64,000 nucleotides of DNA from a candidate division WOR-3 bacterium (lineage in GTDB: Bacteria > Hydrothermota > Tepidihabitantia > Tepidihabitantales > Tepidihabitantaceae). Below, one piece after another: positions 1 through 64,000 of this stretch (position 1 is its first letter; each line of letters starts with the position of its first letter). The translations under genes were made by a program, and so were the position numbers. Below the pieces are notes generated by a model. It was not told where the DNA came from. It saw only the letters and a list, made by a program, of their open reading frames with translations, and did no database searches. The stretch spans positions 1,014,576 through 1,078,575 of the forward strand of contig JANLFQ010000001.1 in the NCBI GenBank assembly GCA_024653355.1, read 5' to 3'.

Positions 1-311
1 GCTGGACCAAGCCGCTGGGCAAGTACCACCACTACCGGCAACTCCATCATATACGCCATATTGATCGACTCGAGCATCAGGGCAAAGCCGGGGAATGATG
101 TTGCCGTCACCGGCAGCAGTCCGGTCGCAGAAAAACCGCACAGCCACTGCATCGTGGTGATTTCATCAGGCGCGCTGAGCGCCGCCGGAAACCGCATAAT
201 TGCGTAGCGGTAAAGAAGATTTGCCGGGGTAATTGGATAACCGACAAACACATCGGCACCAGCTCGAGCCAGCGACTCGATTATCAGCCGTGAGCCGTCA
301 ATTAAAACCAT
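1..311 (-). CDS. 2-oxoacid:ferredoxin oxidoreductase, alpha subunit (N-terminal part only)
   Basis: The gene runs off the left edge of the window; 103 codons are present, from an ATG at 311. The translated start contains GADVFVGYPITPANLLYRYA, the YPITP pyrimidine-binding motif of the alpha (or gamma-alpha) chain of pyruvate/2-oxoglutarate:ferredoxin oxidoreductases, followed by TSFPGFALMLESINMAYMME, also typical of this domain. These enzymes oxidise a 2-oxoacid to an acyl-CoA with ferredoxin as acceptor in anaerobes. Which 2-oxoacid is used cannot be told from this fragment; the sequence resembles KorA-like chains. An in-frame TGA lies shortly upstream and no other start codon intervenes. It follows purB on the same strand after 48 bases. 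Confidence 0.8.
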   Translation of the reverse strand, partial: MVLIDGSRLIIESLARAGADVFVGYPITPANLLYRYAIMRFPAALSAPDEITTMQWLCGFSATGLLPVTATSFPGFALMLESINMAYMMELPVVVVLAQRLGP

Positions 312-359
312 ACCCGAGAATGCTTCGCCTCGCCCAAGCGATGAGGAGAAGGCTCAATT

Positions 360-1679
360 TTACCCCTGACCTTTTGCCCCTCTGCCCGGCAAAAGCCCAA
401 GTCGCCGGTAAACCGCCTTAACATTCTTCAAAAGTCGCTTGATGTCAAACACCCGTTCCAGCTCTTCCGGTGTTAATAACCTCTGGACCTGCCGGTTCTG
501 CCGTGCCCGCTCGGGAAACCTTTCGCCCCGTGCCGTTGCCTCAAAGGCAAGTTTTTGAACCAGCCGGTACGCACGGGTGCGACTCAGCCCCTTTTCCACC
601 AGCGCTGAAAGCAAAGACTGGGAGTAAAATGTCTCCCCGGATAAAACCAAATTCCTTTTCATCTTCTCCTCATCGACCACCAGTCCGGCAAGCACCTTGT
701 TCATCTGACGCAGACAGTAATGCAGCAAAATGAACCCTTCAGGAATAACGATTCTCTCAGCCGCGGAGTTGGTCAGGTCCCGCTCGTGCCACAGGGCGAT
801 GTTCTCGAGCGACACCAGTGCATAGCCGCGAATCACCCGGACCAGAGAACAGACCCGCTCGCAGACAATTGGGTTCTTCTTGTGGGGCATCGCGGATGAG
901 CCCGCCTGACCTTTCCCAAACGGTTCTCCCAGTTCACCGATTTCGGTCCGCTGCAGATTTCTTATTTCGGTTGCGATGCGTTCCAATCCACCGGCAATCA
1001 GTGCGATGGTAAGCAGGGTTGATGCATGTCGGTCCCGGGGAATAACCTGCGTCGAAACCGGCTCCACCTTCAAACCCAGACGCTTAAGCACCTCTCTTTC
1101 CACTTCAGGGGGGAGTATCGTATAGGCACCGACAACCCCGGAAATCTTCCCGTAACCAATATCCTCCTTTGCCCGGCGCGCCCGCTCAATACCCCGCGCA
1201 ACCTCTGCCAGCCAGGAAAGGCATTTTAGACCGAAGGTAATCGGCTCGGCGTGGACGCCATGCGTCCTGCCCATCATCGGCGTGTCCTGATACTCAATCG
1301 CCAACCGGACAACGGTCGCCTTTAACTCCTCAAGCGCTGTTATGACAACCTCCCAGGCACGAGTACAACGCAACGCCAGCGCCGTATCCACAACATCGTA
1401 AGAAGTCAGCCCATAATGAACAAACCGCCCCCACTCACCAATACTTCGGGCAACACTGCGGGTAAAGGCAATCACATCGTGATTGGTAATTTTTTCAAAC
1501 CGCTCAATCTCCTTGACCTTAAAACTGGCACGCTGGATGGCGCGCGCTGCCTCCTTTGGGATAATCCCCATCTCTGCCTGAACGGTTGCCACCGCCTTCT
1601 CAACCTCAAGCCAGGAGCCGAATTTTGCCTCTTCGCTCCAGAGTTGTGCCATTTCCGGGGTTGTATATCTCAAACTCAT
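360..1679 (-). CDS. purB: Adenylosuccinate lyase
   Basis: Purine biosynthesis enzyme that cleaves SAICAR to AICAR and adenylosuccinate to AMP, releasing fumarate. The protein has the fumarase/aspartase superfamily signature GSSAMPHKKNP around residues 260-270, the TSYDVVDTA block near residue 95 and GRTHGVHAEPITFG near residue 140. At about 439 residues it is full length for the short bacterial PurB type. I prefer the ATG at 1679, which shares a base with the stop codon of the upstream protease gene (TAATG); a GTG two codons earlier at 1685 is also in frame. It is translationally coupled to the HtrA gene, which is not an obvious functional partner. Confidence 0.95.
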   Translation of the reverse strand: MSLRYTTPEMAQLWSEEAKFGSWLEVEKAVATVQAEMGIIPKEAARAIQRASFKVKEIERFEKITNHDVIAFTRSVARSIGEWGRFVHYGLTSYDVVDTALALRCTRAWEVVITALEELKATVVRLAIEYQDTPMMGRTHGVHAEPITFGLKCLSWLAEVARGIERARRAKEDIGYGKISGVVGAYTILPPEVEREVLKRLGLKVEPVSTQVIPRDRHASTLLTIALIAGGLERIATEIRNLQRTEIGELGEPFGKGQAGSSAMPHKKNPIVCERVCSLVRVIRGYALVSLENIALWHERDLTNSAAERIVIPEGFILLHYCLRQMNKVLAGLVVDEEKMKRNLVLSGETFYSQSLLSALVEKGLSRTRAYRLVQKLAFEATARGERFPERARQNRQVQRLLTPEELERVFDIKRLLKNVKAVYRRLGLLPGRGAKGQG

Positions 1680-2812
1680 TACCACTGGTACAGAATCCTT
1701 AACTGTTCACCCTGGCGGTCAATTACCAGGTCGATAAAACGCCCCTGCCGGTCGATACGCTCCTTCAAACTGCGCGCACCATCAACCACCTTGCCGTTGC
1801 TCAAAAGAATCACATCACCCGGCATTAAACCAATCTTCTCCGCGATACTGTTACTCTTTACCTCTACCATCACCACCCCTTTCTTATGGGCGATGCCGAA
1901 TCTCGTCCGCAGTGCCGGATTGATGTCCGCAACCACCGCCCCAATCCTCGTGGCAAACTTTTCGTAATCGCTTGATGCCTGACCCAGCGCCTCATCGATA
2001 AACCGTTTTACCTCATTTATCGGTCGGGCAAAGCCGACCCCTTCTGAACCACCGGCATGAGAGAAGATAAAGGTGTTAATCCCGATAACCTCGCCCAGCG
2101 CATTGACCAGCGGACCTCCAGAATTGCCAGGGTTAATTGCCGCATCGGTCTGAATCATATCGGTATAAACCGCATTGCCCCGGCCCGACTTAATGTCGCG
2201 GTGCAACGCCGATATCACACCAACCGTAACGGTCGGCTGGGCGTCCTCCATCAGAAACCCAAACGGGTTACCAATCGCAATCGCCCATTCGCCAATCATC
2301 AAGTCGTCAGAGTTACCGAGCGTCGCAACTGGCAAATTCCCCCCCGGAATCTTCAAAAGCGCCAGGTCGCGGTCCAGGTCCACCGCCACCAGTTCCGCCT
2401 CAAAACTGCGATTGTCCGGCAGCGTTACCTTAATCCGGGTAGCGTTGTTAACCACATGGGCATTAGTCACAATGTACCCGCGCTGGTCAACAATTACCCC
2501 CGAGCCCATCGATTTAATCTCCTGCCGGAATGTGTGGCGGGGGAAAAAGTCCCGGAAGAAGTCGTCAAACCCAAAGATGCCAAAAGGCTCATAACTCACC
2601 ACCCGGGTCTGAGTCACTACGACCGAAACCACCGCCGGACTTACATTTTGGGCGGCAAGAACAATCGCATTAACCCGGGAACGGCTAACATCATCCTGGA
2701 TCGCAGTCCGGGAGACCTTCTGCCGTTCAACCGGTGCCTGAGGCAGCGCGCCGCAGGACACGGGAAAAATCAAACCGACGAGCAAAACAAATTTGATATA
2801 AACCCTGTTCAC
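1679..2812 (-). CDS. HtrA/DegP-type periplasmic serine protease with one PDZ domain
   Basis: Trypsin-fold protease of envelope protein quality control. Residues 1-20 form a hydrophobic export signal ending in a cysteine (PVSC), possibly a lipobox although proline at -3 is not ideal. The catalytic triad is visible as His119 (TNAHVV), Asp149 (DRDLALLK) and Ser231 (GNSGGPL). A single PDZ domain fills roughly residues 285-377, making it DegS/HtrA-like (377 residues) rather than a two-PDZ DegP. The start is a GTG lying 7 bases after a -10 box, so the mRNA is probably leaderless. purB follows with overlapping stop and start codons. Confidence 0.93.
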   Translation of the reverse strand: MNRVYIKFVLLVGLIFPVSCGALPQAPVERQKVSRTAIQDDVSRSRVNAIVLAAQNVSPAVVSVVVTQTRVVSYEPFGIFGFDDFFRDFFPRHTFRQEIKSMGSGVIVDQRGYIVTNAHVVNNATRIKVTLPDNRSFEAELVAVDLDRDLALLKIPGGNLPVATLGNSDDLMIGEWAIAIGNPFGFLMEDAQPTVTVGVISALHRDIKSGRGNAVYTDMIQTDAAINPGNSGGPLVNALGEVIGINTFIFSHAGGSEGVGFARPINEVKRFIDEALGQASSDYEKFATRIGAVVADINPALRTRFGIAHKKGVVMVEVKSNSIAEKIGLMPGDVILLSNGKVVDGARSLKERIDRQGRFIDLVIDRQGEQLRILYQW

Positions 2813-2819
2813 AAAATCC

Positions 2820-2847
2820 AGTTTACCGATGGAAATCCAAGCGTCAA
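2820..2847 (-). promoter_or_regulatory. Leaderless promoter of the htrA-purB unit
   Basis: On the minus strand: TTGACG (2847-2842), 16 bp, TAAACT (2825-2820), then 7 bases to the GTG start at 2812. There is no room for a Shine-Dalgarno site. It diverges from the rpmH promoter about 45 bp away. Confidence 0.65.
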
Positions 2848-2891
2848 GAAAGATGTCTAATCCAATACCGGTGTGCCTTCCTCTCCTTAAC

Positions 2892-2919
2892 TTGACTCAA
2901 CTCAAAACTTACTTATAAT
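2892..2919 (+). promoter_or_regulatory. Promoter of the rpmH operon
   Basis: TTGACT (2892-2897), 16 bp, TATAAT (2914-2919). Unlike the leaderless units here, it is followed by a Shine-Dalgarno AAAGGA at 2925-2930, six bases before the rpmH ATG. It likely drives the whole nine-gene operon to argS. Confidence 0.75.
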
Positions 2920-2936
2920 CCGCTAAAGGACAAACT

Positions 2937-3074
2937 ATGCCAAAAAGAACTTATCAACCATCAAAGATTCATCGCAAGCGCACCCATGGCTTTCGCGCCC
3001 GGATGAGAAAAGTCGGCGGCAGACGGGTGCTCAGCAATCGTCGGCGTAAAGGCCGTCGTCGTCTGACCGTATGA
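2937..3074 (+). CDS. rpmH: Ribosomal protein L34
   Basis: A 45-residue basic protein beginning [19 protein letters not shown] and ending GRRRLTV, the standard L34 sequence of the large ribosomal subunit. It is exactly the family length. As in most bacteria it heads the rpmH-rnpA-yidD-yidC-jag-mnmE cluster. Shine-Dalgarno AAAGGA precedes the ATG by six bases. It was identified by translating the DNA directly, because no start-to-stop frame of more than 60 residues marks it. Confidence 0.98.
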
Positions 3075-3107
3075 GTCGAACGGTGCCCGTAAGGCACATT
3101 CCGATCT

Positions 3108-3605
3108 ATGCGCGAGAGCCTGAAACGAGAGGAGATTGTCCGGGGTCACCGGCTACTCATGGCGCTTGTCCGCTCCGGCAAAAAGGTGAGCGGCAATGCC
3201 CTTATCCTCTCTTTCCATCAACAGCCTGAACACAACCAGGAATCTATCCCGCCTTGTCGGGTTGCAATCCATTTAAGCAAAAAAATCAAGGGTGCGGTGG
3301 TCCGGAACCGGCTCAAGCGCCGGCTCCGGGAAATCTTTCGCCGTAACAAAAACTGGTTCTCTCCCGGGTTTGACTATCTAATTCAGGCTCGTCCCAGTGC
3401 GGTTCACCTGACCTTTGACCAGTTAAAACACGAACTCCAACACCTTGCCTGCGCCACTAACTTTTCTTCCCCTAATAAAACTCTTTCCCCGTCCTTGATG
3501 GAGGGAAACAAAAGGGATGGTGCCAATTATTGTACAAACGCCATTAACCCAACAAAACCGGTTGTTTACAAACAAGGAAGCGGCAATGCTCAAAACCCTG
3601 CTTAA
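3108..3605 (+). CDS. rnpA: Ribonuclease P protein component
   Basis: Protein cofactor of RNase P, which removes the 5' leader from tRNA precursors. The family signature is present as RVAIHLSKKIKGAVVRNRLK followed by RRLREIFRRN (about residues 51-80), and the N-terminus MRESLKREEIVRGHRL matches the usual opening. At 165 residues it is longer than the usual 110-130. The last 40 residues are low-complexity and polar, and the gene overlaps the start of yidD by 20 bases, so the tail may simply be a drifting 3' end. No strong Shine-Dalgarno site precedes the ATG at 3108; translation may be coupled to rpmH 33 bases upstream. Confidence 0.92.
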   Translation: MRESLKREEIVRGHRLLMALVRSGKKVSGNALILSFHQQPEHNQESIPPCRVAIHLSKKIKGAVVRNRLKRRLREIFRRNKNWFSPGFDYLIQARPSAVHLTFDQLKHELQHLACATNFSSPNKTLSPSLMEGNKRDGANYCTNAINPTKPVVYKQGSGNAQNPA

Positions 3606-3828
3606 ACTGCTAATCCGGCTCTACCAATGGACCCTGGGCACCGTTCTGCCCAACTCCTGCCGATTCACCCCCACCTGCTCCCATTACGCCCTTCAGGCGC
3701 TCGACAAACACGGCGTCGGCACCGGCATCCTGCTTACCGTCCGGCGTCTATTACGCTGCCACCCCTTTTCTGCCGGTGGCTACGACCCGGTGCCCGAAAA
3801 AACCCAATTAAAAGGAGTAAAAAAATGA
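3586..3828 (+). CDS. yidD: YidD membrane protein insertion efficiency factor
   Basis: An 80-residue protein starting MLKTLLKLLIRLYQW, with the YidD core CRFTPTCSHYALQALDKHG and HPFSAGGYDPVP, including the conserved cysteines. YidD sits at the inner face of the membrane and assists Sec/YidC insertion. The frame is open 23 codons further upstream, but the ATG at 3586 has a good Shine-Dalgarno (AAGGAAG, 3574-3580) and the family length. Its stop overlaps the yidC start as ATGA. Confidence 0.94.
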   Translation: MLKTLLKLLIRLYQWTLGTVLPNSCRFTPTCSHYALQALDKHGVGTGILLTVRRLLRCHPFSAGGYDPVPEKTQLKGVKK

Positions 3829-5372
3829 GCGACAACCTGCGAATGTTAATCGGTTTTGCCATCATCGTGCTAATCCTCATCCTCTATCCGATGATTCTGC
3901 CCCGAAAACCAAAGCCACTGCCCGTGCCCGACACCCTCCCGACACCTTCCGCACCTGTGCCCCAGGAAACGGTTGCCCTCACCTTACAACCTGCGGTTCA
4001 ACCTCTGGTCCCGGAAACCACCATCGTGCTGGAAAACCAATTCTTAAAGTTGGGGTTAACCAGCCAGGGCGGCGGAATCAAATCTTGCTATCTGAAACAG
4101 TACCAGGTGCAACTGGTACCGGAAAACAGCACCCTGCTCGCCAACACCGAACTCCTGAATTTACCGGCAACCGTCACCCAGACCGAATCCGCAGTTACCT
4201 TTATCTACAACCTTCCTCAGGGTCAACTGAAAAAGACCTGGGTACTGGGAAAAGATTACACTCTCACTGTCAACTTCGCCGGACTATCTTTCCCAAGCAC
4301 ACTGACATTTGATGCCCGGGCAGGCATTCCAACAACCGAGAAGGAGGTCAAAGAGGACCTCGCCAACTTCCACTTCTACGCCCGCAGCGAAGGCAGGATA
4401 AGTCAGATTGCAACCGCCAGCCTGCGCAAAAAACCGTTTGTTAATAGCGCCGACTGGGTCGGCTTGAAGTCAAAATACTTCTTCCTTGCCTTGGTAAACC
4501 AGACCGGCAAATTTGATTCGGTCCGGGCCGAACCGCTCGCCGACAACCGGATCGGGTTCACTGCTTCCGTAAAAACTCCTAACAGCCCAAACTTCCTCGT
4601 CTATGCCGGGCCAATCGAATACAACCGGCTCCGCTCCTTTCGTCTCGGATTTGAAAATGTTGTCAGTCTGGGCTGGCTCAAACCAATCGCCCTTGCCATC
4701 CTCTACCTCCTGCGCCTGTTCTACAATCTGGTGCGCAACTGGGGCTGGGCAATTGTCCTGTTCTCCTTTCTGATGAAGGCGATTTTCTATCCCCTGTCCC
4801 GCACCCAGATAAGACAGATGCGCCAGTTACAACTTCTCCAGCCCAAGATTGAGGAACTGAAAAAGAAGTACAAAGACGACCCCCAAATGCTCAACCAGGA
4901 GACGATGCGCCTTTACCAAATTTACAAGGTGAACCCGCTCTCCGGTTGCTTACCGCTCCTTGTCCAGATGCCGGTGTTCTTTGCCCTTTACGCCGTCCTG
5001 CGCAACTTCATCGAACTGCGCGGCGCCCACTTCCTTCTCTGGCTCAAAGACCTGTCCCAGCCCGACACCCTATTCGGCCATATCCCCAGGGGCGTGCCGC
5101 TCATCGGCGGGTTTGCCATCGGTCTCCTGCCTATCCTTATGGGAATTTCATTCATTGCCCAGAACCTTATGACCTCAACCGACAAACGCAACTGGGCGAT
5201 GACCATTATCTTTCCGGTCTTCATCACCGCTATTTTCCTCAACCTTTCCAGCGGTCTGCAGTTGTACTGGTTTGTCTATAATATACTCTCGATTCTGGAG
5301 AGTTTAATCGCAACCAAAGGAGGTGCTCTATGGCAGAAAATCAAAAAGTCCCCGAATCTGGGGGTGAGTTAA
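3825..5372 (+). CDS. yidC: Membrane protein insertase YidC
   Basis: A 515-residue insertase for inner-membrane proteins. There is an N-terminal transmembrane anchor (residues about 8-25), a proline-rich linker, a periplasmic beta-sandwich domain to about residue 280, then the conserved 60KD_IMP core with several membrane spans. The core shows GWAIVLFSFLMKAIFYPLS, the charged cytoplasmic hairpin rich in KKKYKDDP, and NPLSGCLPLLVQMPVFFALY. The two-domain layout is that of Gram-negative YidC. The start ATG overlaps the yidD stop and has AAAGGAG upstream; the open frame continues 66 codons further 5' but that part is yidD read in another frame. Confidence 0.97.
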   Translation: MSDNLRMLIGFAIIVLILILYPMILPRKPKPLPVPDTLPTPSAPVPQETVALTLQPAVQPLVPETTIVLENQFLKLGLTSQGGGIKSCYLKQYQVQLVPENSTLLANTELLNLPATVTQTESAVTFIYNLPQGQLKKTWVLGKDYTLTVNFAGLSFPSTLTFDARAGIPTTEKEVKEDLANFHFYARSEGRISQIATASLRKKPFVNSADWVGLKSKYFFLALVNQTGKFDSVRAEPLADNRIGFTASVKTPNSPNFLVYAGPIEYNRLRSFRLGFENVVSLGWLKPIALAILYLLRLFYNLVRNWGWAIVLFSFLMKAIFYPLSRTQIRQMRQLQLLQPKIEELKKKYKDDPQMLNQETMRLYQIYKVNPLSGCLPLLVQMPVFFALYAVLRNFIELRGAHFLLWLKDLSQPDTLFGHIPRGVPLIGGFAIGLLPILMGISFIAQNLMTSTDKRNWAMTIIFPVFITAIFLNLSSGLQLYWFVYNILSILESLIATKGGALWQKIKKSPNLGVS

Positions 5373-5872
5373 CCAACACCGAAACAACCAGGTCCGCTGA
5401 AATGGAGCGGATTGCTCAAGTTGTACAAACACTGATAAACTATCTCGGCGTGCGGGCTAATGTTGAAGTGACCCAGGACGCCCGCGGCTATCTGGCAAAC
5501 ATCAAAACCAAACGGGCGAGTGCGATTCTCATCGGCCGCCGGGGCTCAAACCTCAAGGCGCTCCAGCACCTGGTGCGCACCATTGTCCGCCGCGAGTTCC
5601 CTGATGTTGCGCCAATTCTCGTTGATGTTGCCGGTTATCGCCAGCGCCGTGACAACTTCCTGCGCAAAAAGGCGCTGGCGGTTGCCAAGATTGTTTCCGA
5701 AACCGGCCGGGAGATGGCGCTGGACCTCCTTACTGAAAAAGAGATGGTGGTGGTGCAGGAGGCGCTAAAAGAGATGCCCGGGGTCCGAATCTATGCCGTG
5801 GGCACAGGACCGCGGCGCAATGTCATTATTGCACCAATCGATACCGGACCGCGGCCATCGGATGCAGCCTGA
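5330..5872 (+). CDS. jag: Jag/KhpB RNA-binding protein (KH and R3H domains)
   Basis: A 180-residue single-strand RNA/DNA-binding protein of the SpoIIIJ-associated family, found next to yidC in many bacteria. A KH domain with IGRRGSNLKALQ lies around residues 68-80, followed by an R3H domain (YRQRRDNFLRKKA, about 103-115, through to the C-terminus). The usual Jag_N domain is absent or very short: the first 25 residues are polar and disordered-looking. The ATG at 5330 has a strong AAAGGAGG site and lies 43 bases inside the yidC end. Confidence 0.92.
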   Translation: MAENQKVPESGGELTNTETTRSAEMERIAQVVQTLINYLGVRANVEVTQDARGYLANIKTKRASAILIGRRGSNLKALQHLVRTIVRREFPDVAPILVDVAGYRQRRDNFLRKKALAVAKIVSETGREMALDLLTEKEMVVVQEALKEMPGVRIYAVGTGPRRNVIIAPIDTGPRPSDAA

Positions 5873-7196
5873 CACTATTGTTGCGCCGGCAACACCCGCC
5901 GGGGTCAGCGCCCTTGCGGTCGTTCGGATATCAGGACCCAGAACCCGTTCGATCCTGCGCCGTCTCGTGCCCGACTTTCCCCTCAAAAAAGGGCGCACCC
6001 CGATTGTAAAAGTCACCTGGCTCAAAGACGAAAAAAAACAGCCGGTTGACCAGGTAGTGATAACCTTATTTCCCGGACCGCACTCCTACACCGGCGAGGA
6101 CCTTGCCGAAATCTCCTGCCATGGCAGCCCCTTGATTATTGACCTCATCGTCAGTCTGTGCCAGCGCTATGGCTGTCGAACTGCCGAACCGGGTGAGTTC
6201 ACCCGCCGCGCCGTCCTCAACGGCAAACTCACCCTTTCCCGGGCTGAGGCGCTCGGTGCACTTGTCTACGCCAGCAACCTTCAGGCACACCGCTCCCTCA
6301 TCGCCGCCTATCAGGGTGCGACCAGCCGGTTTGTCAATCAACTCGGCGCAGAATTACGCCAGCTCTACTCCTTTACCGAATACCTCCTCGGATTTGACGA
6401 ACAAGAACAAATAAACGCCACCCCGCTCAACAAACAAACAAGAGAACTCATCACCCAGCTCAACCGGACGCTCCAACAGGCAGAACAGAACCGTTTTCTC
6501 TTTGAACCGGCGCGGGTGACAATTATCGGCCGCCCCAATGTCGGCAAATCGAGCCTGTTCAATCGCCTCCTCGGTGCAGAACGGGCAATCATCAGCCCCA
6601 TCCCCGGCACAACTCGCGACTACCTTGACGCCACCACAACGCTCAACGGCGTTACCATCCGGCTCATCGACACCTGCGGCTTTGACCCTAAAACCAAAAA
6701 CCCCTTGACCCGGCTCGGCACCCGCAAAACCGAAATCGCCCTCAAAAACAGCGACCTCCTCATTGTGGTGTTTGACGGCTCGGAACGGGCGCGGGCGCAA
6801 GACCGGGCGATTCTTGCCTTAACCGAAAATTTCCCTAAAATTTATGTTATCAACAAGAGCGACCTCAACCGTCATCTTGAACAAAACCTTTTACCCCGCA
6901 CGGCAATCGCTCTGTCGTGCAAAACCGGTGCCGGCATCAACCGGTTAAAAAAGGCGCTCGCCCGCCGTCTGCAAGTTTCTGCGCTAAGCTCAGTTTGCCC
7001 AATCATCAACCGACGCCAGATTGAGGCGCTCGTCACCTGCCGCAACCACCTCCACGCCAGCCTTTCAAGCCCGGACCTCGAAACCCGCAGTTTGGAAATC
7101 CGTGCGGCGCTTGACGCCCTCGCCACAATCGACCAGCCGCTTACCAGTGAAGAGGTGCTCGACCGCATCTTTGAAAACTTCTGCGTTGGCAAATGA
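5862..7196 (+). CDS. mnmE: tRNA modification GTPase MnmE
   Basis: Partner of MnmG in forming the 5-carboxymethylaminomethyl group on wobble U34 of tRNAs. Residues 1-120 are the formyl-tetrahydrofolate-binding domain (DTIVAPATPAGVSALAVVRI). The G domain inserted in the helical domain has the P-loop GRPNVGKS at 223-230, a GTTRDY switch and NKSD. The protein ends with the family C-terminal motif FCVGK, whose cysteine is needed for activity. The length of 444 residues is normal. I chose the ATG at 5862, 11 bases inside jag, because the protein then starts MQPDTIVAP as the family does; the frame is open a further 23 codons upstream. Confidence 0.97.
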   Translation: MQPDTIVAPATPAGVSALAVVRISGPRTRSILRRLVPDFPLKKGRTPIVKVTWLKDEKKQPVDQVVITLFPGPHSYTGEDLAEISCHGSPLIIDLIVSLCQRYGCRTAEPGEFTRRAVLNGKLTLSRAEALGALVYASNLQAHRSLIAAYQGATSRFVNQLGAELRQLYSFTEYLLGFDEQEQINATPLNKQTRELITQLNRTLQQAEQNRFLFEPARVTIIGRPNVGKSSLFNRLLGAERAIISPIPGTTRDYLDATTTLNGVTIRLIDTCGFDPKTKNPLTRLGTRKTEIALKNSDLLIVVFDGSERARAQDRAILALTENFPKIYVINKSDLNRHLEQNLLPRTAIALSCKTGAGINRLKKALARRLQVSALSSVCPIINRRQIEALVTCRNHLHASLSSPDLETRSLEIRAALDALATIDQPLTSEEVLDRIFENFCVGK

Positions 7197-7618
7197 TTGA
7201 ACAGATTCTCCTCTGGCTTGACGACAGCGCCGCCGCCCGTGCCGCTGCCACCTGGGCACTGAACCTTGCCCAGCACCTTTCGGCTCGGGTTTACGCCCTC
7301 TACATCCTGCCCCCGGAACACAAACCGGCAACATCCCGCACCCGAAAAGTAAGTACCGAAAAAGAGGAAAAAGCCTGGGAACTTCTCTATGAAGTTGAGG
7401 ACGAGGCGTTTAACCAGAATGTCCGGATTTCATTACTTCTCGAATCGGGCGAACCGCTGGAGCGGTTTCGGGAAATTCTCACCGGTTACAACCCGGACCT
7501 GATTGTCGTGGGCACCGCTGGTCCGCTCTCATCCGAAGAAATTATCCGACAATCACCCCAACCGGTGGTGTTTGTCAAAAAAACACCCGCCCATGCGGGA
7601 AACAACAAGGAGGATTGA
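7193..7618 (+). CDS. Universal stress protein (UspA) family
   Basis: A 141-residue Usp-fold protein: hydrophobic strand at the N-terminus (IEQILLWLDDS), helix, strand RVYALYIL, and the C-terminal NPDLIVVGTAG strand typical of the family. The usual ATP-binding G-x2-G-x9-G-S/T motif is not intact (GTAGPLSSEE follows the strand), so nucleotide binding is doubtful. Start and mnmE stop overlap as ATGA; the stop overlaps the next start as TGATG. Position next to a PTS-type regulator suggests a signalling role, but this is inference. Confidence 0.8.
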   Translation: MIEQILLWLDDSAAARAAATWALNLAQHLSARVYALYILPPEHKPATSRTRKVSTEKEEKAWELLYEVEDEAFNQNVRISLLLESGEPLERFREILTGYNPDLIVVGTAGPLSSEEIIRQSPQPVVFVKKTPAHAGNNKED

Positions 7619-8082
7619 TGCTGAAAAAGGTTTCAGAACTACTTCCCCGTACGGCTGTAATTCTCGAACTTGCCGCCCGAGAAAAAGGGGCGGTGATCAA
7701 AGAACTTGCCGCCCCGCTTATTCAAGCCGGGTTTGTCACCGACGAAAACCAGTTTGTCAGCGCCATTCTGCGCCGGGAAAACTTGGAGAGTACCGGCATC
7801 GGCTTTGGTGTGGCAATTCCCCACGCCCGCACCGACGCCGCCGTTACCACCGTTCTTGCCTTTGGCCGTTCCAGCGCTGGCGTTGACTTCTCCTCGCTCG
7901 ACGGCAAACCCTCCCATTTAATCTTCCTCATCGCCTCACCCGAGACGATGAAACGGGAGTACATCTGGACCCTTGCCAAACTGTCCAGTTTGCTGCGCCG
8001 CGATGAGGTGCGCACCGGGCTCCTCAAAGCCCAGACGGTTGATGAAGTTTACGCGCTGATCGAGCGTTACGAACGGTATTAA
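7618..8082 (+). CDS. PTS EIIA type-2 (PtsN-like) domain protein
   Basis: A 154-residue single-domain protein with the EIIA fructose/mannitol fold. The phosphorylatable histidine is visible as His69 in GVAIPHARTD, and TVLAFGRSSAGVDF plus HLIFLIASPE are family blocks. With no sugar transporter genes nearby it is more likely a PtsN-like regulator than a transport component. The ATG at 7618 overlaps the usp stop (TGATG); the codon before it is TTG, in frame. Confidence 0.85.
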   Translation: MLKKVSELLPRTAVILELAAREKGAVIKELAAPLIQAGFVTDENQFVSAILRRENLESTGIGFGVAIPHARTDAAVTTVLAFGRSSAGVDFSSLDGKPSHLIFLIASPETMKREYIWTLAKLSSLLRRDEVRTGLLKAQTVDEVYALIERYERY

Positions 8083-8093
8083 AAACTGCGGTA

Positions 8094-9851
8094 ATGGTAA
8101 CAAACTACACCCTGGGCCGGGCCCGGCAACTCCTGATAGAAAAGTTTCAGCAGCTGGGCTACTCTCTCACCCCGGATGAAATCCGCACCGGTGTGCCGGG
8201 TGTTGAAGCCGACCTCGCAATTCCGGTTTTCCGGCTGGCAAAAACCGTCGGTCAAAACCCCGACGACCTCGCCCGCACCATCACTCAGCGCCTTGACCTC
8301 ACCGCCACCCTGTTCTCTTCGGTTCAACCGCTCAAAGGTTATATCAATCTGCGCTTCCACCCGGAGAAGTTTGCGCGCGCCGTATTTGCCGACTACCAAG
8401 CGGCACCGGAAAAGTACGGCAGTTTTACTTTGGGCAAAGGCAAAACGGTGGTCATCGACTACTCATCACCCAACATCGCCAAACCCTTCTCGGTGGGCCA
8501 TCTCCGCTCCACCGTCATTGGTCAGGCGTTAAAAAACATCCTCTCCTATCTCGGCTACCAGGTGATTGGTGACAACCACCTTGGTGACTGGGGAACCCAG
8601 TTTGGCAAACTCCTTGCCGCTTACGAACTCTGGGGCGATGAAACCAAATTAAAACAAAACCCCACCCTCCACCTCCTTGACCTCTATGTGCGATTCCACG
8701 AAAAGGCAAAACAGGACCCCGGTCTTGAAAACAAAGCGCGGGATTGGTTCCGCCGGCTCGAACAGGGCGACTCAGAAGCCCGTGCCCGCTGGCAGCAGTT
8801 TGTCCATCTCAGCCTCCAGGAGTTTCAAAAAATTTATCAACTCCTCGGTATCACCTTCGATGTCACCCTCGGGGAAAGTTTTTACGCCCCCTACCTCCAG
8901 GATGTAGTTGACCGGGCATTGAAAAAAGGCGTTGCCCAGAAAAAAGTACCGCCCCGGGATGAAAAAAATATCCCCGAAGACATCGCCCCGGAAGAACCGG
9001 TCGTCCTCATTCCCCTTGACCAGATGGGTATTGATGTCCCTCTCATCCTGCAAAAATCAGACGGCACCAGCCTCTACGCCACCCGGGAAATCGCCACCGT
9101 TGAATACCGCATCAAAACCTGGCAGCCCGAAAAAATCCTCTATGTCGTGGGCAACGAACAGGAACTGTACTTCAAACAGTTCAACGCCGCCCTCAAACTG
9201 CTGGGCATCACCACCCCCTGCATCCACATCAACTTTGGCTTAATACGTCTGCCCCAAGGCAAACTTTCCACCCGGGAAGGTCGGGTAATCCTCCTCGAAG
9301 ATGTCATCAAAGAGGCGATAGAACGGGCAAAGCGGGTTTTGATGAGCCGGGACCTGCCCGAAGAAGAAAAAGAGGATATCGCCCGCAAGGTTGGCATCGG
9401 TGCCATCAAATACGCCGACCTCTCCCAGAACCGGCGCAAAGAGGTCGTGTTCGACTGGAACCGCATGCTCTCCCTTGACGGCGACTCTGCCCCCTACCTT
9501 CAATACGCCTACACCCGCACCCGCTCCATCCTGCGCAAAGCATTTCCGATTGACCTGTCCAAAGCCGCGCCCGGCCTCCTTACCGCCCCGGAAGAACAGA
9601 CCCTAATACTCCACAGCGCCCGCTTCCCTGACGCCATCCTTGGTGCGGCTGAAAACTACGAACCCCATCGCATCGCCAACCACCTTTACGCCCTTGCCCG
9701 GGACTTCTCCACCTTTTACGACCGCATCCCGGTCCTGGGCGCTGAAACCGACGATTTGCGTCTTGCCCGGCTCGCCCTTGTTGAAATGACCGGCACTATC
9801 CTCAAAACCGGGCTTAACCTGCTCGGCATCGAAGTGATGGAACGGATGTAA
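8094..9851 (+). CDS. argS: Arginyl-tRNA synthetase
   Basis: Class I aminoacyl-tRNA synthetase charging tRNA-Arg. The N-terminal additional domain recognises the tRNA D-loop; the catalytic domain carries the HIGH-type motif as SSPNIAKPFSVGHLRS (about residues 121-136) and the KMSK-type motif as KLSTREG near residue 388. The C-terminal DALR anticodon-binding helical domain contains YAYTRTRSILRKA. The length of 585 residues is normal. Last gene of the rpmH operon, 11 bases after the EIIA gene; I see no clear terminator after it. Confidence 0.97.
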   Translation: MVTNYTLGRARQLLIEKFQQLGYSLTPDEIRTGVPGVEADLAIPVFRLAKTVGQNPDDLARTITQRLDLTATLFSSVQPLKGYINLRFHPEKFARAVFADYQAAPEKYGSFTLGKGKTVVIDYSSPNIAKPFSVGHLRSTVIGQALKNILSYLGYQVIGDNHLGDWGTQFGKLLAAYELWGDETKLKQNPTLHLLDLYVRFHEKAKQDPGLENKARDWFRRLEQGDSEARARWQQFVHLSLQEFQKIYQLLGITFDVTLGESFYAPYLQDVVDRALKKGVAQKKVPPRDEKNIPEDIAPEEPVVLIPLDQMGIDVPLILQKSDGTSLYATREIATVEYRIKTWQPEKILYVVGNEQELYFKQFNAALKLLGITTPCIHINFGLIRLPQGKLSTREGRVILLEDVIKEAIERAKRVLMSRDLPEEEKEDIARKVGIGAIKYADLSQNRRKEVVFDWNRMLSLDGDSAPYLQYAYTRTRSILRKAFPIDLSKAAPGLLTAPEEQTLILHSARFPDAILGAAENYEPHRIANHLYALARDFSTFYDRIPVLGAETDDLRLARLALVEMTGTILKTGLNLLGIEVMERM

Positions 9852-9882
9852 ACCGGTCCGAAAACCCACACCGAAAATGGCT

Positions 9883-10005
9883 ACTTTAAAGTATACTGCC
9901 CGAACTCATCTTATTCTCTCTAACAATTTGCAATTAAACAACTTAATTCAATGCCGCCCTGTTTTCCCTACCCAACCCCGGGGTAGTTATGGGGATGGTA
10001 TGGGA
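9883..10005 (+). repeat. Dispersed three-block intergenic repeat, copy 1
   Basis: Three blocks recur at 44665-44787 on the opposite strand with identical spacing. They are ACTTTAAAGTATAC (9883-9896), a 65-base gap, TTTTCCCTACCCAACCCCGG (9962-9981), a 9-base gap, and GGGGATGGTATGGGA (9991-10005). Between copies the blocks match 14/14, 19/20 and 15/15, while the 65-base gap shows little similarity. The remainder of 9852-10366 holds no convincing gene; a 74-codon frame at 10008-10232 has no family resemblance. Confidence 0.65.
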
Positions 10006-10366
10006 AATTGCCGGTGATTACGCCTTATCGGGGCTTTCCTCACAACCAACCGAACCTGAATCCGCACCTCTACTCTAAACCGCCACCGTATAACACGCCG
10101 TTTCACAACTGCGCTTCCTCTAAGCGGTTATTCCCCGCTTACCTCGTGATAGACCCATACATTTACCCCATTACTTGCCAGACAGCGCCGGATTTTGACC
10201 TCAAACCCAACTTACTTTTCGAAAAGTCGTAGAGAATGTCGATGCCCGGGTGTAAGGATAGTTCCTGAAAAATTTTTTGACCCACCACTTACAGTTACAT
10301 TAAATTAAAGGAAACGCATTCATTCTAAATCGTTCGCTCCTGATTCCCAAAAACTGAAGCGCTTTT

Positions 10367-10394
10367 TTGACACACCAGATGTCTAATGTATAAT
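10367..10394 (+). promoter_or_regulatory. Promoter of the 10494 gene
   Basis: A near-perfect sigma-70 type promoter: TTGACA (10367-10372), 16 bp, TATAAT (10389-10394). The predicted transcript has a leader of about 90 bases. A weaker TTGACC lies at 10277-10282. Confidence 0.75.
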
Positions 10395-10444
10395 TTTACT
10401 ATCCAGAGAAACACCTAAAAGGGTTCTGGTCCCGGATTGTCACA

Positions 10445-10482
10445 TTGAGAGAAGGGCTCTCCGGAAGGTAAATTTCTCTCAA
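10445..10482 (+). promoter_or_regulatory. Stem-loop abutting the Shine-Dalgarno of the 10494 gene
   Basis: TTGAGAGAA (10445-10453) pairs perfectly with TTCTCTCAA (10474-10482). The ribosome-binding site AAGGAG begins at the next base (10483-10488). The hairpin sits in the 5' leader and could stabilise the mRNA or tune initiation. Confidence 0.45.
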
Positions 10483-10493
10483 AAGGAGTTATC

Positions 10494-12626
10494 GTGATAA
10501 ACAAAGTAGTAAAGTTGTGCGTCCTGCTCGGAGTAACTGCACTCCTCTTCGCAGCGCAGAGTGAGTTGCTTTTCACCCCGGCGGGACTTAATCAGGCAAA
10601 TCACCGCAGTCCGATTACGGGCGTTTTCCCGACCAGAACAACACCGACACCACCTACCGACGACTCCTCATGGATAAAAGTCGACTCAATTCCTCTGGGG
10701 CCGATTGGTGGTAGCGATGCCCTGTGCGGCTTAAAGGTTTATGGCGACACCATCTTTATCGTCTGGAACCGGGAAAATCTCCCTTATGTCGTCCGCATGC
10801 TCAACCGACACACCGGTGCGGTCATAGATTCGCTAATTGGTCATACAATTGAGTACAAGATGACCCCGGTCAAGGTGGGTGACAGTCTGTATGTGTCCGG
10901 GTTCTATCCTACAGAGCATATCGATGTGTATTATCTGCCCACCAAAACATTTGTGCGCGAGATTGTGCCCGTCGGCTCTTATTACACCCGTGGTATGGAT
11001 TGGGATGGTAGCAGGCTATGGGTGGGTGATAATTCATCTACAACTCCCAAACGGATTAAAATTATCGACCGTTCAGGCGCCGTGATAAAAACCTTAACCA
11101 ACATCGGTTCTCCTGTGGTGGGCTGGATAATGGATTTAACCCTTGACCGGATGATTCCCAATCGGCTCTGGCTCAATGACAATATCAACGATGTTGCCTG
11201 TTATTGCGCCTTTGATACCGTGGCCAACACATTTCAGGTACTCGCCACCTTCACGCCGCCGGCAGGTGCTGGTAGCATTGCCGAAGGCATCGGATTCTAT
11301 GGTCCGGATAACGGTTACGGCTACTGCTATACAAACTCGGCTTATGTCCTCTGGGTGTACAAAATGCTTGTCCACAGCCCGACAGTACCAAACGATATCG
11401 GTGTCAATTCCATAAAGGCGCCAACTTCCATAGTTGACCCAAACACAACCATCACCCCAATCGCCCGCATCACCAACTACGGCACCGCACCCCAGAGCAA
11501 CTTCCCGGTTACCTGCTGGATTGATTCTGCTGGCACCCGAATCTACAACGCCACTTACACATATACCCAAACCCTTGCTCCTGGTGCCACCGATTCGGTC
11601 TCCTTCACACCTGACTGGACATCGGGCGCCGTCGGCACAAACTATGCAGTAAAGATGTTTACCAACCTATCAAACGACGAAAATCGCATCAATGACACCG
11701 CCGGTTTGACCGTGGGAACATTCCTAATCCGTGACACGCTAATTGCTCCTTTCGCCATCGTTACCCCGACGCTTGACGGAAACATTCAGATTACCGAATG
11801 GGCTGATGCCCTGAAATGGGACATCTCCGATATATTGAATATGCAGGGCAGTGGTGCCCGGGCACCAGGCAGTTGCTATCTATATGTGAAACACGACTCA
11901 AACAATGTCTACTGGGCGCTTGACCTCAAAGCCAAAACCACCATTGATGACTACGACCAGTTTGGCTGTTACCTTGATGAAAACCTCTCCCGCACCTGGG
12001 CGGTTGACTCATCCGAAGGCAACCACTGGTTTGTCTGGATAAGCGGTGACACCGTTATCTACCGTGCCTTGATTGGACCGGGCAATCTCCCGAGCGACTA
12101 TTGGGAACGCTGGGAAAGCGGTAACGGCGTCTCCCGGGCAAGCATCGCTTCAGGAAACCTGCAGTTTGAGGCGCTGGTTCTAAAGGGAACCATAAAGTGG
12201 AACTACACCATTCATCCAACAAGCGACACCGTCGGGTTCTATGTTTACGCTGCCGGCGCCGGAAGCGCCTTCTGGGGAAACTGGCCCACCCAAATGCCGG
12301 GCACCGAATGGAACAATGCCGCAAGATACGGCACACTCATATTCAGTCCGGAACCCTTTGGCATAACCGAAGAAAAACGCCCGCCCATAAGTGAGTTACG
12401 GCTCGCCAACCCGCTGCGGCTGCCGCTCGTTATACATACTGGCCACCGCCTTGAGGTTTACGACATCTCTGGAAAGTTGATAAAAGCGGTCAATCAAACA
12501 AACGGTGTTGGCTTAACCTGGGACGGCAACGATAAAAACGGCAAGCCGGTTTCCACTGGCATCTACTTTATCAAACTGTTCCAGAACAACAACACCACCC
12601 AGACCAAAACGGTTATCGTACGCTGA
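10494..12626 (+). CDS. Exported protein with CARDB and CBM9-like domains and a sorting-type C-terminal tail
   Basis: A 710-residue secreted protein. Residues 1-22 are a signal peptide (KLCVLLGVTALLFAAQS). Residues about 55-300 look like repeated beta-strand (propeller-like) sequence, for example GMDWDGSRLWVGD. About 305-395 resembles a CARDB beta-sandwich (APGATDSVSFTPDW). About 415-620 resembles a family-9 carbohydrate-binding fold (TLDGNIQITEWADA). The final 80 residues form a FlgD-Ig/Por-type tail with LEVYDISGKLIKAV, WDGNDKNGKPVSTGIYF and the end KTVIVR. The GTG start follows AAAAGGAG. Role unknown; probably surface-attached. It is a single-gene unit between its own promoter and a strong terminator. 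Confidence 0.8.
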   Translation: MINKVVKLCVLLGVTALLFAAQSELLFTPAGLNQANHRSPITGVFPTRTTPTPPTDDSSWIKVDSIPLGPIGGSDALCGLKVYGDTIFIVWNRENLPYVVRMLNRHTGAVIDSLIGHTIEYKMTPVKVGDSLYVSGFYPTEHIDVYYLPTKTFVREIVPVGSYYTRGMDWDGSRLWVGDNSSTTPKRIKIIDRSGAVIKTLTNIGSPVVGWIMDLTLDRMIPNRLWLNDNINDVACYCAFDTVANTFQVLATFTPPAGAGSIAEGIGFYGPDNGYGYCYTNSAYVLWVYKMLVHSPTVPNDIGVNSIKAPTSIVDPNTTITPIARITNYGTAPQSNFPVTCWIDSAGTRIYNATYTYTQTLAPGATDSVSFTPDWTSGAVGTNYAVKMFTNLSNDENRINDTAGLTVGTFLIRDTLIAPFAIVTPTLDGNIQITEWADALKWDISDILNMQGSGARAPGSCYLYVKHDSNNVYWALDLKAKTTIDDYDQFGCYLDENLSRTWAVDSSEGNHWFVWISGDTVIYRALIGPGNLPSDYWERWESGNGVSRASIASGNLQFEALVLKGTIKWNYTIHPTSDTVGFYVYAAGAGSAFWGNWPTQMPGTEWNNAARYGTLIFSPEPFGITEEKRPPISELRLANPLRLPLVIHTGHRLEVYDISGKLIKAVNQTNGVGLTWDGNDKNGKPVSTGIYFIKLFQNNNTTQTKTVIVR

Positions 12627-12644
12627 GTTAAATGAGAACGACCA

Positions 12645-12674
12645 GGGCGGGGAGAACAACTCCCCGCCCTTTTT
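12645..12674 (+). terminator. Rho-independent terminator
   Basis: GGGCGGGGAG (12645-12654), loop AACAA, CTCCCCGCCC (12660-12669), then TTTTT. It is a perfect 10-bp GC stem and ends the 10494 unit. Confidence 0.95.
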
Positions 12675-12708
12675 GCACCCAAACTCTCCTATTTAAGGTC
12701 TAACAGTT

Positions 12709-13965
12709 ATGCCCAGGATTTATTTTGACCACGCTTCAGCAACTCCGGTTTTACCTGAGGCGTTCGAAGCGATGGTCCCTTTTTTCAAAGATGAGTTTGG
12801 TAACCCGCAAAGTTTCCATCAGTTTAGCCGGAAGGCAAAACAGGCGATTGAACAAGCCCGACACCAGGTTGCCCGCTTTATTAATGCACCGGCAGAATCC
12901 ATAATCTTTACCGCATCTGCCTCCGAGAGTAACAATCTGGCGCTTAAAGGTTTTGCCCTTGCCAATAAATCCCGCGGTAACCACATTGTCGTCTCAGCGA
13001 TTGAACACTTCTCGGTTCTTGAACCGCTTAAAACCCTGAAACGGCTCGGGTTTGACTACACAATTTTACCGGTCGACCAGTACGGACTCGTCGATATCGA
13101 ACAACTGAAACGAGCGCTTCGCCCCGAAACCATCCTCGTCTCAATAATGCACGCCAACAACGAAATCGGCACAATTGAACCGCTTGAAGAGATTGTTGCG
13201 GCGTGCCATGAGAGAAACATTCCCGTACATTCTGACGGCACCGCAGCGGTGGGCAGAATTCCGGTTGATGTGACCGAACTCGGTGTCGACGCCTACTCTT
13301 TTTCTGCGCAGTCATTTTACGGTCCGAAAGGCGCCGCCGCACTCTACCTGAAACCGGGTAAAAGGATTGTGCCCTTGATTGAGGGCGGCATTCAGGAAAA
13401 AGGACGCCGGGCAGGGAGTGAAAATGTTCCGGCAATTGTCGGTATGGGCAGGGCAGCCGAAATATGCCAGAAACAGATCGACCAGTGGTCAGAAAAGATG
13501 CAAGCGCTTGCTCGCCGGATTGTCAATGAACTGCCCAAAAGGATTGAACGCCTTGTGTTTACAGGCCATCCGGAAAAACGGTTACCCGGCCATGTCAGCC
13601 TGTGTGTTGAATTTGTTGAAGGCGAGGCGATGCTCTTATCTCTTGATGACCAGAACATTGCTGCGGCATCCGGCTCAGCCTGCACCGCCCGCAGTCTGAA
13701 GGCATCCCATGTCCTGCTCGCGATTGGCTTACCGCACGCTGTCGCCCAATCTTCACTTGTCCTCACGCTGGGCAAAGACAACACCGACGCTGATATTGAC
13801 CACTTTCTAACCCAATTCCCACCGATTGTTCAGCGGTTACGCTCCTTTTCACCACTTTATGCCCGTTATGTCAAAGGTGAAGACCCATACCAGTTCAAAC
13901 CCGGCACCGAAGAACACCAGACTGGACATGAGCCGGAATATCGGGAAAATATAAAAGAAGGGTAA
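12709..13965 (+). CDS. IscS/NifS-family protein lacking the PLP-binding lysine
   Basis: A 418-residue class V aminotransferase-fold protein, clearly an IscS/NifS homologue: FDHASATPVLPEA at the N-terminus, His100 in SAIEHFSVLEP, Asn151 in HANNEIG, Asp176, and the mobile-loop cysteine Cys325 in SGSACTARS. Two PLP contacts are replaced. The family motif S-x-H-K before YGPKG reads SAQSFYGPKG, so the Schiff-base lysine is Ser202 (TCA, 13312-13314) and the preceding histidine is Gln201. The glutamine after Asp176 is Ala179. A classical PLP-dependent cysteine desulfurase is therefore unlikely. Archaeoglobus fulgidus IscS is a known precedent lacking this lysine. The C-terminus is about 25 residues longer and polar. 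It is followed after two bases by iscU. No Shine-Dalgarno precedes the ATG. Confidence 0.88.
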   Translation: MPRIYFDHASATPVLPEAFEAMVPFFKDEFGNPQSFHQFSRKAKQAIEQARHQVARFINAPAESIIFTASASESNNLALKGFALANKSRGNHIVVSAIEHFSVLEPLKTLKRLGFDYTILPVDQYGLVDIEQLKRALRPETILVSIMHANNEIGTIEPLEEIVAACHERNIPVHSDGTAAVGRIPVDVTELGVDAYSFSAQSFYGPKGAAALYLKPGKRIVPLIEGGIQEKGRRAGSENVPAIVGMGRAAEICQKQIDQWSEKMQALARRIVNELPKRIERLVFTGHPEKRLPGHVSLCVEFVEGEAMLLSLDDQNIAAASGSACTARSLKASHVLLAIGLPHAVAQSSLVLTLGKDNTDADIDHFLTQFPPIVQRLRSFSPLYARYVKGEDPYQFKPGTEEHQTGHEPEYRENIKEG

Positions 13966-13967
13966 TT

Positions 13968-14366
13968 ATGTATTCAGAAAAGGTAATGGACCACTTTCGT
14001 AACCCGCGTAATGTCGGGGAGATTGAAAATCCCGATGGCGTTGGAGAGGTCGGCAATCCGGTTTGTGGTGATATGATGACATTCTACATCAAGGTTGAGA
14101 ATGGAGTTCTTACCGATGTCAAATTTAAAACCTTTGGCTGTGGCGCTGCCATTGCGGTTTCATCAATGGTGAGCGAGATGGCAAAGGGCAAGACAATTGA
14201 AGAAGCGTTAAAGATTACCAATGAAGCGGTCGCTGCCGAACTGGGCGGCTTACCGCCGAACAAACTACACTGCTCCAACCTTGGTGCCGACGCCCTTCAC
14301 GCCGCAATTAAGGACTACCTCAACAAATCAAAGAAAAATGCTGTTGATAAGAAGGAGGAGAAATGA
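13968..14366 (+). CDS. iscU: Fe-S cluster assembly scaffold IscU/NifU-N
   Basis: A 132-residue scaffold on which Fe-S clusters are built. The three ligand cysteines are present: Cys33 (GNPVCGD, with Asp35), Cys58 (FGCGAAIA) and Cys102 (LHCSNLG). The protein starts MYSEKVMDHFRNPRNVG like archaeal and NifU-type scaffolds. It lacks the LPPVK motif of HscA-dependent IscU, which fits the absence of hscA/hscB here. Cotranscribed with the lysine-less IscS homologue, its presumed partner. The stop overlaps the next start (ATGA), and GGAGG lies just upstream of that start. Confidence 0.95.
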   Translation: MYSEKVMDHFRNPRNVGEIENPDGVGEVGNPVCGDMMTFYIKVENGVLTDVKFKTFGCGAAIAVSSMVSEMAKGKTIEEALKITNEAVAAELGGLPPNKLHCSNLGADALHAAIKDYLNKSKKNAVDKKEEK

Positions 14367-14557
14367 GAGCCAGACGAGTGCCTGGCTGTCGCTGCCCTTA
14401 TTGTGACGAGCCGCTCCTTGAAGGAGAACAGTTCTGCAAACCCTGCGGCGTGGAAATTGTCTACTGCCCGGAATGCAAAAAACCGTTGCCCCGGGGTAGC
14501 AACAAATGTCCGGAATGCGGTAAGGAAGTTAAAAAAAGTCACGGGAGGAAAAGATGA
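14363..14557 (+). CDS. Small double zinc-ribbon protein
   Basis: 64 residues with four CxxC pairs: Cys11/14 (CPYC), Cys25/28 (CKPC), Cys35/38 (CPEC) and Cys49/52 (CPEC), which fold as two zinc ribbons, plus Cys9 and a basic C-terminal tail. It overlaps iscU and the following glutaredoxin-like gene by ATGA on both sides, so it is a real, coupled gene. Function unknown. In this operon it could be a metal-binding adaptor, but rubredoxin-like or nucleic-acid-binding roles cannot be excluded. Confidence 0.8.
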   Translation: MRARRVPGCRCPYCDEPLLEGEQFCKPCGVEIVYCPECKKPLPRGSNKCPECGKEVKKSHGRKR

Positions 14558-14838
14558 ATCTGACCCGAATAAGTGGCACGAACAAAAAACACCGGGTGAC
14601 TCTTTACGCCCTTTCCACCTGCGGCTGGTGTCGGCGCGCCAAAGATTTGTTTAACGCCAACAACATTGAATACGACTACATCGATGTTGACCTGTGCGTG
14701 GGCGAGGAGCGGGAGGAAGTTATCAATCAAGTTCAAAAACTAAACCCCCGGGTATCATTTCCCACGATTCAGATTGACGATTCGGTTGTTGTTGGATTTG
14801 ACGAAGAGAGGATTAAACAACTCCTGGAAATCAAATGA
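14554..14838 (+). CDS. Glutaredoxin/thioredoxin-fold redoxin (CGWC)
   Basis: 94 residues with a thioredoxin fold: strand VTLYALST, active site Cys23-Gly-Trp-Cys26, and the cis-proline segment VSFPTIQIDD. It resembles NrdH- and glutaredoxin-like proteins of anaerobes, with one extra cysteine (Cys48). Directly coupled (ATGA) to the downstream FTR-type reductase, it is the natural candidate substrate of that enzyme. The first ten residues are an unusual polar extension. Confidence 0.9.
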   Translation: MNLTRISGTNKKHRVTLYALSTCGWCRRAKDLFNANNIEYDYIDVDLCVGEEREEVINQVQKLNPRVSFPTIQIDDSVVVGFDEERIKQLLEIK

Positions 14839-15353
14839 GCGTCGAGGAATTTTCGCCCGAGATTGAGCAGGTCTACGAGCAGTTGAAAAAAGAAGCCGAA
14901 GAGGGGGGCTACCACCTCAACCCTGATAAACAGTTCACCCTCAGACTGATTCAGGGGCTTTTGACCAATGAGAAGCGGTTCGGCTACCGTGCCTGCCCCT
15001 GCCGTATCGCGTGGGGTGAAAAGCCCAAAGACATTGACATCATCTGTCCCTGCTACTATCGCGACTCCGACCTTGAGGAGTTCGGTGCCTGCTACTGCGG
15101 CTTGTATGTCAGCGAGGAGTGGATTAAAGGTAAAGTTCCTCGGAAATCAATCCCGGAACGCCGCCCCGCAAAATTTGCAATTGAAGGTTACTCAGAATCA
15201 AAACCATCAGACCAAACCGGACAGGTACCCAACCGCCTTCCTTATCCGGTCTGGCGCTGCAAAGTTTGTGGCTATTTGTGTGCCCGGCCCGAGCCGCCGG
15301 GCAAATGTCCGGTTTGCAAGGCAACAAAAGACCGATTTGAACGGTTTATGTAA
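14835..15353 (+). CDS. Ferredoxin-thioredoxin reductase catalytic domain fused to rubredoxin domain
   Basis: A 172-residue protein. Residues about 10-95 are the FTR catalytic chain with all six cysteines that hold the [4Fe-4S] centre and the redox disulfide: Cys54/56 (CPC), Cys71/73 (CPC) and Cys86/88 (CYC, where plant and cyanobacterial enzymes have CHC). After a linker of about 45 residues, residues 138-172 form a rubredoxin-like domain with Cys142/145 and Cys158/161 (WRCKVCGY, KCPVCKA). Such fusions are known as ferredoxin:disulfide reductases in methanogens. It likely passes electrons from ferredoxin to the redoxin encoded just upstream, whose stop overlaps this start. Confidence 0.93.
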   Translation: MSVEEFSPEIEQVYEQLKKEAEEGGYHLNPDKQFTLRLIQGLLTNEKRFGYRACPCRIAWGEKPKDIDIICPCYYRDSDLEEFGACYCGLYVSEEWIKGKVPRKSIPERRPAKFAIEGYSESKPSDQTGQVPNRLPYPVWRCKVCGYLCARPEPPGKCPVCKATKDRFERFM

Positions 15354-15364
15354 GGATACAAGAT

Positions 15365-15655
15365 ATGCCTATTGTTGAAATCAGTGTTGTGCCGGTCGGT
15401 ACTGGTTCGCCGAGCGTAAGTCATTTTGTGCGTGCCGCAGTTGAGGTTGTTAAAAGGAGCGGGCTAAAACACGAACTCAATCCCATGGGCACCTGCATCG
15501 AAGGCGACTGGGACGCAATCTTTTCCCTGATAAAAGATATTCACGAAACCCTCGTTACGATGGGCTGTTCTCGTTTGGTCACTACAGTCAAAATTGACGA
15601 CCGGCGTGACAAACAGGTTACGATGAAAGAAAAGGTGGCAAGGGTTAGTGACTAA
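15365..15655 (+). CDS. UPF0045/MTH1187 family protein
   Basis: A 96-residue protein with the family opening VEISVVPVGTGSPSVSHFV and the GTCIEGDW and TTVKIDDRRDK blocks. Members form ferredoxin-like-fold oligomers and some bind thiamine precursors. Last gene of the Fe-S/redox operon, 11 bases after the FTR fusion. Its exact role is unknown; the conserved linkage is with thiol/redox genes here. Its stop codon lies inside a long hairpin. Confidence 0.88.
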   Translation: MPIVEISVVPVGTGSPSVSHFVRAAVEVVKRSGLKHELNPMGTCIEGDWDAIFSLIKDIHETLVTMGCSRLVTTVKIDDRRDKQVTMKEKVARVSD

Positions 15656-15665
15656 CCCCGCCACC
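15634..15665. terminator. Long hairpin between convergent units
   Basis: GGTGGC-a-AGGGTTAGT (15634-15649), a one-base loop, ACTAACCCC-GCCACC (15651-15665). On the minus strand it is followed by TTTTCTTTC, so it should terminate the minus-strand small gene at 15786-15989. On the plus strand the following tract is poor in T. The UPF0045 stop codon is inside the stem. Confidence 0.6.
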
Positions 15666-15785
15666 TTCACCTTCACATCTCAACCACTCACAGCCATCCC
15701 ATAATGACCCGGCAATAAACGCCACCCAATCTTCAATCGTTTGGGTTTGGTGGCAAAACCACAACTCCGCCACCTCACATCCCAT

Positions 15786-15989
15786 TTATTTACCACCCAG
15801 TCCGGACATAATTACCTTGGTCTGCTCAATCCGTTCCTCGTAAGCCTGCCTTGCTGCCTCGTTGTCATACTGCACCACCTCAATCTTTTTCTCATCCATT
15901 CGATGCGACCGGTAAAGAACCACCGCTGCAACCAGTAACCCGATTCCCACCAAAAAACCCAGCAACCGACCCAATCTTATATCAAACAT
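15786..15989 (-). CDS. Small single-span membrane protein
   Basis: 67 residues starting MFDIRLGRLLGFLVG: one transmembrane helix (about residues 7-25, LLGFLVGIGLLVAAVVLYRS) followed by a charged helical tail (QAYEERIEQTKVIMSGLGGK). The ATG at 15989 has a perfect AGGAGG five bases upstream; a GTG immediately before is also in frame. No recognisable family. Not part of the convergent redox operon. Confidence 0.6.
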   Translation of the reverse strand: MFDIRLGRLLGFLVGIGLLVAAVVLYRSHRMDEKKIEVVQYDNEAARQAYEERIEQTKVIMSGLGGK

Positions 15990-15992
15990 CAC

Positions 15993-16261
15993 AACCTCCT
16001 GATTTTATCGTCTAATACAGAATAGTGCACTTTTTGTGCCATAATCCAAATCTCACTAACTAACTGATTAACAATATGTTATAAAACTGTATCCCGCTTA
16101 ACCGATTAAACCGTCTCATAAAATGAAACACAAAGACGGTGATACATCGGATTTGAAAATCATAACATTATGAAAATATGTTAATTATAGCATTGTAAAC
16201 TTTATGATACACTATGTTGCAATAAGACACAACTTTTCCGAAAAAATGGATTCACCAAAAC
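15993..16261. other. AT-rich intergenic region
   Basis: About 270 bases, clearly richer in A and T than the flanking genes, between the divergent small membrane protein and the HTH regulator. It contains short inverted repeats such as GCACAAAAAGTGC (minus strand) but no gene. Presumably holds regulatory sites for both neighbours. Confidence 0.4.
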
Positions 16262-16289
16262 TTGACAGACATAAATTTATATCTATTCT
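16262..16289 (+). promoter_or_regulatory. Promoter of the HTH regulator
   Basis: TTGACA (16262-16267), 16 bp, TATTCT (16284-16289), then 10 bases to the ATG at 16300. There is no Shine-Dalgarno site, so the transcript leader is probably only a few bases. Confidence 0.65.
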
Positions 16290-16299
16290 TAAATAGATA

Positions 16300-16959
16300 A
16301 TGAGCGGCTCAAAAAAGTATGCCTTACAGGGTTTAGAAGCCCTTGGCTTAAGGCTCAGGGATATTCGTGTCCGTGCCGGAATCTCGCAGATGAAATTGGC
16401 AGAACTGCTCGGTTTAAACCCCACCCATGGTTATAAGTACATCCTTCGCTTGGAAAAAGGGCTGGTGCCCAACCCAACGATGCGCACCATTACCGGGTTT
16501 CTCGCCGCCTGCGGTGCCACCTGGCAGGACATCGCCGATGTTCTCCCTTCGGTTGTTATCAAGCCGGCAGGTGAAAGCAAACCCCCTTCTGAACCGGTGG
16601 TAATTCCGCCCAGCCAGACTTCGCTCGCAACCGCTTCCTGGGTTGGAGGTGTTTCAACCGAAAAGGAGGTGAACGGGCTGTTTTCTGAACGGTTCTGGCG
16701 CCAGGTAAAAACCGCCCAGGATTACCTCTGGAACCTGCTCCGCATCTCACACCAGACCGGTGTAAAACGCCGGGACTACTTCACATTTGTCCGCTCGGTC
16801 TGCGCCCTACTCGTTCAGTACCATAACGATAGCAAATCGTTAAACAGCGCGCTGGAACGGCTCACCGCCCGAGCCACCAAACAGGGGCTTGACCCGCAAA
16901 TTCTCGCGCAGATAAAACAGTTTTGCATAAATATCTTTGGGAAAGAAAACCGCGCCTGA
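16300..16959 (+). CDS. XRE-family HTH transcriptional regulator
   Basis: 219 residues. The N-terminal 75 form a lambda-repressor-like helix-turn-helix (LRDIRVRAGISQMKLAELLG, then YILRLEKGLVPNPTMRTITG). After a proline-rich linker (residues about 88-125) comes a helical domain of about 85 residues (RFWRQVKTAQDYLWNLL) that I do not recognise and that may sense a ligand or oligomerise. Its stop overlaps the start of the M1-like outer-membrane gene as TGATG, so the two are made together and the regulator may control it. Confidence 0.8.
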   Translation: MSGSKKYALQGLEALGLRLRDIRVRAGISQMKLAELLGLNPTHGYKYILRLEKGLVPNPTMRTITGFLAACGATWQDIADVLPSVVIKPAGESKPPSEPVVIPPSQTSLATASWVGGVSTEKEVNGLFSERFWRQVKTAQDYLWNLLRISHQTGVKRRDYFTFVRSVCALLVQYHNDSKSLNSALERLTARATKQGLDPQILAQIKQFCINIFGKENRA

Positions 16960-19694
16960 TGCTCCTCTTCCTACTTACATTTGCCACCATCCCCCCGGTC
17001 TCTTATAACATAGATGCCCGTTTTCTTCCCGCCCGCGCTACTATCTCCGGCACAGCAACAATTACCTTTCGCAACATCTCACCTTATCCCCAAAAATCGC
17101 TTTACCTCTATCTTTATCCCAACGCCTTCAAACACCACAAAACCCGACTGGTAACCGAACTGATGCAACAAGGTTCTCTTGGATGGGCAAGGCGGACAGG
17201 GAAAAAATTCGGGTCCCTCGAAATCGAAAATGTCCGCTATAACAACGCACCATTAGACTTTAAAATCGACGAGACGGTAATGGAAATTTTACTCCCTTAC
17301 GCCCTTGCTCCAGAAGAGTCAATAACCTTCACGATGTCGTTCACAACCCACATCCCCAACCTAATCCTCAATTTCGGTAAAAAGGGCTCTGTTTTTATCT
17401 TAACTCGTTGGTACCCGCAGGTTGCCGCTTTTGACCGGTTTGGCTGGCACCTTGGTGATTTTCATCCTCAGGGTGCGCCGGCTGGCGCCTTTGCCGACTA
17501 CGAAGTCAGACTCCACATCCCGAAAAAGTATGTTATCGCCACAAACGGTGAACTTTCTAACAACTCTGACACCCTGCGCTATTTCCGGGCAAGAAACCTG
17601 ACCGACTTTGCCCTACTTATCGCTCCTGACCTCCTCTTTTACCAAGACTCAAACACCGCGCCGACTGTCAACATATTCCTGACCCGCAACCTCAGCAACT
17701 TTGCCCCTCAAATCGTCCATCAGGTTCGTCTGATAAACACAATCTACACCAACCTCTTTGGCTCGCCCCCTTACAACCAACTTACCATCGTTGTCACACC
17801 GGGCATAGCACCAGCGCCCATCTCGGCACCAGGGCTAATCGTCATCGGACAACAACCACTCCCATTTATCCGGCTCTGGGAAAAGACAATCGCCCAAGAA
17901 ATCGGCAAACAGTTCCTCGCTTTCAATCCCGCACCCGATGGGGTTCGTAACCCGCTCCTTGTCAATGGCATATCCGCCTATGCCGCCCACCGCTACCTGA
18001 AAACAGTTTACGGTGAAAACAACCTGCTTGACCTGCCGTTTTCGGTGCCGTTCCTCAACGGGTTATCGGACATCTATCTCCACCGTGTTTACTTCTATCT
18101 CGCGGCGACAAACAACCTGGCCTCATCTTTAACCGAACCTAATCCGGAACCGCTTGCCACCGAAGAGATGGTTACCGCGCAGGCGGTTTTGCTATTTAAA
18201 TCGCTGGAAAAGGAACTGGGCACCGCCCAACTCGACTCCGCGATTCGCCGCTATCTTGAAATAAACCGCAACCATTATTCCACAACTCCCGCCTTCCTTG
18301 CCTCTCTTACCCAGGTCGCTGGACCGGAAAAGGAAGTTATCGTGAATTGGCTCCTGAGTCAGGATGGCAAAACCGACCTTGCCATCCGCCGGGTTCGTCA
18401 TATTGACAACCAGACCGAGATTGCTATCTCGGCTAAGAACGCCGTCAATTTACCAGTAGAACTTAAAACCGTGTTTGCCGACGGCAGTTTCCGCATCGAC
18501 ACCATCTTGCCGCAAAACAGTTACCTGTTTCTGCCCCGGGGGCAAAAATTGGTTTACCTCAACCTCGACCCAGAAGAGAAAATTCTTGACGCCAACCGCT
18601 GGAACAACCGCTTTCCCCGTCAACTTAAAATTAAACCCATCTTCGCCCTGCCTGATTTCGAAGCCTATCAGATTTTTTATGGACCCTGGTTTTGGTTTGA
18701 CACCTACCGCGGTTTTCAACCCGGCGTCTGGCTCGCCGGCAGAAAATTCCTCGATGCCGGACCGTTAAAAGGCGCACACAACTGGGTTATCCTGCAAAAC
18801 TACGCCTCCCATAAATCCGACTGGCACACCGGTGTCAGTTATCAGACGCCGATAATTTTTAACCCGTTTAAGTCCCGGATTTATTTCTCCGGTGACAACT
18901 CCTTTCGCGACCGGGGCATACGCTTATATCTGCTCAACGACTTTGGGTACCCACTCGCGCCGCCCAAAACCGAATTTGACTTTGGTTATCGTGTTTATGA
19001 ACTCCTTGACTCTACGGGCCGCGACCCCCGTGCCTGGCAACTTGCCCGTATCGCCGAACTTCGTTTCCGCCTCGCCCACAACCACCAATCGCGGTTCAGC
19101 AATCTCAATGGTGAACTACTCCTGAATCAGGGGCGAAAAAAACTCCTCTCCCAGTTTGACTACTCAAAACTCAGCATCACCGAGAACCTCACGGTCTTCG
19201 TCCCTGAAATCATCCCGGTCTCAATTCGGCTTTTTGCCGGCACCATCTTCGGCACAACCCCGCCGCAAGAGGAGTTCTACCTTTCCGGCGGCCTGTCTTA
19301 CACGCCCGCAGAACCGGTCTCCTGGGCATACGAAGGGTTTGCCTCTGGACAGGAACACTGGCACTACGATGGCGATGTCAACTGCCGGGGCTACTACGGT
19401 CAATACCGGCATGGCCGCTTTGCCTATGGTCTTAACATCCACCTCCTTTTCCCTGCCCCCGATTTCCGCTTTCCCCTGTCCGTACTCCAGCCTTTTTTTG
19501 ACCTCGGCAATGTTGGCGACGCCTTAAATCGAGAACTGTTCTCTCCCTGCCTTGACGCCGGCATCAGGGTCAAACTGGGTCCGCTCTATGCCGACTTTCC
19601 CTTCTGGAAGAGCAAACCTGAACCGGGCGAATCCCATTTTGCCTTCCGCTGGTCCCTGGGCTTTAAAATCAACGACCTGATAAGCGGATTTTAA
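16959..19694 (+). CDS. Inactive M1-peptidase-like protein with C-terminal outer-membrane barrel
   Basis: 911 residues from the ATG at 16959, starting MLLFLLTFATIPPVS (signal peptide). Residues about 20-205 match the M1 aminopeptidase N-terminal domain. Residues about 205-345 align with the catalytic domain, but the zinc site is gone: HExxH reads QEIGK (313-317) and the NEG glutamate region reads VNGISAY. From about residue 560 the sequence alternates aromatic beta-strands and ends in LISGF, a typical outer-membrane barrel C-terminus. It probably acts as a surface receptor or transporter rather than a protease. An active M1 enzyme is encoded at 28549-30555 for comparison. The start is coupled to the regulator gene; the open frame also extends 12 codons into that gene. 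Confidence 0.78.
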   Translation: MLLFLLTFATIPPVSYNIDARFLPARATISGTATITFRNISPYPQKSLYLYLYPNAFKHHKTRLVTELMQQGSLGWARRTGKKFGSLEIENVRYNNAPLDFKIDETVMEILLPYALAPEESITFTMSFTTHIPNLILNFGKKGSVFILTRWYPQVAAFDRFGWHLGDFHPQGAPAGAFADYEVRLHIPKKYVIATNGELSNNSDTLRYFRARNLTDFALLIAPDLLFYQDSNTAPTVNIFLTRNLSNFAPQIVHQVRLINTIYTNLFGSPPYNQLTIVVTPGIAPAPISAPGLIVIGQQPLPFIRLWEKTIAQEIGKQFLAFNPAPDGVRNPLLVNGISAYAAHRYLKTVYGENNLLDLPFSVPFLNGLSDIYLHRVYFYLAATNNLASSLTEPNPEPLATEEMVTAQAVLLFKSLEKELGTAQLDSAIRRYLEINRNHYSTTPAFLASLTQVAGPEKEVIVNWLLSQDGKTDLAIRRVRHIDNQTEIAISAKNAVNLPVELKTVFADGSFRIDTILPQNSYLFLPRGQKLVYLNLDPEEKILDANRWNNRFPRQLKIKPIFALPDFEAYQIFYGPWFWFDTYRGFQPGVWLAGRKFLDAGPLKGAHNWVILQNYASHKSDWHTGVSYQTPIIFNPFKSRIYFSGDNSFRDRGIRLYLLNDFGYPLAPPKTEFDFGYRVYELLDSTGRDPRAWQLARIAELRFRLAHNHQSRFSNLNGELLLNQGRKKLLSQFDYSKLSITENLTVFVPEIIPVSIRLFAGTIFGTTPPQEEFYLSGGLSYTPAEPVSWAYEGFASGQEHWHYDGDVNCRGYYGQYRHGRFAYGLNIHLLFPAPDFRFPLSVLQPFFDLGNVGDALNRELFSPCLDAGIRVKLGPLYADFPFWKSKPEPGESHFAFRWSLGFKINDLISGF

Positions 19695-19710
19695 CCCCAA
19701 TTTAAGAAAT

Positions 19711-19738
19711 TAGACAAATGCCGTAAAATCGGTAAAAT
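19711..19738 (+). promoter_or_regulatory. Promoter of the MFS transporter gene
   Basis: TAGACA (19711-19716), 16 bp, TAAAAT (19733-19738), 10 bases to the ATG at 19749. No Shine-Dalgarno is visible. Confidence 0.5.
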
Positions 19739-19748
19739 TCATCACCTG

Positions 19749-20987
19749 ATGCGCGAAGGTAAATCAAACTCTTCAATATCCCTGCCCGCCACCTTTGCCG
19801 CATTCAAACACCGCAACTTCCGCCTCTACTGGCTGGGCAATATGGTTTCATTTATCGGCACCTGGATGCAGAACACCGCCAAAGGCTGGCTGGTCCTTTC
19901 CATCACCAACTCACCGTTCTTTGTCGGGCTTGACTCCACCCTGTCCTGGCTTGCGGTCTGGTTTGTTTCCCTGCCGGCTGGTGTCCTTGCCGACCGGTTC
20001 AACAAGCGCAACCTGATGATTGTTACCCAATCTGCCCTTGCCCTGTTTGCCCTGCTCCTTACCCTGCTCACCTGGTTCCGAATCATCACCATCACCCACA
20101 TCCTCCTCATCTCCGGTTTTGCCGGCATATTCGTTGCGCTCAATGCGCCTGTTGCCCAGACGCTTGTACCGGACCTGGTCGAACGAAAGGATGTGCTCAA
20201 CGCCATCGCCCTCAACTCCTCAATGTTCAACCTTGCCCGGATGATTGGTCCGGCACTCGCCGGCTCAATCTTGACCTTCTCCGGTCCGGCGGTCTGCTTC
20301 GGCCTCAACGCACTCAGTTTCCTCGCAATCATCATCGCCCTCCTCTTTATTAAAATCAACACCCCACCGCCACCGCAATCTAACGAGCCTTTTCTCCGTC
20401 GCGTCGGTTTTGGATTGAAGTTCGTAAAATCCCACCCGGACATCCGGCTTTTGATGATAATGACCGGCATCTTCTCATCTTTTGGCATCTGCTACATACC
20501 ATTGATGCCGGTTATCGCAAGGGATGTGTTACATCTTGGTGCCCGGGGTTATGGCTTTTTGATGTCGGCGCTCGGTGCCGGTGCCCTGACCGGCGGCTTG
20601 ACCCTCGCAACATTGAGCCGCACCCGCCACCGGGGTAAAATCCTCATCACCGGCACCTGCTTGTTGGGCATCCTCCTTCTTGCACTCTCATTTGTCCGCA
20701 ACACCAATATCGCCCTCACTTTGTTTGTCTTCATCGGCTTCTGCCAGACCAGCGTCGCTGCCCTCACCAACACCCTGATTCAAACCCTCTCTCCCGATTA
20801 TGTTCGGGGAAGGGCGATGAGCGTGTTCAACATCTTTTTCAACGGGATGTTTCCGGTTGGCAGTTTAATCGCCGGTACGCTGGCGCAGACAAAAGGCGCA
20901 CCATTTGCCCTCTTTATCAGCGGTGTAGTTGTCCTTATTACCCTTTTTACGGCAACCGCAATCCGTCCCCAATTACACCGGCTATAA
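19749..20987 (+). CDS. MFS transporter (EntS-like subfamily)
   Basis: 412 residues with about 12 membrane spans. The first cytoplasmic loop has FKHRNFRLYWLGNMVSFIGTW and LPAGVLADRFNKRN, the MFS_3 (enterobactin-exporter-like) signature including the D-R-x-x-K loop motif. Members export siderophores, drugs or metabolites; the substrate here is not predictable. It converges on the gene at 20990-21757 with only two bases between the stops. Confidence 0.9.
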   Translation: MREGKSNSSISLPATFAAFKHRNFRLYWLGNMVSFIGTWMQNTAKGWLVLSITNSPFFVGLDSTLSWLAVWFVSLPAGVLADRFNKRNLMIVTQSALALFALLLTLLTWFRIITITHILLISGFAGIFVALNAPVAQTLVPDLVERKDVLNAIALNSSMFNLARMIGPALAGSILTFSGPAVCFGLNALSFLAIIIALLFIKINTPPPPQSNEPFLRRVGFGLKFVKSHPDIRLLMIMTGIFSSFGICYIPLMPVIARDVLHLGARGYGFLMSALGAGALTGGLTLATLSRTRHRGKILITGTCLLGILLLALSFVRNTNIALTLFVFIGFCQTSVAALTNTLIQTLSPDYVRGRAMSVFNIFFNGMFPVGSLIAGTLAQTKGAPFALFISGVVVLITLFTATAIRPQLHRL

Positions 20988-20989
20988 AA

Positions 20990-21757
20990 TTACCGCACCA
21001 CGACTATTTTTCGCACCCGGGAACGGCTTTCGATAAAATAAACTCCCGGAATCAGTTGTCCTGCCCCCCGATTTTTCGAATTAACTCTTTTCACCATCCG
21101 TCCTGTAGCATCAAACAGCCGGCTTTCAACACCCCGGTTTGAAGGTAAAAATTCCCCATCATCCTTTACCACCGAACCGGTCAACGGGCGCGCTGCCGGA
21201 TTCGATGGCAAAAATTCGGCCACACCGGTTCCATAACGCACCTTTGCCCGAATCAAATGGTCCGCCGCATCCATTCCCATCGGTGTCACCCAACCCATAT
21301 CCGGAAAAAACCACCACTGCCGGGAGATGGAATCAAAATGGTCATCGGTTGAAAAATGCATGTCCCACATATTCTTCTGCCACCAGACAATATAAAAGTC
21401 ACCTGAATCGACCACCACCGGTTGCGTCAGGTCATAGTCCTGAAAACCCGGGGTCCGTGCGGGCGGCACATCGAGCCTAAGTTCATTATAGAGAATCGTT
21501 CCCGGTTTACCGTCCGGGCCATTGTCATCGTAAACCCGGAGATAAATCTCTCTACCGCCGCTGTAGTTGATTTCGGCTCTGGAACCGATGACCTCACAGG
21601 GATAGCGGGCGGGTGTGAACCGCACCGCCGCACCAAACGAATCCCGGTCTGAACACCACCAGGTGGTGCTGATACCGCTGTCGTAAAAAATTATCGTATC
21701 AACCTGTGCCGATACTGCAACCGGCATCAGGGCTAAAATCACAACTACCAACCGCAA
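20990..21757 (-). CDS. Exported beta-rich protein with sorting-type tail
   Basis: 255 residues with a cleavable signal (VVILALMPVAVSAQ). The middle contains a segment also seen in the larger exported protein at 25137-26855: YDDNGPDGKPGTILYNE here, YADDGPGGSPGTEIW there, so both share a jelly-roll-like domain. The C-terminal tail is degenerate but recognisable (RLFDATGRMVKRV, LIPGVYFIE, end KIVVVR). The TTG start at 21757 has GGAGG eight bases upstream. Confidence 0.75.
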   Translation of the reverse strand: MRLVVVILALMPVAVSAQVDTIIFYDSGISTTWWCSDRDSFGAAVRFTPARYPCEVIGSRAEINYSGGREIYLRVYDDNGPDGKPGTILYNELRLDVPPARTPGFQDYDLTQPVVVDSGDFYIVWWQKNMWDMHFSTDDHFDSISRQWWFFPDMGWVTPMGMDAADHLIRAKVRYGTGVAEFLPSNPAARPLTGSVVKDDGEFLPSNRGVESRLFDATGRMVKRVNSKNRGAGQLIPGVYFIESRSRVRKIVVVR

Positions 21758-21778
21758 AAGCCACCTCCTGTTTTTGCA

Positions 21779-21806
21779 AGTATATCGTTTTCAACCCACA
21801 AATCAA
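21779..21806 (-). promoter_or_regulatory. Promoter of the 20990-21757 gene
   Basis: Minus strand: TTGATT (21806-21801), 16 bp, TATACT (21784-21779). The short leader carries the GGAGG site used by the TTG start. Confidence 0.6.
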
Positions 21807-21815
21807 ACCCCTTTC

Positions 21816-23756
21816 TCAGCGCAACTGTTTTAGCGCCTGACGCGCCTTCTCGTAATTCGGGTCCAGCGTTATAACCCTCTGCCAAAGAATGTGCGCCGAG
21901 TCAACCTGCCCTTCGTAGTAGTAAGCCAGGCCAAGAGAAAACAGCGCCGTGGTGAATGTCGGATTCAAACTTAGCGCCCGGCGGTACAAATCCTTTGCCT
22001 CCCCAAAACGGTGTTTTAACAGAACAATGTTGCCAAGATTGTTCCAACCCTCAACACCATAAGGGTCCAGTGCCACAACCCGGCGAAACATCATCTCGGC
22101 GGAGTCGAGTGCGCCGGTCTGGGCATACACATTGCCCGCTACTCCCAACGCATCCGGTTCATCGGGATAAAGTTGCACCACCCTTCCTGCCAGCCGGCGC
22201 GCCTCGTCAAATCTGCCCTCAGCAAGATAAACCGTTGTTGCCAACCCAACTATGTTTGTTGCCGAATCAATCTTGAGCGCCTGCTCGATTTCCATCTTTG
22301 CCCGTTCCAGTTTACCGCTCTCGTAGTAACCGAGCGCTGCGGTAAAATGATTCTGCGCCTGGTTTGCTTTTCTTCCCGCTCCGGCAATGTCAAGGTTAAA
22401 AAAAGATAAAGTGACCAAAAAAATCAACCCGGCACGCACCCTTTCCTTGGCACCAACCCGCCACCACTGGCTGATACCAACAACCGCAGCCAGAAGATAG
22501 AACGGGACCAGGGGCAGTCGGTACCGCGCCGTGATGAAAAACGGTACAAAGGAAAAGCCGTAAACAGTGATAAACAGATAAACCGGCAGCAGGGTGCGCC
22601 ATTTATTCCGGCTGAGATAAAAGCCGGCGAGCGCAAGCGGCAGGACCAGTCCGAAAGGAAACTTGAAAAAGGGCAAAGCGAAGATGAGAAAATTCAAAAA
22701 ACTGTACCGTTTGAAAAAGTAAATGTCCCGGTTGTTCGACACCTCATAACCGGCAAACAGCAGGTAAATCTTTTTCAGGGTCAATAGCAGCGCCCGGCCC
22801 GGGTTTCTCTTCCAGAACTTTAGTCCCTGTGCCATCCAGTACCGGTCAATCTCCGCTCCCTTCAAACTCCTGCCCAGCGCCCTTTCCGCACCCACCTTGA
22901 CATCGTTGTAACCACCCCACCAAGAACCCCTTGTGCCCGGCACAATCGCGGTGGTACCGTCGGAAAACTCGTTGTTCCCGATGTAAAAGTTCGTTCCTGC
23001 CTGCCAGGCAATCAAAACCAGTTTCCCGCTTTTCACATAGTTGCGCACCGTGACCGGCACAATCGGCAAAAGCACCGCAAGAAAAAACGGCACCGCCCGG
23101 CGCCACCAGCCTGCCCGATAACGCCATAAAAACCAGCAGAAAAGAGAGACTAAAAAAGTTAGGATGTTGGGTCGGGCAAGCGCCGCCAGTCCGAAGATAG
23201 ACCCCGGTAAGTACCAGTATCGGTCAAGCCCCTCACTGCTATAAAAGGCAACAAATCCGGCAAGAACGAGAAAAATTAAAACCACCGGTATCAGCAACTC
23301 GCCATCAAAGTAGATAAACAGAGGATAAACTGCCATCAGCAACCCGGCAGCCAGCCCAGAACGCCGGTTAAACAACCGCTTGCCGATAAGAAACAGAAAA
23401 CCACAACTTACCGCGCCCAGTAACGCTTGCACCAGCCGAACAACAAACAAATTAACCCCGAAAATTTTGTACAGCAGGGCAAGAAAAAACGGATAAAGTG
23501 GTGCCCGGAAATAGGCATCAGCGATAAACTCGGTTCGGGCAACAATCGCCTGCGCCCACTGGTGATGGTAAAGCCCATCCATCTGCGGGGCAAAGAACAG
23601 CGGGTCGTTTGCCCTGGCCTGAATAATGTAAACAACCCGCAAGACCAGCGCAATCCCAATGACCAGGAGGAAGTCAACAACTGTACCTTTACCATCCGGT
23701 TTTGCCGGCCGCGGTTTCAACATCAACTTGGGCGTACCTTTTTTCTTGCGTGCCAC
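21816..23756 (-). CDS. GT39-like membrane glycosyltransferase with TPR repeats
   Basis: 646 residues. After a basic N-terminus there are about 11 membrane spans with the PMT/ArnT-type opening: an acidic first loop (FAPQMDGLYHHQWAQAIV) and AYFRAPLYPFFLALLY. Such enzymes transfer sugars from polyprenyl phosphate to proteins or lipids on the outer face of the inner membrane. From about residue 465 to the end there are four or five TPR units (ALGYYESGKLERAKMEIEQA, GWNNLGNIVLLKHRFGEAK). The DUF2723/TPR protein at 58802-61684 has the same architecture. The GTG start lies nine bases after a -10 box. Confidence 0.82.
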   Translation of the reverse strand: MARKKKGTPKLMLKPRPAKPDGKGTVVDFLLVIGIALVLRVVYIIQARANDPLFFAPQMDGLYHHQWAQAIVARTEFIADAYFRAPLYPFFLALLYKIFGVNLFVVRLVQALLGAVSCGFLFLIGKRLFNRRSGLAAGLLMAVYPLFIYFDGELLIPVVLIFLVLAGFVAFYSSEGLDRYWYLPGSIFGLAALARPNILTFLVSLFCWFLWRYRAGWWRRAVPFFLAVLLPIVPVTVRNYVKSGKLVLIAWQAGTNFYIGNNEFSDGTTAIVPGTRGSWWGGYNDVKVGAERALGRSLKGAEIDRYWMAQGLKFWKRNPGRALLLTLKKIYLLFAGYEVSNNRDIYFFKRYSFLNFLIFALPFFKFPFGLVLPLALAGFYLSRNKWRTLLPVYLFITVYGFSFVPFFITARYRLPLVPFYLLAAVVGISQWWRVGAKERVRAGLIFLVTLSFFNLDIAGAGRKANQAQNHFTAALGYYESGKLERAKMEIEQALKIDSATNIVGLATTVYLAEGRFDEARRLAGRVVQLYPDEPDALGVAGNVYAQTGALDSAEMMFRRVVALDPYGVEGWNNLGNIVLLKHRFGEAKDLYRRALSLNPTFTTALFSLGLAYYYEGQVDSAHILWQRVITLDPNYEKARQALKQLR

Positions 23757-23765
23757 CGGTTTTGA

Positions 23766-23792
23766 GTATTACCATTAACCATCTGTTGTCAA
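23766..23792 (-). promoter_or_regulatory. Promoter of the glycosyltransferase gene
   Basis: Minus strand: TTGACA (23792-23787), 15 bp, TAATAC (23771-23766), nine bases to the GTG at 23756. No Shine-Dalgarno site. Confidence 0.5.
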
Positions 23793-24003
23793 GCACAAAA
23801 CCGCCTCTTTCGCCCCCTTATTTTAACTGCCCCATCTATTAGACCCCGGAAACATAGAAAATTAACGCCCGAACTTCCCTTTTTATCAGGACCACCATCC
23901 TAACTTACATTTTTACATACAGTTGGCAATAATAAGAAAAATTAGCCCTGCTGTTTTAGGGTAGACCCCTCCCCCTCCTCGGAACTGTTCCCGGTATCCC
24001 CCC

Positions 24004-24031
24004 TTGATTTCCCTCTGTGGTGTTTTATAAT
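24004..24031 (+). promoter_or_regulatory. Leaderless promoter of yggS
   Basis: TTGATT (24004-24009), 16 bp, TATAAT (24026-24031), six bases (ctcctg) and the ATG at 24038. The expected transcription start coincides with the start codon. The rest of 23793-24003 shows nothing I can name. Confidence 0.7.
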
Positions 24032-24037
24032 CTCCTG

Positions 24038-24724
24038 ATGAGCGTCGCCGAAAACCTGAAACACCTCTTGCATCGCATTGAAGCCGCCTGTGCCCGCTCC
24101 AGCCGTGACCCGCAAGAGATAACCATCGTCGCGGTAACCAAAACAAAGCCAGTAGAACAGATTCAGGCAGCGATTGAAGCCGGCATCACCCATTTCGGTG
24201 AAAACCGGGTCCAGGAAGCGGCAACCAAAATCCCATTGATCAAGGCACCGGTTAACTGGCATTTTGTCGGCACCCTGCAAACCAACAAAGTTAAAAAAGC
24301 CCTGGAACTGTTCCATATCATTGAGAGCGTGGACTCCTTTCATCTGGCACAGGAAATCGAGCGCCGGGCAGAACAGTTAAACAAAACCGTGCCCGTCCTG
24401 ATTGAAGTGAACACCTCACAAGAGCCGACCAAACACGGCGTGCCGCCCGCTAACCTGTTTGACCTCATTTCTGCGGTCCAAAAACTACCCCGCCTGAAAC
24501 TCGAAGGGCTGATGACAATTGGCCCGGGCTGGGCTGTTAACGACCCCGAGGCATCAAGACCCTGTTTTGAACTCCTCGCCCGTTTGCGCAATGAGGCGCA
24601 GCAAAAATTCGGCATCGCTCTGCCCCATCTCTCGATGGGAATGAGTTCCGACTTTGAGGTCGGCATTGAGTCCGGCGCCACGCTTGTTCGCATCGGTACC
24701 GCGCTGTTTGGCCCCCGGAGCTGA
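24038..24724 (+). CDS. yggS: YggS/PROSC-type PLP homeostasis protein
   Basis: 228 residues from the ATG at 24038; the frame is open seven codons earlier but those would lie inside the promoter. It is a fold-type III PLP-binding protein: the PLP lysine is in IVAVTKTKPVEQI, followed by GENRVQEA, WHFVGTLQTNK and the phosphate-binding LSMGMSSDFEVGIESGATLV segment. It buffers PLP and has no known catalytic activity. The metallopeptidase-like gene follows directly. Confidence 0.95.
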   Translation: MSVAENLKHLLHRIEAACARSSRDPQEITIVAVTKTKPVEQIQAAIEAGITHFGENRVQEAATKIPLIKAPVNWHFVGTLQTNKVKKALELFHIIESVDSFHLAQEIERRAEQLNKTVPVLIEVNTSQEPTKHGVPPANLFDLISAVQKLPRLKLEGLMTIGPGWAVNDPEASRPCFELLARLRNEAQQKFGIALPHLSMGMSSDFEVGIESGATLVRIGTALFGPRS

Positions 24725-24725
24725 T

Positions 24726-25094
24726 TTGGACCAGGAGCAGTTTCTCAATTTAGTGGAAGATGTTGTTCACAACCTCCCGGAATTTTTCCGCAACCGCATC
24801 CATAACCTCAATGTGATGGTGATGCCCCTGGCACCGTCCGAACTTACCGAGCATTTAGGCAAAGACCCCTGGTCAATTCTTGGCGTTTATCAGGGGGTGC
24901 CGTTCAACCACCGGGGACCATTCTACGGCAATGTCCTGCCCGACACCATCGTCATCTTCCAGGAGGCGATTCAAGCCCGCTGCCAGACCGAACAGGAAAT
25001 CCGGGATTTGGTGCGCCGGGTGACGATTCACGAGATTGGCCACTACTTCGGACTCACCGACGAACAACTTTATCGGCTGGAACAGGAAAAATAA
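24726..25094 (+). CDS. Small zincin-like metallopeptidase family protein
   Basis: 122 residues from a TTG at 24726, which has GGAG six bases upstream inside the yggS end. The metal-binding signature HEIGHYFGLTDEQL at the C-terminus (HExxHxxG) is that of the possible zinc metallopeptidase family PF06262, and the length fits the family. The frame continues 24 codons further upstream over yggS, but no better start is seen. Substrate unknown; the active-site residues are intact. Confidence 0.85.
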   Translation: MDQEQFLNLVEDVVHNLPEFFRNRIHNLNVMVMPLAPSELTEHLGKDPWSILGVYQGVPFNHRGPFYGNVLPDTIVIFQEAIQARCQTEQEIRDLVRRVTIHEIGHYFGLTDEQLYRLEQEK

Positions 25095-25096
25095 AA

Positions 25097-25119
25097 GGGG
25101 GTCAATGTTGACCCCCTTT
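25097..25119. terminator. Bidirectional terminator
   Basis: GGGGGTCAA (25097-25105), two-base loop, TTGACCCCC (25108-25116), with TTT on one side and AAAA on the other. It lies between the convergent zincin and sorting-tail genes. Confidence 0.85.
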
Positions 25120-25136
25120 AAGAGCGACTTTACCTC

Positions 25137-26855
25137 TTATCGGTTGACGGTCAGTTTGTGGGTTGCTGAACCCGCTGGACTCTCCAGCCGCACGAGATAA
25201 ACGCCCGCTGCCAGCGACTTCAGGTCAACCGCAACCCTTCCTGCTCGTGCCTCATCCGCCTGATACAGGTTGCGTACCAGCCGGCCTGTCGCATCGTACA
25301 GGGCGAGTTGCACTCGACCGGGGTTGGGTACCTGCCAGCGGATTTCAACCCGGTCGGTTACCGGATTGGTAAACACCAGCTGGGCGTTGCGCAGATTCGG
25401 GTTGAAACCTTCTTCCACACCGACCCCACCCTGCACCGAAGCCGAGATGAAAAATTCACCGTTGGTCCAGGCAATCCAGCCACCCGCAGCACCGTAATAA
25501 CTGCGAGCGTTACTGGTGTCGTCCGCAAGGGTCGTGGGATGACCCGAAGAGTTGACCGGTGCCACCGCCACATAGAACTCACCCGAAGGGAATATCAGGA
25601 GTGAGTCCAGGTCATAGGCAATAATTCTGCCGGGTGCACCGGCTGGCGCCTCAAGGTCCTCGGACTCGTAAAGCAGGGTTGAACCATCACCCGCGTAAAT
25701 TTTGAACCGGAAGGTGGAATCGGGCCAGGGGTAATTGGGATGGAGATAGAACTGGGTCCGAACCCTACCAAGACCCACCGGATACTGAACACCGAAGTCC
25801 GCCGGATTGAACTTCGTTGCCCGCTCTGGTCCTGCCCAGGTTATCCAGTACGGGTGGTTGTAATTTGCATACTCAATCCAGCGCGCAACGCTCAGGTCAT
25901 AGATAATGGTATCGTCGTTAGGATACTGCTCACCCACGGCTTCGGTCCACACATTAATCTGATAGGCACCGGTCACATTGGGAATACGCCAGGCCGGTGA
26001 GAAGTTCATCTGCGCGGTCTGACCCCGCTGCAAAGCAGCGGTTGTTGTCATCGTATCTTCATAGGTGTAACTCTCCGGACCGGTGATTTTCAGCCGCACC
26101 GGCGTGCCCAATGGTAACGGGTCGGTTCCTAAATTCTTGATTGTCGCCCGAATTGTCAGGTTGACATTCGGCAGCGTATCCATCGGCATATTGGTTGCGA
26201 ACCAGAGTGTTGCCGCATCGGTTGCAGGCGGGTCCCATTCAACCACCGAACGAATCAACCACTCGCCCCTTCGGGCATCTTCGCTGAAGGCACCACCCAG
26301 CAAACTCCACATCCGGTGCGAAGGTGCGTTGTTCGCCGCATCGATTGAAAGACCCGGACAGATGGGATAGGAGTCAACCTGAATGTAGAAGATGTAGTAG
26401 TTCGTGCCCACAATCGGCTCACCAATCGGCACATAGTTCCATTGACCACGGGTGATGTTCAGGGTGTCGGAATGCCAGATTTCGGTTCCTGGTGAACCGC
26501 CCGGACCATCATCGGCGTAAACCTTGACCATCGCCCGTGTGCCACCCGGAACCGGCCAGCCCGAGTAGAAGTGAATCAACGCCCCACTCAGGGTAAAACT
26601 GCTTGCCGGACTGATAAACTTCACCCCCCAGCCATTACCGCCCTGATTCCACGCCCAGGCGCTCGCCGGCATATTGTCATCGTACTTAAATGTGTCGGTA
26701 ACCGAGAAAAAAACCTCGGGTGCCGGCGGAAAGATTCCGGGCTCAGGGTCAGGAATCGTGTAATGATGGGTTGGTGTTGGGCTCAGCCAGCGCTCGCCAC
26801 TGGCGAACACCAGGCCAATGCCCAGTGCCAGACATACTAATGCTACCTTACGCAT
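25137..26855 (-). CDS. Large exported protein with CARDB-like domain and sorting-type tail
   Basis: 572 residues from the ATG at 26855, which has AAAGGAG upstream; 22 further in-frame codons upstream are leader. Residues 1-19 are a signal peptide (KVALVCLALGIGLVFASG). Residues about 50-190 are a jelly-roll-like domain containing YADDGPGGSPGTEIW, shared with the 20990-21757 protein. Residues about 230-320 resemble CARDB (IRATIKNLGTDPLPLGTPVR). A third beta domain follows. The tail shows VQLALYDATGRLVRNLY, SLAAGVYLVRLE and ends HKLTVNR. Probably extracellular or surface-attached; function unknown. Confidence 0.8.
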   Translation of the reverse strand: MRKVALVCLALGIGLVFASGERWLSPTPTHHYTIPDPEPGIFPPAPEVFFSVTDTFKYDDNMPASAWAWNQGGNGWGVKFISPASSFTLSGALIHFYSGWPVPGGTRAMVKVYADDGPGGSPGTEIWHSDTLNITRGQWNYVPIGEPIVGTNYYIFYIQVDSYPICPGLSIDAANNAPSHRMWSLLGGAFSEDARRGEWLIRSVVEWDPPATDAATLWFATNMPMDTLPNVNLTIRATIKNLGTDPLPLGTPVRLKITGPESYTYEDTMTTTAALQRGQTAQMNFSPAWRIPNVTGAYQINVWTEAVGEQYPNDDTIIYDLSVARWIEYANYNHPYWITWAGPERATKFNPADFGVQYPVGLGRVRTQFYLHPNYPWPDSTFRFKIYAGDGSTLLYESEDLEAPAGAPGRIIAYDLDSLLIFPSGEFYVAVAPVNSSGHPTTLADDTSNARSYYGAAGGWIAWTNGEFFISASVQGGVGVEEGFNPNLRNAQLVFTNPVTDRVEIRWQVPNPGRVQLALYDATGRLVRNLYQADEARAGRVAVDLKSLAAGVYLVRLESPAGSATHKLTVNR

Positions 26856-26916
26856 CACCACTCCTTTCGTTAACTTAAACGCCATTTTCTTAACACCGGC
26901 AACCTGCCGGCTGATA

Positions 26917-26945
26917 AGCATAACGGCATTCTTCTATAATGTCAA
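26917..26945 (-). promoter_or_regulatory. Promoter of the 25137-26855 gene
   Basis: Minus strand: TTGACA (26945-26940), 17 bp, TATGCT (26922-26917). The leader of about 55 bases carries a short CCGGC/GCCGG hairpin and the AAAGGAG site. Confidence 0.55.
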
Positions 26946-26960
26946 GCAGTTATCGCTTTG

Positions 26961-26988
26961 TTGACTCCGCTGTTCCCAGGGCTAATAT
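26961..26988 (+). promoter_or_regulatory. Leaderless promoter of the symporter operon
   Basis: TTGACT (26961-26966), 16 bp, TAATAT (26983-26988; an overlapping TATAAT lies at 26986-26991), eight bases to the ATG at 26997. Confidence 0.6.
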
Positions 26989-26996
26989 AATAATTT

Positions 26997-27110
26997 ATGA
27001 ACGGACCCTTCAACTGCCCCTGGCTCACATTCGGCGCGGTAATTGTTGCCCTGGGCAGCATCGTTGTCGCCCTGCTCTGGGCTATATTCACCCGCCTTGA
27101 GGACGACTAA
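26997..27110 (+). CDS. Symporter small accessory protein
   Basis: A 37-residue protein, MNGPFNCPWLTFGAVIVALG... ending FTRLEDD, with one transmembrane helix (about residues 10-30) and an acidic cytoplasmic end. The TAA stop is directly followed by the ATG of the SSS symporter. Short single-span proteins upstream of SSS symporters are known as symporter small accessory proteins. The gene has its own leaderless promoter, which supports it being real although it is far shorter than usual gene-calling limits. Confidence 0.7.
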   Translation: MNGPFNCPWLTFGAVIVALGSIVVALLWAIFTRLEDD

Positions 27111-28529
27111 ATGAACCCGACGCTTATCTACGGCCTGACGCTGTTTCTTTATCTTGCGACGCTGTTTGTGATTGGTGTCATCACCAGTGCCCGGATGAAA
27201 CGCTCGGCTGAAGGTTTTTATCTCGGCTCCCGTTCGCTTGGACCTTGGGTCACCGCCTTCTCCTTCGTTGCCGCCTACTTCTCTTCGGTGGTCATCATCG
27301 GTGGCGGCGGGTTCGGTTACAAATACGGCATGGGTACCATCTGGATTGGTGCCACCAATGTCCTCATCGGCACCTTACTCGCCTGGATTGTACTCGGCAA
27401 AAGGACCCGCACCCTGACCGCCAAACTTCACGCCCTTACCCTGCCCGACCTCATCGGCAAACGGTACCACTCGCCGGAAGCAAAACTGTTTGCCGCCTTC
27501 ATCATCGGGCTCTTTCTCACCATCTACAGCGTCTCGGTCCTTCAGGGAATGGGACACTCCTTCTCGGTATTGATGGATTTACCCTACATCTATGGACTGT
27601 TGATTTCCGGCGTTGTCATCATCGTCTATGTCGCACTGGGCGGTTATCTCGCTGTGGTCTGGACCGGATTTTTTCAAGCCTGGGTGATGATTGTCGCCCT
27701 AATTCTTCTGACCGGCGCTTCGGTTGTTCGTGCCGGCGGTCTTAACCAGTTGTTCGCCCGACTGAGCGCAATTGAAGGCGGTAAATTTGTCCAGACCCCG
27801 GGCAGTTGGGGCTGGGCTGGACTCCTCTCCTACTCGGCGATTGTCAGTTTTGGCGTCTGGGGAATGCCGCAACTGGTCAGCCGTTTCTACTCCATCAAAA
27901 CCGTTCGGGTTTTGAAACTGGGAACGGTTCTCGCAACCGCCGGTGCCGCAATGGCGCTTTTGCCCTATTTCAACGGTGCTGTAGCGCGGCTCTTCTTCCC
28001 CAACCTTGCCAATCCCGACCAGGCAATTCCCCATCTCGTGAAAACCGCCCTGTCACCGGCGGCAGGCGCCATCTTCCTCACCGGTGTTGTTGCTGCGGGA
28101 ATGTCAACATTCGCCGCGGTTCTCATCACCGCCGCCAGTGCTATTGTCAAGGACCTGCTGCGCGACAGTTTCGGCGCCCGTTTTACCCCGGAAAAAGAGG
28201 TCACCATCTCCCGTCTCGTTGCCGCGGGCATCGGCACCATTGCCTTCCTCATCGCCATCAAGCCACCGGCAATGATTCTCGTCATCACCGGCTTTTCCTG
28301 GGCGGTTATTGCGGCAACAACCCTCTGGCCCTACCTTTTTGGACTCTACTGGCACCGGCCGAGCCGGGTTGCGGCATTCACCTCAATGCTTGCCGGCAGC
28401 AGCACCGCCTTAATCTGGATGGCATTGAAAAACCCGGGCCGTATCCATGGATTTATTCCGGGAATAGTTGTCAGCCTCATCGTATTTGTACTGATGGCGC
28501 TGATATTCCCGGCACGCCATAAACATTGA
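27111..28529 (+). CDS. Sodium:solute symporter (SSS family)
   Basis: 472 residues with about 13 membrane spans and SSS-family features: FYLGSRSLGPWVTAFSFVAA, GGFGYKYGMGTIWIG, VVWTGFFQAWVMI and GAIFLTGVVAAGMSTFAAVL in the sodium-site region. These carriers take up small organic solutes with Na+. The substrate (amino acid, carboxylate, pantothenate or other) is not evident. Translationally joined to the 37-residue accessory protein upstream. Confidence 0.9.
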   Translation: MNPTLIYGLTLFLYLATLFVIGVITSARMKRSAEGFYLGSRSLGPWVTAFSFVAAYFSSVVIIGGGGFGYKYGMGTIWIGATNVLIGTLLAWIVLGKRTRTLTAKLHALTLPDLIGKRYHSPEAKLFAAFIIGLFLTIYSVSVLQGMGHSFSVLMDLPYIYGLLISGVVIIVYVALGGYLAVVWTGFFQAWVMIVALILLTGASVVRAGGLNQLFARLSAIEGGKFVQTPGSWGWAGLLSYSAIVSFGVWGMPQLVSRFYSIKTVRVLKLGTVLATAGAAMALLPYFNGAVARLFFPNLANPDQAIPHLVKTALSPAAGAIFLTGVVAAGMSTFAAVLITAASAIVKDLLRDSFGARFTPEKEVTISRLVAAGIGTIAFLIAIKPPAMILVITGFSWAVIAATTLWPYLFGLYWHRPSRVAAFTSMLAGSSTALIWMALKNPGRIHGFIPGIVVSLIVFVLMALIFPARHKH

Positions 28530-28548
28530 AAAGACAAAGGAGATAAAA

Positions 28549-30555
28549 ATGAAAAACCCAACATCACTTGTAATTATGATGCTGATGGCGGGCGTTAGCC
28601 TTGCCCAGCCATTAACCGAAGGCAAATTTCTGCCTTTCGAGCCACCGATTTATACATTTGCCGAATCAACCCACCACTTTGATGTCCGTCACTACACAAT
28701 TGACCTTGACCTGCCGATGAACTCAAGGGCGATGAGCGGCCACACCCGGGTGGAACTTATCGCCCGCCATAACAACTTTGACACCTTCAGTCTCCATATG
28801 GTCAACCTCATCTGCGACTCGGTGCGCCGGGAGAACAACACCTGCACCTTTACGCAAAGTAGCGGCCGCCTCCTCATCGACCTGGACCGGGAGTTTGCCA
28901 ATGGCGAATCGCTTGCCGTTGACATCTACTATCACCGCAACTCCACGATTCAAAACCGCGGCTTCTTTTATTACAGCCGGGGAACACAGGGTATCCCTCA
29001 CGCTATCTGCTACTCAACAACCGAACCTTCTGATGCCCGCTACTGGTTCCCCTGCTTTGACGAACCCTGGGATAAGGCGGAACGGGGCTGTCGGGTCAAC
29101 ATCACCACTCCCGACTCCTTCTCGGGTTGTGCCAATGGCGTTCTCGACAGCGTCACCATCGCCGGCGGCAAAAAAACCTGCTGGTGGACCCACCGCTATC
29201 CAATCAGCACCTACCTCGTAACCTTTGCCGCCTCAAAATGGGCAACTTTCAAACAGTGGTTTTATCCGGCGCCTAATGAGTCGCTCTATATCCAGAACTT
29301 CGTCTGGCCCGAAGACTCCAGCCTTGCGGTCAACGCCTTTCGCAATGTCCCTGATATGATGGGGTTCTTTTCCGACTCCTTACGCTATGGACCCTACCCA
29401 TTTGCCACCGAAAAGTATGGCCATGTGGTCGCATATCCATTTCAATGGGGCGGGATGGAAAATCAAACCCTGACGATGGTCCACCGCTACTGGATCCAGC
29501 GGGGCAATGACAACGGCATTGCTCACGAACTTTCCCATCACTGGTGGGGTGATATGGTGACCTGCCTTGACTGGGGCAACATCTGGCTCAATGAAGGGTT
29601 TGCCACTTACTCCGACGAACTCTACACCTGGCATCAACAGGGGCTTGCCGCTTTCAAAAGCCTGATTCAAACCCGGGCACAGGACTACTTTGATGAAGAA
29701 GCACAGGACCCGCACCCGATTTACAACCCGCCCGCGGGCCACGAATTCGACTGGGGCCACTCCTACTGCAAAGGCGCCTGGGTCCAGCATATGCTCCGCT
29801 ATGTGGTCGGCGACACGGTCTGGAACGCGCCCGGCATATTCTTCCGTGCCCTGCGCGCCTACGGCGACAGTTTTCGCTACGGTAACGCCAACACCGAAGA
29901 CTACCGCCGAATTTTCGAAAGGATGACCAGCATGGATTTAAACTGGTTCTTTGACGAATGGGTTTACAGCCTCGGCTATCCCAACTATCAGATTGGCTGG
30001 TGGGCACAGGAAACGCCGGACGGATGGCAGGTGATTGTTGACCTTGCCCAGGACAATATGAATGGCGCTCCGACAACCTTCCACATCCCGGTTGAGGTGA
30101 AAATCACCTATACCGGTGGTGACACAATTATCCGCTATCCGGTGACCGAAAACCCGCAGCGCAATGTGTTCATCGTACCGGCACAGCCCCACTCCTTGGA
30201 GTTTGACCCGAACGAATGGATTCTTGAACAGCACAATGTGACTGTCGGTCTTCAGTCCGGCCCGGACAGAAAACCCGAATTCAGCCGGCACGAACTCTAC
30301 CTCCACTCAACCCCTAATAAATGGCTCACCCTCATCTATGACCTGCCCCGGACCGAAAATGTCCGGCTCGAAATCTTTACCCCGACCGGCAGAAAGGTGA
30401 AAACATTAATTACCGGCACACAGACCGCTGGTCGCTATCGGCTCGAATGGCACCGTGTTGATGATTATGGCAACCATGTTCCTGCCGGCACCTACTTAAT
30501 TCACCTTACCGCCGGTGGCAAAAGGCTGACGAAAAAGTTTGTGCTGATGAATTAG
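28549..30555 (+). CDS. Secreted M1-family aminopeptidase with sorting-type tail
   Basis: 668 residues, signal peptide 1-19 (LVIMMLMAGVSLAQ). The N-terminal M1 saddle domain is followed by an intact catalytic site: GGMEN (301-305), the zinc ligands HELSH (326-330) and Glu349 in WLNEGFA, so it should be an active zinc aminopeptidase. The tail, about residues 580-668, is a sorting-type domain: VRLEIFTPTGRKVKTLI, VPAGTYLIHLT, end KKFVLMN. AAAGGAG precedes the ATG. It follows the symporter, consistent with peptide or amino-acid scavenging. Confidence 0.92.
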   Translation: MKNPTSLVIMMLMAGVSLAQPLTEGKFLPFEPPIYTFAESTHHFDVRHYTIDLDLPMNSRAMSGHTRVELIARHNNFDTFSLHMVNLICDSVRRENNTCTFTQSSGRLLIDLDREFANGESLAVDIYYHRNSTIQNRGFFYYSRGTQGIPHAICYSTTEPSDARYWFPCFDEPWDKAERGCRVNITTPDSFSGCANGVLDSVTIAGGKKTCWWTHRYPISTYLVTFAASKWATFKQWFYPAPNESLYIQNFVWPEDSSLAVNAFRNVPDMMGFFSDSLRYGPYPFATEKYGHVVAYPFQWGGMENQTLTMVHRYWIQRGNDNGIAHELSHHWWGDMVTCLDWGNIWLNEGFATYSDELYTWHQQGLAAFKSLIQTRAQDYFDEEAQDPHPIYNPPAGHEFDWGHSYCKGAWVQHMLRYVVGDTVWNAPGIFFRALRAYGDSFRYGNANTEDYRRIFERMTSMDLNWFFDEWVYSLGYPNYQIGWWAQETPDGWQVIVDLAQDNMNGAPTTFHIPVEVKITYTGGDTIIRYPVTENPQRNVFIVPAQPHSLEFDPNEWILEQHNVTVGLQSGPDRKPEFSRHELYLHSTPNKWLTLIYDLPRTENVRLEIFTPTGRKVKTLITGTQTAGRYRLEWHRVDDYGNHVPAGTYLIHLTAGGKRLTKKFVLMN

Positions 30556-30560
30556 CGGCT

Positions 30561-31040
30561 TTACTCCTCGTCCGGCTCGTCTTCCGGTATCGGAACGCAT
30601 GTTGTTCCGGCGGCATCGTCCCCAATCAACACCAGTTCCAGATTCATCTTCTGCAACTTCTGTTTCAGGGACTCGGTGAGCACCATAACCCGGAACTGCT
30701 GCCAGCGTCGTAACTCCTCAGGCTCGGTTTCCAGCACCGACCGGAACCGACTGAATATCCTACCCTCTTTAACCGCCGCCTTCAGTTTTGCCTTCAAATC
30801 CGCCCGGCTTACCGTTTCAATAAACCGGTTTATCATCTCAATACCCTGAGCCCTTGTTTGCGGAACGAGCCGGACATACTGCTCCGGATTCGCTCTGACC
30901 CGGGCAAGGATCTCATCCCGGTTAAAACTGAAAACCGGAATCACATCACCGGTCTTGAGGTCCAGATAATGGGCGGTCTCCTTCATCTGATTCGTCAACG
31001 CAAAAAGCAGGTCCCGCTCCAGAACATAAACCTTACGCAC
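30561..31040 (-). CDS. UPF0158 family protein
   Basis: 159 residues. The N-terminal block HYLDLKTGDVIPVF, the central FIETVSRADLKAKLKAAV and GRIFSRFRSVLETEPEELRR, followed by WQQF, match UPF0158, a family of unknown function with a mixed alpha/beta fold. The GTG start at 31040 lies six bases after a -10 box, so it is probably leaderless with its own promoter. Confidence 0.75.
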   Translation of the reverse strand: MRKVYVLERDLLFALTNQMKETAHYLDLKTGDVIPVFSFNRDEILARVRANPEQYVRLVPQTRAQGIEMINRFIETVSRADLKAKLKAAVKEGRIFSRFRSVLETEPEELRRWQQFRVMVLTESLKQKLQKMNLELVLIGDDAAGTTCVPIPEDEPDEE

Positions 31041-31046
31041 CTGACA

Positions 31047-31074
31047 ATTTTAGCATCGCCCAACCACCAGTCAA
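31047..31074 (-). promoter_or_regulatory. Leaderless promoter of the UPF0158 gene
   Basis: Minus strand: TTGACT (31074-31069), 16 bp, TAAAAT (31052-31047), six bases to the GTG at 31040. The -35 box lies directly against the end of the upstream FG-GAP gene. Confidence 0.7.
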
Positions 31075-31079
31075 ACTGA

Positions 31080-32147
31080 CTACCGCCAGTAAAACGGCTC
31101 TTCGGGATAAAAGTAAAAGATATTGCCGCGCAACTCCAGCCAGCCATTCTGTCCCTGATACCGAAACCGGCAGATTAAACCGCTCAGGCGCTGGGCTGAT
31201 GGCTTCAACCGCAACAATCGCCACGCGCCGTCCTGCAAAGCGGCAAAACTCTTTGCCGGACCGCCTGGTCTTGACCCGGGCACAAAGAAACCATAAGCGA
31301 CCAGGGTATCGCCAACATTAAAAAGCTGCAACCGTCCTGCGGGCAACACCTCCTCCTTGGAAAACCAGTCCCGCGCCGGAAAAGGCGTAAAAGTAAACGC
31401 AAAAGAGTCCGGGCTTACCGCATAAACCGCACCGTAAACTCCCGGCTTTACCCTTTTCTCCTCGCTTCCCAGAATCACCGGCGTCCCGGGATAATCTTCC
31501 AGCCGTGCCGCACCCAAAAGAAAAAACCGTAAATCCTTCTCATCAGTTAAAATCTCCACTGGCTTCCCCTTCAACACCAAACCACCATCCTGCCAACAGA
31601 GAATCTTCACCACCTGCCTATTCCCAAGAGAATCAAAAACGGTCTCAAGCAGCGCCAATTCAGGAAAAGAGTCACCGTCAACATCGGCAATCACCGCACC
31701 CTCAACCGCGCCCGCTGAAAAATCGACCGTTCGCTCCTCACCGGTCAACTCCAAAATCCGGACCGAATCACCTCCCACCAGAACAACCTCATAGAACTGG
31801 TCAAGGTCAAAATCCCCAACCGCTGCCACATCCGAACCAACCCCAACACTCAACCCCTTTGGCTCAAGGGTCAAATTGGACCGCCACACCGGCTCAAAAC
31901 CCCGGGCACCAACTTTAAGCAAAACCAGCCGGGAAACAACCGCTTTCGTTTTGGTCTTGTCATCAAGGGTAAACAGGTTCACTTCGCCCAAACGCTGCGC
32001 AACTAACACCTGCTCATTAGAATCAGAAAAAAACGGACCGGCGGTTAAACTTATCACCGACTCAACCGGACATCGGCCAAGAAGCAAAACCGTATCGGGC
32101 ACCGTTACCGGGCTCAAAACCAGAACAAGAAAACTCCACCACACCAC
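31080..32147 (-). CDS. Exported FG-GAP-like repeat protein
   Basis: 355 residues from the GTG at 32147, giving a clean signal peptide (MVWWSFLVLVLSPVTV). The body carries degenerate FG-GAP/integrin-type calcium repeats such as AAVGDFDLDQFYEVVLVG and VIADVDGDSFPELALLE, which form a beta-propeller. There is no sorting tail. The longest open frame begins at a TTG at 32180, but that TTG is the first part of the TTGACA -35 box, so it cannot be the start. Function unknown. Confidence 0.65.
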   Translation of the reverse strand: MVWWSFLVLVLSPVTVPDTVLLLGRCPVESVISLTAGPFFSDSNEQVLVAQRLGEVNLFTLDDKTKTKAVVSRLVLLKVGARGFEPVWRSNLTLEPKGLSVGVGSDVAAVGDFDLDQFYEVVLVGGDSVRILELTGEERTVDFSAGAVEGAVIADVDGDSFPELALLETVFDSLGNRQVVKILCWQDGGLVLKGKPVEILTDEKDLRFFLLGAARLEDYPGTPVILGSEEKRVKPGVYGAVYAVSPDSFAFTFTPFPARDWFSKEEVLPAGRLQLFNVGDTLVAYGFFVPGSRPGGPAKSFAALQDGAWRLLRLKPSAQRLSGLICRFRYQGQNGWLELRGNIFYFYPEEPFYWR

Positions 32148-32152
32148 AGACA

Positions 32153-32180
32153 AAAATACTTGCCTCTTAAAAAATGTCAA
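32153..32180 (-). promoter_or_regulatory. Leaderless promoter of the FG-GAP gene
   Basis: Minus strand: TTGACA (32180-32175), 16 bp, TATTTT (32158-32153), five bases to the GTG at 32147. Confidence 0.65.
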
Positions 32181-32194
32181 CCGGGTGAATTGGT

Positions 32195-32223
32195 TTGACA
32201 GCGGGCACGCTTTCTCCTATTCT
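32195..32223 (+). promoter_or_regulatory. Promoter of tRNA-Ser
   Basis: TTGACA (32195-32200), 17 bp, TATTCT (32218-32223), with the mature tRNA beginning 16 bases later. Confidence 0.6.
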
Positions 32224-32239
32224 ACTATAAACCGGCAAC

Positions 32240-32330
<91 letters not shown>

Positions 32331-32561
32331 TTAAAAATGATTCTGCTGGCTCGCCTGCCGATTTCAGAGGCAAAATTGATTTTTGTCTCTATTTTGCGAA
32401 GCAAACCGCTAGCAGGGGACTTTTCTTTTTCTTGACTGTTCTTGACTGAATTCATTTTATTTGATAATAAATAATATAGATGTTAAAATACCATTTATCA
32501 TTCTACTGCCAAAACTTTATTAGTATCACAAGGAAAAAAGTTATCAGCGGAAACATAAAAA

Positions 32562-32666
32562 ATGAGACCAAAACCAGGCTTAAATCAAGACAATTTGGCA
32601 CAGAAGGTGGATATAAAATACACTACTCTTATGAAGGTCGAGAGTGAACATGCAAACCAAAGTTAA
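32562..32666 (+). pseudogene. Truncated XRE-type HTH regulator
   Basis: A 34-codon frame contains GLNQDNLAQKVDIKYTTLMK, a clear helix-turn-helix of the XRE family, followed by VESEHANQS and a stop. Upstream in another frame is KKVISGNIKN, matching how such small regulators usually begin, so a frameshift near 32562 is likely. The C-terminal half is missing; the frame runs into radC. No other feature explains 32330-32560, which is AT-rich and contains a possible promoter (TTGACT 32442-32447). Confidence 0.45.
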
Positions 32667-33330
32667 AAAAACAATTAAAGAATTGCCAAAGGTTGAGAGA
32701 CCAAGAGAAAAATTAATGCAGTATGGGCCAGAAAAACTTTCTAATTCTGAACTTTTAGCTATTCTTTTGAGGTCGGGGACAAAGGAAGACAATGTCGTTG
32801 AGTTATCAAATAAAATTTTAAAAAGATTTGGTGCTAATGAATTGCCAGATTTAACTTTTGCTGATTTAAAGAATTATCCGGGTTTAGGTCCAGCCAAAGC
32901 CTGTGAAATTGTTGCCTGCTTTGAGCTTGGCAAAAGACTGCTTAAAGGTAAAAAAGCAGAGATATATTTAAAACCAAAAGATGTCTGGGAAGAATTAAAA
33001 GATTTGCGAGACCACAAAAAAGAACATTTTGTAATTTTTTATCTCGATAGTAGAAACCAAGAAATTAAAAGAGAAATTATTTCCGTTGGTTCGCTTAACG
33101 CCAATTTAGTCCACCCGCGAGAAGTATTTGAACCAGCAGTTAGAAATTTAGCCGCCCAAATTATTTTAGCCCATAACCACCCATCAGGCGATCCCGAACC
33201 ATCGGAAGATGATTTAGAAATTACCAAGAGATTAGTTGAATCAGGAAAAATTTTAGGTATAGAAATCATAGACCATATTATTGTTGTTAAAAATGGCTTC
33301 TTGAGTTTTAAGGAAAAAAAATTAATTTAA
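32644..33330 (+). CDS. radC: RadC family JAB-domain protein
   Basis: 228 residues from a GTG (or 226 from the ATG at 32650). The N-terminal helix-hairpin-helix domain has SNSELLAILLRSGT and NYPGLGPAKACEI. The C-terminal JAB1/MPN metalloprotease-like domain has the complete zinc motif HNHPSGDPEPSEDD (His177, His179, Asp190). RadC proteins are common on mobile elements; the DNA-repair role once proposed is doubtful. The wording of the sequence (LVHPREVFEPAVRNLAAQII) reminds me of RadC proteins of Patescibacteria (CPR). First intact gene of the island. Confidence 0.92.
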   Translation: MNMQTKVKKTIKELPKVERPREKLMQYGPEKLSNSELLAILLRSGTKEDNVVELSNKILKRFGANELPDLTFADLKNYPGLGPAKACEIVACFELGKRLLKGKKAEIYLKPKDVWEELKDLRDHKKEHFVIFYLDSRNQEIKREIISVGSLNANLVHPREVFEPAVRNLAAQIILAHNHPSGDPEPSEDDLEITKRLVESGKILGIEIIDHIIVVKNGFLSFKEKKLI

Positions 33331-33338
33331 ATTTTTCT

Positions 33339-34214
33339 ATGCCAATATTTCGAATAAAAAACAATAAAATAAGACAATTAAAGGCCTCTAGCTTCAAGAA
33401 CGAAAAAGAGCTGCAAACTTTAGTTGAGAATAATTTGGAAGAAATTTTTGGAGCGAGATTCATTTTTTCTGAATATCAGACTGGCGAGAAACATGGCGGG
33501 AGGATTGATACATTAGGATTAGATGAAAACAATTCGCCGGTTATTATTGAATACAAGTGGGGCGAAAAAGATAATATTATCAATCAGGGGCTTTTTTATC
33601 TCGATTGGCTTGTTGATCATAAAGGAGATTTTCAAATCCTTACAGAAAATAAATTAGGCAAAAAAGTAAAAATAGATTGGAGCCAGCCGAGATTAATTTT
33701 AGTCGCTTCATCGTTTAATAAATACGATAAATATGCCATTAATAGAATGTCCGAAAATATCGAACTTTGGACATATACTTTATACGAAAATGGTATTTTA
33801 GAAGTTAACCTCGAAAGAAGTTCACAAGCCAGCGATAAAAAAGGAAGGCGTATAACAAGGATAGAAGATGCAAAATATAATTTGAATTACCATCTTAATA
33901 AAACATCAAAAGATTTACAGAAAAAGTTTATGGAAATAAGAGAGAAAATTTTGGAATTGCCTAGTGTTCAGGAAAAACAGGAACAAAAAAGTGGTATTAC
34001 ATATAGAACAACAAAAAGTTTTGCTCGTTTTGAATTTAGTAAAAATTCTATAAATTTACTTTTGCGTAAACCGAAGTATAATGATCCGAAAAAATTAGTC
34101 AGGGATGTGACTGCTTTTGAGTGGGGTTATAAAGGGTTAGTTAAAATTGATAAAGAAACCGATGTTGATTATTTATTGCGCTTAGTAACACAATCTTACC
34201 AAGAAACATTATGA
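33339..34214 (+). CDS. PD-(D/E)XK nuclease with DUF5655-like C-terminal domain
   Basis: 291 residues. The N-terminal part has a nuclease core: Glu29, GRIDTLG with Asp57, then VIIEYK with Glu71 and Lys73, the D-(X)n-ExK catalytic pattern of NucS/DUF91-like enzymes. The last 110 residues (YRTTKSFARFEFSKNSINLL) resemble the DUF5655 domain. It overlaps the following methyltransferase gene by four bases (ATGA), so it is part of the restriction-modification operon and probably a DNA-targeting component. It carries no ATPase motif. Confidence 0.72.
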   Translation: MPIFRIKNNKIRQLKASSFKNEKELQTLVENNLEEIFGARFIFSEYQTGEKHGGRIDTLGLDENNSPVIIEYKWGEKDNIINQGLFYLDWLVDHKGDFQILTENKLGKKVKIDWSQPRLILVASSFNKYDKYAINRMSENIELWTYTLYENGILEVNLERSSQASDKKGRRITRIEDAKYNLNYHLNKTSKDLQKKFMEIREKILELPSVQEKQEQKSGITYRTTKSFARFEFSKNSINLLLRKPKYNDPKKLVRDVTAFEWGYKGLVKIDKETDVDYLLRLVTQSYQETL

Positions 34215-36586
34215 GCGAAATAAACTACAAACCATTAAAAGAGAAGATTACTGCTGGCGAAGGATCACCGTTAATTAAGTTGGGAGAAGAAAAAGGTTAT
34301 ATATCAATTAGTCGCGATGGCACAAAAATTACCTATTCTGTTCAAGGATATACAGATAGCTTTTTAGACCCCGAAGAGCAAGTTAGGGCAGAACTTTACA
34401 TAGATTTAATTGAAAAATACAAATACAAACCAGATAAGAATATCATCGAATTAGAAAAACACCGCAAGATTGGGCATCCACACAAGAAAACAGATATTAA
34501 AATGGATATCGTTGTTTATGATGAGAAGCATAATCCATTTATGCTTTTTGAGTTAAAACAGCCAGAAGATTATGATAAGTATTTTGAATCTTCAATTAAA
34601 ACTCAACTTTTTGAACCGGCCGCCACAGAAGATAAGGGAAAAGGAACTTTAAAATTTCTTATCTATTACACTCGCTGGTATGATGAAGGAAAATTGCAGG
34701 AGAAATACGAGACAATAGATTACACAAAGTTTAAATCTTTTGAAGATTGGGAGGCTGCCGGTCGCCCAAATTTAAGATATATTCCCAAAAATTACGGGAT
34801 CAAAGATAAACCCCCAGAGTTTATAAAGGGCGGAGAGAAAGATTTAAGAGTAGATGTTAAAAAGGCAGAGTTAGATAGAATTGCGAGGGAGCTTCATAAT
34901 ATTTTATGGGGTGGTGGTAAATATCAGAATGAACTTTTCTTCAATTTAATTGGGATGTTTTTGGCAAAAATTTATGATGAGAAGACAACGCAAGAAGGTA
35001 AACCCTACCAATTCCAAATTTTCTTTGAGGGTTTAGACCAGGAACCGCCAGAAAAAACTTATAAAAGAATTAACAAGCTTTATAAAGGTGAGAAAGACCC
35101 TAAAACCGGAAAATATCAAGATTGTGCATTAAAACGGTTATTAAATTATAAGGATGACGATTTAGATAAAGTAAAAGACATTGTCTTCGATGCCCCGAAG
35201 GTAAAATATGTTGTTGAAGTATTACAAGATATATCTTTCCTGCAAAATAAATATGATATTCTTGGAGATTTCTTTGAGAAAATTGTGAGGCAGGAATTGA
35301 AACAAACAAAAGGGCAGTATCTTACTCACCCAAATATAGTTGATTTTATTTTATACGCACTCAAACTGGATGAACTTACTTTAGATTTAATAAATAACGA
35401 AACAAGATTGCCTTATATTATTGACCCGGCATGTGGTTCTGGGACATTTTTAATTCATGCAATGAAGTTGATTGATAGAGTTAAAGAAGAGGCAGAAAGA
35501 GATGGTAAAATAAAAAGAGATTATGCAACGCAAGAATTTTTAGATAAAAATTTTCAAAGATTGCGCAAAAATGCTTGGGCGGATGAATATATATATGGGA
35601 TTGAAATAAACTCTGATTTGGCGATGGCGTCAAAAGTAAATATGGTTGGCCACGGCGATGGTTCAGCACATATTGAAGCCGCTGATGGTTTAGTTGATTT
35701 TAGTAATTATCACGATAAATTGGCATTGAAAAAAGAAAGTAAGGTCTATTCGTTTCCTGTTAACGAGCAATTTGATGTAGTAGTGTCTAATCCTCCTTTT
35801 AGCGTGACCGTTGATAGGGATACAGCGAAACAATTCCCAAAACTTTATTCAAGAGGAGAGAAAATAGCAAAAACTCTAAAAAACAATAAAGAATCAGAAG
35901 TGGACACGGAAAATCTATTTATAGAAAGATGGTTTCAATTGTTAAAAGAAGGTGGCCGACTGGGAGTGGTTCTTCCCGAAAGTGTTTTTGATACTACCAG
36001 CAATAGAGATATTCGACTTTTCCTTTATAAATATTTTTGGATTAGAGCCGTCGTTTCGTTGCCTCATTTAGCGTTCGCTCCTTACACACAAACAAAAACC
36101 AGTCTCCTTTTTGCTCAAAAGAAAACTGCAAAAGAAGTTGAAGAATGGTGTCAATTATGGACCAAATATGAAGATGAATATAAAGAATTGAGGGCTGAAA
36201 TAAATAGGTTATTAAAATCTACCCACGAAGATAACAAAGATAAATTTATAGAACTCTTAGTTCGTCTTTTGGGTGAAGAAAATTTTAATCCGGAGGACAA
36301 AAAATTATCATTCAAAGAAATTAAAGAAAAATATGAAGAAGAAATAAAAGAAGCCGACCTTGATTGGTGGGTGTTTAGAAATGTATCCCGGGAACAAGAT
36401 TATCCCATATTTATGGCTCATGCGGAAGAAATTGGTTATAAACGCGGAGTTCGCAAAGAAGAGAAACGCCCTAATCAACTTTTTAATTCTGAAGGAGAAT
36501 ATTCAGATAGAGTAATTTACATTGATACCCAAAATCCAAAAACAATTTTAGATTGTTTAAGGAAAAGCGTGATATGGAGCAGATAA
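34211..36586 (+). CDS. Fused restriction-nuclease/N6-adenine DNA methyltransferase
   Basis: 791 residues, well beyond the roughly 500 of an ordinary HsdM. Residues about 1-130 carry an HsdR-N-like nuclease core (KMDIVVYD with Asp99, FELKQP with Glu114 and Lys116). A helical HsdM N-terminal region follows (about 215-390). Then comes the SAM-dependent methylase: motif I DPACGSGTF at about 407, motif IV NPPF at about 527, then the GRLGVVLPESVF block. The final 130 residues are coiled-coil-rich. With the specificity subunit downstream and no HsdR helicase, it resembles type IIG/IIB (BcgI-like) systems in which one chain cuts and methylates. Confidence 0.85.
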   Translation: MSEINYKPLKEKITAGEGSPLIKLGEEKGYISISRDGTKITYSVQGYTDSFLDPEEQVRAELYIDLIEKYKYKPDKNIIELEKHRKIGHPHKKTDIKMDIVVYDEKHNPFMLFELKQPEDYDKYFESSIKTQLFEPAATEDKGKGTLKFLIYYTRWYDEGKLQEKYETIDYTKFKSFEDWEAAGRPNLRYIPKNYGIKDKPPEFIKGGEKDLRVDVKKAELDRIARELHNILWGGGKYQNELFFNLIGMFLAKIYDEKTTQEGKPYQFQIFFEGLDQEPPEKTYKRINKLYKGEKDPKTGKYQDCALKRLLNYKDDDLDKVKDIVFDAPKVKYVVEVLQDISFLQNKYDILGDFFEKIVRQELKQTKGQYLTHPNIVDFILYALKLDELTLDLINNETRLPYIIDPACGSGTFLIHAMKLIDRVKEEAERDGKIKRDYATQEFLDKNFQRLRKNAWADEYIYGIEINSDLAMASKVNMVGHGDGSAHIEAADGLVDFSNYHDKLALKKESKVYSFPVNEQFDVVVSNPPFSVTVDRDTAKQFPKLYSRGEKIAKTLKNNKESEVDTENLFIERWFQLLKEGGRLGVVLPESVFDTTSNRDIRLFLYKYFWIRAVVSLPHLAFAPYTQTKTSLLFAQKKTAKEVEEWCQLWTKYEDEYKELRAEINRLLKSTHEDNKDKFIELLVRLLGEENFNPEDKKLSFKEIKEKYEEEIKEADLDWWVFRNVSREQDYPIFMAHAEEIGYKRGVRKEEKRPNQLFNSEGEYSDRVIYIDTQNPKTILDCLRKSVIWSR

Positions 36587-37827
36587 TTTTGAATATAAAA
36601 TTTAAGGAATTAGGATTGGAAAGAGAATTGAGGCTCGACACAAAGTATAATTACTTCCGTAAAGAATTAATACCCACGATATACCCAGCAAAAAAATTTT
36701 TACGATTAAAAGAATTTAAAGGTAACGGTACAAATGTAATTTTTACATCGCGAGGTACTTTTGGGGTAATTCATTTTGATAAAAAAAACGTTAATATCCA
36801 CGCCATAGTCGAACTGCAAATAGATGATGACAAACTCGAAAAAAATTTCTTATACGAATATTCTCTAACAAGTTTGTATCAACAACAGATGCAATACTTA
36901 AAGTGGGGATCAACTGTGGGGGGAATTAATAAAAATGAAGTTGAAAAGATACTTTTTCCCAATATTACAATAAAAGAGCAGAAGGATATTTTAAATAAAA
37001 TTGGCCCCAAATTGAGTGAAATCAGGAGAATTGAAGGTGAAATCGAGTCTCTTCAAGATATTATCGATGATGTTTTTGGTAAGTATGGCTACTCTACAAA
37101 ACCTAGATTAAAAAAAGAAGAATATATTTTCAATAATAAGTTTGAAAATATATCAAAAACAAATTGGTTAAGTATTCGAACCTATCTTTGTAGATTTATC
37201 GAAGAAGAATTACCAACATTTATAAAAGAAAATTTAAAAGGACGATATATGCCATTTACTAATTATATTAAGAGAATTAGCAGCGGAGAGTACATTCCTA
37301 AAAAATATTATTCTTCTTATGATACAAATTTTGTGTATTTAAGGATCAATAATATTTCTTCAAATGAATTAAATTTAGAAGACTTAATATTTTTACAAAA
37401 TACTATAGGAGAACAATATAAAAATATTGCTATAAATAAAAATAATTTAATTCTGACTCGCTCAGGTACGGTTGGAAAATGTATTATTTTCGACAAAGAA
37501 CCAGACGATGAGAGAATATTTATCCCGTCTCACCATCTTGCAGTTTTAGAGTTTAATAATTTGGGTGATGCACTCTTTCTAAAATACTATTTACAATCTT
37601 CTTTTGGTTCAGATTTCTTTTGGGCGTTCTCAACTGGTAAAAGTCAGAAGGAGATTACTAACTGGTCTATTAGAAAACTTCCTATCCCCGCAATAAATAG
37701 GAAAATTCAACAAAAAATTGTTTCGGAAATACAACAGCGGGAAGAAAAGACCAATCAATACAAAGAACAAATCAAAAAGTTAAGAAAAGAAATTGATGAT
37801 TTAATTTACCAAAGTTTGCAAAAATAA
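36574..37827 (+). CDS. hsdS: Type I-like specificity subunit (HsdS)
   Basis: 417 residues from the ATG at 36574, which has AAGGA upstream and overlaps the methylase gene by 13 bases; an in-frame TTG lies seven codons earlier. There are two target-recognition halves. The first (to about residue 160) ends in the conserved helix EQKDILNKIGPKLSEIRRIE. The second (about 215-417) shows FVYLRINNIS, ILTRSGTVGK and ends in a helix KIVSEIQQREEKTNQYKEQI. The first recognition domain is short. It gives DNA-sequence specificity to the fused nuclease-methylase. Confidence 0.82.
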   Translation: MEQIILNIKFKELGLERELRLDTKYNYFRKELIPTIYPAKKFLRLKEFKGNGTNVIFTSRGTFGVIHFDKKNVNIHAIVELQIDDDKLEKNFLYEYSLTSLYQQQMQYLKWGSTVGGINKNEVEKILFPNITIKEQKDILNKIGPKLSEIRRIEGEIESLQDIIDDVFGKYGYSTKPRLKKEEYIFNNKFENISKTNWLSIRTYLCRFIEEELPTFIKENLKGRYMPFTNYIKRISSGEYIPKKYYSSYDTNFVYLRINNISSNELNLEDLIFLQNTIGEQYKNIAINKNNLILTRSGTVGKCIIFDKEPDDERIFIPSHHLAVLEFNNLGDALFLKYYLQSSFGSDFFWAFSTGKSQKEITNWSIRKLPIPAINRKIQQKIVSEIQQREEKTNQYKEQIKKLRKEIDDLIYQSLQK

Positions 37828-37854
37828 AATATACAATACACAAAATAAAAAACC

Positions 37855-37914
37855 GTATTAGCAAAACAACTTTTGGATGAAGCGACGGAAGGAATAAAAG
37901 ATTTAATAGGTTAA
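37855..37914 (+). pseudogene. Decayed C-terminal coding fragment
   Basis: Just after hsdS, a short open frame without start reads VLAKQLLDEATEGIKDLIG and a stop. It looks like the end of a lost protein (regular amphipathic helix), but I cannot name the family. The rest of 37915-38149 is a mosaic of AT-rich and mixed sequence with an inverted repeat (CCTTCTG near 38028, CAGAAGG near 38058) and no intact gene; it is the island edge. Confidence 0.3.
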
Positions 37915-38149
37915 TGCGATACTATTTTTTGAGAGATTCGAGTATAATAAACCTGAAAATTTTGAAGGATATAAATTGCTGTTGAAAGATCGGCTCTCTT
38001 TTATCTTTATATAATTGCCCGTTGCCTTCTGAAAAATTTGGGGCGAAGCCAAAGGGCAGAAGGTCAAAAAGAACGGGGTTGTAGCGGAAGGAATTGTCGC
38101 CAGTTTATTCAATCAGAATAACTTTTTCAGTTTCCTCAAATCCCCACTG

Positions 38150-38177
38150 TTTACATCCGATAACCGCGATATATAAT
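38150..38177 (+). promoter_or_regulatory. Leaderless promoter of the 38184 gene
   Basis: TTTACA (38150-38155), 16 bp, TATAAT (38172-38177), six bases to a TTG at 38184. The geometry is identical to the yggS promoter. Confidence 0.65.
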
Positions 38178-38183
38178 TTCCCG

Positions 38184-39689
38184 TTGCGGTGCTCTAAACA
38201 CCTCTTTTTAATCCTCCTGCCCGCCTGCGTGTTTACCACTTCAGCAACCGAAGGTTTTTACAAAGACATCTTTATGGATGGCGGCACCGGCTTGACCCAT
38301 CGTCTGCGTCTCTATGCTGCCGAAAGTCTCGGTTTAACGCTGGAACTTCTGGCGTACGATGACAGTGCCCTGATGCATTCCATTATGGTCAATAACCCGG
38401 CTGACGCCAACGGTTATCTTCTCTATCCGGATGGCGCGCCACGTTTCCGGCTCCTCTACACGAATGGCGGCGATGCGGGCCGACATGGCAGAGCCTTAGG
38501 CGATACCGGACGGCAACGCATCCGTGACTTCTGCGCCCGGGGTGGCACATACATCGGCACCTGTGCCGGTGCCTATCTTGCCGCCCTGAGTCATCAAGAC
38601 AGTGGTGTTTTCCCCTACTTCTATCACCTCTGGCCCGGAAGGGTAAAGGCGACCGGCATCACCTCATCGGCAACAGGCCATTTTGTCCCGGAATCGTCAC
38701 CCTTGTTGCGCTACTACAACTTTGGCGGCGATTATTACATCGCCAATGTCCCGCACAACGGTGGCTGCTTCGCCAACGAGTCCCTTGACTTTCCACCTGA
38801 AACAGAAATCCTGCTCCGCTACGACACCACCGGGCATCGGGCGCATCGCAAGGTCAGTTGCTGGGCATGGAAAGGAGCGGACACCAGTGGTCGAATTGTC
38901 CTCACCGGTTCCCATCCCGAAGGCTACAGTTATGGCGAGCGGCTGCAGTTTATGATGGGGATGATTCGTTATGCCCTTGACGGTCAAGGTGTGCCGCGCC
39001 TTAAAGGAGTACTCGCCAATGGTGTGCCCCGGCTGATGAACATGCCCACCGGTAGCGACCCGGCATTCATTATGATTGGCGACCGGCAGTACCACCACTT
39101 TGCCTGTGACATCCCGCCGGGCTGTGAAACACTGTCCGTATATCTAACCGGTGCCGACTCCACCGATTTTAACCTGTATCTCCACTTTGGCGATTTTGCC
39201 TTTCGCTCTATTGCCGAGTATGCGGACACGAACCCGGGCAACATCAAACTCCTTCGGGTAAACTTCCCAGTCTCGGGCCGCTGGTTTATTGGCGTGGAGT
39301 GTGCTACCACAGTTGCTGTTTCGGGCGACAGTTTTCCGGTATATTCCGGACGCATTGATGTCCTGAACGGTGTTCCTTATCAGGTTGTTGCCCGCTGGGG
39401 ACCGATTGGCATTGCCGAAAACAGGGGTACAGACCAGAGACTGTTCCGTTTTACTTCCAACCCATTCCGCACTACTTTTACGGTCAATGTGCCGGAAAAT
39501 GTGTCACAGGTAATGATTGTTGACAGAAGCGGTAGAGTCTGTGCCCGCGCGCCGGAAAACGGCTTGACTTTCAGTTCAAATGTCATTAAGTGGCACCCCG
39601 ACCGTGCGATTGAGCCGGGCGTTTACCACATCTTGATACGCACCGGTGTCAGAACCCTGCGGTTACGCCTCGTTTATCTCGGTCGTTAA
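38184..39689 (+). CDS. Exported amidotransferase-like (BPL_N) protein with PPC-like and sorting domains
   Basis: 501 residues from the TTG at 38184, which yields a clean signal peptide ([20 protein letters not shown], possibly a lipoprotein at Cys15); 30 further upstream codons are open but lie over the promoter. Residues about 25-270 are a class I glutamine-amidotransferase-like fold of the BPL_N type, with the nucleophile Cys127 in [14 protein letters not shown]. Residues about 290-420 resemble a pre-peptidase C-terminal beta domain ([19 protein letters not shown]). The end is a degenerate sorting tail ([27 protein letters not shown]). Catalytic function outside the cell is unproven. Confidence 0.75.
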
Positions 39690-39704
39690 AAGGCAACCTT
39701 CCTG

Positions 39705-39732
39705 TTGGGCACCATTTATCAAATTTTATAAG
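39705..39732 (+). promoter_or_regulatory. Probable promoter of copA
   Basis: TTGGGC (39705-39710), 16 bp, TATAAG (39727-39732), ten bases to the ATG at 39743, with no Shine-Dalgarno site. The -35 box is poor, as expected if an activator is required. Confidence 0.4.
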
Positions 39733-39742
39733 TCTAATAGTT

Positions 39743-42157
39743 ATGGCAGACAAGATTCACATTGACCCGGTCTGCAGGATGGAGGTAGCCGAAGGAACTG
39801 AAGCGGGCAGATGGGAATATAAGGGAAAGATTTATTACTTCTGTAGTAGGAACTGTCTTGAACTGTTTCAGGCTAACCCCGAACAGTTTTTGAATCCTGA
39901 CACCCCAGAGAAAACGGAGAAACCACTTGCCGGGAAAAAGACCGAAACCGCAATTTTAAGTGTTGGCGGGATGCACTGCGCGGGCTGTGCCCGAACAGTT
40001 GAAAAGGCGCTAACCAGACTGCCCGGTGTTGTGCTGGCGCAAGTAAACTTTGCTGCCGAAGAGGCGATGGTTGAATTTGACCCGAAAACAACTTCGGTCG
40101 AACAGTTCCAGAAGGCGCTTGCCGATGCCGGTTACGAACTCCGCACGATAAAAGAAGACCCAACCGCAATCGCCCGAGAACTGAACCGGGCAAAACGCCG
40201 TATGGTCTGGTCCTGGATTCTGGTTATTCCACCGATGGTTTTGATGGTTCTTCACCTTACCGGGCTGTTTCATCTACCGATGTCAATAATGACGGCAATA
40301 GAACTGGTATTTGGCTTTGCGGTCCTGCTTGGACCGGGAAGAAACACCTTAAAAAACGCCTTCAACTCGGTAAAGGTTGGCGCCGCATCAATGGATGTGT
40401 TAATCACTCTTGGTACCATTGCGGCGCTCATTTCGGGCATTGCCGTCCTTCTGGGCTTAAAGGTCGAAAACCTGGGCCGGGTTGCCGGAATGCTTCTCGC
40501 GGTTTATCTCACCGGTAGATTCCTTGAAGCCCGGGCAAAGGGCAAAGCCGCGGATGCGATTCGCAAACTGATGGCGCTGGGTGTGCGCACCGCTCGCATC
40601 CTTCTCAATGGTGTTGAGGTTGAAGTCCCGGTCAACAGATTAAAACCGGGCGACATTATGCTCGTGCGCCCGGGTGAGAAAATCCCGACCGATGGCAAAA
40701 TTGTCGAGGGCCAAACTGCGGTTGATGAGTCAATGGCAACCGGCGAATCACTGCCCGTGGAGCGCAAACCGGGCGATGAGGTGATTGGCGCAACTATCAA
40801 CCAGACCGGATTCATCAAGGTTGCCGTAACCCGGGTCGGCAAAGACACCTTTCTTTCCCAGGTGATTCGCCTGGTTGAGGAGGCGCAGAGCAAAAAGATT
40901 CCGATTCAGGCACTTGCCGACCGTATCACCAGTTGGTTTGTGCCGGTTATCATCAGCCTTGCCCTTCTGACCGCACTTTTGTGGTTCTTTTTTGCCCCGA
41001 ACCTTAAACCGCTCCTCATTTGGGCGCACACCTTTCTTCCCTGGGTCAATCCTGAACTTTCCCGGCTTTCCCTTGCCCTGTTTGCCGGTATTGCGGTCCT
41101 CGTGATTGCCTGTCCCTGCGCTTTGGGTCTGGCAACGCCAACCGCATTGATGGTTGCCAGCGGAGTTGCTGCCAGCAAAGGGATTATCTTCCGTTCCGGC
41201 GATGCGCTCCAAACCCTGCGTCGGGTCAAGGCGATTGTTTTTGACAAAACCGGCACCATCACTCAGGGTAAACCCCGGGTGGTTGACATCCTGCCTTTGC
41301 CCGGCATAACAAAGGAGCACCTCCTTGCCCTTGCCAGTGCTGTGGAGCAGGGTTCAGAACATCTCCTTGCCCGTGCCGTGATTCAGGCAGCAAAAGAGGC
41401 AAATGTGACCCCGCTGCCCGCAACCGCAATCACCGCCCAACCCGGGTTCGGTGTCACCGGTCTGGTGGCAAATGAACCGGTTGCGGTCGGCAAATTAGAA
41501 CTGATAAAAAATCTCGGCATCGACCCCGCGCCGTTAGAATCGCTTGCGAATGCCAGCGCAACAAACGGCACCCTGCTCTATGTCGCAACCCAACACCACC
41601 CCTTGGGGGTCATCGTTGTCGCCGACATCCCGAGACCCAATTCCGCGGAGGCGATTGCCGAACTGAAAAACCTGGGCATCACGCCGATAATGCTCACCGG
41701 TGACAATCCGCAAACTGCGGGCATCATCGCCCGGCAGGTTGGTATCGACCGCTTCATCGCCGGACTCCTGCCTGCGGCAAAGAAAAAAACAATCGAAGAA
41801 CTGCGTGCCGAGTTGGGCGCAGTAGCGATGGTCGGCGACGGCATCAACGACGCCCCGGCGCTCAAAGCGGCTGATGTCGGCATCGCGCTCGGCACCGGCA
41901 CCGATGTCGCAATCGCCGCCTCGGATGTCACCTTGATTCGGGGCGAACTCAGCGCTGTGGTCCAGGCGGTAAAACTGTCCCGCGCCACATTTAAAAAGAT
42001 TAAGCAAAACCTTTTCTGGGCGTTGTTCTACAACCTCCTGGCAATTCCGCTCGCGACCCTCGGCTTACTGCACCCGATAATTGCCGAAGCGGCGATGGCA
42101 CTCTCCTCCCTCAATGTTGTCACCAACTCCCTGCGTCTGCGCCGCACACCACTCTAA
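39743..42157 (+). CDS. copA: Copper-transporting P-type ATPase with YHS and HMA domains
   Basis: 804 residues. The N-terminus is a YHS metal-binding domain ([21 protein letters not shown]), followed by one heavy-metal-associated domain with GMHCAGC (about 75-81). The core has eight membrane spans, the actuator TGES (ATGESLPVE), the transmembrane metal site Cys457-Pro-Cys459 ([14 protein letters not shown]), the phosphorylated Asp501 ([10 protein letters not shown]) and [13 protein letters not shown] identifies a Cu(I) exporter (P1B-1). The YHS fusion may aid copper delivery or sensing. A single-gene unit convergent with the CDF gene. Confidence 0.95.
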
Positions 42158-42195
42158 CTCCCTGCAACAGGTAAAGTTTGCCGGCAATATCAGGA

Positions 42196-42227
42196 GTAAA
42201 AATCGCGGACCACACACCGTGATTTAC
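42196..42227. terminator. Hairpin between convergent copA and CDF genes
   Basis: GTAAAaATCgCGG (42196 on) pairs imperfectly with CCGtGATTTAC (ending 42227). There is no clear T tract on either side; possible bidirectional terminator. Confidence 0.35.
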
Positions 42228-42241
42228 AGCGGACGAAACAA

Positions 42242-43138
42242 CTAACTGATACAGACATTTTCTTCGGACTTGCAGCCACCGCACTCCAGTTCAAAGGTGG
42301 TATGGGTAATTTGGAACTTTTCCCGCAGGGCGCAGTCCAGACCAGCAAGCAATGGATGAAATTCGCTCACCCGCCCATCGTTTACAACCAGATGCGCCAT
42401 CAGCGCCCGCTCCTCCTCACCAATCGTCCAGATGTGCAGGTCGTGAACACCGCTAATCACCGGCGAATAGTTCAAGATAAACTCCCGCACATCTTGAAAC
42501 TTCAAGTCGCTTGGCGTGGCATCGATCAGTATGCTTACCGACTGGCGAAACACCCGCCAGATGCCAAAGAGCACCAGACCACTCACCCCGATTGAAAGCA
42601 GCGGGTCGATAAAATACCAGCCGGTAAAGTGAATCACCACACCCCCCACCAACACGCTGATAAACCCCAAAAGGTCGTCAAGGAGATGCCACAGTGCAGC
42701 ACGGATGTTCAGCGAATGGCGATGCCGCGACAAAACGCCAACCGCCCCACCATTGACAATAATGCCCAGAACCGCCATCACCACCAGCAACGAACCTGTA
42801 ACCGGTTCTGGATTTAACAACCGCAAAACCGCCGCCCGGAGCACAAATACCGTAAACACTACCAAACCCAGGGCATTGACAAACGCCACAAGAATCCGCA
42901 CCTTCCGATAACCAAAGGTGCGCCGCTGATTTGGTGGTAAAAGCGCCAGGCGCCAGCCCAGGTAAGAGATCGCCAGCGCCACCGCATCGCCGGCATCATG
43001 CAGGGCGCTCGCCAGAAGCACCAGTGAATTGGCAAAGAAACCGATCACCGCCTCGGCGCCGGCAAAAAGCAAATTCAAACCCAGCGCGATGAGCAGACTC
43101 TTGCCCTCTCGGTTTGATAGGTGGTTATGAACCGCCAT
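42242..43138 (-). CDS. Cation diffusion facilitator (CzcD/ZitB-like)
   Basis: 298 residues with six membrane spans. The transport site is visible as H-x3-D in span 2 (SALHDAGDAVA, His47/Asp51) and H-x3-D in span 5 (WHLLDDLLGF). The C-terminal cytoplasmic ferredoxin-like domain has VSILIDATPSDLKFQDV and VHDLHIWTIGE, and a cysteine-rich end (ELECGGCKSEENVC). H/D sites suggest Zn2+ or a similar divalent ion. The start lies six bases from a -10 box whose promoter overlaps the upstream terminator. Confidence 0.93.
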   Translation of the reverse strand: MAVHNHLSNREGKSLLIALGLNLLFAGAEAVIGFFANSLVLLASALHDAGDAVALAISYLGWRLALLPPNQRRTFGYRKVRILVAFVNALGLVVFTVFVLRAAVLRLLNPEPVTGSLLVVMAVLGIIVNGGAVGVLSRHRHSLNIRAALWHLLDDLLGFISVLVGGVVIHFTGWYFIDPLLSIGVSGLVLFGIWRVFRQSVSILIDATPSDLKFQDVREFILNYSPVISGVHDLHIWTIGEEERALMAHLVVNDGRVSEFHPLLAGLDCALREKFQITHTTFELECGGCKSEENVCIS

Positions 43139-43144
43139 CGATTA

Positions 43145-43172
43145 ATAATAAGAAAAAAGCGCTGCCCTTCAA
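43145..43172 (-). promoter_or_regulatory. Leaderless promoter of the CDF gene, overlapping a terminator
   Basis: Minus strand: TTGAAG (43172-43167), 16 bp, TATTAT (43150-43145), six bases to the ATG at 43138. The -35 box and most of the spacer are the loop, right arm and T-tract of the upstream gene's terminator. Confidence 0.55.
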
Positions 43173-43181
43173 AGGACAGCG
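43152..43181 (-). terminator. Rho-independent terminator of the GNAT-like gene
   Basis: Minus strand: CGCTGTCCTT, two-base loop, AAGGGCAGCG (stem 43181-43160, one G-T pair), then CTTTTTTC. Confidence 0.9.
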
Positions 43182-43205
43182 ACCGGCGTTAAAATTGTTT
43201 TAACT

Positions 43206-44030
43206 TTATAATCCGCGAATCTTTTCCCGAAAGATGAACGCCTCGGTTTCGCTCACCGCAATCCGGTTCACAAAATGGTTCACCTGAGACTCGCGCAACA
43301 GGTAATTTCCATTGACAACAAGCGCCCCGCGCTCCGCCCATTCGTGAATAATCAGGTCGTCTCGCTTTAACTCGAGGTAGGTACGGAAGTCGTTGATTGG
43401 TTTCATCGTATCCGGATTGAGCACAAACGCCACCAGCACAAACGGGTCCCGGTTCAAATTGACTTTTAATGCTGGGGGATTGCCATTCGCTGCCGATAAA
43501 ACTTCAATGCCAGTAATGTTATCTATGGTTAGAAGTTGGCGCAGATTGAATTCCGGAGTAAAACCAAACCGCACGGCAATTATCCCCATCCCAACATTCT
43601 GTATCTCGGTACCGTCATCGCCGGTTTTGAGCGACCGCACCATCCGAATTCGGAAGGTGGCGACATCCTGAACCATCAGAAGTTCCCGAAATATAATCCA
43701 GGTCATTATCGCGGCAAGCCCGTTCTGGCGGTAACGTTCCTTAATCCCTGCGTCCCAGAGGATTATGCCTTTACCTGGTGGGTCCCGTTCAATTGACACG
43801 ATGCCGATTTGTTTCTTTTCATCATAAAGGAAAACAGTCGCGGTATGGCGCAAGATTTCAGTTTTCACCCCAAGGATTTTGCCCGCGAGCCCACCTTCAA
43901 CGATTCGGATGGTTTCATAATCCAGCCATTCGAACCTTGGCCCAACTTTGGCTGGTTCCCATTTAAAAGTGGCTGCTGCCCCGGTACGGCGCCGGGTCAA
44001 AGCGCCACTGTCAACGGTCTTTATCGCCAT
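43206..44030 (-). CDS. GNAT-fold-like protein of unknown function
   Basis: 274 residues. About residues 75-120 read like the acetyl-CoA-binding core of an N-acetyltransferase: GIVSIERDP, then the helix IKERYRQNGLAAIMTWIIF, comparable to the R/Q-x-x-G-x-G/A motif A, though imperfect. The rest matches no family I know. AAAGGAGG precedes the ATG. A consensus promoter lies about 220 bases upstream, leaving a long structured leader, and a strong terminator follows. Alternatively the fold assignment is wrong and it is an uncharacterised protein. Confidence 0.55.
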   Translation of the reverse strand: MAIKTVDSGALTRRRTGAAATFKWEPAKVGPRFEWLDYETIRIVEGGLAGKILGVKTEILRHTATVFLYDEKKQIGIVSIERDPPGKGIILWDAGIKERYRQNGLAAIMTWIIFRELLMVQDVATFRIRMVRSLKTGDDGTEIQNVGMGIIAVRFGFTPEFNLRQLLTIDNITGIEVLSAANGNPPALKVNLNRDPFVLVAFVLNPDTMKPINDFRTYLELKRDDLIIHEWAERGALVVNGNYLLRESQVNHFVNRIAVSETEAFIFREKIRGL

Positions 44031-44244
44031 CTCAAGCCTCCTTTAAACATTATCTTCACTACCTTACCGCCCTGACGCGGCATCGGGGATTTCTCCCCAA
44101 AACTATGCCCTGCTAACCAGCGAGCATAGAACTTTAAACTCTGCGCCTGGACGGGCTTAAACCGTCAATTTTGGGAATCGCTTAAAAGGGTCAGACTAAT
44201 ACCAGCATCTTAAACCGATTCCCCATTCCGGGGTTAGCCCTACC
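44031..44244 (-). promoter_or_regulatory. Structured 5' leader of the GNAT-like gene (candidate riboregulator)
   Basis: From the predicted start near 44244 to the ATG at 44030 the leader holds three hairpins (plus-strand coordinates): GACGG/CCGTC (44150-44166); CTATGC/GCATAG (44103-44129) with an inner GCT/AGC; and GGGGA-tttc-TCCCC (44085-44098), which in RNA is GGGGA-GAAA-UCCCC with a GNRA tetraloop. The Shine-Dalgarno follows. This length and structure is exceptional in a region where most leaders are absent. It resembles no riboswitch class I can recognise. Confidence 0.5.
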
Positions 44245-44250
44245 GCGCTT

Positions 44251-44279
44251 ATTATAGACTTAAAAAAAGTTGTTGTCAA
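44251..44279 (-). promoter_or_regulatory. Consensus promoter of the structured-leader gene
   Basis: Minus strand: TTGACA (44279-44274), 17 bp, TATAAT (44256-44251); both boxes are perfect consensus. Confidence 0.8.
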
Positions 44280-44341
44280 ATTTTTTATTATGAAAGAAAA
44301 GACGGAGTTAATCGGCTCTGCCCTGAAGTTCGTTTTTTCTT

Positions 44342-44557
44342 TTAGCATGAAATTACAATCTGACCGGTATGAGTTTTTTCGCCCGTGCTCCAGCGGTACC
44401 GGTAGACCCCGACCCGAACATCAGCGCAGTTCAGAACCGATTAACGGTTGTTCTTGAACCCCGGTCAAATCAATTGCGTTTAACCTGATGTCGGTTAGAC
44501 CGACAATAGTAGTAAAAACTGTTCGCCCATACCGTTGAGCAGTACCATCTTCCGAAT
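44342..44557 (-). pseudogene. Decayed C-terminal end of an exported sorting-tail protein
   Basis: One minus-strand frame reads GLTDIRLNAIDLTGVQEQP and stops soon after at a TGA. A +1 shifted frame then gives VGVYRYRWSTGEKTHTGQIV and ends ISC plus a stop. This is the order of a linker and the last strands of a sorting tail (compare GVYFI...KTVIVR at 12626), with the middle of the domain deleted and a frameshift. No start or body of the gene remains upstream. Confidence 0.4.
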
Positions 44558-44664
44558 CGGAAAAACTGCTCGCCTTTCATTCGCCACCTGAAAATGTGTT
44601 TGACCATTAGAAAAACCCTGATTGTGTTGCCCGTTTTGACTCAAAAACCGCCCGAACTCAAATA

Positions 44665-44787
44665 TCCCATACCATCCCCGAGACCGTACCGGGGTTGGGC
44701 AGGGAAAAGTTCGCTCCTATTGGCTAACATACTGATTAACAATACCTTATATGAAAAACAACAACTTCCGGTTGTATACTTTAAAGT
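44665..44787 (-). repeat. Dispersed three-block intergenic repeat, copy 2
   Basis: Inverted relative to copy 1 at 9883-10005. In plus coordinates: block 1 at 44774-44787, 65 bases, block 2 at 44689-44708, 9 bases, block 3 at 44665-44679. In this copy block 1 is part of a larger palindrome. Confidence 0.65.
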
Positions 44788-44801
44788 ATACTGAACCGGA
44801 A
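44766..44801. other. 36-base interrupted palindrome
   Basis: TTCCGGTT, the perfect 18-base palindrome GTATACTTTAAAGTATAC (44774-44791), two bases, AACCGGAA. Candidate operator or cruciform upstream of the nitroreductase gene. The remaining bases of 44558-44878 show nothing I can name. Confidence 0.5.
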
Positions 44802-44878
44802 ACACCATTCTGACTTTTCACCATTCAGAGTTCGGGCTCAAGATAAGCAAGATGGGTTGACCGCTCTTGCCAATTTTA

Positions 44879-44906
44879 TTGACCAGTTTGTTGGAAACGG
44901 TAAACT
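44879..44906 (+). promoter_or_regulatory. Probable promoter of the nitroreductase operon
   Basis: TTGACC (44879-44884), 16 bp, TAAACT (44901-44906), followed by GGAGGT and the ATG at 44927. Confidence 0.5.
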
Positions 44907-44926
44907 TACCGGTAATGGAGGTTAGA

Positions 44927-45487
44927 ATGACGGTATCAGAAGCAATTAACTCCCGCCGCGCTTACCGCTCGCTGGCACCGGTTGCGATTAACGAGCGGTT
45001 GATTCAGGACCTGACCAATTGTGCCCAGTTGGCGCCCACCTGTTTCAACAATCAACCGGCGCGGTTTGTGTTTGTCTATGACCCGAAAATTCTTGAGCAA
45101 CTGAAACCCGCGTTCAGCAAGGGAAACGAATGGTGCTTTGCCGCCTCAATGGTCATTGCGGTGTTTGCCGAAAAGGAGGCGGACTGCGTCATTCACGACC
45201 GGGAGTACTACCTTTTTGACACCGGTATCCAGACCGCCTTCCTCATCCTGCGGGCAACTGAACTGGGACTTGTTGCCCACCCCATTGCCGGTTATAGTCC
45301 CAAAAAGGTGCGTGAAATTCTCAACATCCCGGAACGGTTTACCATCATTACCCTGATTCTGATTGGTAAACACGCTGATACCATCAGCCCGGTCCTATCC
45401 GAAAAGCAGGTGGAATGGGAAAAAACCCGGCCCGAACGGCTTCCTCAAGAAAAAGTGATGTTCCTCAACCGTTACACCGGAGATTGA
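44927..45487 (+). CDS. Nitroreductase family flavoprotein
   Basis: 186 residues starting MTVSEAINSRRAYRSLAP, the FMN-phosphate-binding opening of the family (R-R-x-x-R-x). Further blocks are LAPTCFNNQPARFVFV and LVAHPIAGYSPKKVREILNI. These FMN enzymes reduce nitro or quinone compounds, enones or other substrates with NAD(P)H or ferredoxin; the physiological substrate is unknown. The ATG at 44927 has GGAGGT upstream; 20 additional in-frame codons overlap the promoter and are discarded. Confidence 0.92.
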   Translation: MTVSEAINSRRAYRSLAPVAINERLIQDLTNCAQLAPTCFNNQPARFVFVYDPKILEQLKPAFSKGNEWCFAASMVIAVFAEKEADCVIHDREYYLFDTGIQTAFLILRATELGLVAHPIAGYSPKKVREILNIPERFTIITLILIGKHADTISPVLSEKQVEWEKTRPERLPQEKVMFLNRYTGD

Positions 45488-45490
45488 ACG

Positions 45491-45733
45491 ATGCGGCGCC
45501 TTCGTAAAGCACACATCTATGTTGGGATGGTAGTCGCGCCCTTTGTTCTCGTAACCGCCTTGACCGGCGTACTGATTCTACTGTTTCAAAAATTCTACGA
45601 CCTTTTACACCTCCACGCCTGGTTCCGATGGGGCGGGGTGCTGATTGGCATCGGCTTGATATTTATGATGGTCTCGGGCACAGTACTGCGGTTAAAAGAG
45701 GTTCTGAGCCGGAAAAGGAAAAGACAACCGTAA
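45491..45733 (+). CDS. PepSY-associated-type small membrane protein
   Basis: 80 residues with two transmembrane helices. The opening LRKAHIYVGMVVAPFVLVTA, running into LTGVLILL, is the usual first span of PepSY-associated TM proteins; the second span is GGVLIGIGLIFMMVSGTVL, and the tail is basic. The periplasmic PepSY domains are missing, so it is a minimal form. It follows the nitroreductase by three bases and may anchor or supply electrons to it; that is speculation. Confidence 0.65.
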   Translation: MRRLRKAHIYVGMVVAPFVLVTALTGVLILLFQKFYDLLHLHAWFRWGGVLIGIGLIFMMVSGTVLRLKEVLSRKRKRQP

Positions 45734-45740
45734 CCATCAG

Positions 45741-46325
45741 ATGGAACCGAACCGGCTAACAGTCGTCGCCATTGTCGCAACATTTCTTGGACTTCTGATA
45801 TGCTTTTTCGGGTATCGTCTGCTTCGGTTCACCCTTGCGGTTGTCGGATTGGCGCTGGGCGCCTACCTTGGCAGTTTCATCGCCCTGACCCTTCACAGCA
45901 CCGTTCCAATAACCGCCGTCATCGTCATTGTCCTGTCAATCGTTGGCGCGCTTCTGATGTCCTTACTGTTAAAACTGGGCATTTTTCTGCTCGGCGCCGC
46001 GGGGGCGGTCTTACTCGCTCGCACTTTGATTGGTACCGCCACAGGCTATCACCTCTTAATCAAATTACTTGCCGGTGTCGTGGGCGGTGTTCTCGCCCTT
46101 TTAATAAGTCGTCCGGTTCTGTGCCTCTTGACCGCCTTTATCGGCTCCTGGTCGGCAGTTACCGGTATCTTCTCTCTTTTGATGCATAACACCAACTGGA
46201 ACTGGCGCGGCTTAAGTTCGCCCCTGCTTACGCTGTCCTGGGTTTGCCTTGCCATTGTTGGATTTCTTGTCCAGGTTTCTGCCCGCCGAAAAAGAAAACA
46301 TAACACCCCGCCCGAGAAGAGATAA
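45741..46325 (+). CDS. DUF4203-like integral membrane protein
   Basis: 194 residues with seven predicted membrane spans rich in Gly, Ala and Leu (FFGYRLLRFTLAVVGLALGA, LGIFLLGAAGAVLLARTLIG), the pattern of TMEM198/DUF4203 proteins, whose function is unknown. The C-terminal tail is basic (RRKRKHNTPPEKR). It sits seven bases after the previous gene, so is probably cotranscribed. Confidence 0.65.
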   Translation: MEPNRLTVVAIVATFLGLLICFFGYRLLRFTLAVVGLALGAYLGSFIALTLHSTVPITAVIVIVLSIVGALLMSLLLKLGIFLLGAAGAVLLARTLIGTATGYHLLIKLLAGVVGGVLALLISRPVLCLLTAFIGSWSAVTGIFSLLMHNTNWNWRGLSSPLLTLSWVCLAIVGFLVQVSARRKRKHNTPPEKR

Positions 46326-46350
46326 AATCGGCTCTATTTTACCCATCGGT

Positions 46351-46378
46351 TTGACTTCAACTGCCGGTTAAGTAAAAT
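46351..46378 (+). promoter_or_regulatory. Leaderless promoter of the RseC-like gene
   Basis: TTGACT (46351-46356), 16 bp, TAAAAT (46373-46378), five bases to the GTG at 46384. Confidence 0.65.
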
Positions 46379-46383
46379 TTTTT

Positions 46384-46905
46384 GTGCCCGCAGAAACTCC
46401 GCAGACCGGTTCAGAAGAGCCCGGCGTTGTTAAAACTATTTACGACGACCGGGCTGAGGTTGAAGTTGTCCCTTCAGACTCCTGCCGACACTGTGGTGCG
46501 GCTCATCTCTGTAACTGGTCCTGTGAACGCACCCGGACGATTGTTGCCCGCAACCCGATTGGTGCTAAACCGGGTGACAGAGTGTATATCCAGCACGAAG
46601 AAAAAGAGCGGCTCCGTTCCAGTCTGTTGCTATTTGGTCTGCCCGCCTTGCTGATGATTGCCGGTGTCCTCATTGGTGCGACCATTTTAAACGACCGCGC
46701 CGCGGTAATCCTTGCCGGCATCGGGCTTTTAATTGCCATCGCTCTCGTCCGGCTCATCGAGCGTCGCCGGGCACATTCGGGCACCGGGTTACCAGTAATT
46801 ACCCGGCGCGCGGTTGAAAATCAACATTTAGGAGGTCAAGATGAAAAAAACTCTGACAGTTCTGCTGATTGTGTTGACTGCCCTGAGCACCGCAAAGGAG
46901 GGTAG
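46384..46905 (+). CDS. RseC/MucC family positive regulator
   Basis: 173 residues. The N-terminal domain has the family cysteine cluster CRHCGAAHLCNWSC (residues about 34-47), followed by KPGDRVYIQHEEKERLRSS and two membrane spans (SLLLFGLPALLMIAGVLIG and the next). RseC proteins modulate sigma-E signalling or the Rnf/Rsx electron-transfer complex. The nearby ECF sigma/anti-sigma pair makes either link possible. The last 21 codons overlap the next gene in another frame, so the tail may be drifting. Confidence 0.8.
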   Translation: MPAETPQTGSEEPGVVKTIYDDRAEVEVVPSDSCRHCGAAHLCNWSCERTRTIVARNPIGAKPGDRVYIQHEEKERLRSSLLLFGLPALLMIAGVLIGATILNDRAAVILAGIGLLIAIALVRLIERRRAHSGTGLPVITRRAVENQHLGGQDEKNSDSSADCVDCPEHRKGG

Positions 46906-47764
46906 TTTGCCACCGTTGGAAAATCCGGAACACAGCGACACCAACTTCTGGAAAGATGTGAAGTTCGTCCCGGACACCAAGGCGCCTGCCTCTGGCAAGG
47001 GCAGTTATCAGGGGTGGTTCCATCAGGACAACATCGATATCAGCCGGCTCGATTCGGGCATCATCCGTGCCCGGGTGGAAGGAGAATGGCAGGAGTTCAA
47101 ACTCGTTTCTGTGCCCGAAGGTTTTATCAACTGGAACTTCAGCCGGCGCCTTGCCCAGTTAAGCAAAATCCGCGCCCTGATGAAAAGCCCGAGCGGTGAT
47201 ATGCCCGAGATTGCCGGACCGCACAACGGCATCGTTGCCAGCCATGGCAGAAAACGCCACGACGCTTACTTCTCCCTCAACAATGCGGTCAAAGGGATGG
47301 GCTGGCTTCCGAAAAAGGAAAAACTGCCGGAAATGATTGCCCTCCTCCAGCGCACCTGGAACGACTCAATGGAAAGGAAAATCACCATCCTCGAAAGCCT
47401 CTACAACCAGGGCGCCGAACTGTTTGACCTTACCAAGCAAACATCGCTGGAACTGTACTCCAACCCCGCGTTCGAAACCCACACCTTTTTAAATCAGATG
47501 ACCGACCCCGGTGTCGCCATCGTCTTTCTCGACCTGCCCAAATCTTACGAGTTGCGTGCCATCGCCCAGATGCTCCACCCTGCGGACCCGCATCTGACCG
47601 ATTACGAAAAACAGGTTGTGGAATATGTCAACCTTGTCCACGACTACTTCCATGGCGCATCACCCCAGAAATCGATTGCCGTCCTCTACCATATCGTACA
47701 GGTGTTTGACAATTCGCCGGGCAAGTGGCGCGGCCAGCGAGTGATGCCGCCGCTTGAAAGGTGA
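46841..47764 (+). CDS. Exported protein of unknown function
   Basis: 307 residues with a signal peptide (KKTLTVLLIVLTALSTAKEG) and AGGAGGT just before the ATG. The mature part is mostly helical and I recognise no family; conserved-looking patches include GPHNGIVASHGRKRHDAYFS and YEKQVVEYVNLVHDYFHG. It overlaps the RseC-like gene by 65 bases. It lies directly upstream of the ECF sigma factor but has a separate promoter boundary. Confidence 0.65.
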   Translation: MKKTLTVLLIVLTALSTAKEGSLPPLENPEHSDTNFWKDVKFVPDTKAPASGKGSYQGWFHQDNIDISRLDSGIIRARVEGEWQEFKLVSVPEGFINWNFSRRLAQLSKIRALMKSPSGDMPEIAGPHNGIVASHGRKRHDAYFSLNNAVKGMGWLPKKEKLPEMIALLQRTWNDSMERKITILESLYNQGAELFDLTKQTSLELYSNPAFETHTFLNQMTDPGVAIVFLDLPKSYELRAIAQMLHPADPHLTDYEKQVVEYVNLVHDYFHGASPQKSIAVLYHIVQVFDNSPGKWRGQRVMPPLER

Positions 47765-47783
47765 AAATCGCGGTTGCGGGAGG

Positions 47784-47811
47784 TTGACAGTCTCCCGGTG
47801 GTGAATATCCT
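47784..47811 (+). promoter_or_regulatory. Promoter of the ECF sigma gene
   Basis: TTGACA (47784-47789), 16 bp, TATCCT (47806-47811), then eight bases to the GTG at 47820. An overlapping TATAAT (47811-47816) would need a 21-bp spacer. No Shine-Dalgarno site. Confidence 0.6.
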
Positions 47812-47819
47812 ATAATGCC

Positions 47820-48425
47820 GTGGCAACAGGCAAAACCCTTCAAGTAGCCGCTCCCGGACTACCGGTCGGTGATGATGAACTGGTACGCCGGGCACAGCGC
47901 GGTAATACCGAGGCTTTTGAAGAACTGGTCCGGCGCTACGAGAGCCGAGTTTACAATATAACCTATCGGTTGCTCGGCAATGAGGAGGATGCCGCCGAAG
48001 CCCTCCAGGACACCTTCATCCGTGCCTATCGGGCAATCTCCCGGTTTAAATTCAAATCCAGTTTCTACACCTGGCTTTACCGCATTGCAACCAATGTCAG
48101 CCTGACAAAACTGCGCCGGCGCAAAACCCAGGACACGATATCGCTCGACGAACCGATAAAGGACACCGACGACCTCCAGTTTGACATCCCGGACTCGCAA
48201 TACACCCCGGAACAGGTGTTTGAACAGAAGCGCCTCCGCGAAAAATTACAGGAAGCGATTGACCGATTGCCCGCTGAATATCGGACGGTGGTTGTGATGC
48301 GTGATTTGCAGGGATTGAGTAATGAAGAGGTCAGTAAGACGCTGGGGTTGTCCGTCCCGGCAGTAAAGTCGCGCCTCCATCGGGGCCGAATGGCGTTGCG
48401 TGAACAACTGGCGCGCTACCTGTAA
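47820..48425 (+). CDS. ECF-type RNA polymerase sigma factor
   Basis: 201 residues. Region 2 (ELVRRAQRGNTEAFEELVRR, then AEALQDTFIRAYRAISRFK and FYTWLYRIATNVSLTKLRR) and region 4 (RLPAEYRTVVVMRDLQGLSN, then VKSRLHRGRMALREQL) are intact, with no region 3. It closely follows the SigE/SigW pattern of envelope-stress sigma factors. Nine bases downstream is a zinc-binding anti-sigma candidate, so the two form a regulatory pair. The GTG start is near-leaderless. Confidence 0.93.
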   Translation: MATGKTLQVAAPGLPVGDDELVRRAQRGNTEAFEELVRRYESRVYNITYRLLGNEEDAAEALQDTFIRAYRAISRFKFKSSFYTWLYRIATNVSLTKLRRRKTQDTISLDEPIKDTDDLQFDIPDSQYTPEQVFEQKRLREKLQEAIDRLPAEYRTVVVMRDLQGLSNEEVSKTLGLSVPAVKSRLHRGRMALREQLARYL

Positions 48426-48434
48426 AGGAGCGAT

Positions 48435-48695
48435 ATGAAAAAGAAAGGTTCGGAGACAATCGACTGCGTTAAAATAACAAAGTGGGCGGCGTTTTATGTT
48501 GACGGCGAGGCACCGGCAACAATCAAACAGGCGATACTGCTCCATATCCAGACCTGTCGCTCCTGTGCCCAACTGGTACACGACCTGCAACGCACCGTCG
48601 CCTATTGTCGCCTTGAACCCGGTTGCTGCGTCCCACCTGATGCCCACAAAAAACTGTGGGCTACGCTCAATAAACACCTGAAACGCAAAAAATAA
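48435..48695 (+). CDS. Soluble zinc-finger anti-sigma factor (ZAS type)
   Basis: 86 residues with the HxxxCxxC zinc motif (HIQTCRSC, residues about 36-43) after KWAAFYVDGEA, the usual order of zf-HC2 anti-sigma domains. It has no membrane span, so it would be a cytoplasmic, possibly redox-responsive inhibitor like RsrA. Two further cysteines (GCC) lie C-terminal. Coupled to the ECF sigma gene. Confidence 0.82.
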   Translation: MKKKGSETIDCVKITKWAAFYVDGEAPATIKQAILLHIQTCRSCAQLVHDLQRTVAYCRLEPGCCVPPDAHKKLWATLNKHLKRKK

Positions 48696-48710
48696 CTGCG
48701 GCGGAAACTG

Positions 48711-49784
48711 ATGCGGGTCGTGGTGGCGCTGTCCGGCGGTGTTGACTCTTCGGTCGCCGCCGCACTCCTCAAAGAGCAGGGCTACGAAGTAATCGGTGTA
48801 ACGATGCGCCTCTACGATGAACCTTCAACAACCGCCCCGAACCCGGGCTGCTGTGGTTCGGAGGCGGTAAAAAGTGCCCGGCGTGTTGCGCTCGTTCTGG
48901 ACATCCCCTTCTACACCCTTGACCTCCGCAATCAGTTCCGGCACCAGGTCATTGAACATTTCATCACCGAGTACGCGCAAGGCAGAACACCAAACCCCTG
49001 TGTGCGCTGTAACCAGTTGATAAAATTTGGTGCCCTGCGGGAAAAGGCGCGGCAATTTGATGCCCGATTCATCGCCACCGGTCATCACGCCCGGCGGAAA
49101 AAAGACGCTCAGGGGGTTTGGCATCTTTACAAAGGTGTTGACCCGAACAAAGACCAGTCTTACTTCCTTTACACCTTAACCCAGCAGCAGCTGGCAGAAC
49201 TTTTATTGCCAATCGGAGAATATACCAAGGAGGAGGTCCGGAAACTTGCCGCCGATTTCGGACTCCCCAATGCCCAACGCCCAGAAAGTCAGGAAATCTG
49301 TTTTGTGCCCGACAACGACTACGCCGCATTTCTGAAACAGATGCGCCCTGAAATCTTCCAGCCCGGACCAATCTACGACACAAACGGCAATCTACTTGGT
49401 GAACATCACGGCATCGCCCACTTCACCGTCGGTCAGCGCAAGGGTCTGAAAATCGCCCTGGGTGAACGCCGTTATGTTGTCAGAATTGACCCCCGGCGCA
49501 ATGCGGTTATCATTGGTTTCGAACAGGATGTCTATCACCGGGTTGTGAACGCCTCAGACGCTTCCTGGATTTCTGGTAAACCACCTGATGATATGACCCG
49601 GGTCTGGGCAAAGGTTCGTTATCAGGGCACGGGCTCCTGGGCTGAGTTAAAAATTCAGTCCGAAAATCGTGTCCGGGTCGTTTTTGACCAGCCCCAATGG
49701 GCACCAACGCCCGGTCAGGCTGTTGTCTTCTGGCAGGGCGAAGAGGTTCTGGGCGGGGCAACAATTGAAAGCAGTGAACGATAA
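48711..49784 (+). CDS. mnmA: tRNA 2-thiouridine synthase MnmA
   Basis: 357 residues. N-type ATP pyrophosphatase with the PP-loop LSGGVDSS (7-14). It thiolates U34 of Lys, Glu and Gln tRNAs. The cysteines are Cys97 and Cys100 in NPCVRCN and Cys197 in SQEICFVPD. This Cys-x2-Cys plus Cys arrangement is compatible either with the persulfide mechanism or with the three-cysteine [4Fe-4S] site reported for some MnmA enzymes. MnmE at 5862 acts on the same base. In this window the only cysteine-desulfurase homologue lacks its PLP lysine, so the sulfur source is an open question. Confidence 0.96.
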   Translation: MRVVVALSGGVDSSVAAALLKEQGYEVIGVTMRLYDEPSTTAPNPGCCGSEAVKSARRVALVLDIPFYTLDLRNQFRHQVIEHFITEYAQGRTPNPCVRCNQLIKFGALREKARQFDARFIATGHHARRKKDAQGVWHLYKGVDPNKDQSYFLYTLTQQQLAELLLPIGEYTKEEVRKLAADFGLPNAQRPESQEICFVPDNDYAAFLKQMRPEIFQPGPIYDTNGNLLGEHHGIAHFTVGQRKGLKIALGERRYVVRIDPRRNAVIIGFEQDVYHRVVNASDASWISGKPPDDMTRVWAKVRYQGTGSWAELKIQSENRVRVVFDQPQWAPTPGQAVVFWQGEEVLGGATIESSER

Positions 49785-49793
49785 GGAGGTTTT

Positions 49794-51365
49794 ATGAACT
49801 TAATTCTAACGTTGATTTTTGGTATCACCGTATCTTCAAAGGTTGACACGGTCATCGTCTATTCAAATCAGGTGGTCGTTGTCCGCACCGCCTCGGTCAC
49901 CTTGAACGGAAGCGCGGAACTGACAATTCCTAACCTGCCCGGTGCACTGGACAACAACTCCGTGCGGGTCCGCGCCCCGGGGTTACGCATCGGTGAGGTG
50001 CAGATAAAACCGGGTTACCTTGCCGAACCAACCCCTGAGGTCCGAAGGCTGGAAAGCCGGGTCAAGGCACTGGAAGACAGTTTAAAAATGCTTGAGGACG
50101 AAGGGAACATCCTCAAGGCAAAAGAAGATTTCCTCAATTCAATAAAACTGGGTACCCCGGAAATCATCGCCCGCGAACTCCAGCAGGGCAAGGTTGCCCC
50201 GGAGTCGTGGCGCGGTGCCCTGAACTTTGTTGCCGAAGAGTTAACTAAAGTAAAAATCCGCGCCCTTACCCTTTCCCGGCAGCAAGATGAGACCAGAAAA
50301 CGGCTTGATGCTGCCCGCCAGGAACTGGCTAATGCCCGCGCCCTGGTTGAAAACCGCAAACAGTTGCGGTTTGTCGCCGAAGGCGAACCCGGTTCCTATG
50401 CCTTGACCGTCTCCTACTCGCTACCCCGGGCAGCAAACTGGCAACCCTACTACGAACTGCGGGCAAAACCGGGCACCGACCAGGTTGACATCAACTACTT
50501 TGCCCGACTCAACCAGCGCACCGGCGAGGACTGGGAAGATGTCAAAATCATCCTCTCCACCGCAACACCGAGCCGTGAACTCCAGCCACCGCAACCTTAT
50601 CCCTGGTACCTGTGGTTGATTGAAGAAACCGCGCCGCGCGTAGCCCGCGCCGCGGCGGAATATACCTCTGAATCCGCTGTTCCGGAGGATGCCTTCAAAG
50701 CCCCACCCGCACCCGGTGGCGAAGAGCTATCAACTGTGGAAACCGGCGTATCCATCCAGTATGTCATTCCGGGTCGGGTGAGTTTAAAATCCGGGGAACA
50801 GGCAAAAAAACTGCCGTTAAAACAGATTACCCTGCCGGCACGGTTTGAGTACTACACCTTACCCCGTGCCAATGAAAAAGCCTTCCTCACCGCCCAACTC
50901 GCCAATACCTCTGACTTCATCCTCCTGAGCGGTGAAGCCAGCACCTATGTGGGCGACGAATACACCGGCACAACCACCATCGCCACCCTCGCACCGCAGG
51001 AGTCGCTGGAAATCGGCTTTGGCATTGATGACCGCATCAAAGTGAAACGGGAACTGGTCAAGACCTTCAAAACCCGCATTGGTTTTTTGAACAAAACCGA
51101 ACGGCTCCAGTTCGTCTATCACACCACGGTTGAAAACTTCAACCCGAAACCGATTAATATCAAAATCGTCGAACAGGTTCCCGTGTCCCAGCAGAAGGAA
51201 ATAAAAGTCACCATCACCCGGCAGGAACCAAAACCGACCGAGCAGAATGAAGCACAGGGCACTTTAACCTACATAACCGAAATCCCGTCGGGCAAGAAAT
51301 TTGAAATCAACCTTGAGTACAATGTTGAGTACCCGGCGGGAAAAAGGGTAAACGGGTTGTATTAG
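49794..51365 (+). CDS. DUF4139/DUF4140 family protein
   Basis: 523 residues with a short signal peptide (NLILTLIFGITVSS). The N-terminal DUF4140 domain (VIVYSNQVVVVRTASVTLNG) is followed by a long coiled coil (residues about 80-190, EVRRLESRVKALEDSLKMLE) and the beta-rich DUF4139 domain, with WQPYYELRAKPGTDQV and EDWEDVKIILSTATPS. This architecture is the mucoidy-inhibitor-A-like family, of unknown biochemical role, probably exported. AAGGAGG precedes the ATG. Confidence 0.85.
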   Translation: MNLILTLIFGITVSSKVDTVIVYSNQVVVVRTASVTLNGSAELTIPNLPGALDNNSVRVRAPGLRIGEVQIKPGYLAEPTPEVRRLESRVKALEDSLKMLEDEGNILKAKEDFLNSIKLGTPEIIARELQQGKVAPESWRGALNFVAEELTKVKIRALTLSRQQDETRKRLDAARQELANARALVENRKQLRFVAEGEPGSYALTVSYSLPRAANWQPYYELRAKPGTDQVDINYFARLNQRTGEDWEDVKIILSTATPSRELQPPQPYPWYLWLIEETAPRVARAAAEYTSESAVPEDAFKAPPAPGGEELSTVETGVSIQYVIPGRVSLKSGEQAKKLPLKQITLPARFEYYTLPRANEKAFLTAQLANTSDFILLSGEASTYVGDEYTGTTTIATLAPQESLEIGFGIDDRIKVKRELVKTFKTRIGFLNKTERLQFVYHTTVENFNPKPINIKIVEQVPVSQQKEIKVTITRQEPKPTEQNEAQGTLTYITEIPSGKKFEINLEYNVEYPAGKRVNGLY

Positions 51366-51373
51366 CCCGATTG

Positions 51374-52672
51374 ATGGTCACGGTAATTGGTGCCGGACTT
51401 GCCGGCTGTGAAGCCTCACTCCAGTGCCGCCGTTTCGGGGTTGCGGTCCGGCTCTACGAAATGCGCCCCGCCTTAATGACCCCGGCGCATCAGACCGGTG
51501 ATGTTGCCGAACTGGTTTGCTCCAACTCCCTGAAATCCGAAGAGACAACAAATGCCCACGGCTTACTCAAAGCCGAGTTGAAAATATACGGTTCCTTCCT
51601 TCTCCGGTGTGCCGAAAGGGCAAGAGTACCGGGCGGTAAAGCGCTCGTTGTTGACCGCAAAAAGTTTTCCCAAGAAGTGGAAAATGAACTTCAAGAGGCG
51701 GGCGTCGAACTCATCCGCAGGGAAGTCAATTCCCCACCCGAAACTCCTACCATCATCGCCGCCGGTCCGCTTGCCTCACCGGCAATAACCCAGTTCCTGA
51801 TTCAGTTCCTGGGCGCCCGGCAACTCTTCTTCTACGATGCGATAGCGCCCATCGTTGCTGCCGACTCGTTAAATCTTGATAAGATGTTTTTCGCCTCCCG
51901 CTATGGGAAAGGTGACGACTATCTAAACTGCCCTTTAACTGAACCGGAGTACAACCGTCTGGTTGAAGAACTTGCCCACGGTGCGCTCTATCAGGCGCAC
52001 GAATTTGACCGTGTCCCGTTCTTTGAAGGCTGTCTTCCGGTCGAAGAACTTGCCCGCCGCGACCGGCTTGCCCTTGCCTTTGGTCCCCTGAAACCGGTTG
52101 GTCTTATCGACCCCCGCACCGGCAAAATGCCTTTTGCCGTTGTCCAGTTGCGCAAAGAAAACCAAGCGGGCACAATGTTTAACCTCGTCGGCTTCCAGAC
52201 GCGACTGAAACGCACCGAACAGGAGCGCATCTTCCGTCTTATACCCGGCTTGGAACACGCCCAATTTCTCCGCTACGGCAGCATCCACCGCAACACCTTT
52301 CTAAACAGCCCGGAGTTACTTTTGCCCACCCTCCAGACGAAGAAACGAGCAGACCTCTTCATCGCCGGTCAACTGACCGGTGTTGAAGGGTATGTGGAAT
52401 CAATCGCTACCGGCTTGTTAGCCGGTATCAATGCCGCACGGCTCATTCGCAACGAACCGCCTCTTGTCCCACCCGAAACAACCATCCTCGGCGCGCTCAT
52501 AAAATACATCACCTCCGCCCACCCAAACTTCCAGCCGATGAACGCCAACTTTGGCATCCTGCCGCCCCTTAAAACCACTGCCCGGGGCTTAAAAAAGCGC
52601 ACCCTTCTTGCCCGGTGTGCCTTGAGCGCAGCGCAGCAGTGGGCGAAAAAACATTTTGACATTCAGTCTTAA
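51374..52672 (+). CDS. trmFO: Methylenetetrahydrofolate-tRNA-(uracil-54-C5)-methyltransferase TrmFO
   Basis: 432 residues. FAD-binding start VTVIGAGLAGCEAS with a GxGxxG fold, the TrmFO-specific blocks ELVCSNSLKSEE and TNAHGLLKAEL, and GQLTGVEGYVESIATGLLAG at the FAD-binding C-terminal part. It makes T54 in the T-loop of tRNA using methylene-THF, the folate-dependent alternative to TrmA. The ATG at 51374 is preceded by an in-frame TTG at 51371; I prefer the ATG. Confidence 0.96.
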   Translation: MVTVIGAGLAGCEASLQCRRFGVAVRLYEMRPALMTPAHQTGDVAELVCSNSLKSEETTNAHGLLKAELKIYGSFLLRCAERARVPGGKALVVDRKKFSQEVENELQEAGVELIRREVNSPPETPTIIAAGPLASPAITQFLIQFLGARQLFFYDAIAPIVAADSLNLDKMFFASRYGKGDDYLNCPLTEPEYNRLVEELAHGALYQAHEFDRVPFFEGCLPVEELARRDRLALAFGPLKPVGLIDPRTGKMPFAVVQLRKENQAGTMFNLVGFQTRLKRTEQERIFRLIPGLEHAQFLRYGSIHRNTFLNSPELLLPTLQTKKRADLFIAGQLTGVEGYVESIATGLLAGINAARLIRNEPPLVPPETTILGALIKYITSAHPNFQPMNANFGILPPLKTTARGLKKRTLLARCALSAAQQWAKKHFDIQS

Positions 52673-52683
52673 AAGGATAAAAT
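52656..52683 (+). promoter_or_regulatory. Promoter of ndk inside the trmFO 3' end
   Basis: TTGACA (52656-52661, within the last trmFO codons), 16 bp, TAAAAT (52678-52683), nine bases to the ATG at 52693. No Shine-Dalgarno site. Confidence 0.6.
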
Positions 52684-52692
52684 TTAATATTA

Positions 52693-53124
52693 ATGGCGCG
52701 ACAGCCCGAAAGAACCCTCCTCATCATTAAACCCGATGCGGTAAAAAGGGGACTTATCGGTGCAATTATCTCCCGCCTTGAACAGGCAGGATTTAATATC
52801 ACCCGAATAATTATGAAACAACTGAGCCGCCCTGAAGCCGAAGGGTTTTATGCCATCCATCGCGGCAAAGAATTTTTTTCCGGACTCGTGGAGTTCATCA
52901 CATCCGGACCGGTGGTGGCGCTCTTGATTGAAGGTGCAGGCTGTCAACATCGCCTCCGGGAATTTGTCGGTGCTACTGACCCGGCAAAGGCACAACCGGG
53001 CACCATCCGCGCCGATTTCGGCACATCGGTGCGGATGAATGCGGTCCATGCCTCCAATCCCGAAGAAGATGTCGACCGGGAGATAAACTTTTTCTTCCCG
53101 GACCAGAACCAAAACCCCAAGTAA
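52693..53124 (+). CDS. ndk: Nucleoside diphosphate kinase family protein
   Basis: 143 residues beginning ARQPERTLLIIKPDAVKRGL, the standard NDK start, with GAGCQHRLREFVGATDPAKA and TIRADFGTSVRMNAVHASN, where His/Asn positions around VHAS follow the family. The usual active-site segment is N-x-x-H-x-S-D; here NAVHASN ends in Asn instead of Asp, a conservative change. It balances NTP pools by ping-pong phosphate transfer through the histidine. It has its own promoter; the C25 peptidase follows after 11 bases. Confidence 0.93.
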   Translation: MARQPERTLLIIKPDAVKRGLIGAIISRLEQAGFNITRIIMKQLSRPEAEGFYAIHRGKEFFSGLVEFITSGPVVALLIEGAGCQHRLREFVGATDPAKAQPGTIRADFGTSVRMNAVHASNPEEDVDREINFFFPDQNQNPK

Positions 53125-53135
53125 AAGGAGAGAGA

Positions 53136-56100
53136 ATGAATAATAACTTGTCAGGTTTCAAGAAACTCCAGTTTTGGGGACTTCTAATGTTTTTGCCGGT
53201 GGCGCTCTTTGCCGGCACAGTAACCCAGACGCTGGAGTTCAATACCAGAGACATCTACATCACCGAAGCAAACGGCTTTGATGTTGTTCAGATGCCGAAA
53301 TACGCCTCTATGGTTGAACCGGGCAAACCCGCACTACCGGTCGCCCCGTTCAATGTTGTCATCCCGGCTAACGCCTCAGTAACAGCAGTTCGTGTCGTTC
53401 CCGAACAGGTGCTGGAACTGCCCGGTGTCTATCGAGTTCATCCTGCCCAGCCGCCAATCCCGTTTTCCGCAAAGAACCAGCCCCAATTCGTTCCGCCCGA
53501 CCCGGTTGTTTACTCAACACCAGCACCTTATCCCGAAGCAGTTTATGAATGGAACGGCTATACCGGCACGATGATGGGCTGGCGCTTGTGTCCTTTTGCG
53601 GTTTATCCCTTACACTGGGACCCCGTTACCGGCAAACTCACACTTTACCGTCGGTTAAAGGTCTATGTCGATTACGAGGAAGGTGCGCTAACACCACCGA
53701 CCTTAACCGAAAAGCAGCTGGCACATTTTGGTCTTGCAGTGGCAAGCATTGTTGTCAATCCCGAAGCGGTCAGGCAGTTCGCCCCGCCGCAACGGTTGGG
53801 CGACAATATGGACTGCGACTATGCTATCATCACCAGTTCCTCCCTTGCCGCAAATTTCCAGACCTTTGCCGAATGGCGTACCAGAAAGGGCTACTACACC
53901 CGCATTTTCAAAACCGACTCCATCAGTAATGTTTATCCGGGCAGAGACTTGCAGGAAAAAATCCGTAATTTCATCATTGACTACTGGCAGAACCACGGGT
54001 TAATCTATCTTCTCCTGGCTGGTGACAACTCAATTGTTCCTGCCCGCCGCGGTTATGTTACTGTCGGGAACGAGACCGACTACATTCCGGCTGATGTCTA
54101 CTACGCAGACCTGCAGTGGTCATGGGACGGCAACCGCAACAACATCTTCGGTGAAGTCAACGGTGATACGGTTGATCTGTTCTACGACCTGTTTGTCGGT
54201 CGGGCTTCTGTTGACAATGCCACTCAAGTCAGCACCTTTGTCAATAAAACGCTTTACTATGAAAAAACCCCGACCACCGACTACCTGCAAAAGATGCTCC
54301 TTCCCTATGTGGAACTCTGGACCGGCTACTCAGGTCGAATCGTGTCCGACACCATCGCCGCCAAAACACCCTCGGGCTGGTCTGACCGTTACATCGCCAA
54401 TCCGACAACGACCACGCCAATGCGGGACTCTATCAACGCCGGCTTTCACTTCTGTCATGTTGCCGCACATGGCGATGACTATGGCTTCTACACCCAATCC
54501 GGTACACCCATCTACACCACCACCATTGCCCGCAACCAGACGAACTCCACCCGGCCGGTGATATTGAACTCAATCGCCTGTATCTCCGGCAACTTTGAAG
54601 CCTCGGACTGTCTCGCCGAAGAACTGGTGAACAACCCGAACGGTGGCGCAGTCGCAACCATTATGAACTCCCGCTATGGCTGGGGCACACCGCCGCAGAT
54701 GGGCCCTTCAGAAAAACTGGACTGTATGTTTTACGATTACTACTTCTTAGGCGACACGGTCGAAATCGGCCGCAACCACTGCTCGAGCAAAGGGGTTTAC
54801 GGCTATATGGCGCAGAGTCAGCCGCTCTGGAGATGGTGCTACTATGAGTTGAACCTGTTTGGTGACCCGGCACTGCCTATGTGGAACGGTGTTCCCGGAA
54901 CGATGACCGTTCAAAATCGGGACACCACCACTACCGGTGCCCAGACTTTCCAGGTAACAGTGACCAGCGGTGGTAACCCGGTTGTGGGCGCTTTGGTATG
55001 TCTCTACAAACCGGGCGAACTGCACGAAGTTGGCCGCACCGACGGCGCCGGTGTTGCCCGCGTTATTATCAACCCCATCACCCCAGGCACAATGTATTTG
55101 ACCATCACCCGCAAGCAGTTTCTACCGGTTGAGAAAACGGTTACGGTCATTCCTGGTGCGCCCCAACCCTATATCGCCATTCAAAGCACCTTTGTTGACG
55201 ACGGCGCCAATCACCAGTTGGACCCCGGAGAAACCGCCGACCTCTATGTAACCTTAAAAAATCTCGGCAATGCCGGTGCAACCAATGTCAACGGTACACT
55301 CCGCACCGCCTCCGCTTACATCACCCGATTAGACTCAACCAGCGCCTACGGCAATCTCAATTCAGGCGACACGGCGCGCGGCGACCGGTATCGGCTGAGC
55401 GCCAGTGCCTCAACCCCGCCTGGCACCCAAATCTCTTTCACCCTCCACATCACCAGCAACGAAGGCACCTGGGACCACACTTTCACCCTCACCGTGGGCA
55501 CGCCAATCCAACCGGGTGCTGTCTGTCTTGACCACGACACCGGCTACTGCCGCCTTTCGGTCACCGCCCTGGGCTCAATCGGTTTTACCGAACCACCTTC
55601 GCTTGATTTGGGCGCGGGCTTCTCCTATCCCAAGAGTTCTTCCTCCAGCCTTTACTACGCCAGTTTCCTTCTTGGCAACAGCACCAGTTACATTGTTGAC
55701 CGTTTTTATGGCCAGCCTGCATCCAGTTACAACACCGACTTCCGAATTGTAGACTCTTTGCGTCCGGTGATTCCGCCGCAGACCGGAGACGAGCAGTTCC
55801 GGGCGGTACTGAGTGACGCGGGTCACACCACTCCCAAAAACATCCGGGTTACCCAGAACTCCTATATGAACGCGGCAAGTGGCTATGACGACTTCGTCGT
55901 TCTGGTCTACGACATTCAGAATCAGGGTTCAAGCGCTGTGAACGGGCTCTACGCCGGAATAATCGCCGACTTTGATGTTGGTTCCAATTCCGCCTCCAAT
56001 ACCGTAACCTCGAACGAAACTAAACGGTTCTCCTTTATGCGTTCCTCATCAAGTGCCAATCCTTGTGTTGGGTTAAAAATTCTTGTCCCGCAATCTTTTG

Positions 56101-56663
56101 CCAATCTGTGTGCCATCGACCACGCCCGTTATGTCTATCCCGACTCAGCGATGACCGAAGGGATGAAGTTGCGCATCCTCAATGGAACAATCAATCAGCG
56201 CAACTCGAACCGCGCTTATGACTGGTCGGTTGGTGTTTCCGTCGGTCCCTTTGACCTGAACCCCGGAAGCAGTTATCGGGTGGCTTTTGCCATAGTGGGC
56301 GGCTCTTCGGAAGCGAACTTCGAGGTGAATGCCGATAGTGCCCAGAACTGGTTTGACAGCAATGTCGGCATTGCGGACGAGGAAGGTACCACCCGAAGCA
56401 GAAATCTCCCGGGTGTTGTTTGTCAGCCCAACCCCTTCTCCCATTCGGTCACCATCCGCTACAACCTCAACCGAAGCGGCAGGGTTCAGGCAGAAGTTTT
56501 TGACATCAGCGGCCGGTCTGTTGCCACGCTTCTTAACCAGGTTATGGAGCCCGGTGAGATAAAACTCAACTGGAACGCCCGCCAGGTGGCAAACGGTGTT
56601 TATCTTTTGCGGATAACTTCACCGGACGGCAAACAAACTCAGAAACTGATTGTCAAAAGGTAA
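53136..56663 (+). CDS. Gingipain-like C25 cysteine peptidase with sorting-type tail
   Basis: 1175 residues. Signal peptide (residues about 8-26, LQFWGLLMFLPVALFAGTV), propeptide-like N-terminal beta domain, then the C25 catalytic domain (about 225-590) with His445 in HVAAHGDDYG and Cys482 in LNSIACISGNFE, the catalytic dyad. It is followed by Ig-like and CARDB-like domains (LDPGETADLYVTLKNLGNAG). The tail has VQAEVFDISGRSVATLL, VANGVYLLRIT and end QKLIVKR. Probably a secreted or cell-surface endopeptidase. GGAGAGAG precedes the ATG. Confidence 0.92.
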   Translation: MNNNLSGFKKLQFWGLLMFLPVALFAGTVTQTLEFNTRDIYITEANGFDVVQMPKYASMVEPGKPALPVAPFNVVIPANASVTAVRVVPEQVLELPGVYRVHPAQPPIPFSAKNQPQFVPPDPVVYSTPAPYPEAVYEWNGYTGTMMGWRLCPFAVYPLHWDPVTGKLTLYRRLKVYVDYEEGALTPPTLTEKQLAHFGLAVASIVVNPEAVRQFAPPQRLGDNMDCDYAIITSSSLAANFQTFAEWRTRKGYYTRIFKTDSISNVYPGRDLQEKIRNFIIDYWQNHGLIYLLLAGDNSIVPARRGYVTVGNETDYIPADVYYADLQWSWDGNRNNIFGEVNGDTVDLFYDLFVGRASVDNATQVSTFVNKTLYYEKTPTTDYLQKMLLPYVELWTGYSGRIVSDTIAAKTPSGWSDRYIANPTTTTPMRDSINAGFHFCHVAAHGDDYGFYTQSGTPIYTTTIARNQTNSTRPVILNSIACISGNFEASDCLAEELVNNPNGGAVATIMNSRYGWGTPPQMGPSEKLDCMFYDYYFLGDTVEIGRNHCSSKGVYGYMAQSQPLWRWCYYELNLFGDPALPMWNGVPGTMTVQNRDTTTTGAQTFQVTVTSGGNPVVGALVCLYKPGELHEVGRTDGAGVARVIINPITPGTMYLTITRKQFLPVEKTVTVIPGAPQPYIAIQSTFVDDGANHQLDPGETADLYVTLKNLGNAGATNVNGTLRTASAYITRLDSTSAYGNLNSGDTARGDRYRLSASASTPPGTQISFTLHITSNEGTWDHTFTLTVGTPIQPGAVCLDHDTGYCRLSVTALGSIGFTEPPSLDLGAGFSYPKSSSSSLYYASFLLGNSTSYIVDRFYGQPASSYNTDFRIVDSLRPVIPPQTGDEQFRAVLSDAGHTTPKNIRVTQNSYMNAASGYDDFVVLVYDIQNQGSSAVNGLYAGIIADFDVGSNSASNTVTSNETKRFSFMRSSSSANPCVGLKILVPQSFANLCAIDHARYVYPDSAMTEGMKLRILNGTINQRNSNRAYDWSVGVSVGPFDLNPGSSYRVAFAIVGGSSEANFEVNADSAQNWFDSNVGIADEEGTTRSRNLPGVVCQPNPFSHSVTIRYNLNRSGRVQAEVFDISGRSVATLLNQVMEPGEIKLNWNARQVANGVYLLRITSPDGKQTQKLIVKR

Positions 56664-56684
56664 AAACCAAGGAAGGCTAATAGC

Positions 56685-56718
56685 GCTGCGGCGTCCGAAA
56701 TGGACGCCGCAGCTTTTT
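56685..56718 (+). terminator. Rho-independent terminator
   Basis: GCTGCGGCGTCC (56685-56696), loop GAAAT, GGACGCCGCAGC (56702-56713), TTTTT. A perfect 12-bp stem ends the C25 peptidase unit. Confidence 0.96.
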
Positions 56719-56734
56719 ATCTTTACCAAAAATG

Positions 56735-58465
56735 TCAGCGGGCGACCACCAACTTTGCTGCCCGGCGTAATGGAGCGGTCCGGACAAAATAAACCCCGGG
56801 TTCAAGCGAAGGGGGCACTGTTGCACCCTGCGGTCCCATCATGAGCACCGTCACCACCTTTCCTGTGCGGTCGTAAATCGTCACCCCCACTTCTTTCTCC
56901 GGTGCCGGTACAAGACGGACATTCATCCCCGGTCTCACACAACTAGGCACAAAACCCTGGACAACCGTTTTATTACGATGCTCTTCGCTGACTCCGACCG
57001 TCGGTTTTTGATAAACACCGGTCCGCGCCATATCAAATTGATAGGTAGGCCATTCCCAAGCCATGCGATTGAAAGGCACACCCGTCTCCCAGACCGTAAC
57101 CGCCATCGTTGTTGCATTGTCGTAGGAAACCGTGACGATGTCCAGAGAGTCGTCACCGTCAACATCGGCAACCGTAGCACCGTTGAGATAGGTCCAGCCA
57201 TAAGGTCGTAAAGGGAAGCCGGCAACCGGTGTGCCATCGTGATGAACCGCATACAGATAACCTAAGGTATCTGCAGTGGACATCAAGTTACTGGTAAACA
57301 AAATCTCCATATCGCCATCGCCGTCAACATCCGCCACCGTGATGTTACCCTCTGCCGCATCACCATTCGGTTGAACAACAGGAAAGCCGTTAAGAACCGA
57401 ACCGTCATCATCAAAACCGTACAGAACCGCGGCGGCACCACTCATAATTCCGGAAAGCCCGCACAGTACCTTCAAATCGTCATTCCGATAAAGGTCGGCA
57501 ACCGTGGGCGGACAGTAGGTCCAGCGCGGCAAAGTGTAGGGCCAGCCGTTAACCTGCGTTCCATCGTGCCGGAATATCGCGGTCCCGGAGGGACTGCCGT
57601 GATAGGCGATGACGATTTCAAGGGTATCATCATTGTCAACATCTGCCAGTGCCGGGGATTGATAGGAAAAAGAACCGCCGTTTGGATTTGTCAATGGCCA
57701 GCCCGGTAATGCCGTGCCGTCAGGGTGCAGCACATAGAGCGCATTGTACGAGGCGTAAACAATCTCTTGTTCCCCATCAAGGTTGATGTCGCCGACCGCG
57801 GCACCGAGCGCCGGCACATGGCTCAAAGAACAGGGCCAGGCACCTGGTTGTTCAACCCCGTTATGCCGCAACACATGAAGGTGACCGATCGGCCAGTCCC
57901 GCTCGCCAACAATGATTTCCAGGGTGTCATCGTTGTCGATATCGGCAAGGGTGGGGCTATCGGCAAAGTTACCATGAACCAGTCCGGTAAAGGGCCAGCC
58001 GGCCTTGACCGTCCCGTTCTCCGCAAACACATATACCGCACCCCCTGAAGTCATTCCCCGGGTGCAGATGGCGATTTCGTATTCGCCGTCGCGGTCAATA
58101 TCACCCACCGCCGCCGCATACTGCCCCATTCCGGAAAAAGTTCTGGGCCAGCCCGGATAGTAACTGCCATCGGCGCGCCAGACATGAAGCTGGCCTGCCG
58201 GCGATGGCACAATCACCTCAAGCCTTCCGTCCCCGTCAAAGTCGGCAAGGGCAGCACCTCTACAGGGCGAAAAGGTGCTATTGCTTTGCACCTTCTTGGG
58301 CCAGCCGGGCATAATCCGAATCTCATCGCTGCCCGTTCCGGTTTCAGATACCATAACCTCCTGCCAGGTTGCCATCCCTGGTAAGGCGGCTTCTGGTCCG
58401 GCAATTTCAATCCGCCATGCCGGTATCGGGGCGGAAACTGTCAACAAGAAAAAGATGAGCATCAT
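56735..58465 (-). CDS. Exported FG-GAP beta-propeller protein with sorting-type tail
   Basis: 576 residues, signal peptide MMLIFFLLTVSAPIPA. At least seven FG-GAP/VCBS repeats with calcium-type motifs: LADFDGDGRLEVIVPS, VGDIDRDGEYEIAICT, LADIDNDDTLEIIVG and VADVDGDGDMEILFTS, separated by about 60 residues and often followed by HxDGTxxPGWP. They form an extracellular propeller. The tail shows VTIYDRTGKVVTVLM, LEPGVYFVRT and ends AKLVVAR. The first ATG overlaps the hypA stop (ATGA); a second ATG follows at once. Confidence 0.88.
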   Translation of the reverse strand: MMLIFFLLTVSAPIPAWRIEIAGPEAALPGMATWQEVMVSETGTGSDEIRIMPGWPKKVQSNSTFSPCRGAALADFDGDGRLEVIVPSPAGQLHVWRADGSYYPGWPRTFSGMGQYAAAVGDIDRDGEYEIAICTRGMTSGGAVYVFAENGTVKAGWPFTGLVHGNFADSPTLADIDNDDTLEIIVGERDWPIGHLHVLRHNGVEQPGAWPCSLSHVPALGAAVGDINLDGEQEIVYASYNALYVLHPDGTALPGWPLTNPNGGSFSYQSPALADVDNDDTLEIVIAYHGSPSGTAIFRHDGTQVNGWPYTLPRWTYCPPTVADLYRNDDLKVLCGLSGIMSGAAAVLYGFDDDGSVLNGFPVVQPNGDAAEGNITVADVDGDGDMEILFTSNLMSTADTLGYLYAVHHDGTPVAGFPLRPYGWTYLNGATVADVDGDDSLDIVTVSYDNATTMAVTVWETGVPFNRMAWEWPTYQFDMARTGVYQKPTVGVSEEHRNKTVVQGFVPSCVRPGMNVRLVPAPEKEVGVTIYDRTGKVVTVLMMGPQGATVPPSLEPGVYFVRTAPLRRAAKLVVAR

Positions 58466-58800
58466 ACCTCCTTTTCTATTTCAATACTCTCTATTATCAG
58501 TTCCTCGCCGCCGGTGATTTCGCCCCCGGCATTACAGGAGCACATCTCCTCAATTGACGAGAAGATTTTGCCACATTTCGGGCACCGGATTTGTAATGGG
58601 ATGCGGTGAAACTCCAGCACCGCACCGGCGGCAATCGTATCTTCTTTCAGTTGCTCAAAATAAAACTGAACACACTCCGGCACAACCGAAGATTTTTCAC
58701 CGATCAACAGTTTTATCCGTGTTATCCGGCTCGCACCCTGTCGCGTGCCTTCGGCAAGCGCCTCGTTCAGCAAACTTCGGGTGATGGCAAACTCATGCAT
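58462..58800 (-). CDS. hypA: Hydrogenase nickel-incorporation protein HypA
   Basis: 112 residues starting MHEFAITRSLL; the invariant His2-Glu3 binds nickel. The zinc site has Cys73/Cys76 (CPKCGKIF) and Cys87/Cys89 (CSC, closer than the usual CxxC). HypA delivers Ni to [NiFe]-hydrogenase. No other hyp or hydrogenase gene lies in the window. An open frame extends 49 codons further upstream but overlaps the DUF2723 gene; the MHE start is decisive. It starts one base after the upstream stop. Confidence 0.93.
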   Translation of the reverse strand: MHEFAITRSLLNEALAEGTRQGASRITRIKLLIGEKSSVVPECVQFYFEQLKEDTIAAGAVLEFHRIPLQIRCPKCGKIFSSIEEMCSCNAGGEITGGEELIIESIEIEKEV

Positions 58801-58801
58801 T

Positions 58802-61684
58802 CTACGGCAACTGACGCAACAGTTGCTGAGCATTGAAGTCACTGGGATGCCGGCGCAGCCAGTCGGATAGTAACGCCCGTGCCTTATCGACGCTGTGCAT
58901 ATCCTCAACATAGAAGCGGTACAAAAGTTGCACCAGTTGCCACTCATTCGGTGCCATCGCCAACGCCTGCTGATACATCATTTCCGCCTCAGGATAGTTG
59001 CCCATCGCCTGGTTGATGAAACCACGCTGCAGGAACAGTTCGAGCCGCAGTCGTGGCTCATTGCCGGCGTAACTCTGTGCCGAGTCAATCGCCGCCAGCG
59101 CCACCTCGTACTGCTGATTGAGCGCGGCAAAACGCGACAGATGGTAAAACAAGAGCATCTTCTGGGTCGGTTCCAGTTCAAACCGGAGCGCGGGCAAGAG
59201 CGCCTGGTGCGCCGCCTGATAATCGCCGGCTCGGGCATAGGCATTGGCGAGCAAGAGGTGGCTATGGGCATAGGTCGTAAACAAGCCGCGGGTGTTTTCA
59301 TCCTTTTCCACCTTCGGGTCGAGCATCGACTTCAACTTAAACTTTTCGGTTAAGAGGACCCGGGTCCGCAGCGTATCAACCATCTCCTCATCGGACGACA
59401 AATTGCGCTCACCCACCACCCGGCGCACCAAACCTTCGAGCCGGAGATAAGGTTCACAGTCAACCGTATTGTCCGGTGATACCGTGGTCGCAAAGTAAAC
59501 CGGGCTCTTGGGGTTGTAACCGGAACCGAACACCTTTGCCATAAACTGCTCGGAAGGAGATTCGTAGTCTTCGGGCCATTTTAGTTTTACGCCCCCGGCG
59601 GTGGCGATGATATTCCGAATCATGATATCCTTCAAGAGGATTGTGCGGTTGTTCCGGGCAACATACCCCAGAGGCAGCCGCTCAATCTCTTCCTCGGTAA
59701 AAGATATCGGTGCCCCCCACCGTTTGAGTTGTTTGCAGTACCAGGGCGTATTCAAAAGAGAAAGGTTGGCAACCGCCACATTCTTCCCGAAGCTAGGGTC
59801 GTTGTCGGCCACCAGTGATGGCACCGTTTGCATAAACCACAGGGGGAAGGTGTCGTTGTCGCCATTGGTAAACACCACCGCCTTCTCCCCCTCACAGCAG
59901 ACAAGCATATTGTAGCCGTACTCCGCCGGTATCCAGTTGTGGCGCCGGGTCACCCCTTTGTAATTGAGGAACATCGGCACAAAGCCGAAGCCTAAAATTA
60001 GACCGGCTAAAACCGGCATCGGCACCGGTGCTTTCCGGGCTTTCAGTTCCTGGTCAACCCACTTCATAAAGGCGTAAACCCCGGTGCCGATAAAAATCGT
60101 GTAAAAGACAAACGAAAAAGCAAAGAAGTAGTCCCGTTCGCGCACCTCCCGGAATCTCAATTCCGGTCGCGGGTCCGAAGGCGAAAACTTCAAATTCAAA
60201 TAGGTCAAAAGCCCAAGCGAGGCAACGATAAAGGCTACGAAGATTAAGGCAAACGACTTTTTGTCCCGTTTGAACTGGTGCCACATTCCCCAGAGCCCGA
60301 GGAGCGGCGGAATTAACCCTAAAATCCCCTGCCAGCCAAGCCGGAGAAAGATGCGCGGGATGTTCGTAATCAAAACATCAAGATACCTTTCGTTGCCCCA
60401 CTGCCAGAGGAAGTAGCGGATGTAAAATGCAATCTGCTCAATGTAGGCACGGATAAGCCCGAACGCCGGGTTCTGATTCCGGCGCCAATCGTCCTCAGTG
60501 TAAAATTGGGTCTTGCGCGGCAAAAGCCGCATCGGGTCGTACTGTTCCCGTTTCAACACCGACACAAAGTCGCGCCAGCGCGTCGGCTCAACCTCGTTGA
60601 TGCTCGGGTAATGCCGGGCGCGAATCAGCATAATAAACTGCACCGTGCCGGCAAGGAGCACCAGTCCGAGCAAAAGCCCGACAAAACGGGGCTGCAGTTT
60701 CTTTTGCCGGTGCAGCCAGTAAAGGTAACCGGCAAAACCGAGCACAAAAAGAACCAAGAGCGCTGGTGACTTAACCCAGCGCTCAATCAGGGCAACGGTG
60801 GGCGATGCGAGAAAGAGCACAACATCGTCCATAATCTTCTGCCCCGCCCCAATCCAGGCAACAAGGAAAACCAATGCCAGGAGTCCCAGACCGTAGATGA
60901 GCGACACATTGCGCTCCGAACGCTCCATAATCCGGATCGCATAGTAGGTGCCGACGAGCATCAAAGGTACCACGATGAAGGTGCCGGCAGACAGACCCAG
61001 TTCGTTTATCGTCAGAATCAAAAGATAGCCGACCGCGAACTCAATGAACCGCAGGTGAATCACCGCCTGGCGGTCAACAAGCAGTGCAAACACCAGAACC
61101 GCAAACACCACCAGCATCGGGGTGAAATGAATCCCGGTGGCAACAAAAAGGAGAAAGATGGCGGCGAGAATCTGGCGGTTGTCACCGGTCTTGTTCTCTC
61201 TGCCCTCGCGCCAGACCAGTGCCATATAAAGCACCGAAAGGGCAATCACCACGCAGGGACCATAAACCTCGGCTTCCACGCAGTTGTCCCAGTAAGAGTA
61301 GGCAAAACCGCACATCAAGGCGGCAAATATTCCGGCGATGTGCGGCAGGTACCAGCGCCGGTTCTTCTCCTCAGCGCTGTGCTGGGAAAGGAGCCGGACA
61401 ACAATCAAATAGAGCAACCCGCAGGAGAAGGCGCCAAACAGCGTCGGTATCAAATTAACCCGAAAGGCGATTTCCCGGCCAATTGGCAGGAGGGTGAAAA
61501 TCCTTCCCAGCATCACAAAAAGTGGTGTGCCGGGCGGATGGGGAATTCCGGCGATGTAAGAAACCGCAATCAGTTCCGCACAGTCCCAGAACGATGCGGT
61601 TGGTGCCACGCTGTAAAGATAGACCGCCAGAACGGTCAGGAAAACTGCAACAAAGAAAATCAGTCGCCATCGTGATTCATTCAT
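58802..61684 (-). CDS. DUF2723 membrane protein with C-terminal TPRs
   Basis: 960 residues. The N-terminal DUF2723 region has about 12 membrane spans with APTASFWDCAELIAVSYIAG and HPPGTPLFV, the signature of TMEM260-like O-mannosyltransferase relatives. A large extracytoplasmic domain follows, then TPR repeats (about residues 800-950, for example ALAAIDSAQSYAGNEPRLRL and YPEAEMMYQQALAMAPNEW). It probably glycosylates exported proteins. It parallels the GT39-TPR protein at 21816-23756. Confidence 0.88.
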   Translation of the reverse strand: MNESRWRLIFFVAVFLTVLAVYLYSVAPTASFWDCAELIAVSYIAGIPHPPGTPLFVMLGRIFTLLPIGREIAFRVNLIPTLFGAFSCGLLYLIVVRLLSQHSAEEKNRRWYLPHIAGIFAALMCGFAYSYWDNCVEAEVYGPCVVIALSVLYMALVWREGRENKTGDNRQILAAIFLLFVATGIHFTPMLVVFAVLVFALLVDRQAVIHLRFIEFAVGYLLILTINELGLSAGTFIVVPLMLVGTYYAIRIMERSERNVSLIYGLGLLALVFLVAWIGAGQKIMDDVVLFLASPTVALIERWVKSPALLVLFVLGFAGYLYWLHRQKKLQPRFVGLLLGLVLLAGTVQFIMLIRARHYPSINEVEPTRWRDFVSVLKREQYDPMRLLPRKTQFYTEDDWRRNQNPAFGLIRAYIEQIAFYIRYFLWQWGNERYLDVLITNIPRIFLRLGWQGILGLIPPLLGLWGMWHQFKRDKKSFALIFVAFIVASLGLLTYLNLKFSPSDPRPELRFREVRERDYFFAFSFVFYTIFIGTGVYAFMKWVDQELKARKAPVPMPVLAGLILGFGFVPMFLNYKGVTRRHNWIPAEYGYNMLVCCEGEKAVVFTNGDNDTFPLWFMQTVPSLVADNDPSFGKNVAVANLSLLNTPWYCKQLKRWGAPISFTEEEIERLPLGYVARNNRTILLKDIMIRNIIATAGGVKLKWPEDYESPSEQFMAKVFGSGYNPKSPVYFATTVSPDNTVDCEPYLRLEGLVRRVVGERNLSSDEEMVDTLRTRVLLTEKFKLKSMLDPKVEKDENTRGLFTTYAHSHLLLANAYARAGDYQAAHQALLPALRFELEPTQKMLLFYHLSRFAALNQQYEVALAAIDSAQSYAGNEPRLRLELFLQRGFINQAMGNYPEAEMMYQQALAMAPNEWQLVQLLYRFYVEDMHSVDKARALLSDWLRRHPSDFNAQQLLRQLP

Positions 61685-61687
61685 CTT

Positions 61688-62434
61688 TTAACTCTCCTTT
61701 AATAGTGCCTGCATCAGATTATACTTTAACTGCGATGGTGTCAAATTGATTAGCAACCTGCCCCGCTGGGCAAAACTGATATTGCTCGTTGTCTCGGAAA
61801 CAACAATCGCCACCGCGTCGGTGACCGTGGTAATACCGGCGGCAGCGCGATGCCGCATACCGAGTCCGGGTTCGGTCTCGCCCAAAGGCAATGTGCAACT
61901 CGCGGCAATCACCTGACCGGCGCTGATCAGCACCGCGCCATCGTGCAAAGGCGATGGCGGCGTAAAGATGGAAACGAGCAAAGGTGCTGAAACCCTTGCC
62001 TCGAGCCGGGTGCCGGTCTCGGCATACTCGCGCAAGCCAATTTCCCGCTCTAACACGATTAAGGCGCCCACTCTTCGCTCCTTCATCTGTGCCGCGGCGG
62101 CAACCAGTTCTTCAACCAGCGTTGCGTCCGCAGTGGGCCGGAACAAAAAACGCACCGGCCGGGTTCGACCGAAGCGCGATAGTAGGTTCCTGATCTCCGG
62201 CTGGAAGATGATGACAAAGGCAACAAGCCAGACCGTGGTCAGGGAACTGACAATCAAGCCCAGCGCCTTGAAGTCAAGCCAGCGGGCAACGGCACCAATA
62301 ACTAAAATAAAAAGCAGCGCATAGAGCATCCGGATTGCCCGGGTGCCACGCAGAAACCGCAAAAAGTAGTAGGCAAGCAGGGCAACGATGATGATGTCAA
62401 TGGCATCAATCACCCTGAACCGCAAAAACCACAT
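61688..62434 (-). CDS. cdaA: Diadenylate cyclase CdaA
   Basis: 248 residues: three N-terminal membrane helices, a short coiled coil and a DAC domain with the catalytic DGA (LHDGAVLIS) and RHR (GMRHRAAAG) motifs. It makes the second messenger c-di-AMP from two ATP. It is usually linked to cell-wall and osmotic control; here it lies directly after folP, an arrangement seen in several other bacteria. Two bases separate it from folP. Confidence 0.95.
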   Translation of the reverse strand: MWFLRFRVIDAIDIIIVALLAYYFLRFLRGTRAIRMLYALLFILVIGAVARWLDFKALGLIVSSLTTVWLVAFVIIFQPEIRNLLSRFGRTRPVRFLFRPTADATLVEELVAAAAQMKERRVGALIVLEREIGLREYAETGTRLEARVSAPLLVSIFTPPSPLHDGAVLISAGQVIAASCTLPLGETEPGLGMRHRAAAGITTVTDAVAIVVSETTSNISFAQRGRLLINLTPSQLKYNLMQALLKES

Positions 62435-62436
62435 AA

Positions 62437-63660
62437 CTACTTTGCCCGGTGCGCGCCCTTGCCCGCCAATGGCGGATAAATCGCATCGACCAGCGCCAGC
62501 GCCCGGCGCAGCGCCCTGACATCATGCACCCGGACGATACGAGCGCCGTTCAACGCCGCAACAACACCAGCGGCAATTGTGCCTTCCAGCCGCTCTTCAA
62601 CCGGCAGGTTCAAAACTGCACCGATAAAAGACTTGCGCGAGGGTCCGACCACAATCGGTTTCCCCAGCGTCTGCAACTCCCGGAGCCGGCGCAGAATTTC
62701 CAGATTGTGCGCCACGGTTTTGCCAAAACCAATCCCCGGGTCAACAAGGAACTTGTCCGACGCGATACCAGCATCTTCACCCCGTTTTATTGAACGGGCA
62801 AGACCATTGACAATCTCCGCCATCAAATCCTGATACACCGGATTTTTCTGCATCGTTCGGGGCTTACCCTTGATGTGCATCACAATCACCGGCACCCCTG
62901 CCCGCGCCACCACCTTTGCCATCTGCGGGTCAAAGTTCAGCCCGGAGATGTCGTTGACCATCCCGGCACCGGCGTCAAGCGCCGCTTTTGCTACCCGGGC
63001 ACTGGTGGTGTCAACCGAAATCGGCACCTTGATTTGACGGGTAAGTTGCTTTAACACCGGCAACAGCCGGCGCAACTGCTCATTAGCCGGCACCGGGTTC
63101 GAACCGGGCCGGGTTGACTCGGCACCGATGTCGATGATGTCCGCACCCTCTTCGCTCAACCTTATCCCCTGTTCAACCGCCTGTTCCGGCGCCAAGTAGC
63201 GCCCGCCGTCATAGAACGAGTCCGGGGTGACATTCAAAATCCCCATTACCTGAACCCGGCGGGCTAAATCAAGCGCACACGACCCAACCTTTAAAATCGG
63301 GTTCGGACAAAAACTGTTTGCCCGCAACTCCTCTAAAAACGGCACCAACCTGCGGGCGCACTCCGGCTGGTGACTGAGCCGCTGGCAAATCTCCGCAATC
63401 TGCCGTTCGGTGGCGAAAAGAATCGCATCGGTCTGGCGCACTTTGCCACTGATTGTATTCCGGTGCACCGCACAGTCACCACCGGCAACGAGTGCGGTTT
63501 GCTTCAAGATGTTGGCACCGGCAACCGACAGCCCGCTGATTTTCAGCGCCCGGACCGCGCTCTTGGCGCGAAAAATCTCCCACGCCGCCGGGTCAACACC
63601 GACCCGCGCCAGTTCCTGATAAAGGTCCACGCTATAACTGATGTCAAGGAGCCGAATCAT
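62437..63660 (-). CDS. folP: Dihydropteroate synthase with N-terminal extension
   Basis: 407 residues from the ATG at 63660 (a GTG precedes it). The TIM-barrel DHPS domain (about residues 130-400) has VMGILNVTPDSFYDGG, GADIIDIGAESTRPGS, SVDTTSARVAKAAL, VNDISG, VDPGIGFGKT and GPSRKSF. The first 125 residues are an extra domain (residues about 40-80 ISGLSVAGANILKQTALVAG) seen in some archaeal and thermophile homologues, function unclear. It condenses dihydropterin pyrophosphate with p-aminobenzoate. Confidence 0.94.
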   Translation of the reverse strand: MIRLLDISYSVDLYQELARVGVDPAAWEIFRAKSAVRALKISGLSVAGANILKQTALVAGGDCAVHRNTISGKVRQTDAILFATERQIAEICQRLSHQPECARRLVPFLEELRANSFCPNPILKVGSCALDLARRVQVMGILNVTPDSFYDGGRYLAPEQAVEQGIRLSEEGADIIDIGAESTRPGSNPVPANEQLRRLLPVLKQLTRQIKVPISVDTTSARVAKAALDAGAGMVNDISGLNFDPQMAKVVARAGVPVIVMHIKGKPRTMQKNPVYQDLMAEIVNGLARSIKRGEDAGIASDKFLVDPGIGFGKTVAHNLEILRRLRELQTLGKPIVVGPSRKSFIGAVLNLPVEERLEGTIAAGVVAALNGARIVRVHDVRALRRALALVDAIYPPLAGKGAHRAK

Positions 63661-63672
63661 CACCCGCTTTTG

Positions 63673-64000
63673 CTACCCTTTAAGCACCGCCCCGATTCTT
63701 TCCAGCGCCCAGTCAATCTCCTCCTTCTTAATTACCAGCGGCGGCGCAAACCGAATCACCTTCTCATGTGTGTCCTTGGCAAGGATGCCCAGTTTGAGCA
63801 GTTCTTCGCAATAGAGCCGTGCCGGGCCGGCATCCGGCTTCAACTCCACGCCGATAAACAAACCCCGTCCCCGGACATCTGCCACCCGGGGCGAATTCAG
63901 TTTCTTCAGTTCGGCAAGAAAGTATTCGCCCAGTTCTGCCGACCGTTCGGGCAGTTTCTCCTCAAGAATCACCTCCACCGCCGCTCTACCAACCGCGCAG
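63673..64000 (-). CDS. Ornithine aminotransferase-like class III aminotransferase (C-terminal part)
   Basis: The gene enters from the right edge; the last 108 codons are present. GRGLFIGVELKPDAGPARLY and AKDTHEKVIRFAPPLVIKKE closely follow the C-terminus of ornithine-oxo-acid transaminase (RocD), a PLP enzyme making glutamate semialdehyde. Acetylornithine aminotransferase is the alternative. Ten bases separate it from folP. Confidence 0.8.
   Translation of the reverse strand, partial: CAVGRAAVEVILEEKLPERSAELGEYFLAELKKLNSPRVADVRGRGLFIGVELKPDAGPARLYCEELLKLGILAKDTHEKVIRFAPPLVIKKEEIDWALERIGAVLKG

Follow-up and report, generated by a model that had tools for sequence, protein, structure and literature searches.

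The locus studied here raises the question of what an IscS protein does beside iscU when it lacks the PLP Schiff-base lysine. The gene lies in a window (the whole stretch of DNA analysed, 64,000 nucleotides from a candidate division WOR-3 bacterium) and its product, which we call IscS*, is a clear IscS/NifS homologue of fold type I (class V aminotransferases), encoded without any internal stop. The original prediction, made from the DNA letters alone, was that IscS* is not a cysteine desulfurase and that it works as a scaffold or cluster-ligand partner. The first part is now well supported, and the second is still the best reading of the data, as argued below. The features on which the argument is built are collected in Table 1.

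Table 1. Features of the IscS* gene and of the genes that follow it (window positions; E. coli IscS numbering for the equivalent residues)
Feature	Position	Strand	Basis and remarks
IscS*, Lys-less IscS homologue, 418 aa	12709..13965	+	ORF; Pfam Aminotran_5 (PF00266), 251 bits; AlphaFold2 model
His100 = His104, kept	13006..13008	+	47/47 Lys-less
Asp176 = Asp180 (contacts PLP pyridine N), kept	13234..13236	+	47/47 Lys-less
Ala179 for Gln183 (contacts PLP O3')	13243..13245	+	alignment; not diagnostic here
Gln201-Ser202 for His205-Lys206 (PLP Schiff-base lysine)	13309..13314	+	alignments; same residues in G001, G002, G014
Cys325 = loop Cys328, invariant; candidate ligand of the cluster, or handle for sulfur	13681..13683	+	47/47 Lys-less, 71/71 K+
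Arg328 + Lys331, basic signature of the cysteine loop	13690..13701	+	alignment; K+ enzymes mostly Gly/Ser + Glu/Asp
Val351 for Arg354 (binds substrate alpha-carboxylate)	13759..13761	+	alignment; R in 71/71 K+, 0/47 Lys-less
iscU (NifU_N), sole one found in genome; Cys33, Asp35, Cys58, Cys102, His101 intact	13968..14366	+	TIGR03419, 207.6 bits, above cut-off
Double zinc ribbon protein, 64 aa	14363..14557	+	Pfam Zn_ribbon_3, DZR; position conserved in family
Dithiol glutaredoxin (CGWC)	14554..14838	+	Pfam Glutaredoxin; 15/16 family operons
Ferredoxin:thioredoxin reductase (FTR) catalytic (beta) domain fused to rubredoxin domain	14835..15353	+	Pfam FeThRed_B, RUBY_RBDX; 15/16 family operons
MTH1187-family thiamine-binding protein, likely last operon gene	15365..15655	+	TIGR00106, above cut-off; in most family loci

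The motif region of IscS* reads YSFSAQSFYGPKG (codons GCG CAG TCA TTT TAC GGT CCG AAA, 13306-13329), within a stretch at 13297-13332 that translates as SFSAQSFYGPKG. It is ungapped in the tblastn and MAFFT alignments, which place Gln201 (13309-13311) on E. coli His205 and Ser202 (13312-13314) on Lys206; the E. coli IscS reference sequence was verified at the eleven catalytic positions. These alignments bear out the residues originally given for the missing lysine and its surroundings, Ala179 included, as well as the retention of His100, Asn151 (the equivalent of Asn155), Asp176 and Cys325. No substitute lysine was found in the motif, the nearest one, Lys207 of YGPKG, being the ordinary GPKG lysine that lysine-containing (K+) proteins also have. 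IscS* scores under every NCBIfam cysteine-desulfurase cut-off (456.8 against 530.75 for NifS and 366.2 against 643.2 for IscS) and misses that of PRK02948 (289 against 304), which is passed by L001 (317.8), the K+ paralogue of the same genome; L001 is likewise under the NifS and IscS cut-offs of NCBIfam. The AlphaFold2 model of IscS*, built on a 21-sequence alignment, reached pLDDT 87 and pTM 0.87, with low confidence for the cysteine loop (324-330) and the tail. The best PDB matches of this model by Foldseek were A. fulgidus IscS D199K (4r5f) and A. fulgidus IscS (4hvk), followed by human ISC core complexes and by A. fulgidus IscS in complex with IscU (4eb7, 4eb5), with TM-scores to IscS entries of up to 0.97 when normalised by target length.

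We have compared active-site residues in 118 homologues, 47 without Lys206 and 71 with it; many of the 47 are close mutual relatives, so these counts are not independent events, and the pattern nonetheless spans many phyla. Lys206 and Arg354 occur together in 71 of the 118 and are jointly missing from the other 47, and these two columns alone split the sets completely: column 354 is R in all 71 K+ proteins and V, L, T or I in all 47 Lys-less ones, in which the lysine position is occupied by S, Q, T, D, R, A, P, V or N. The loss of Arg354, which was absent from the original prediction, is at the level of sequence a second and stronger mark beside the loss of Lys206. Outside this set, further K+ copies from related genomes all have HK and R, and two further Lys-less copies are without R. 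Neither set shows any variation at loop Cys328, His104 or Asp180, and His205, Gln183, Asn155 and Ser203 are relaxed in the Lys-less one. In addition, E. coli Glu334 is replaced by Lys in 44 of the 47 Lys-less proteins (E/D in 64 of 71 K+) and position 331 is Lys or Arg in 39 of them. The loss of Gln183 was dropped as a diagnostic, because the K+ NifS paralogues of WOR-3 genomes (L120-L138, L001) also have Ala, Ser or Cys there, with HK and Arg intact. The C-terminal tail is longer in Lys-less proteins (median 26 vs 10 residues, by a rough tail call); we do not take it as proof of IscU binding, of which it is suggestive at most, since the short-tailed A. fulgidus IscS still binds IscU. Some Lys-less copies of genus g3 (L023, L035 and L151) are longer than the window protein by an apparent insertion, L035 having 455 aa.

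Several of these residues have been studied in working enzymes. According to H. pylori NifS work, as cited in PMC9978102, Arg354 anchors the substrate cysteine by its alpha-carboxylate, and in E. coli IscS the K206A and most other active-site variants are inactive, R354K alone being fully active (PMC9978102). With Lys206, His205 and Arg354 gone from a clade that purifying selection maintains, it is well supported that IscS* would be devoid of desulfurase activity.

The setting of the gene is also informative. IscS* and iscU are separated by 2 bases, and 4-base overlaps continue onward through the zinc ribbon, glutaredoxin and FTR-rubredoxin genes, after which comes the MTH1187 gene. Of the earlier statement that IscS* is cotranscribed with iscU, the gene layout stands, and an operon is what this layout, its one support, leads us to infer. 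No HscA, HscB, Fdx or IscA genes were found in the operon. A genome-wide search of the window's genome (98% complete) detected one iscU and one small NifU-C protein, and neither a SufB/D core nor an A-type carrier (Fe-S_biosyn). We also looked for a second, lysine-containing desulfurase and found one: the sole other close IscS homologue of this genome, the NifS-type L001, keeps HK and Arg and lies on another contig, C4, at 70230-71381, so that IscS* adjoins the only recognised scaffold and a complete K+ desulfurase is encoded elsewhere. Given this single IscU, and with neither a SUF core nor an A-type carrier detected, IscS* and IscU probably make up the main or only general Fe-S scaffold of the cell. 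A SUFBD core match was obtained in only 3 of 61 relatives, and beyond these relatives 14 of the 19 genomes that encode a Lys-less IscS showed no SUFBD core.

This arrangement is maintained in the window's family (f1), where the Lys-less gene occurs in 16 of 18 genomes (own included), is directly upstream of iscU in 16/16 and is followed further on by the glutaredoxin and FTR-rubredoxin genes in 15/16; a K+ paralogue with HK and R is present in the window's own genome and in 14 others of the family. Of the two exceptions, G007 (86% complete) shows no IscS and G008, which is without the Lys-less gene, carries next to iscU a K+ IscS that retains HK and Arg (L155:3876-5410), a natural replacement; therefore catalysis and IscU pairing are not incompatible in the lineage. 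The IscU proteins encoded beside Lys-less IscS keep Cys37, Asp39, Cys63, His105 and Cys106 in 29 of 29 partners, and they differ consistently from the IscUs of K+ loci at several positions, some of them near the ligands (Val40 to Met, Lys42 to Thr, Ser69 to Val and Val102 to Asn). These differences are consistent with co-evolution with the Lys-less IscS, a comparison confounded by shared ancestry.

Lys-less IscS proteins are already known from archaea. A. fulgidus IscS, invoked as precedent in the original prediction, partners IscU and is reported to be inactive as a desulfurase and to provide a cysteine ligand to the [2Fe-2S] cluster (PMC7585200). We checked its active-site column in 4eb5 and 4r5f, the latter having Lys at the Schiff-base position (D199K), and the precedent holds: A. 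fulgidus IscS (IscS2; 4eb5, 4eb7, 4hvk and the mutant 4r5f) has the same fold as IscS*, 45-46% identity to it and the best structural match, and it has lost the same four residues (Lys to Asp, His205 to Asn, Gln183 to Ala and Arg354 to Leu) while keeping the loop cysteine. Both are paired with iscU, which in the window is adjacent and has its ligands intact. Unlike A. fulgidus IscS, the window protein has Ser202 rather than Asp, a longer C-terminal tail and a place in the bacterial branch of the free trees; unlike the A. fulgidus system, its operon includes zinc ribbon, glutaredoxin and FTR-rubredoxin genes and the pair is the only recognised scaffold, with no SUF core. Methanosarcina acetivorans IscS1 is described as likewise without the PLP lysine and paired with IscU1 (PMC7585200); this archaeon also has a working IscS2U2 and SufBC. 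With E. coli IscS/IscU and the MIS system (MisS-MisU) the window shares the fold, the two-gene S-U core, the loop cysteine and intact IscU ligands and, as in MIS, iscS*-iscU is a stand-alone pair, the only one in the genome, with no SUF core. However, MisS is a catalytically competent cysteine desulfurase of type I, whereas Lys206, His205, Gln183 and Arg354 of E. coli IscS are absent from IscS*.

On the active-site losses, their conservation, the gene order and the single recognised scaffold, which are directly observed, we base the explanation that we favour, and to which we give somewhat better than even chances: IscS* would be a catalytically dead IscS serving as structural partner of IscU, with Cys325 ligating or capping the nascent cluster and with sulfur provided as sulfide or by the K+ desulfurase. 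IscS* and IscU would form an (IscS*-IscU)2-like complex, and in it Cys325 would extend into the active site of IscU, there to ligate or cap a [2Fe-2S] cluster under assembly, after the example of A. fulgidus. Sulfur would arrive as sulfide in the anaerobic cell, or from the separate NifS-type enzyme, and the co-encoded glutaredoxin and ferredoxin/rubredoxin-linked reductase could supply electrons or keep thiols reduced, which is the job of Fdx in ISC. A supply of sulfide has precedents, as H2S restores anaerobic Fe-S synthesis to E. coli without iscS, with IscU required (PMC13015791), and sulfide is the cluster sulfur in M. maripaludis (PMC10500019). The most economical reading would be that IscU is fed with sulfide and helped by an inactive IscS, with Cys325 of the latter as ligand or shield of the nascent cluster and with glutaredoxin, FTR and rubredoxin as redox helpers; complex formation, cluster ligation, the sulfur source and the electron route are all inferred.

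The main rival to the dead-partner explanation is a persulfide relay, in which Cys325 would take sulfane sulfur from the K+ desulfurase (or, in relatives, from DsrE-type carriers) and pass it to IscU or other acceptors, with glutaredoxin and FTR freeing sulfide. The loop cysteine invariant in 47 of 47 Lys-less proteins, the glutaredoxin-FTR genes co-encoded in f1 and the K+ paralogue in the same genomes would all suit such a relay, and it is kept alive by the neighbours of the gene in other families. In the order, Lys-less IscS is found beside iscU in f2 and f5 genomes too, and other families of the order and class have Lys-less IscS in which A, T or Q replaces the lysine; in f3, f4 and f9 the gene lies beside rubrerythrin or DsrE-type genes and not iscU, so the pairing of Lys-less IscS with IscU is not universal. 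The f4 and f9 genes adjoin DsrE_2 and DsrE sulfur-carrier genes (L142:3089-3559, L148:3516-4010, L144:7345-8547), neighbourhoods that suggest a second, sulfur-relay or stress-linked role for the Lys-less clade. However, a search of the window's own genome found no DsrE_2 protein, so we rejected DsrE_2 as its sulfur source, and the tight iscU linkage in f1 fits cluster building as well or better. Moreover, accepting persulfide from another desulfurase would be an unusual role for the IscS fold, and we consider the relay unlikely for IscS*, at about one chance in four. Among the f4/f9 set, G023 also has ODP-type metallo-beta-lactamase/flavoprotein, hybrid-cluster (Prismane) and rubredoxin genes by its Lys-less IscS. 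In G019 (L140:2526-5175) the Lys-less gene follows three ferritin-like genes, of which the two tested match Pfam Rubrerythrin, and iscU lies on a separate contig.

Residual or altered PLP/PMP chemistry, that is, non-covalent PLP or PMP supporting a slow or different reaction without the lysine, appears quite improbable to us. With His104 and Asp180 never varying, IscS* may yet bind a PLP-like ligand that matters for it, and Thr or Ser is kept at phosphate position 243 in 46 of 47 Lys-less proteins. Furthermore, the K206A variant of E. coli IscS retains part of its PLP (PMC9978102), and 4EB5 is drawn with PLP even though A. fulgidus IscS is without the lysine (PMC9769115). Against such chemistry, the arginine needed to hold the amino acid is lost in 47 of 47, the residues Gln183, His205, Asn155 and Ser203 are relaxed and the residue at the lysine position is unconserved. 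Known PMP enzymes, by comparison, fix a histidine at that position. Finally, one missing catalytic residue can be an error, and yet a decaying pseudogene or an assembly or sequencing artefact, which no result here favours, is refuted to near certainty by the comparative data, since relatives have the same Gln-Ser pair from different codons (which rules out the sequencing error once considered at 13309-13314), dN/dS between G000 and G001 is ~0.13 (0.092/0.73), 49 homologues conserve the Lys-less state and the operon is intact in 16 family genomes. The gene is thus real, intact as first described, and under purifying selection.

Returning to the dead-partner explanation, we asked how far Lys-less IscS extends. 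A scan of 84,980 species genomes, in which the best 80 of at least 578 loci were kept, most of them from metagenome bins, and which gives a lower bound, yielded Lys-less IscS-like proteins in about ten other bacterial phyla. Among these best 80 loci were sequences from Planctomycetota (Scalindua), Nitrospirota (Magnetobacterium and others), Thermodesulfobacteriota, Chloroflexota, Bacillota, Omnitrophota, Saganbacteria, Elusimicrobiota, Zixibacteria and Pseudomonadota, together with one Methanophagales archaeon. A. fulgidus IscS and M. acetivorans IscS1 are already known as Lys-less; what appears to be new here is the breadth of the bacterial set, marked by two diagnostic residues, together with genomes where such a protein partners the sole scaffold. 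In the literature searched, which takes in few subscription journals, we found no report of bacterial Lys-less IscS elsewhere. A dead IscS fixed beside IscU in genomes without SUF separates the donation of sulfur by IscS from its role as partner of IscU, and makes testable the long-standing question whether anaerobes need cysteine sulfur for their Fe-S clusters or whether sulfide and an IscU partner are enough. The anaerobes with a dead IscS, in WOR-3 and in the other phyla, probably build their clusters from sulfur supplied some other way. A wider proposal, in our opinion falling a little short of even chances, is that the widespread Lys-less, Arg-less clade of anaerobes together with IscU represents general Fe-S assembly without cysteine sulfur, being in SUF-less WOR-3 the sole, sulfide-fed scaffold, with IscS as cluster ligand or chaperone and glutaredoxin-FTR-rubredoxin as the electron line. 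As homology annotation likely labels such genes 'cysteine desulfurase', desulfurase counts in anaerobes may be too high.

In trees built with the eight diagnostic columns removed and searched freely, 45 bacterial Lys-less proteins and one K+ protein (PDB 9wep) formed one group (SH-aLRT 99 and 97 in two trees), and A. fulgidus IscS and its Methanophagales relative grouped with K+ archaeal and Parcubacteria sequences (SH-aLRT 98 and 96). Although these free trees suggest that the lysine was lost independently in A. fulgidus, the AU tests of a single clade give no support to this and we do not claim it: one clade of all Lys-less proteins was not rejected (p = 0.375), and a constrained one-clade tree with 9wep was 24 log units better than the free search found (p = 0.787). 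The losses in the window and in A. fulgidus may then represent one event or two. The 9wep protein (PDB 9wep/9wer/9wew) is a Lys-containing cysteine desulfurase that gives the best PDB sequence match, carries the loop Lys characteristic of the Lys-less proteins and groups with the Lys-less clade; it could be near the ancestor before lysine loss, or misplaced. A Methanophagales archaeon (L091:131-3618) has an A. fulgidus-type IscS, with Asp at the lysine site, and iscU, in divergent orientation beside a K+ IscS.
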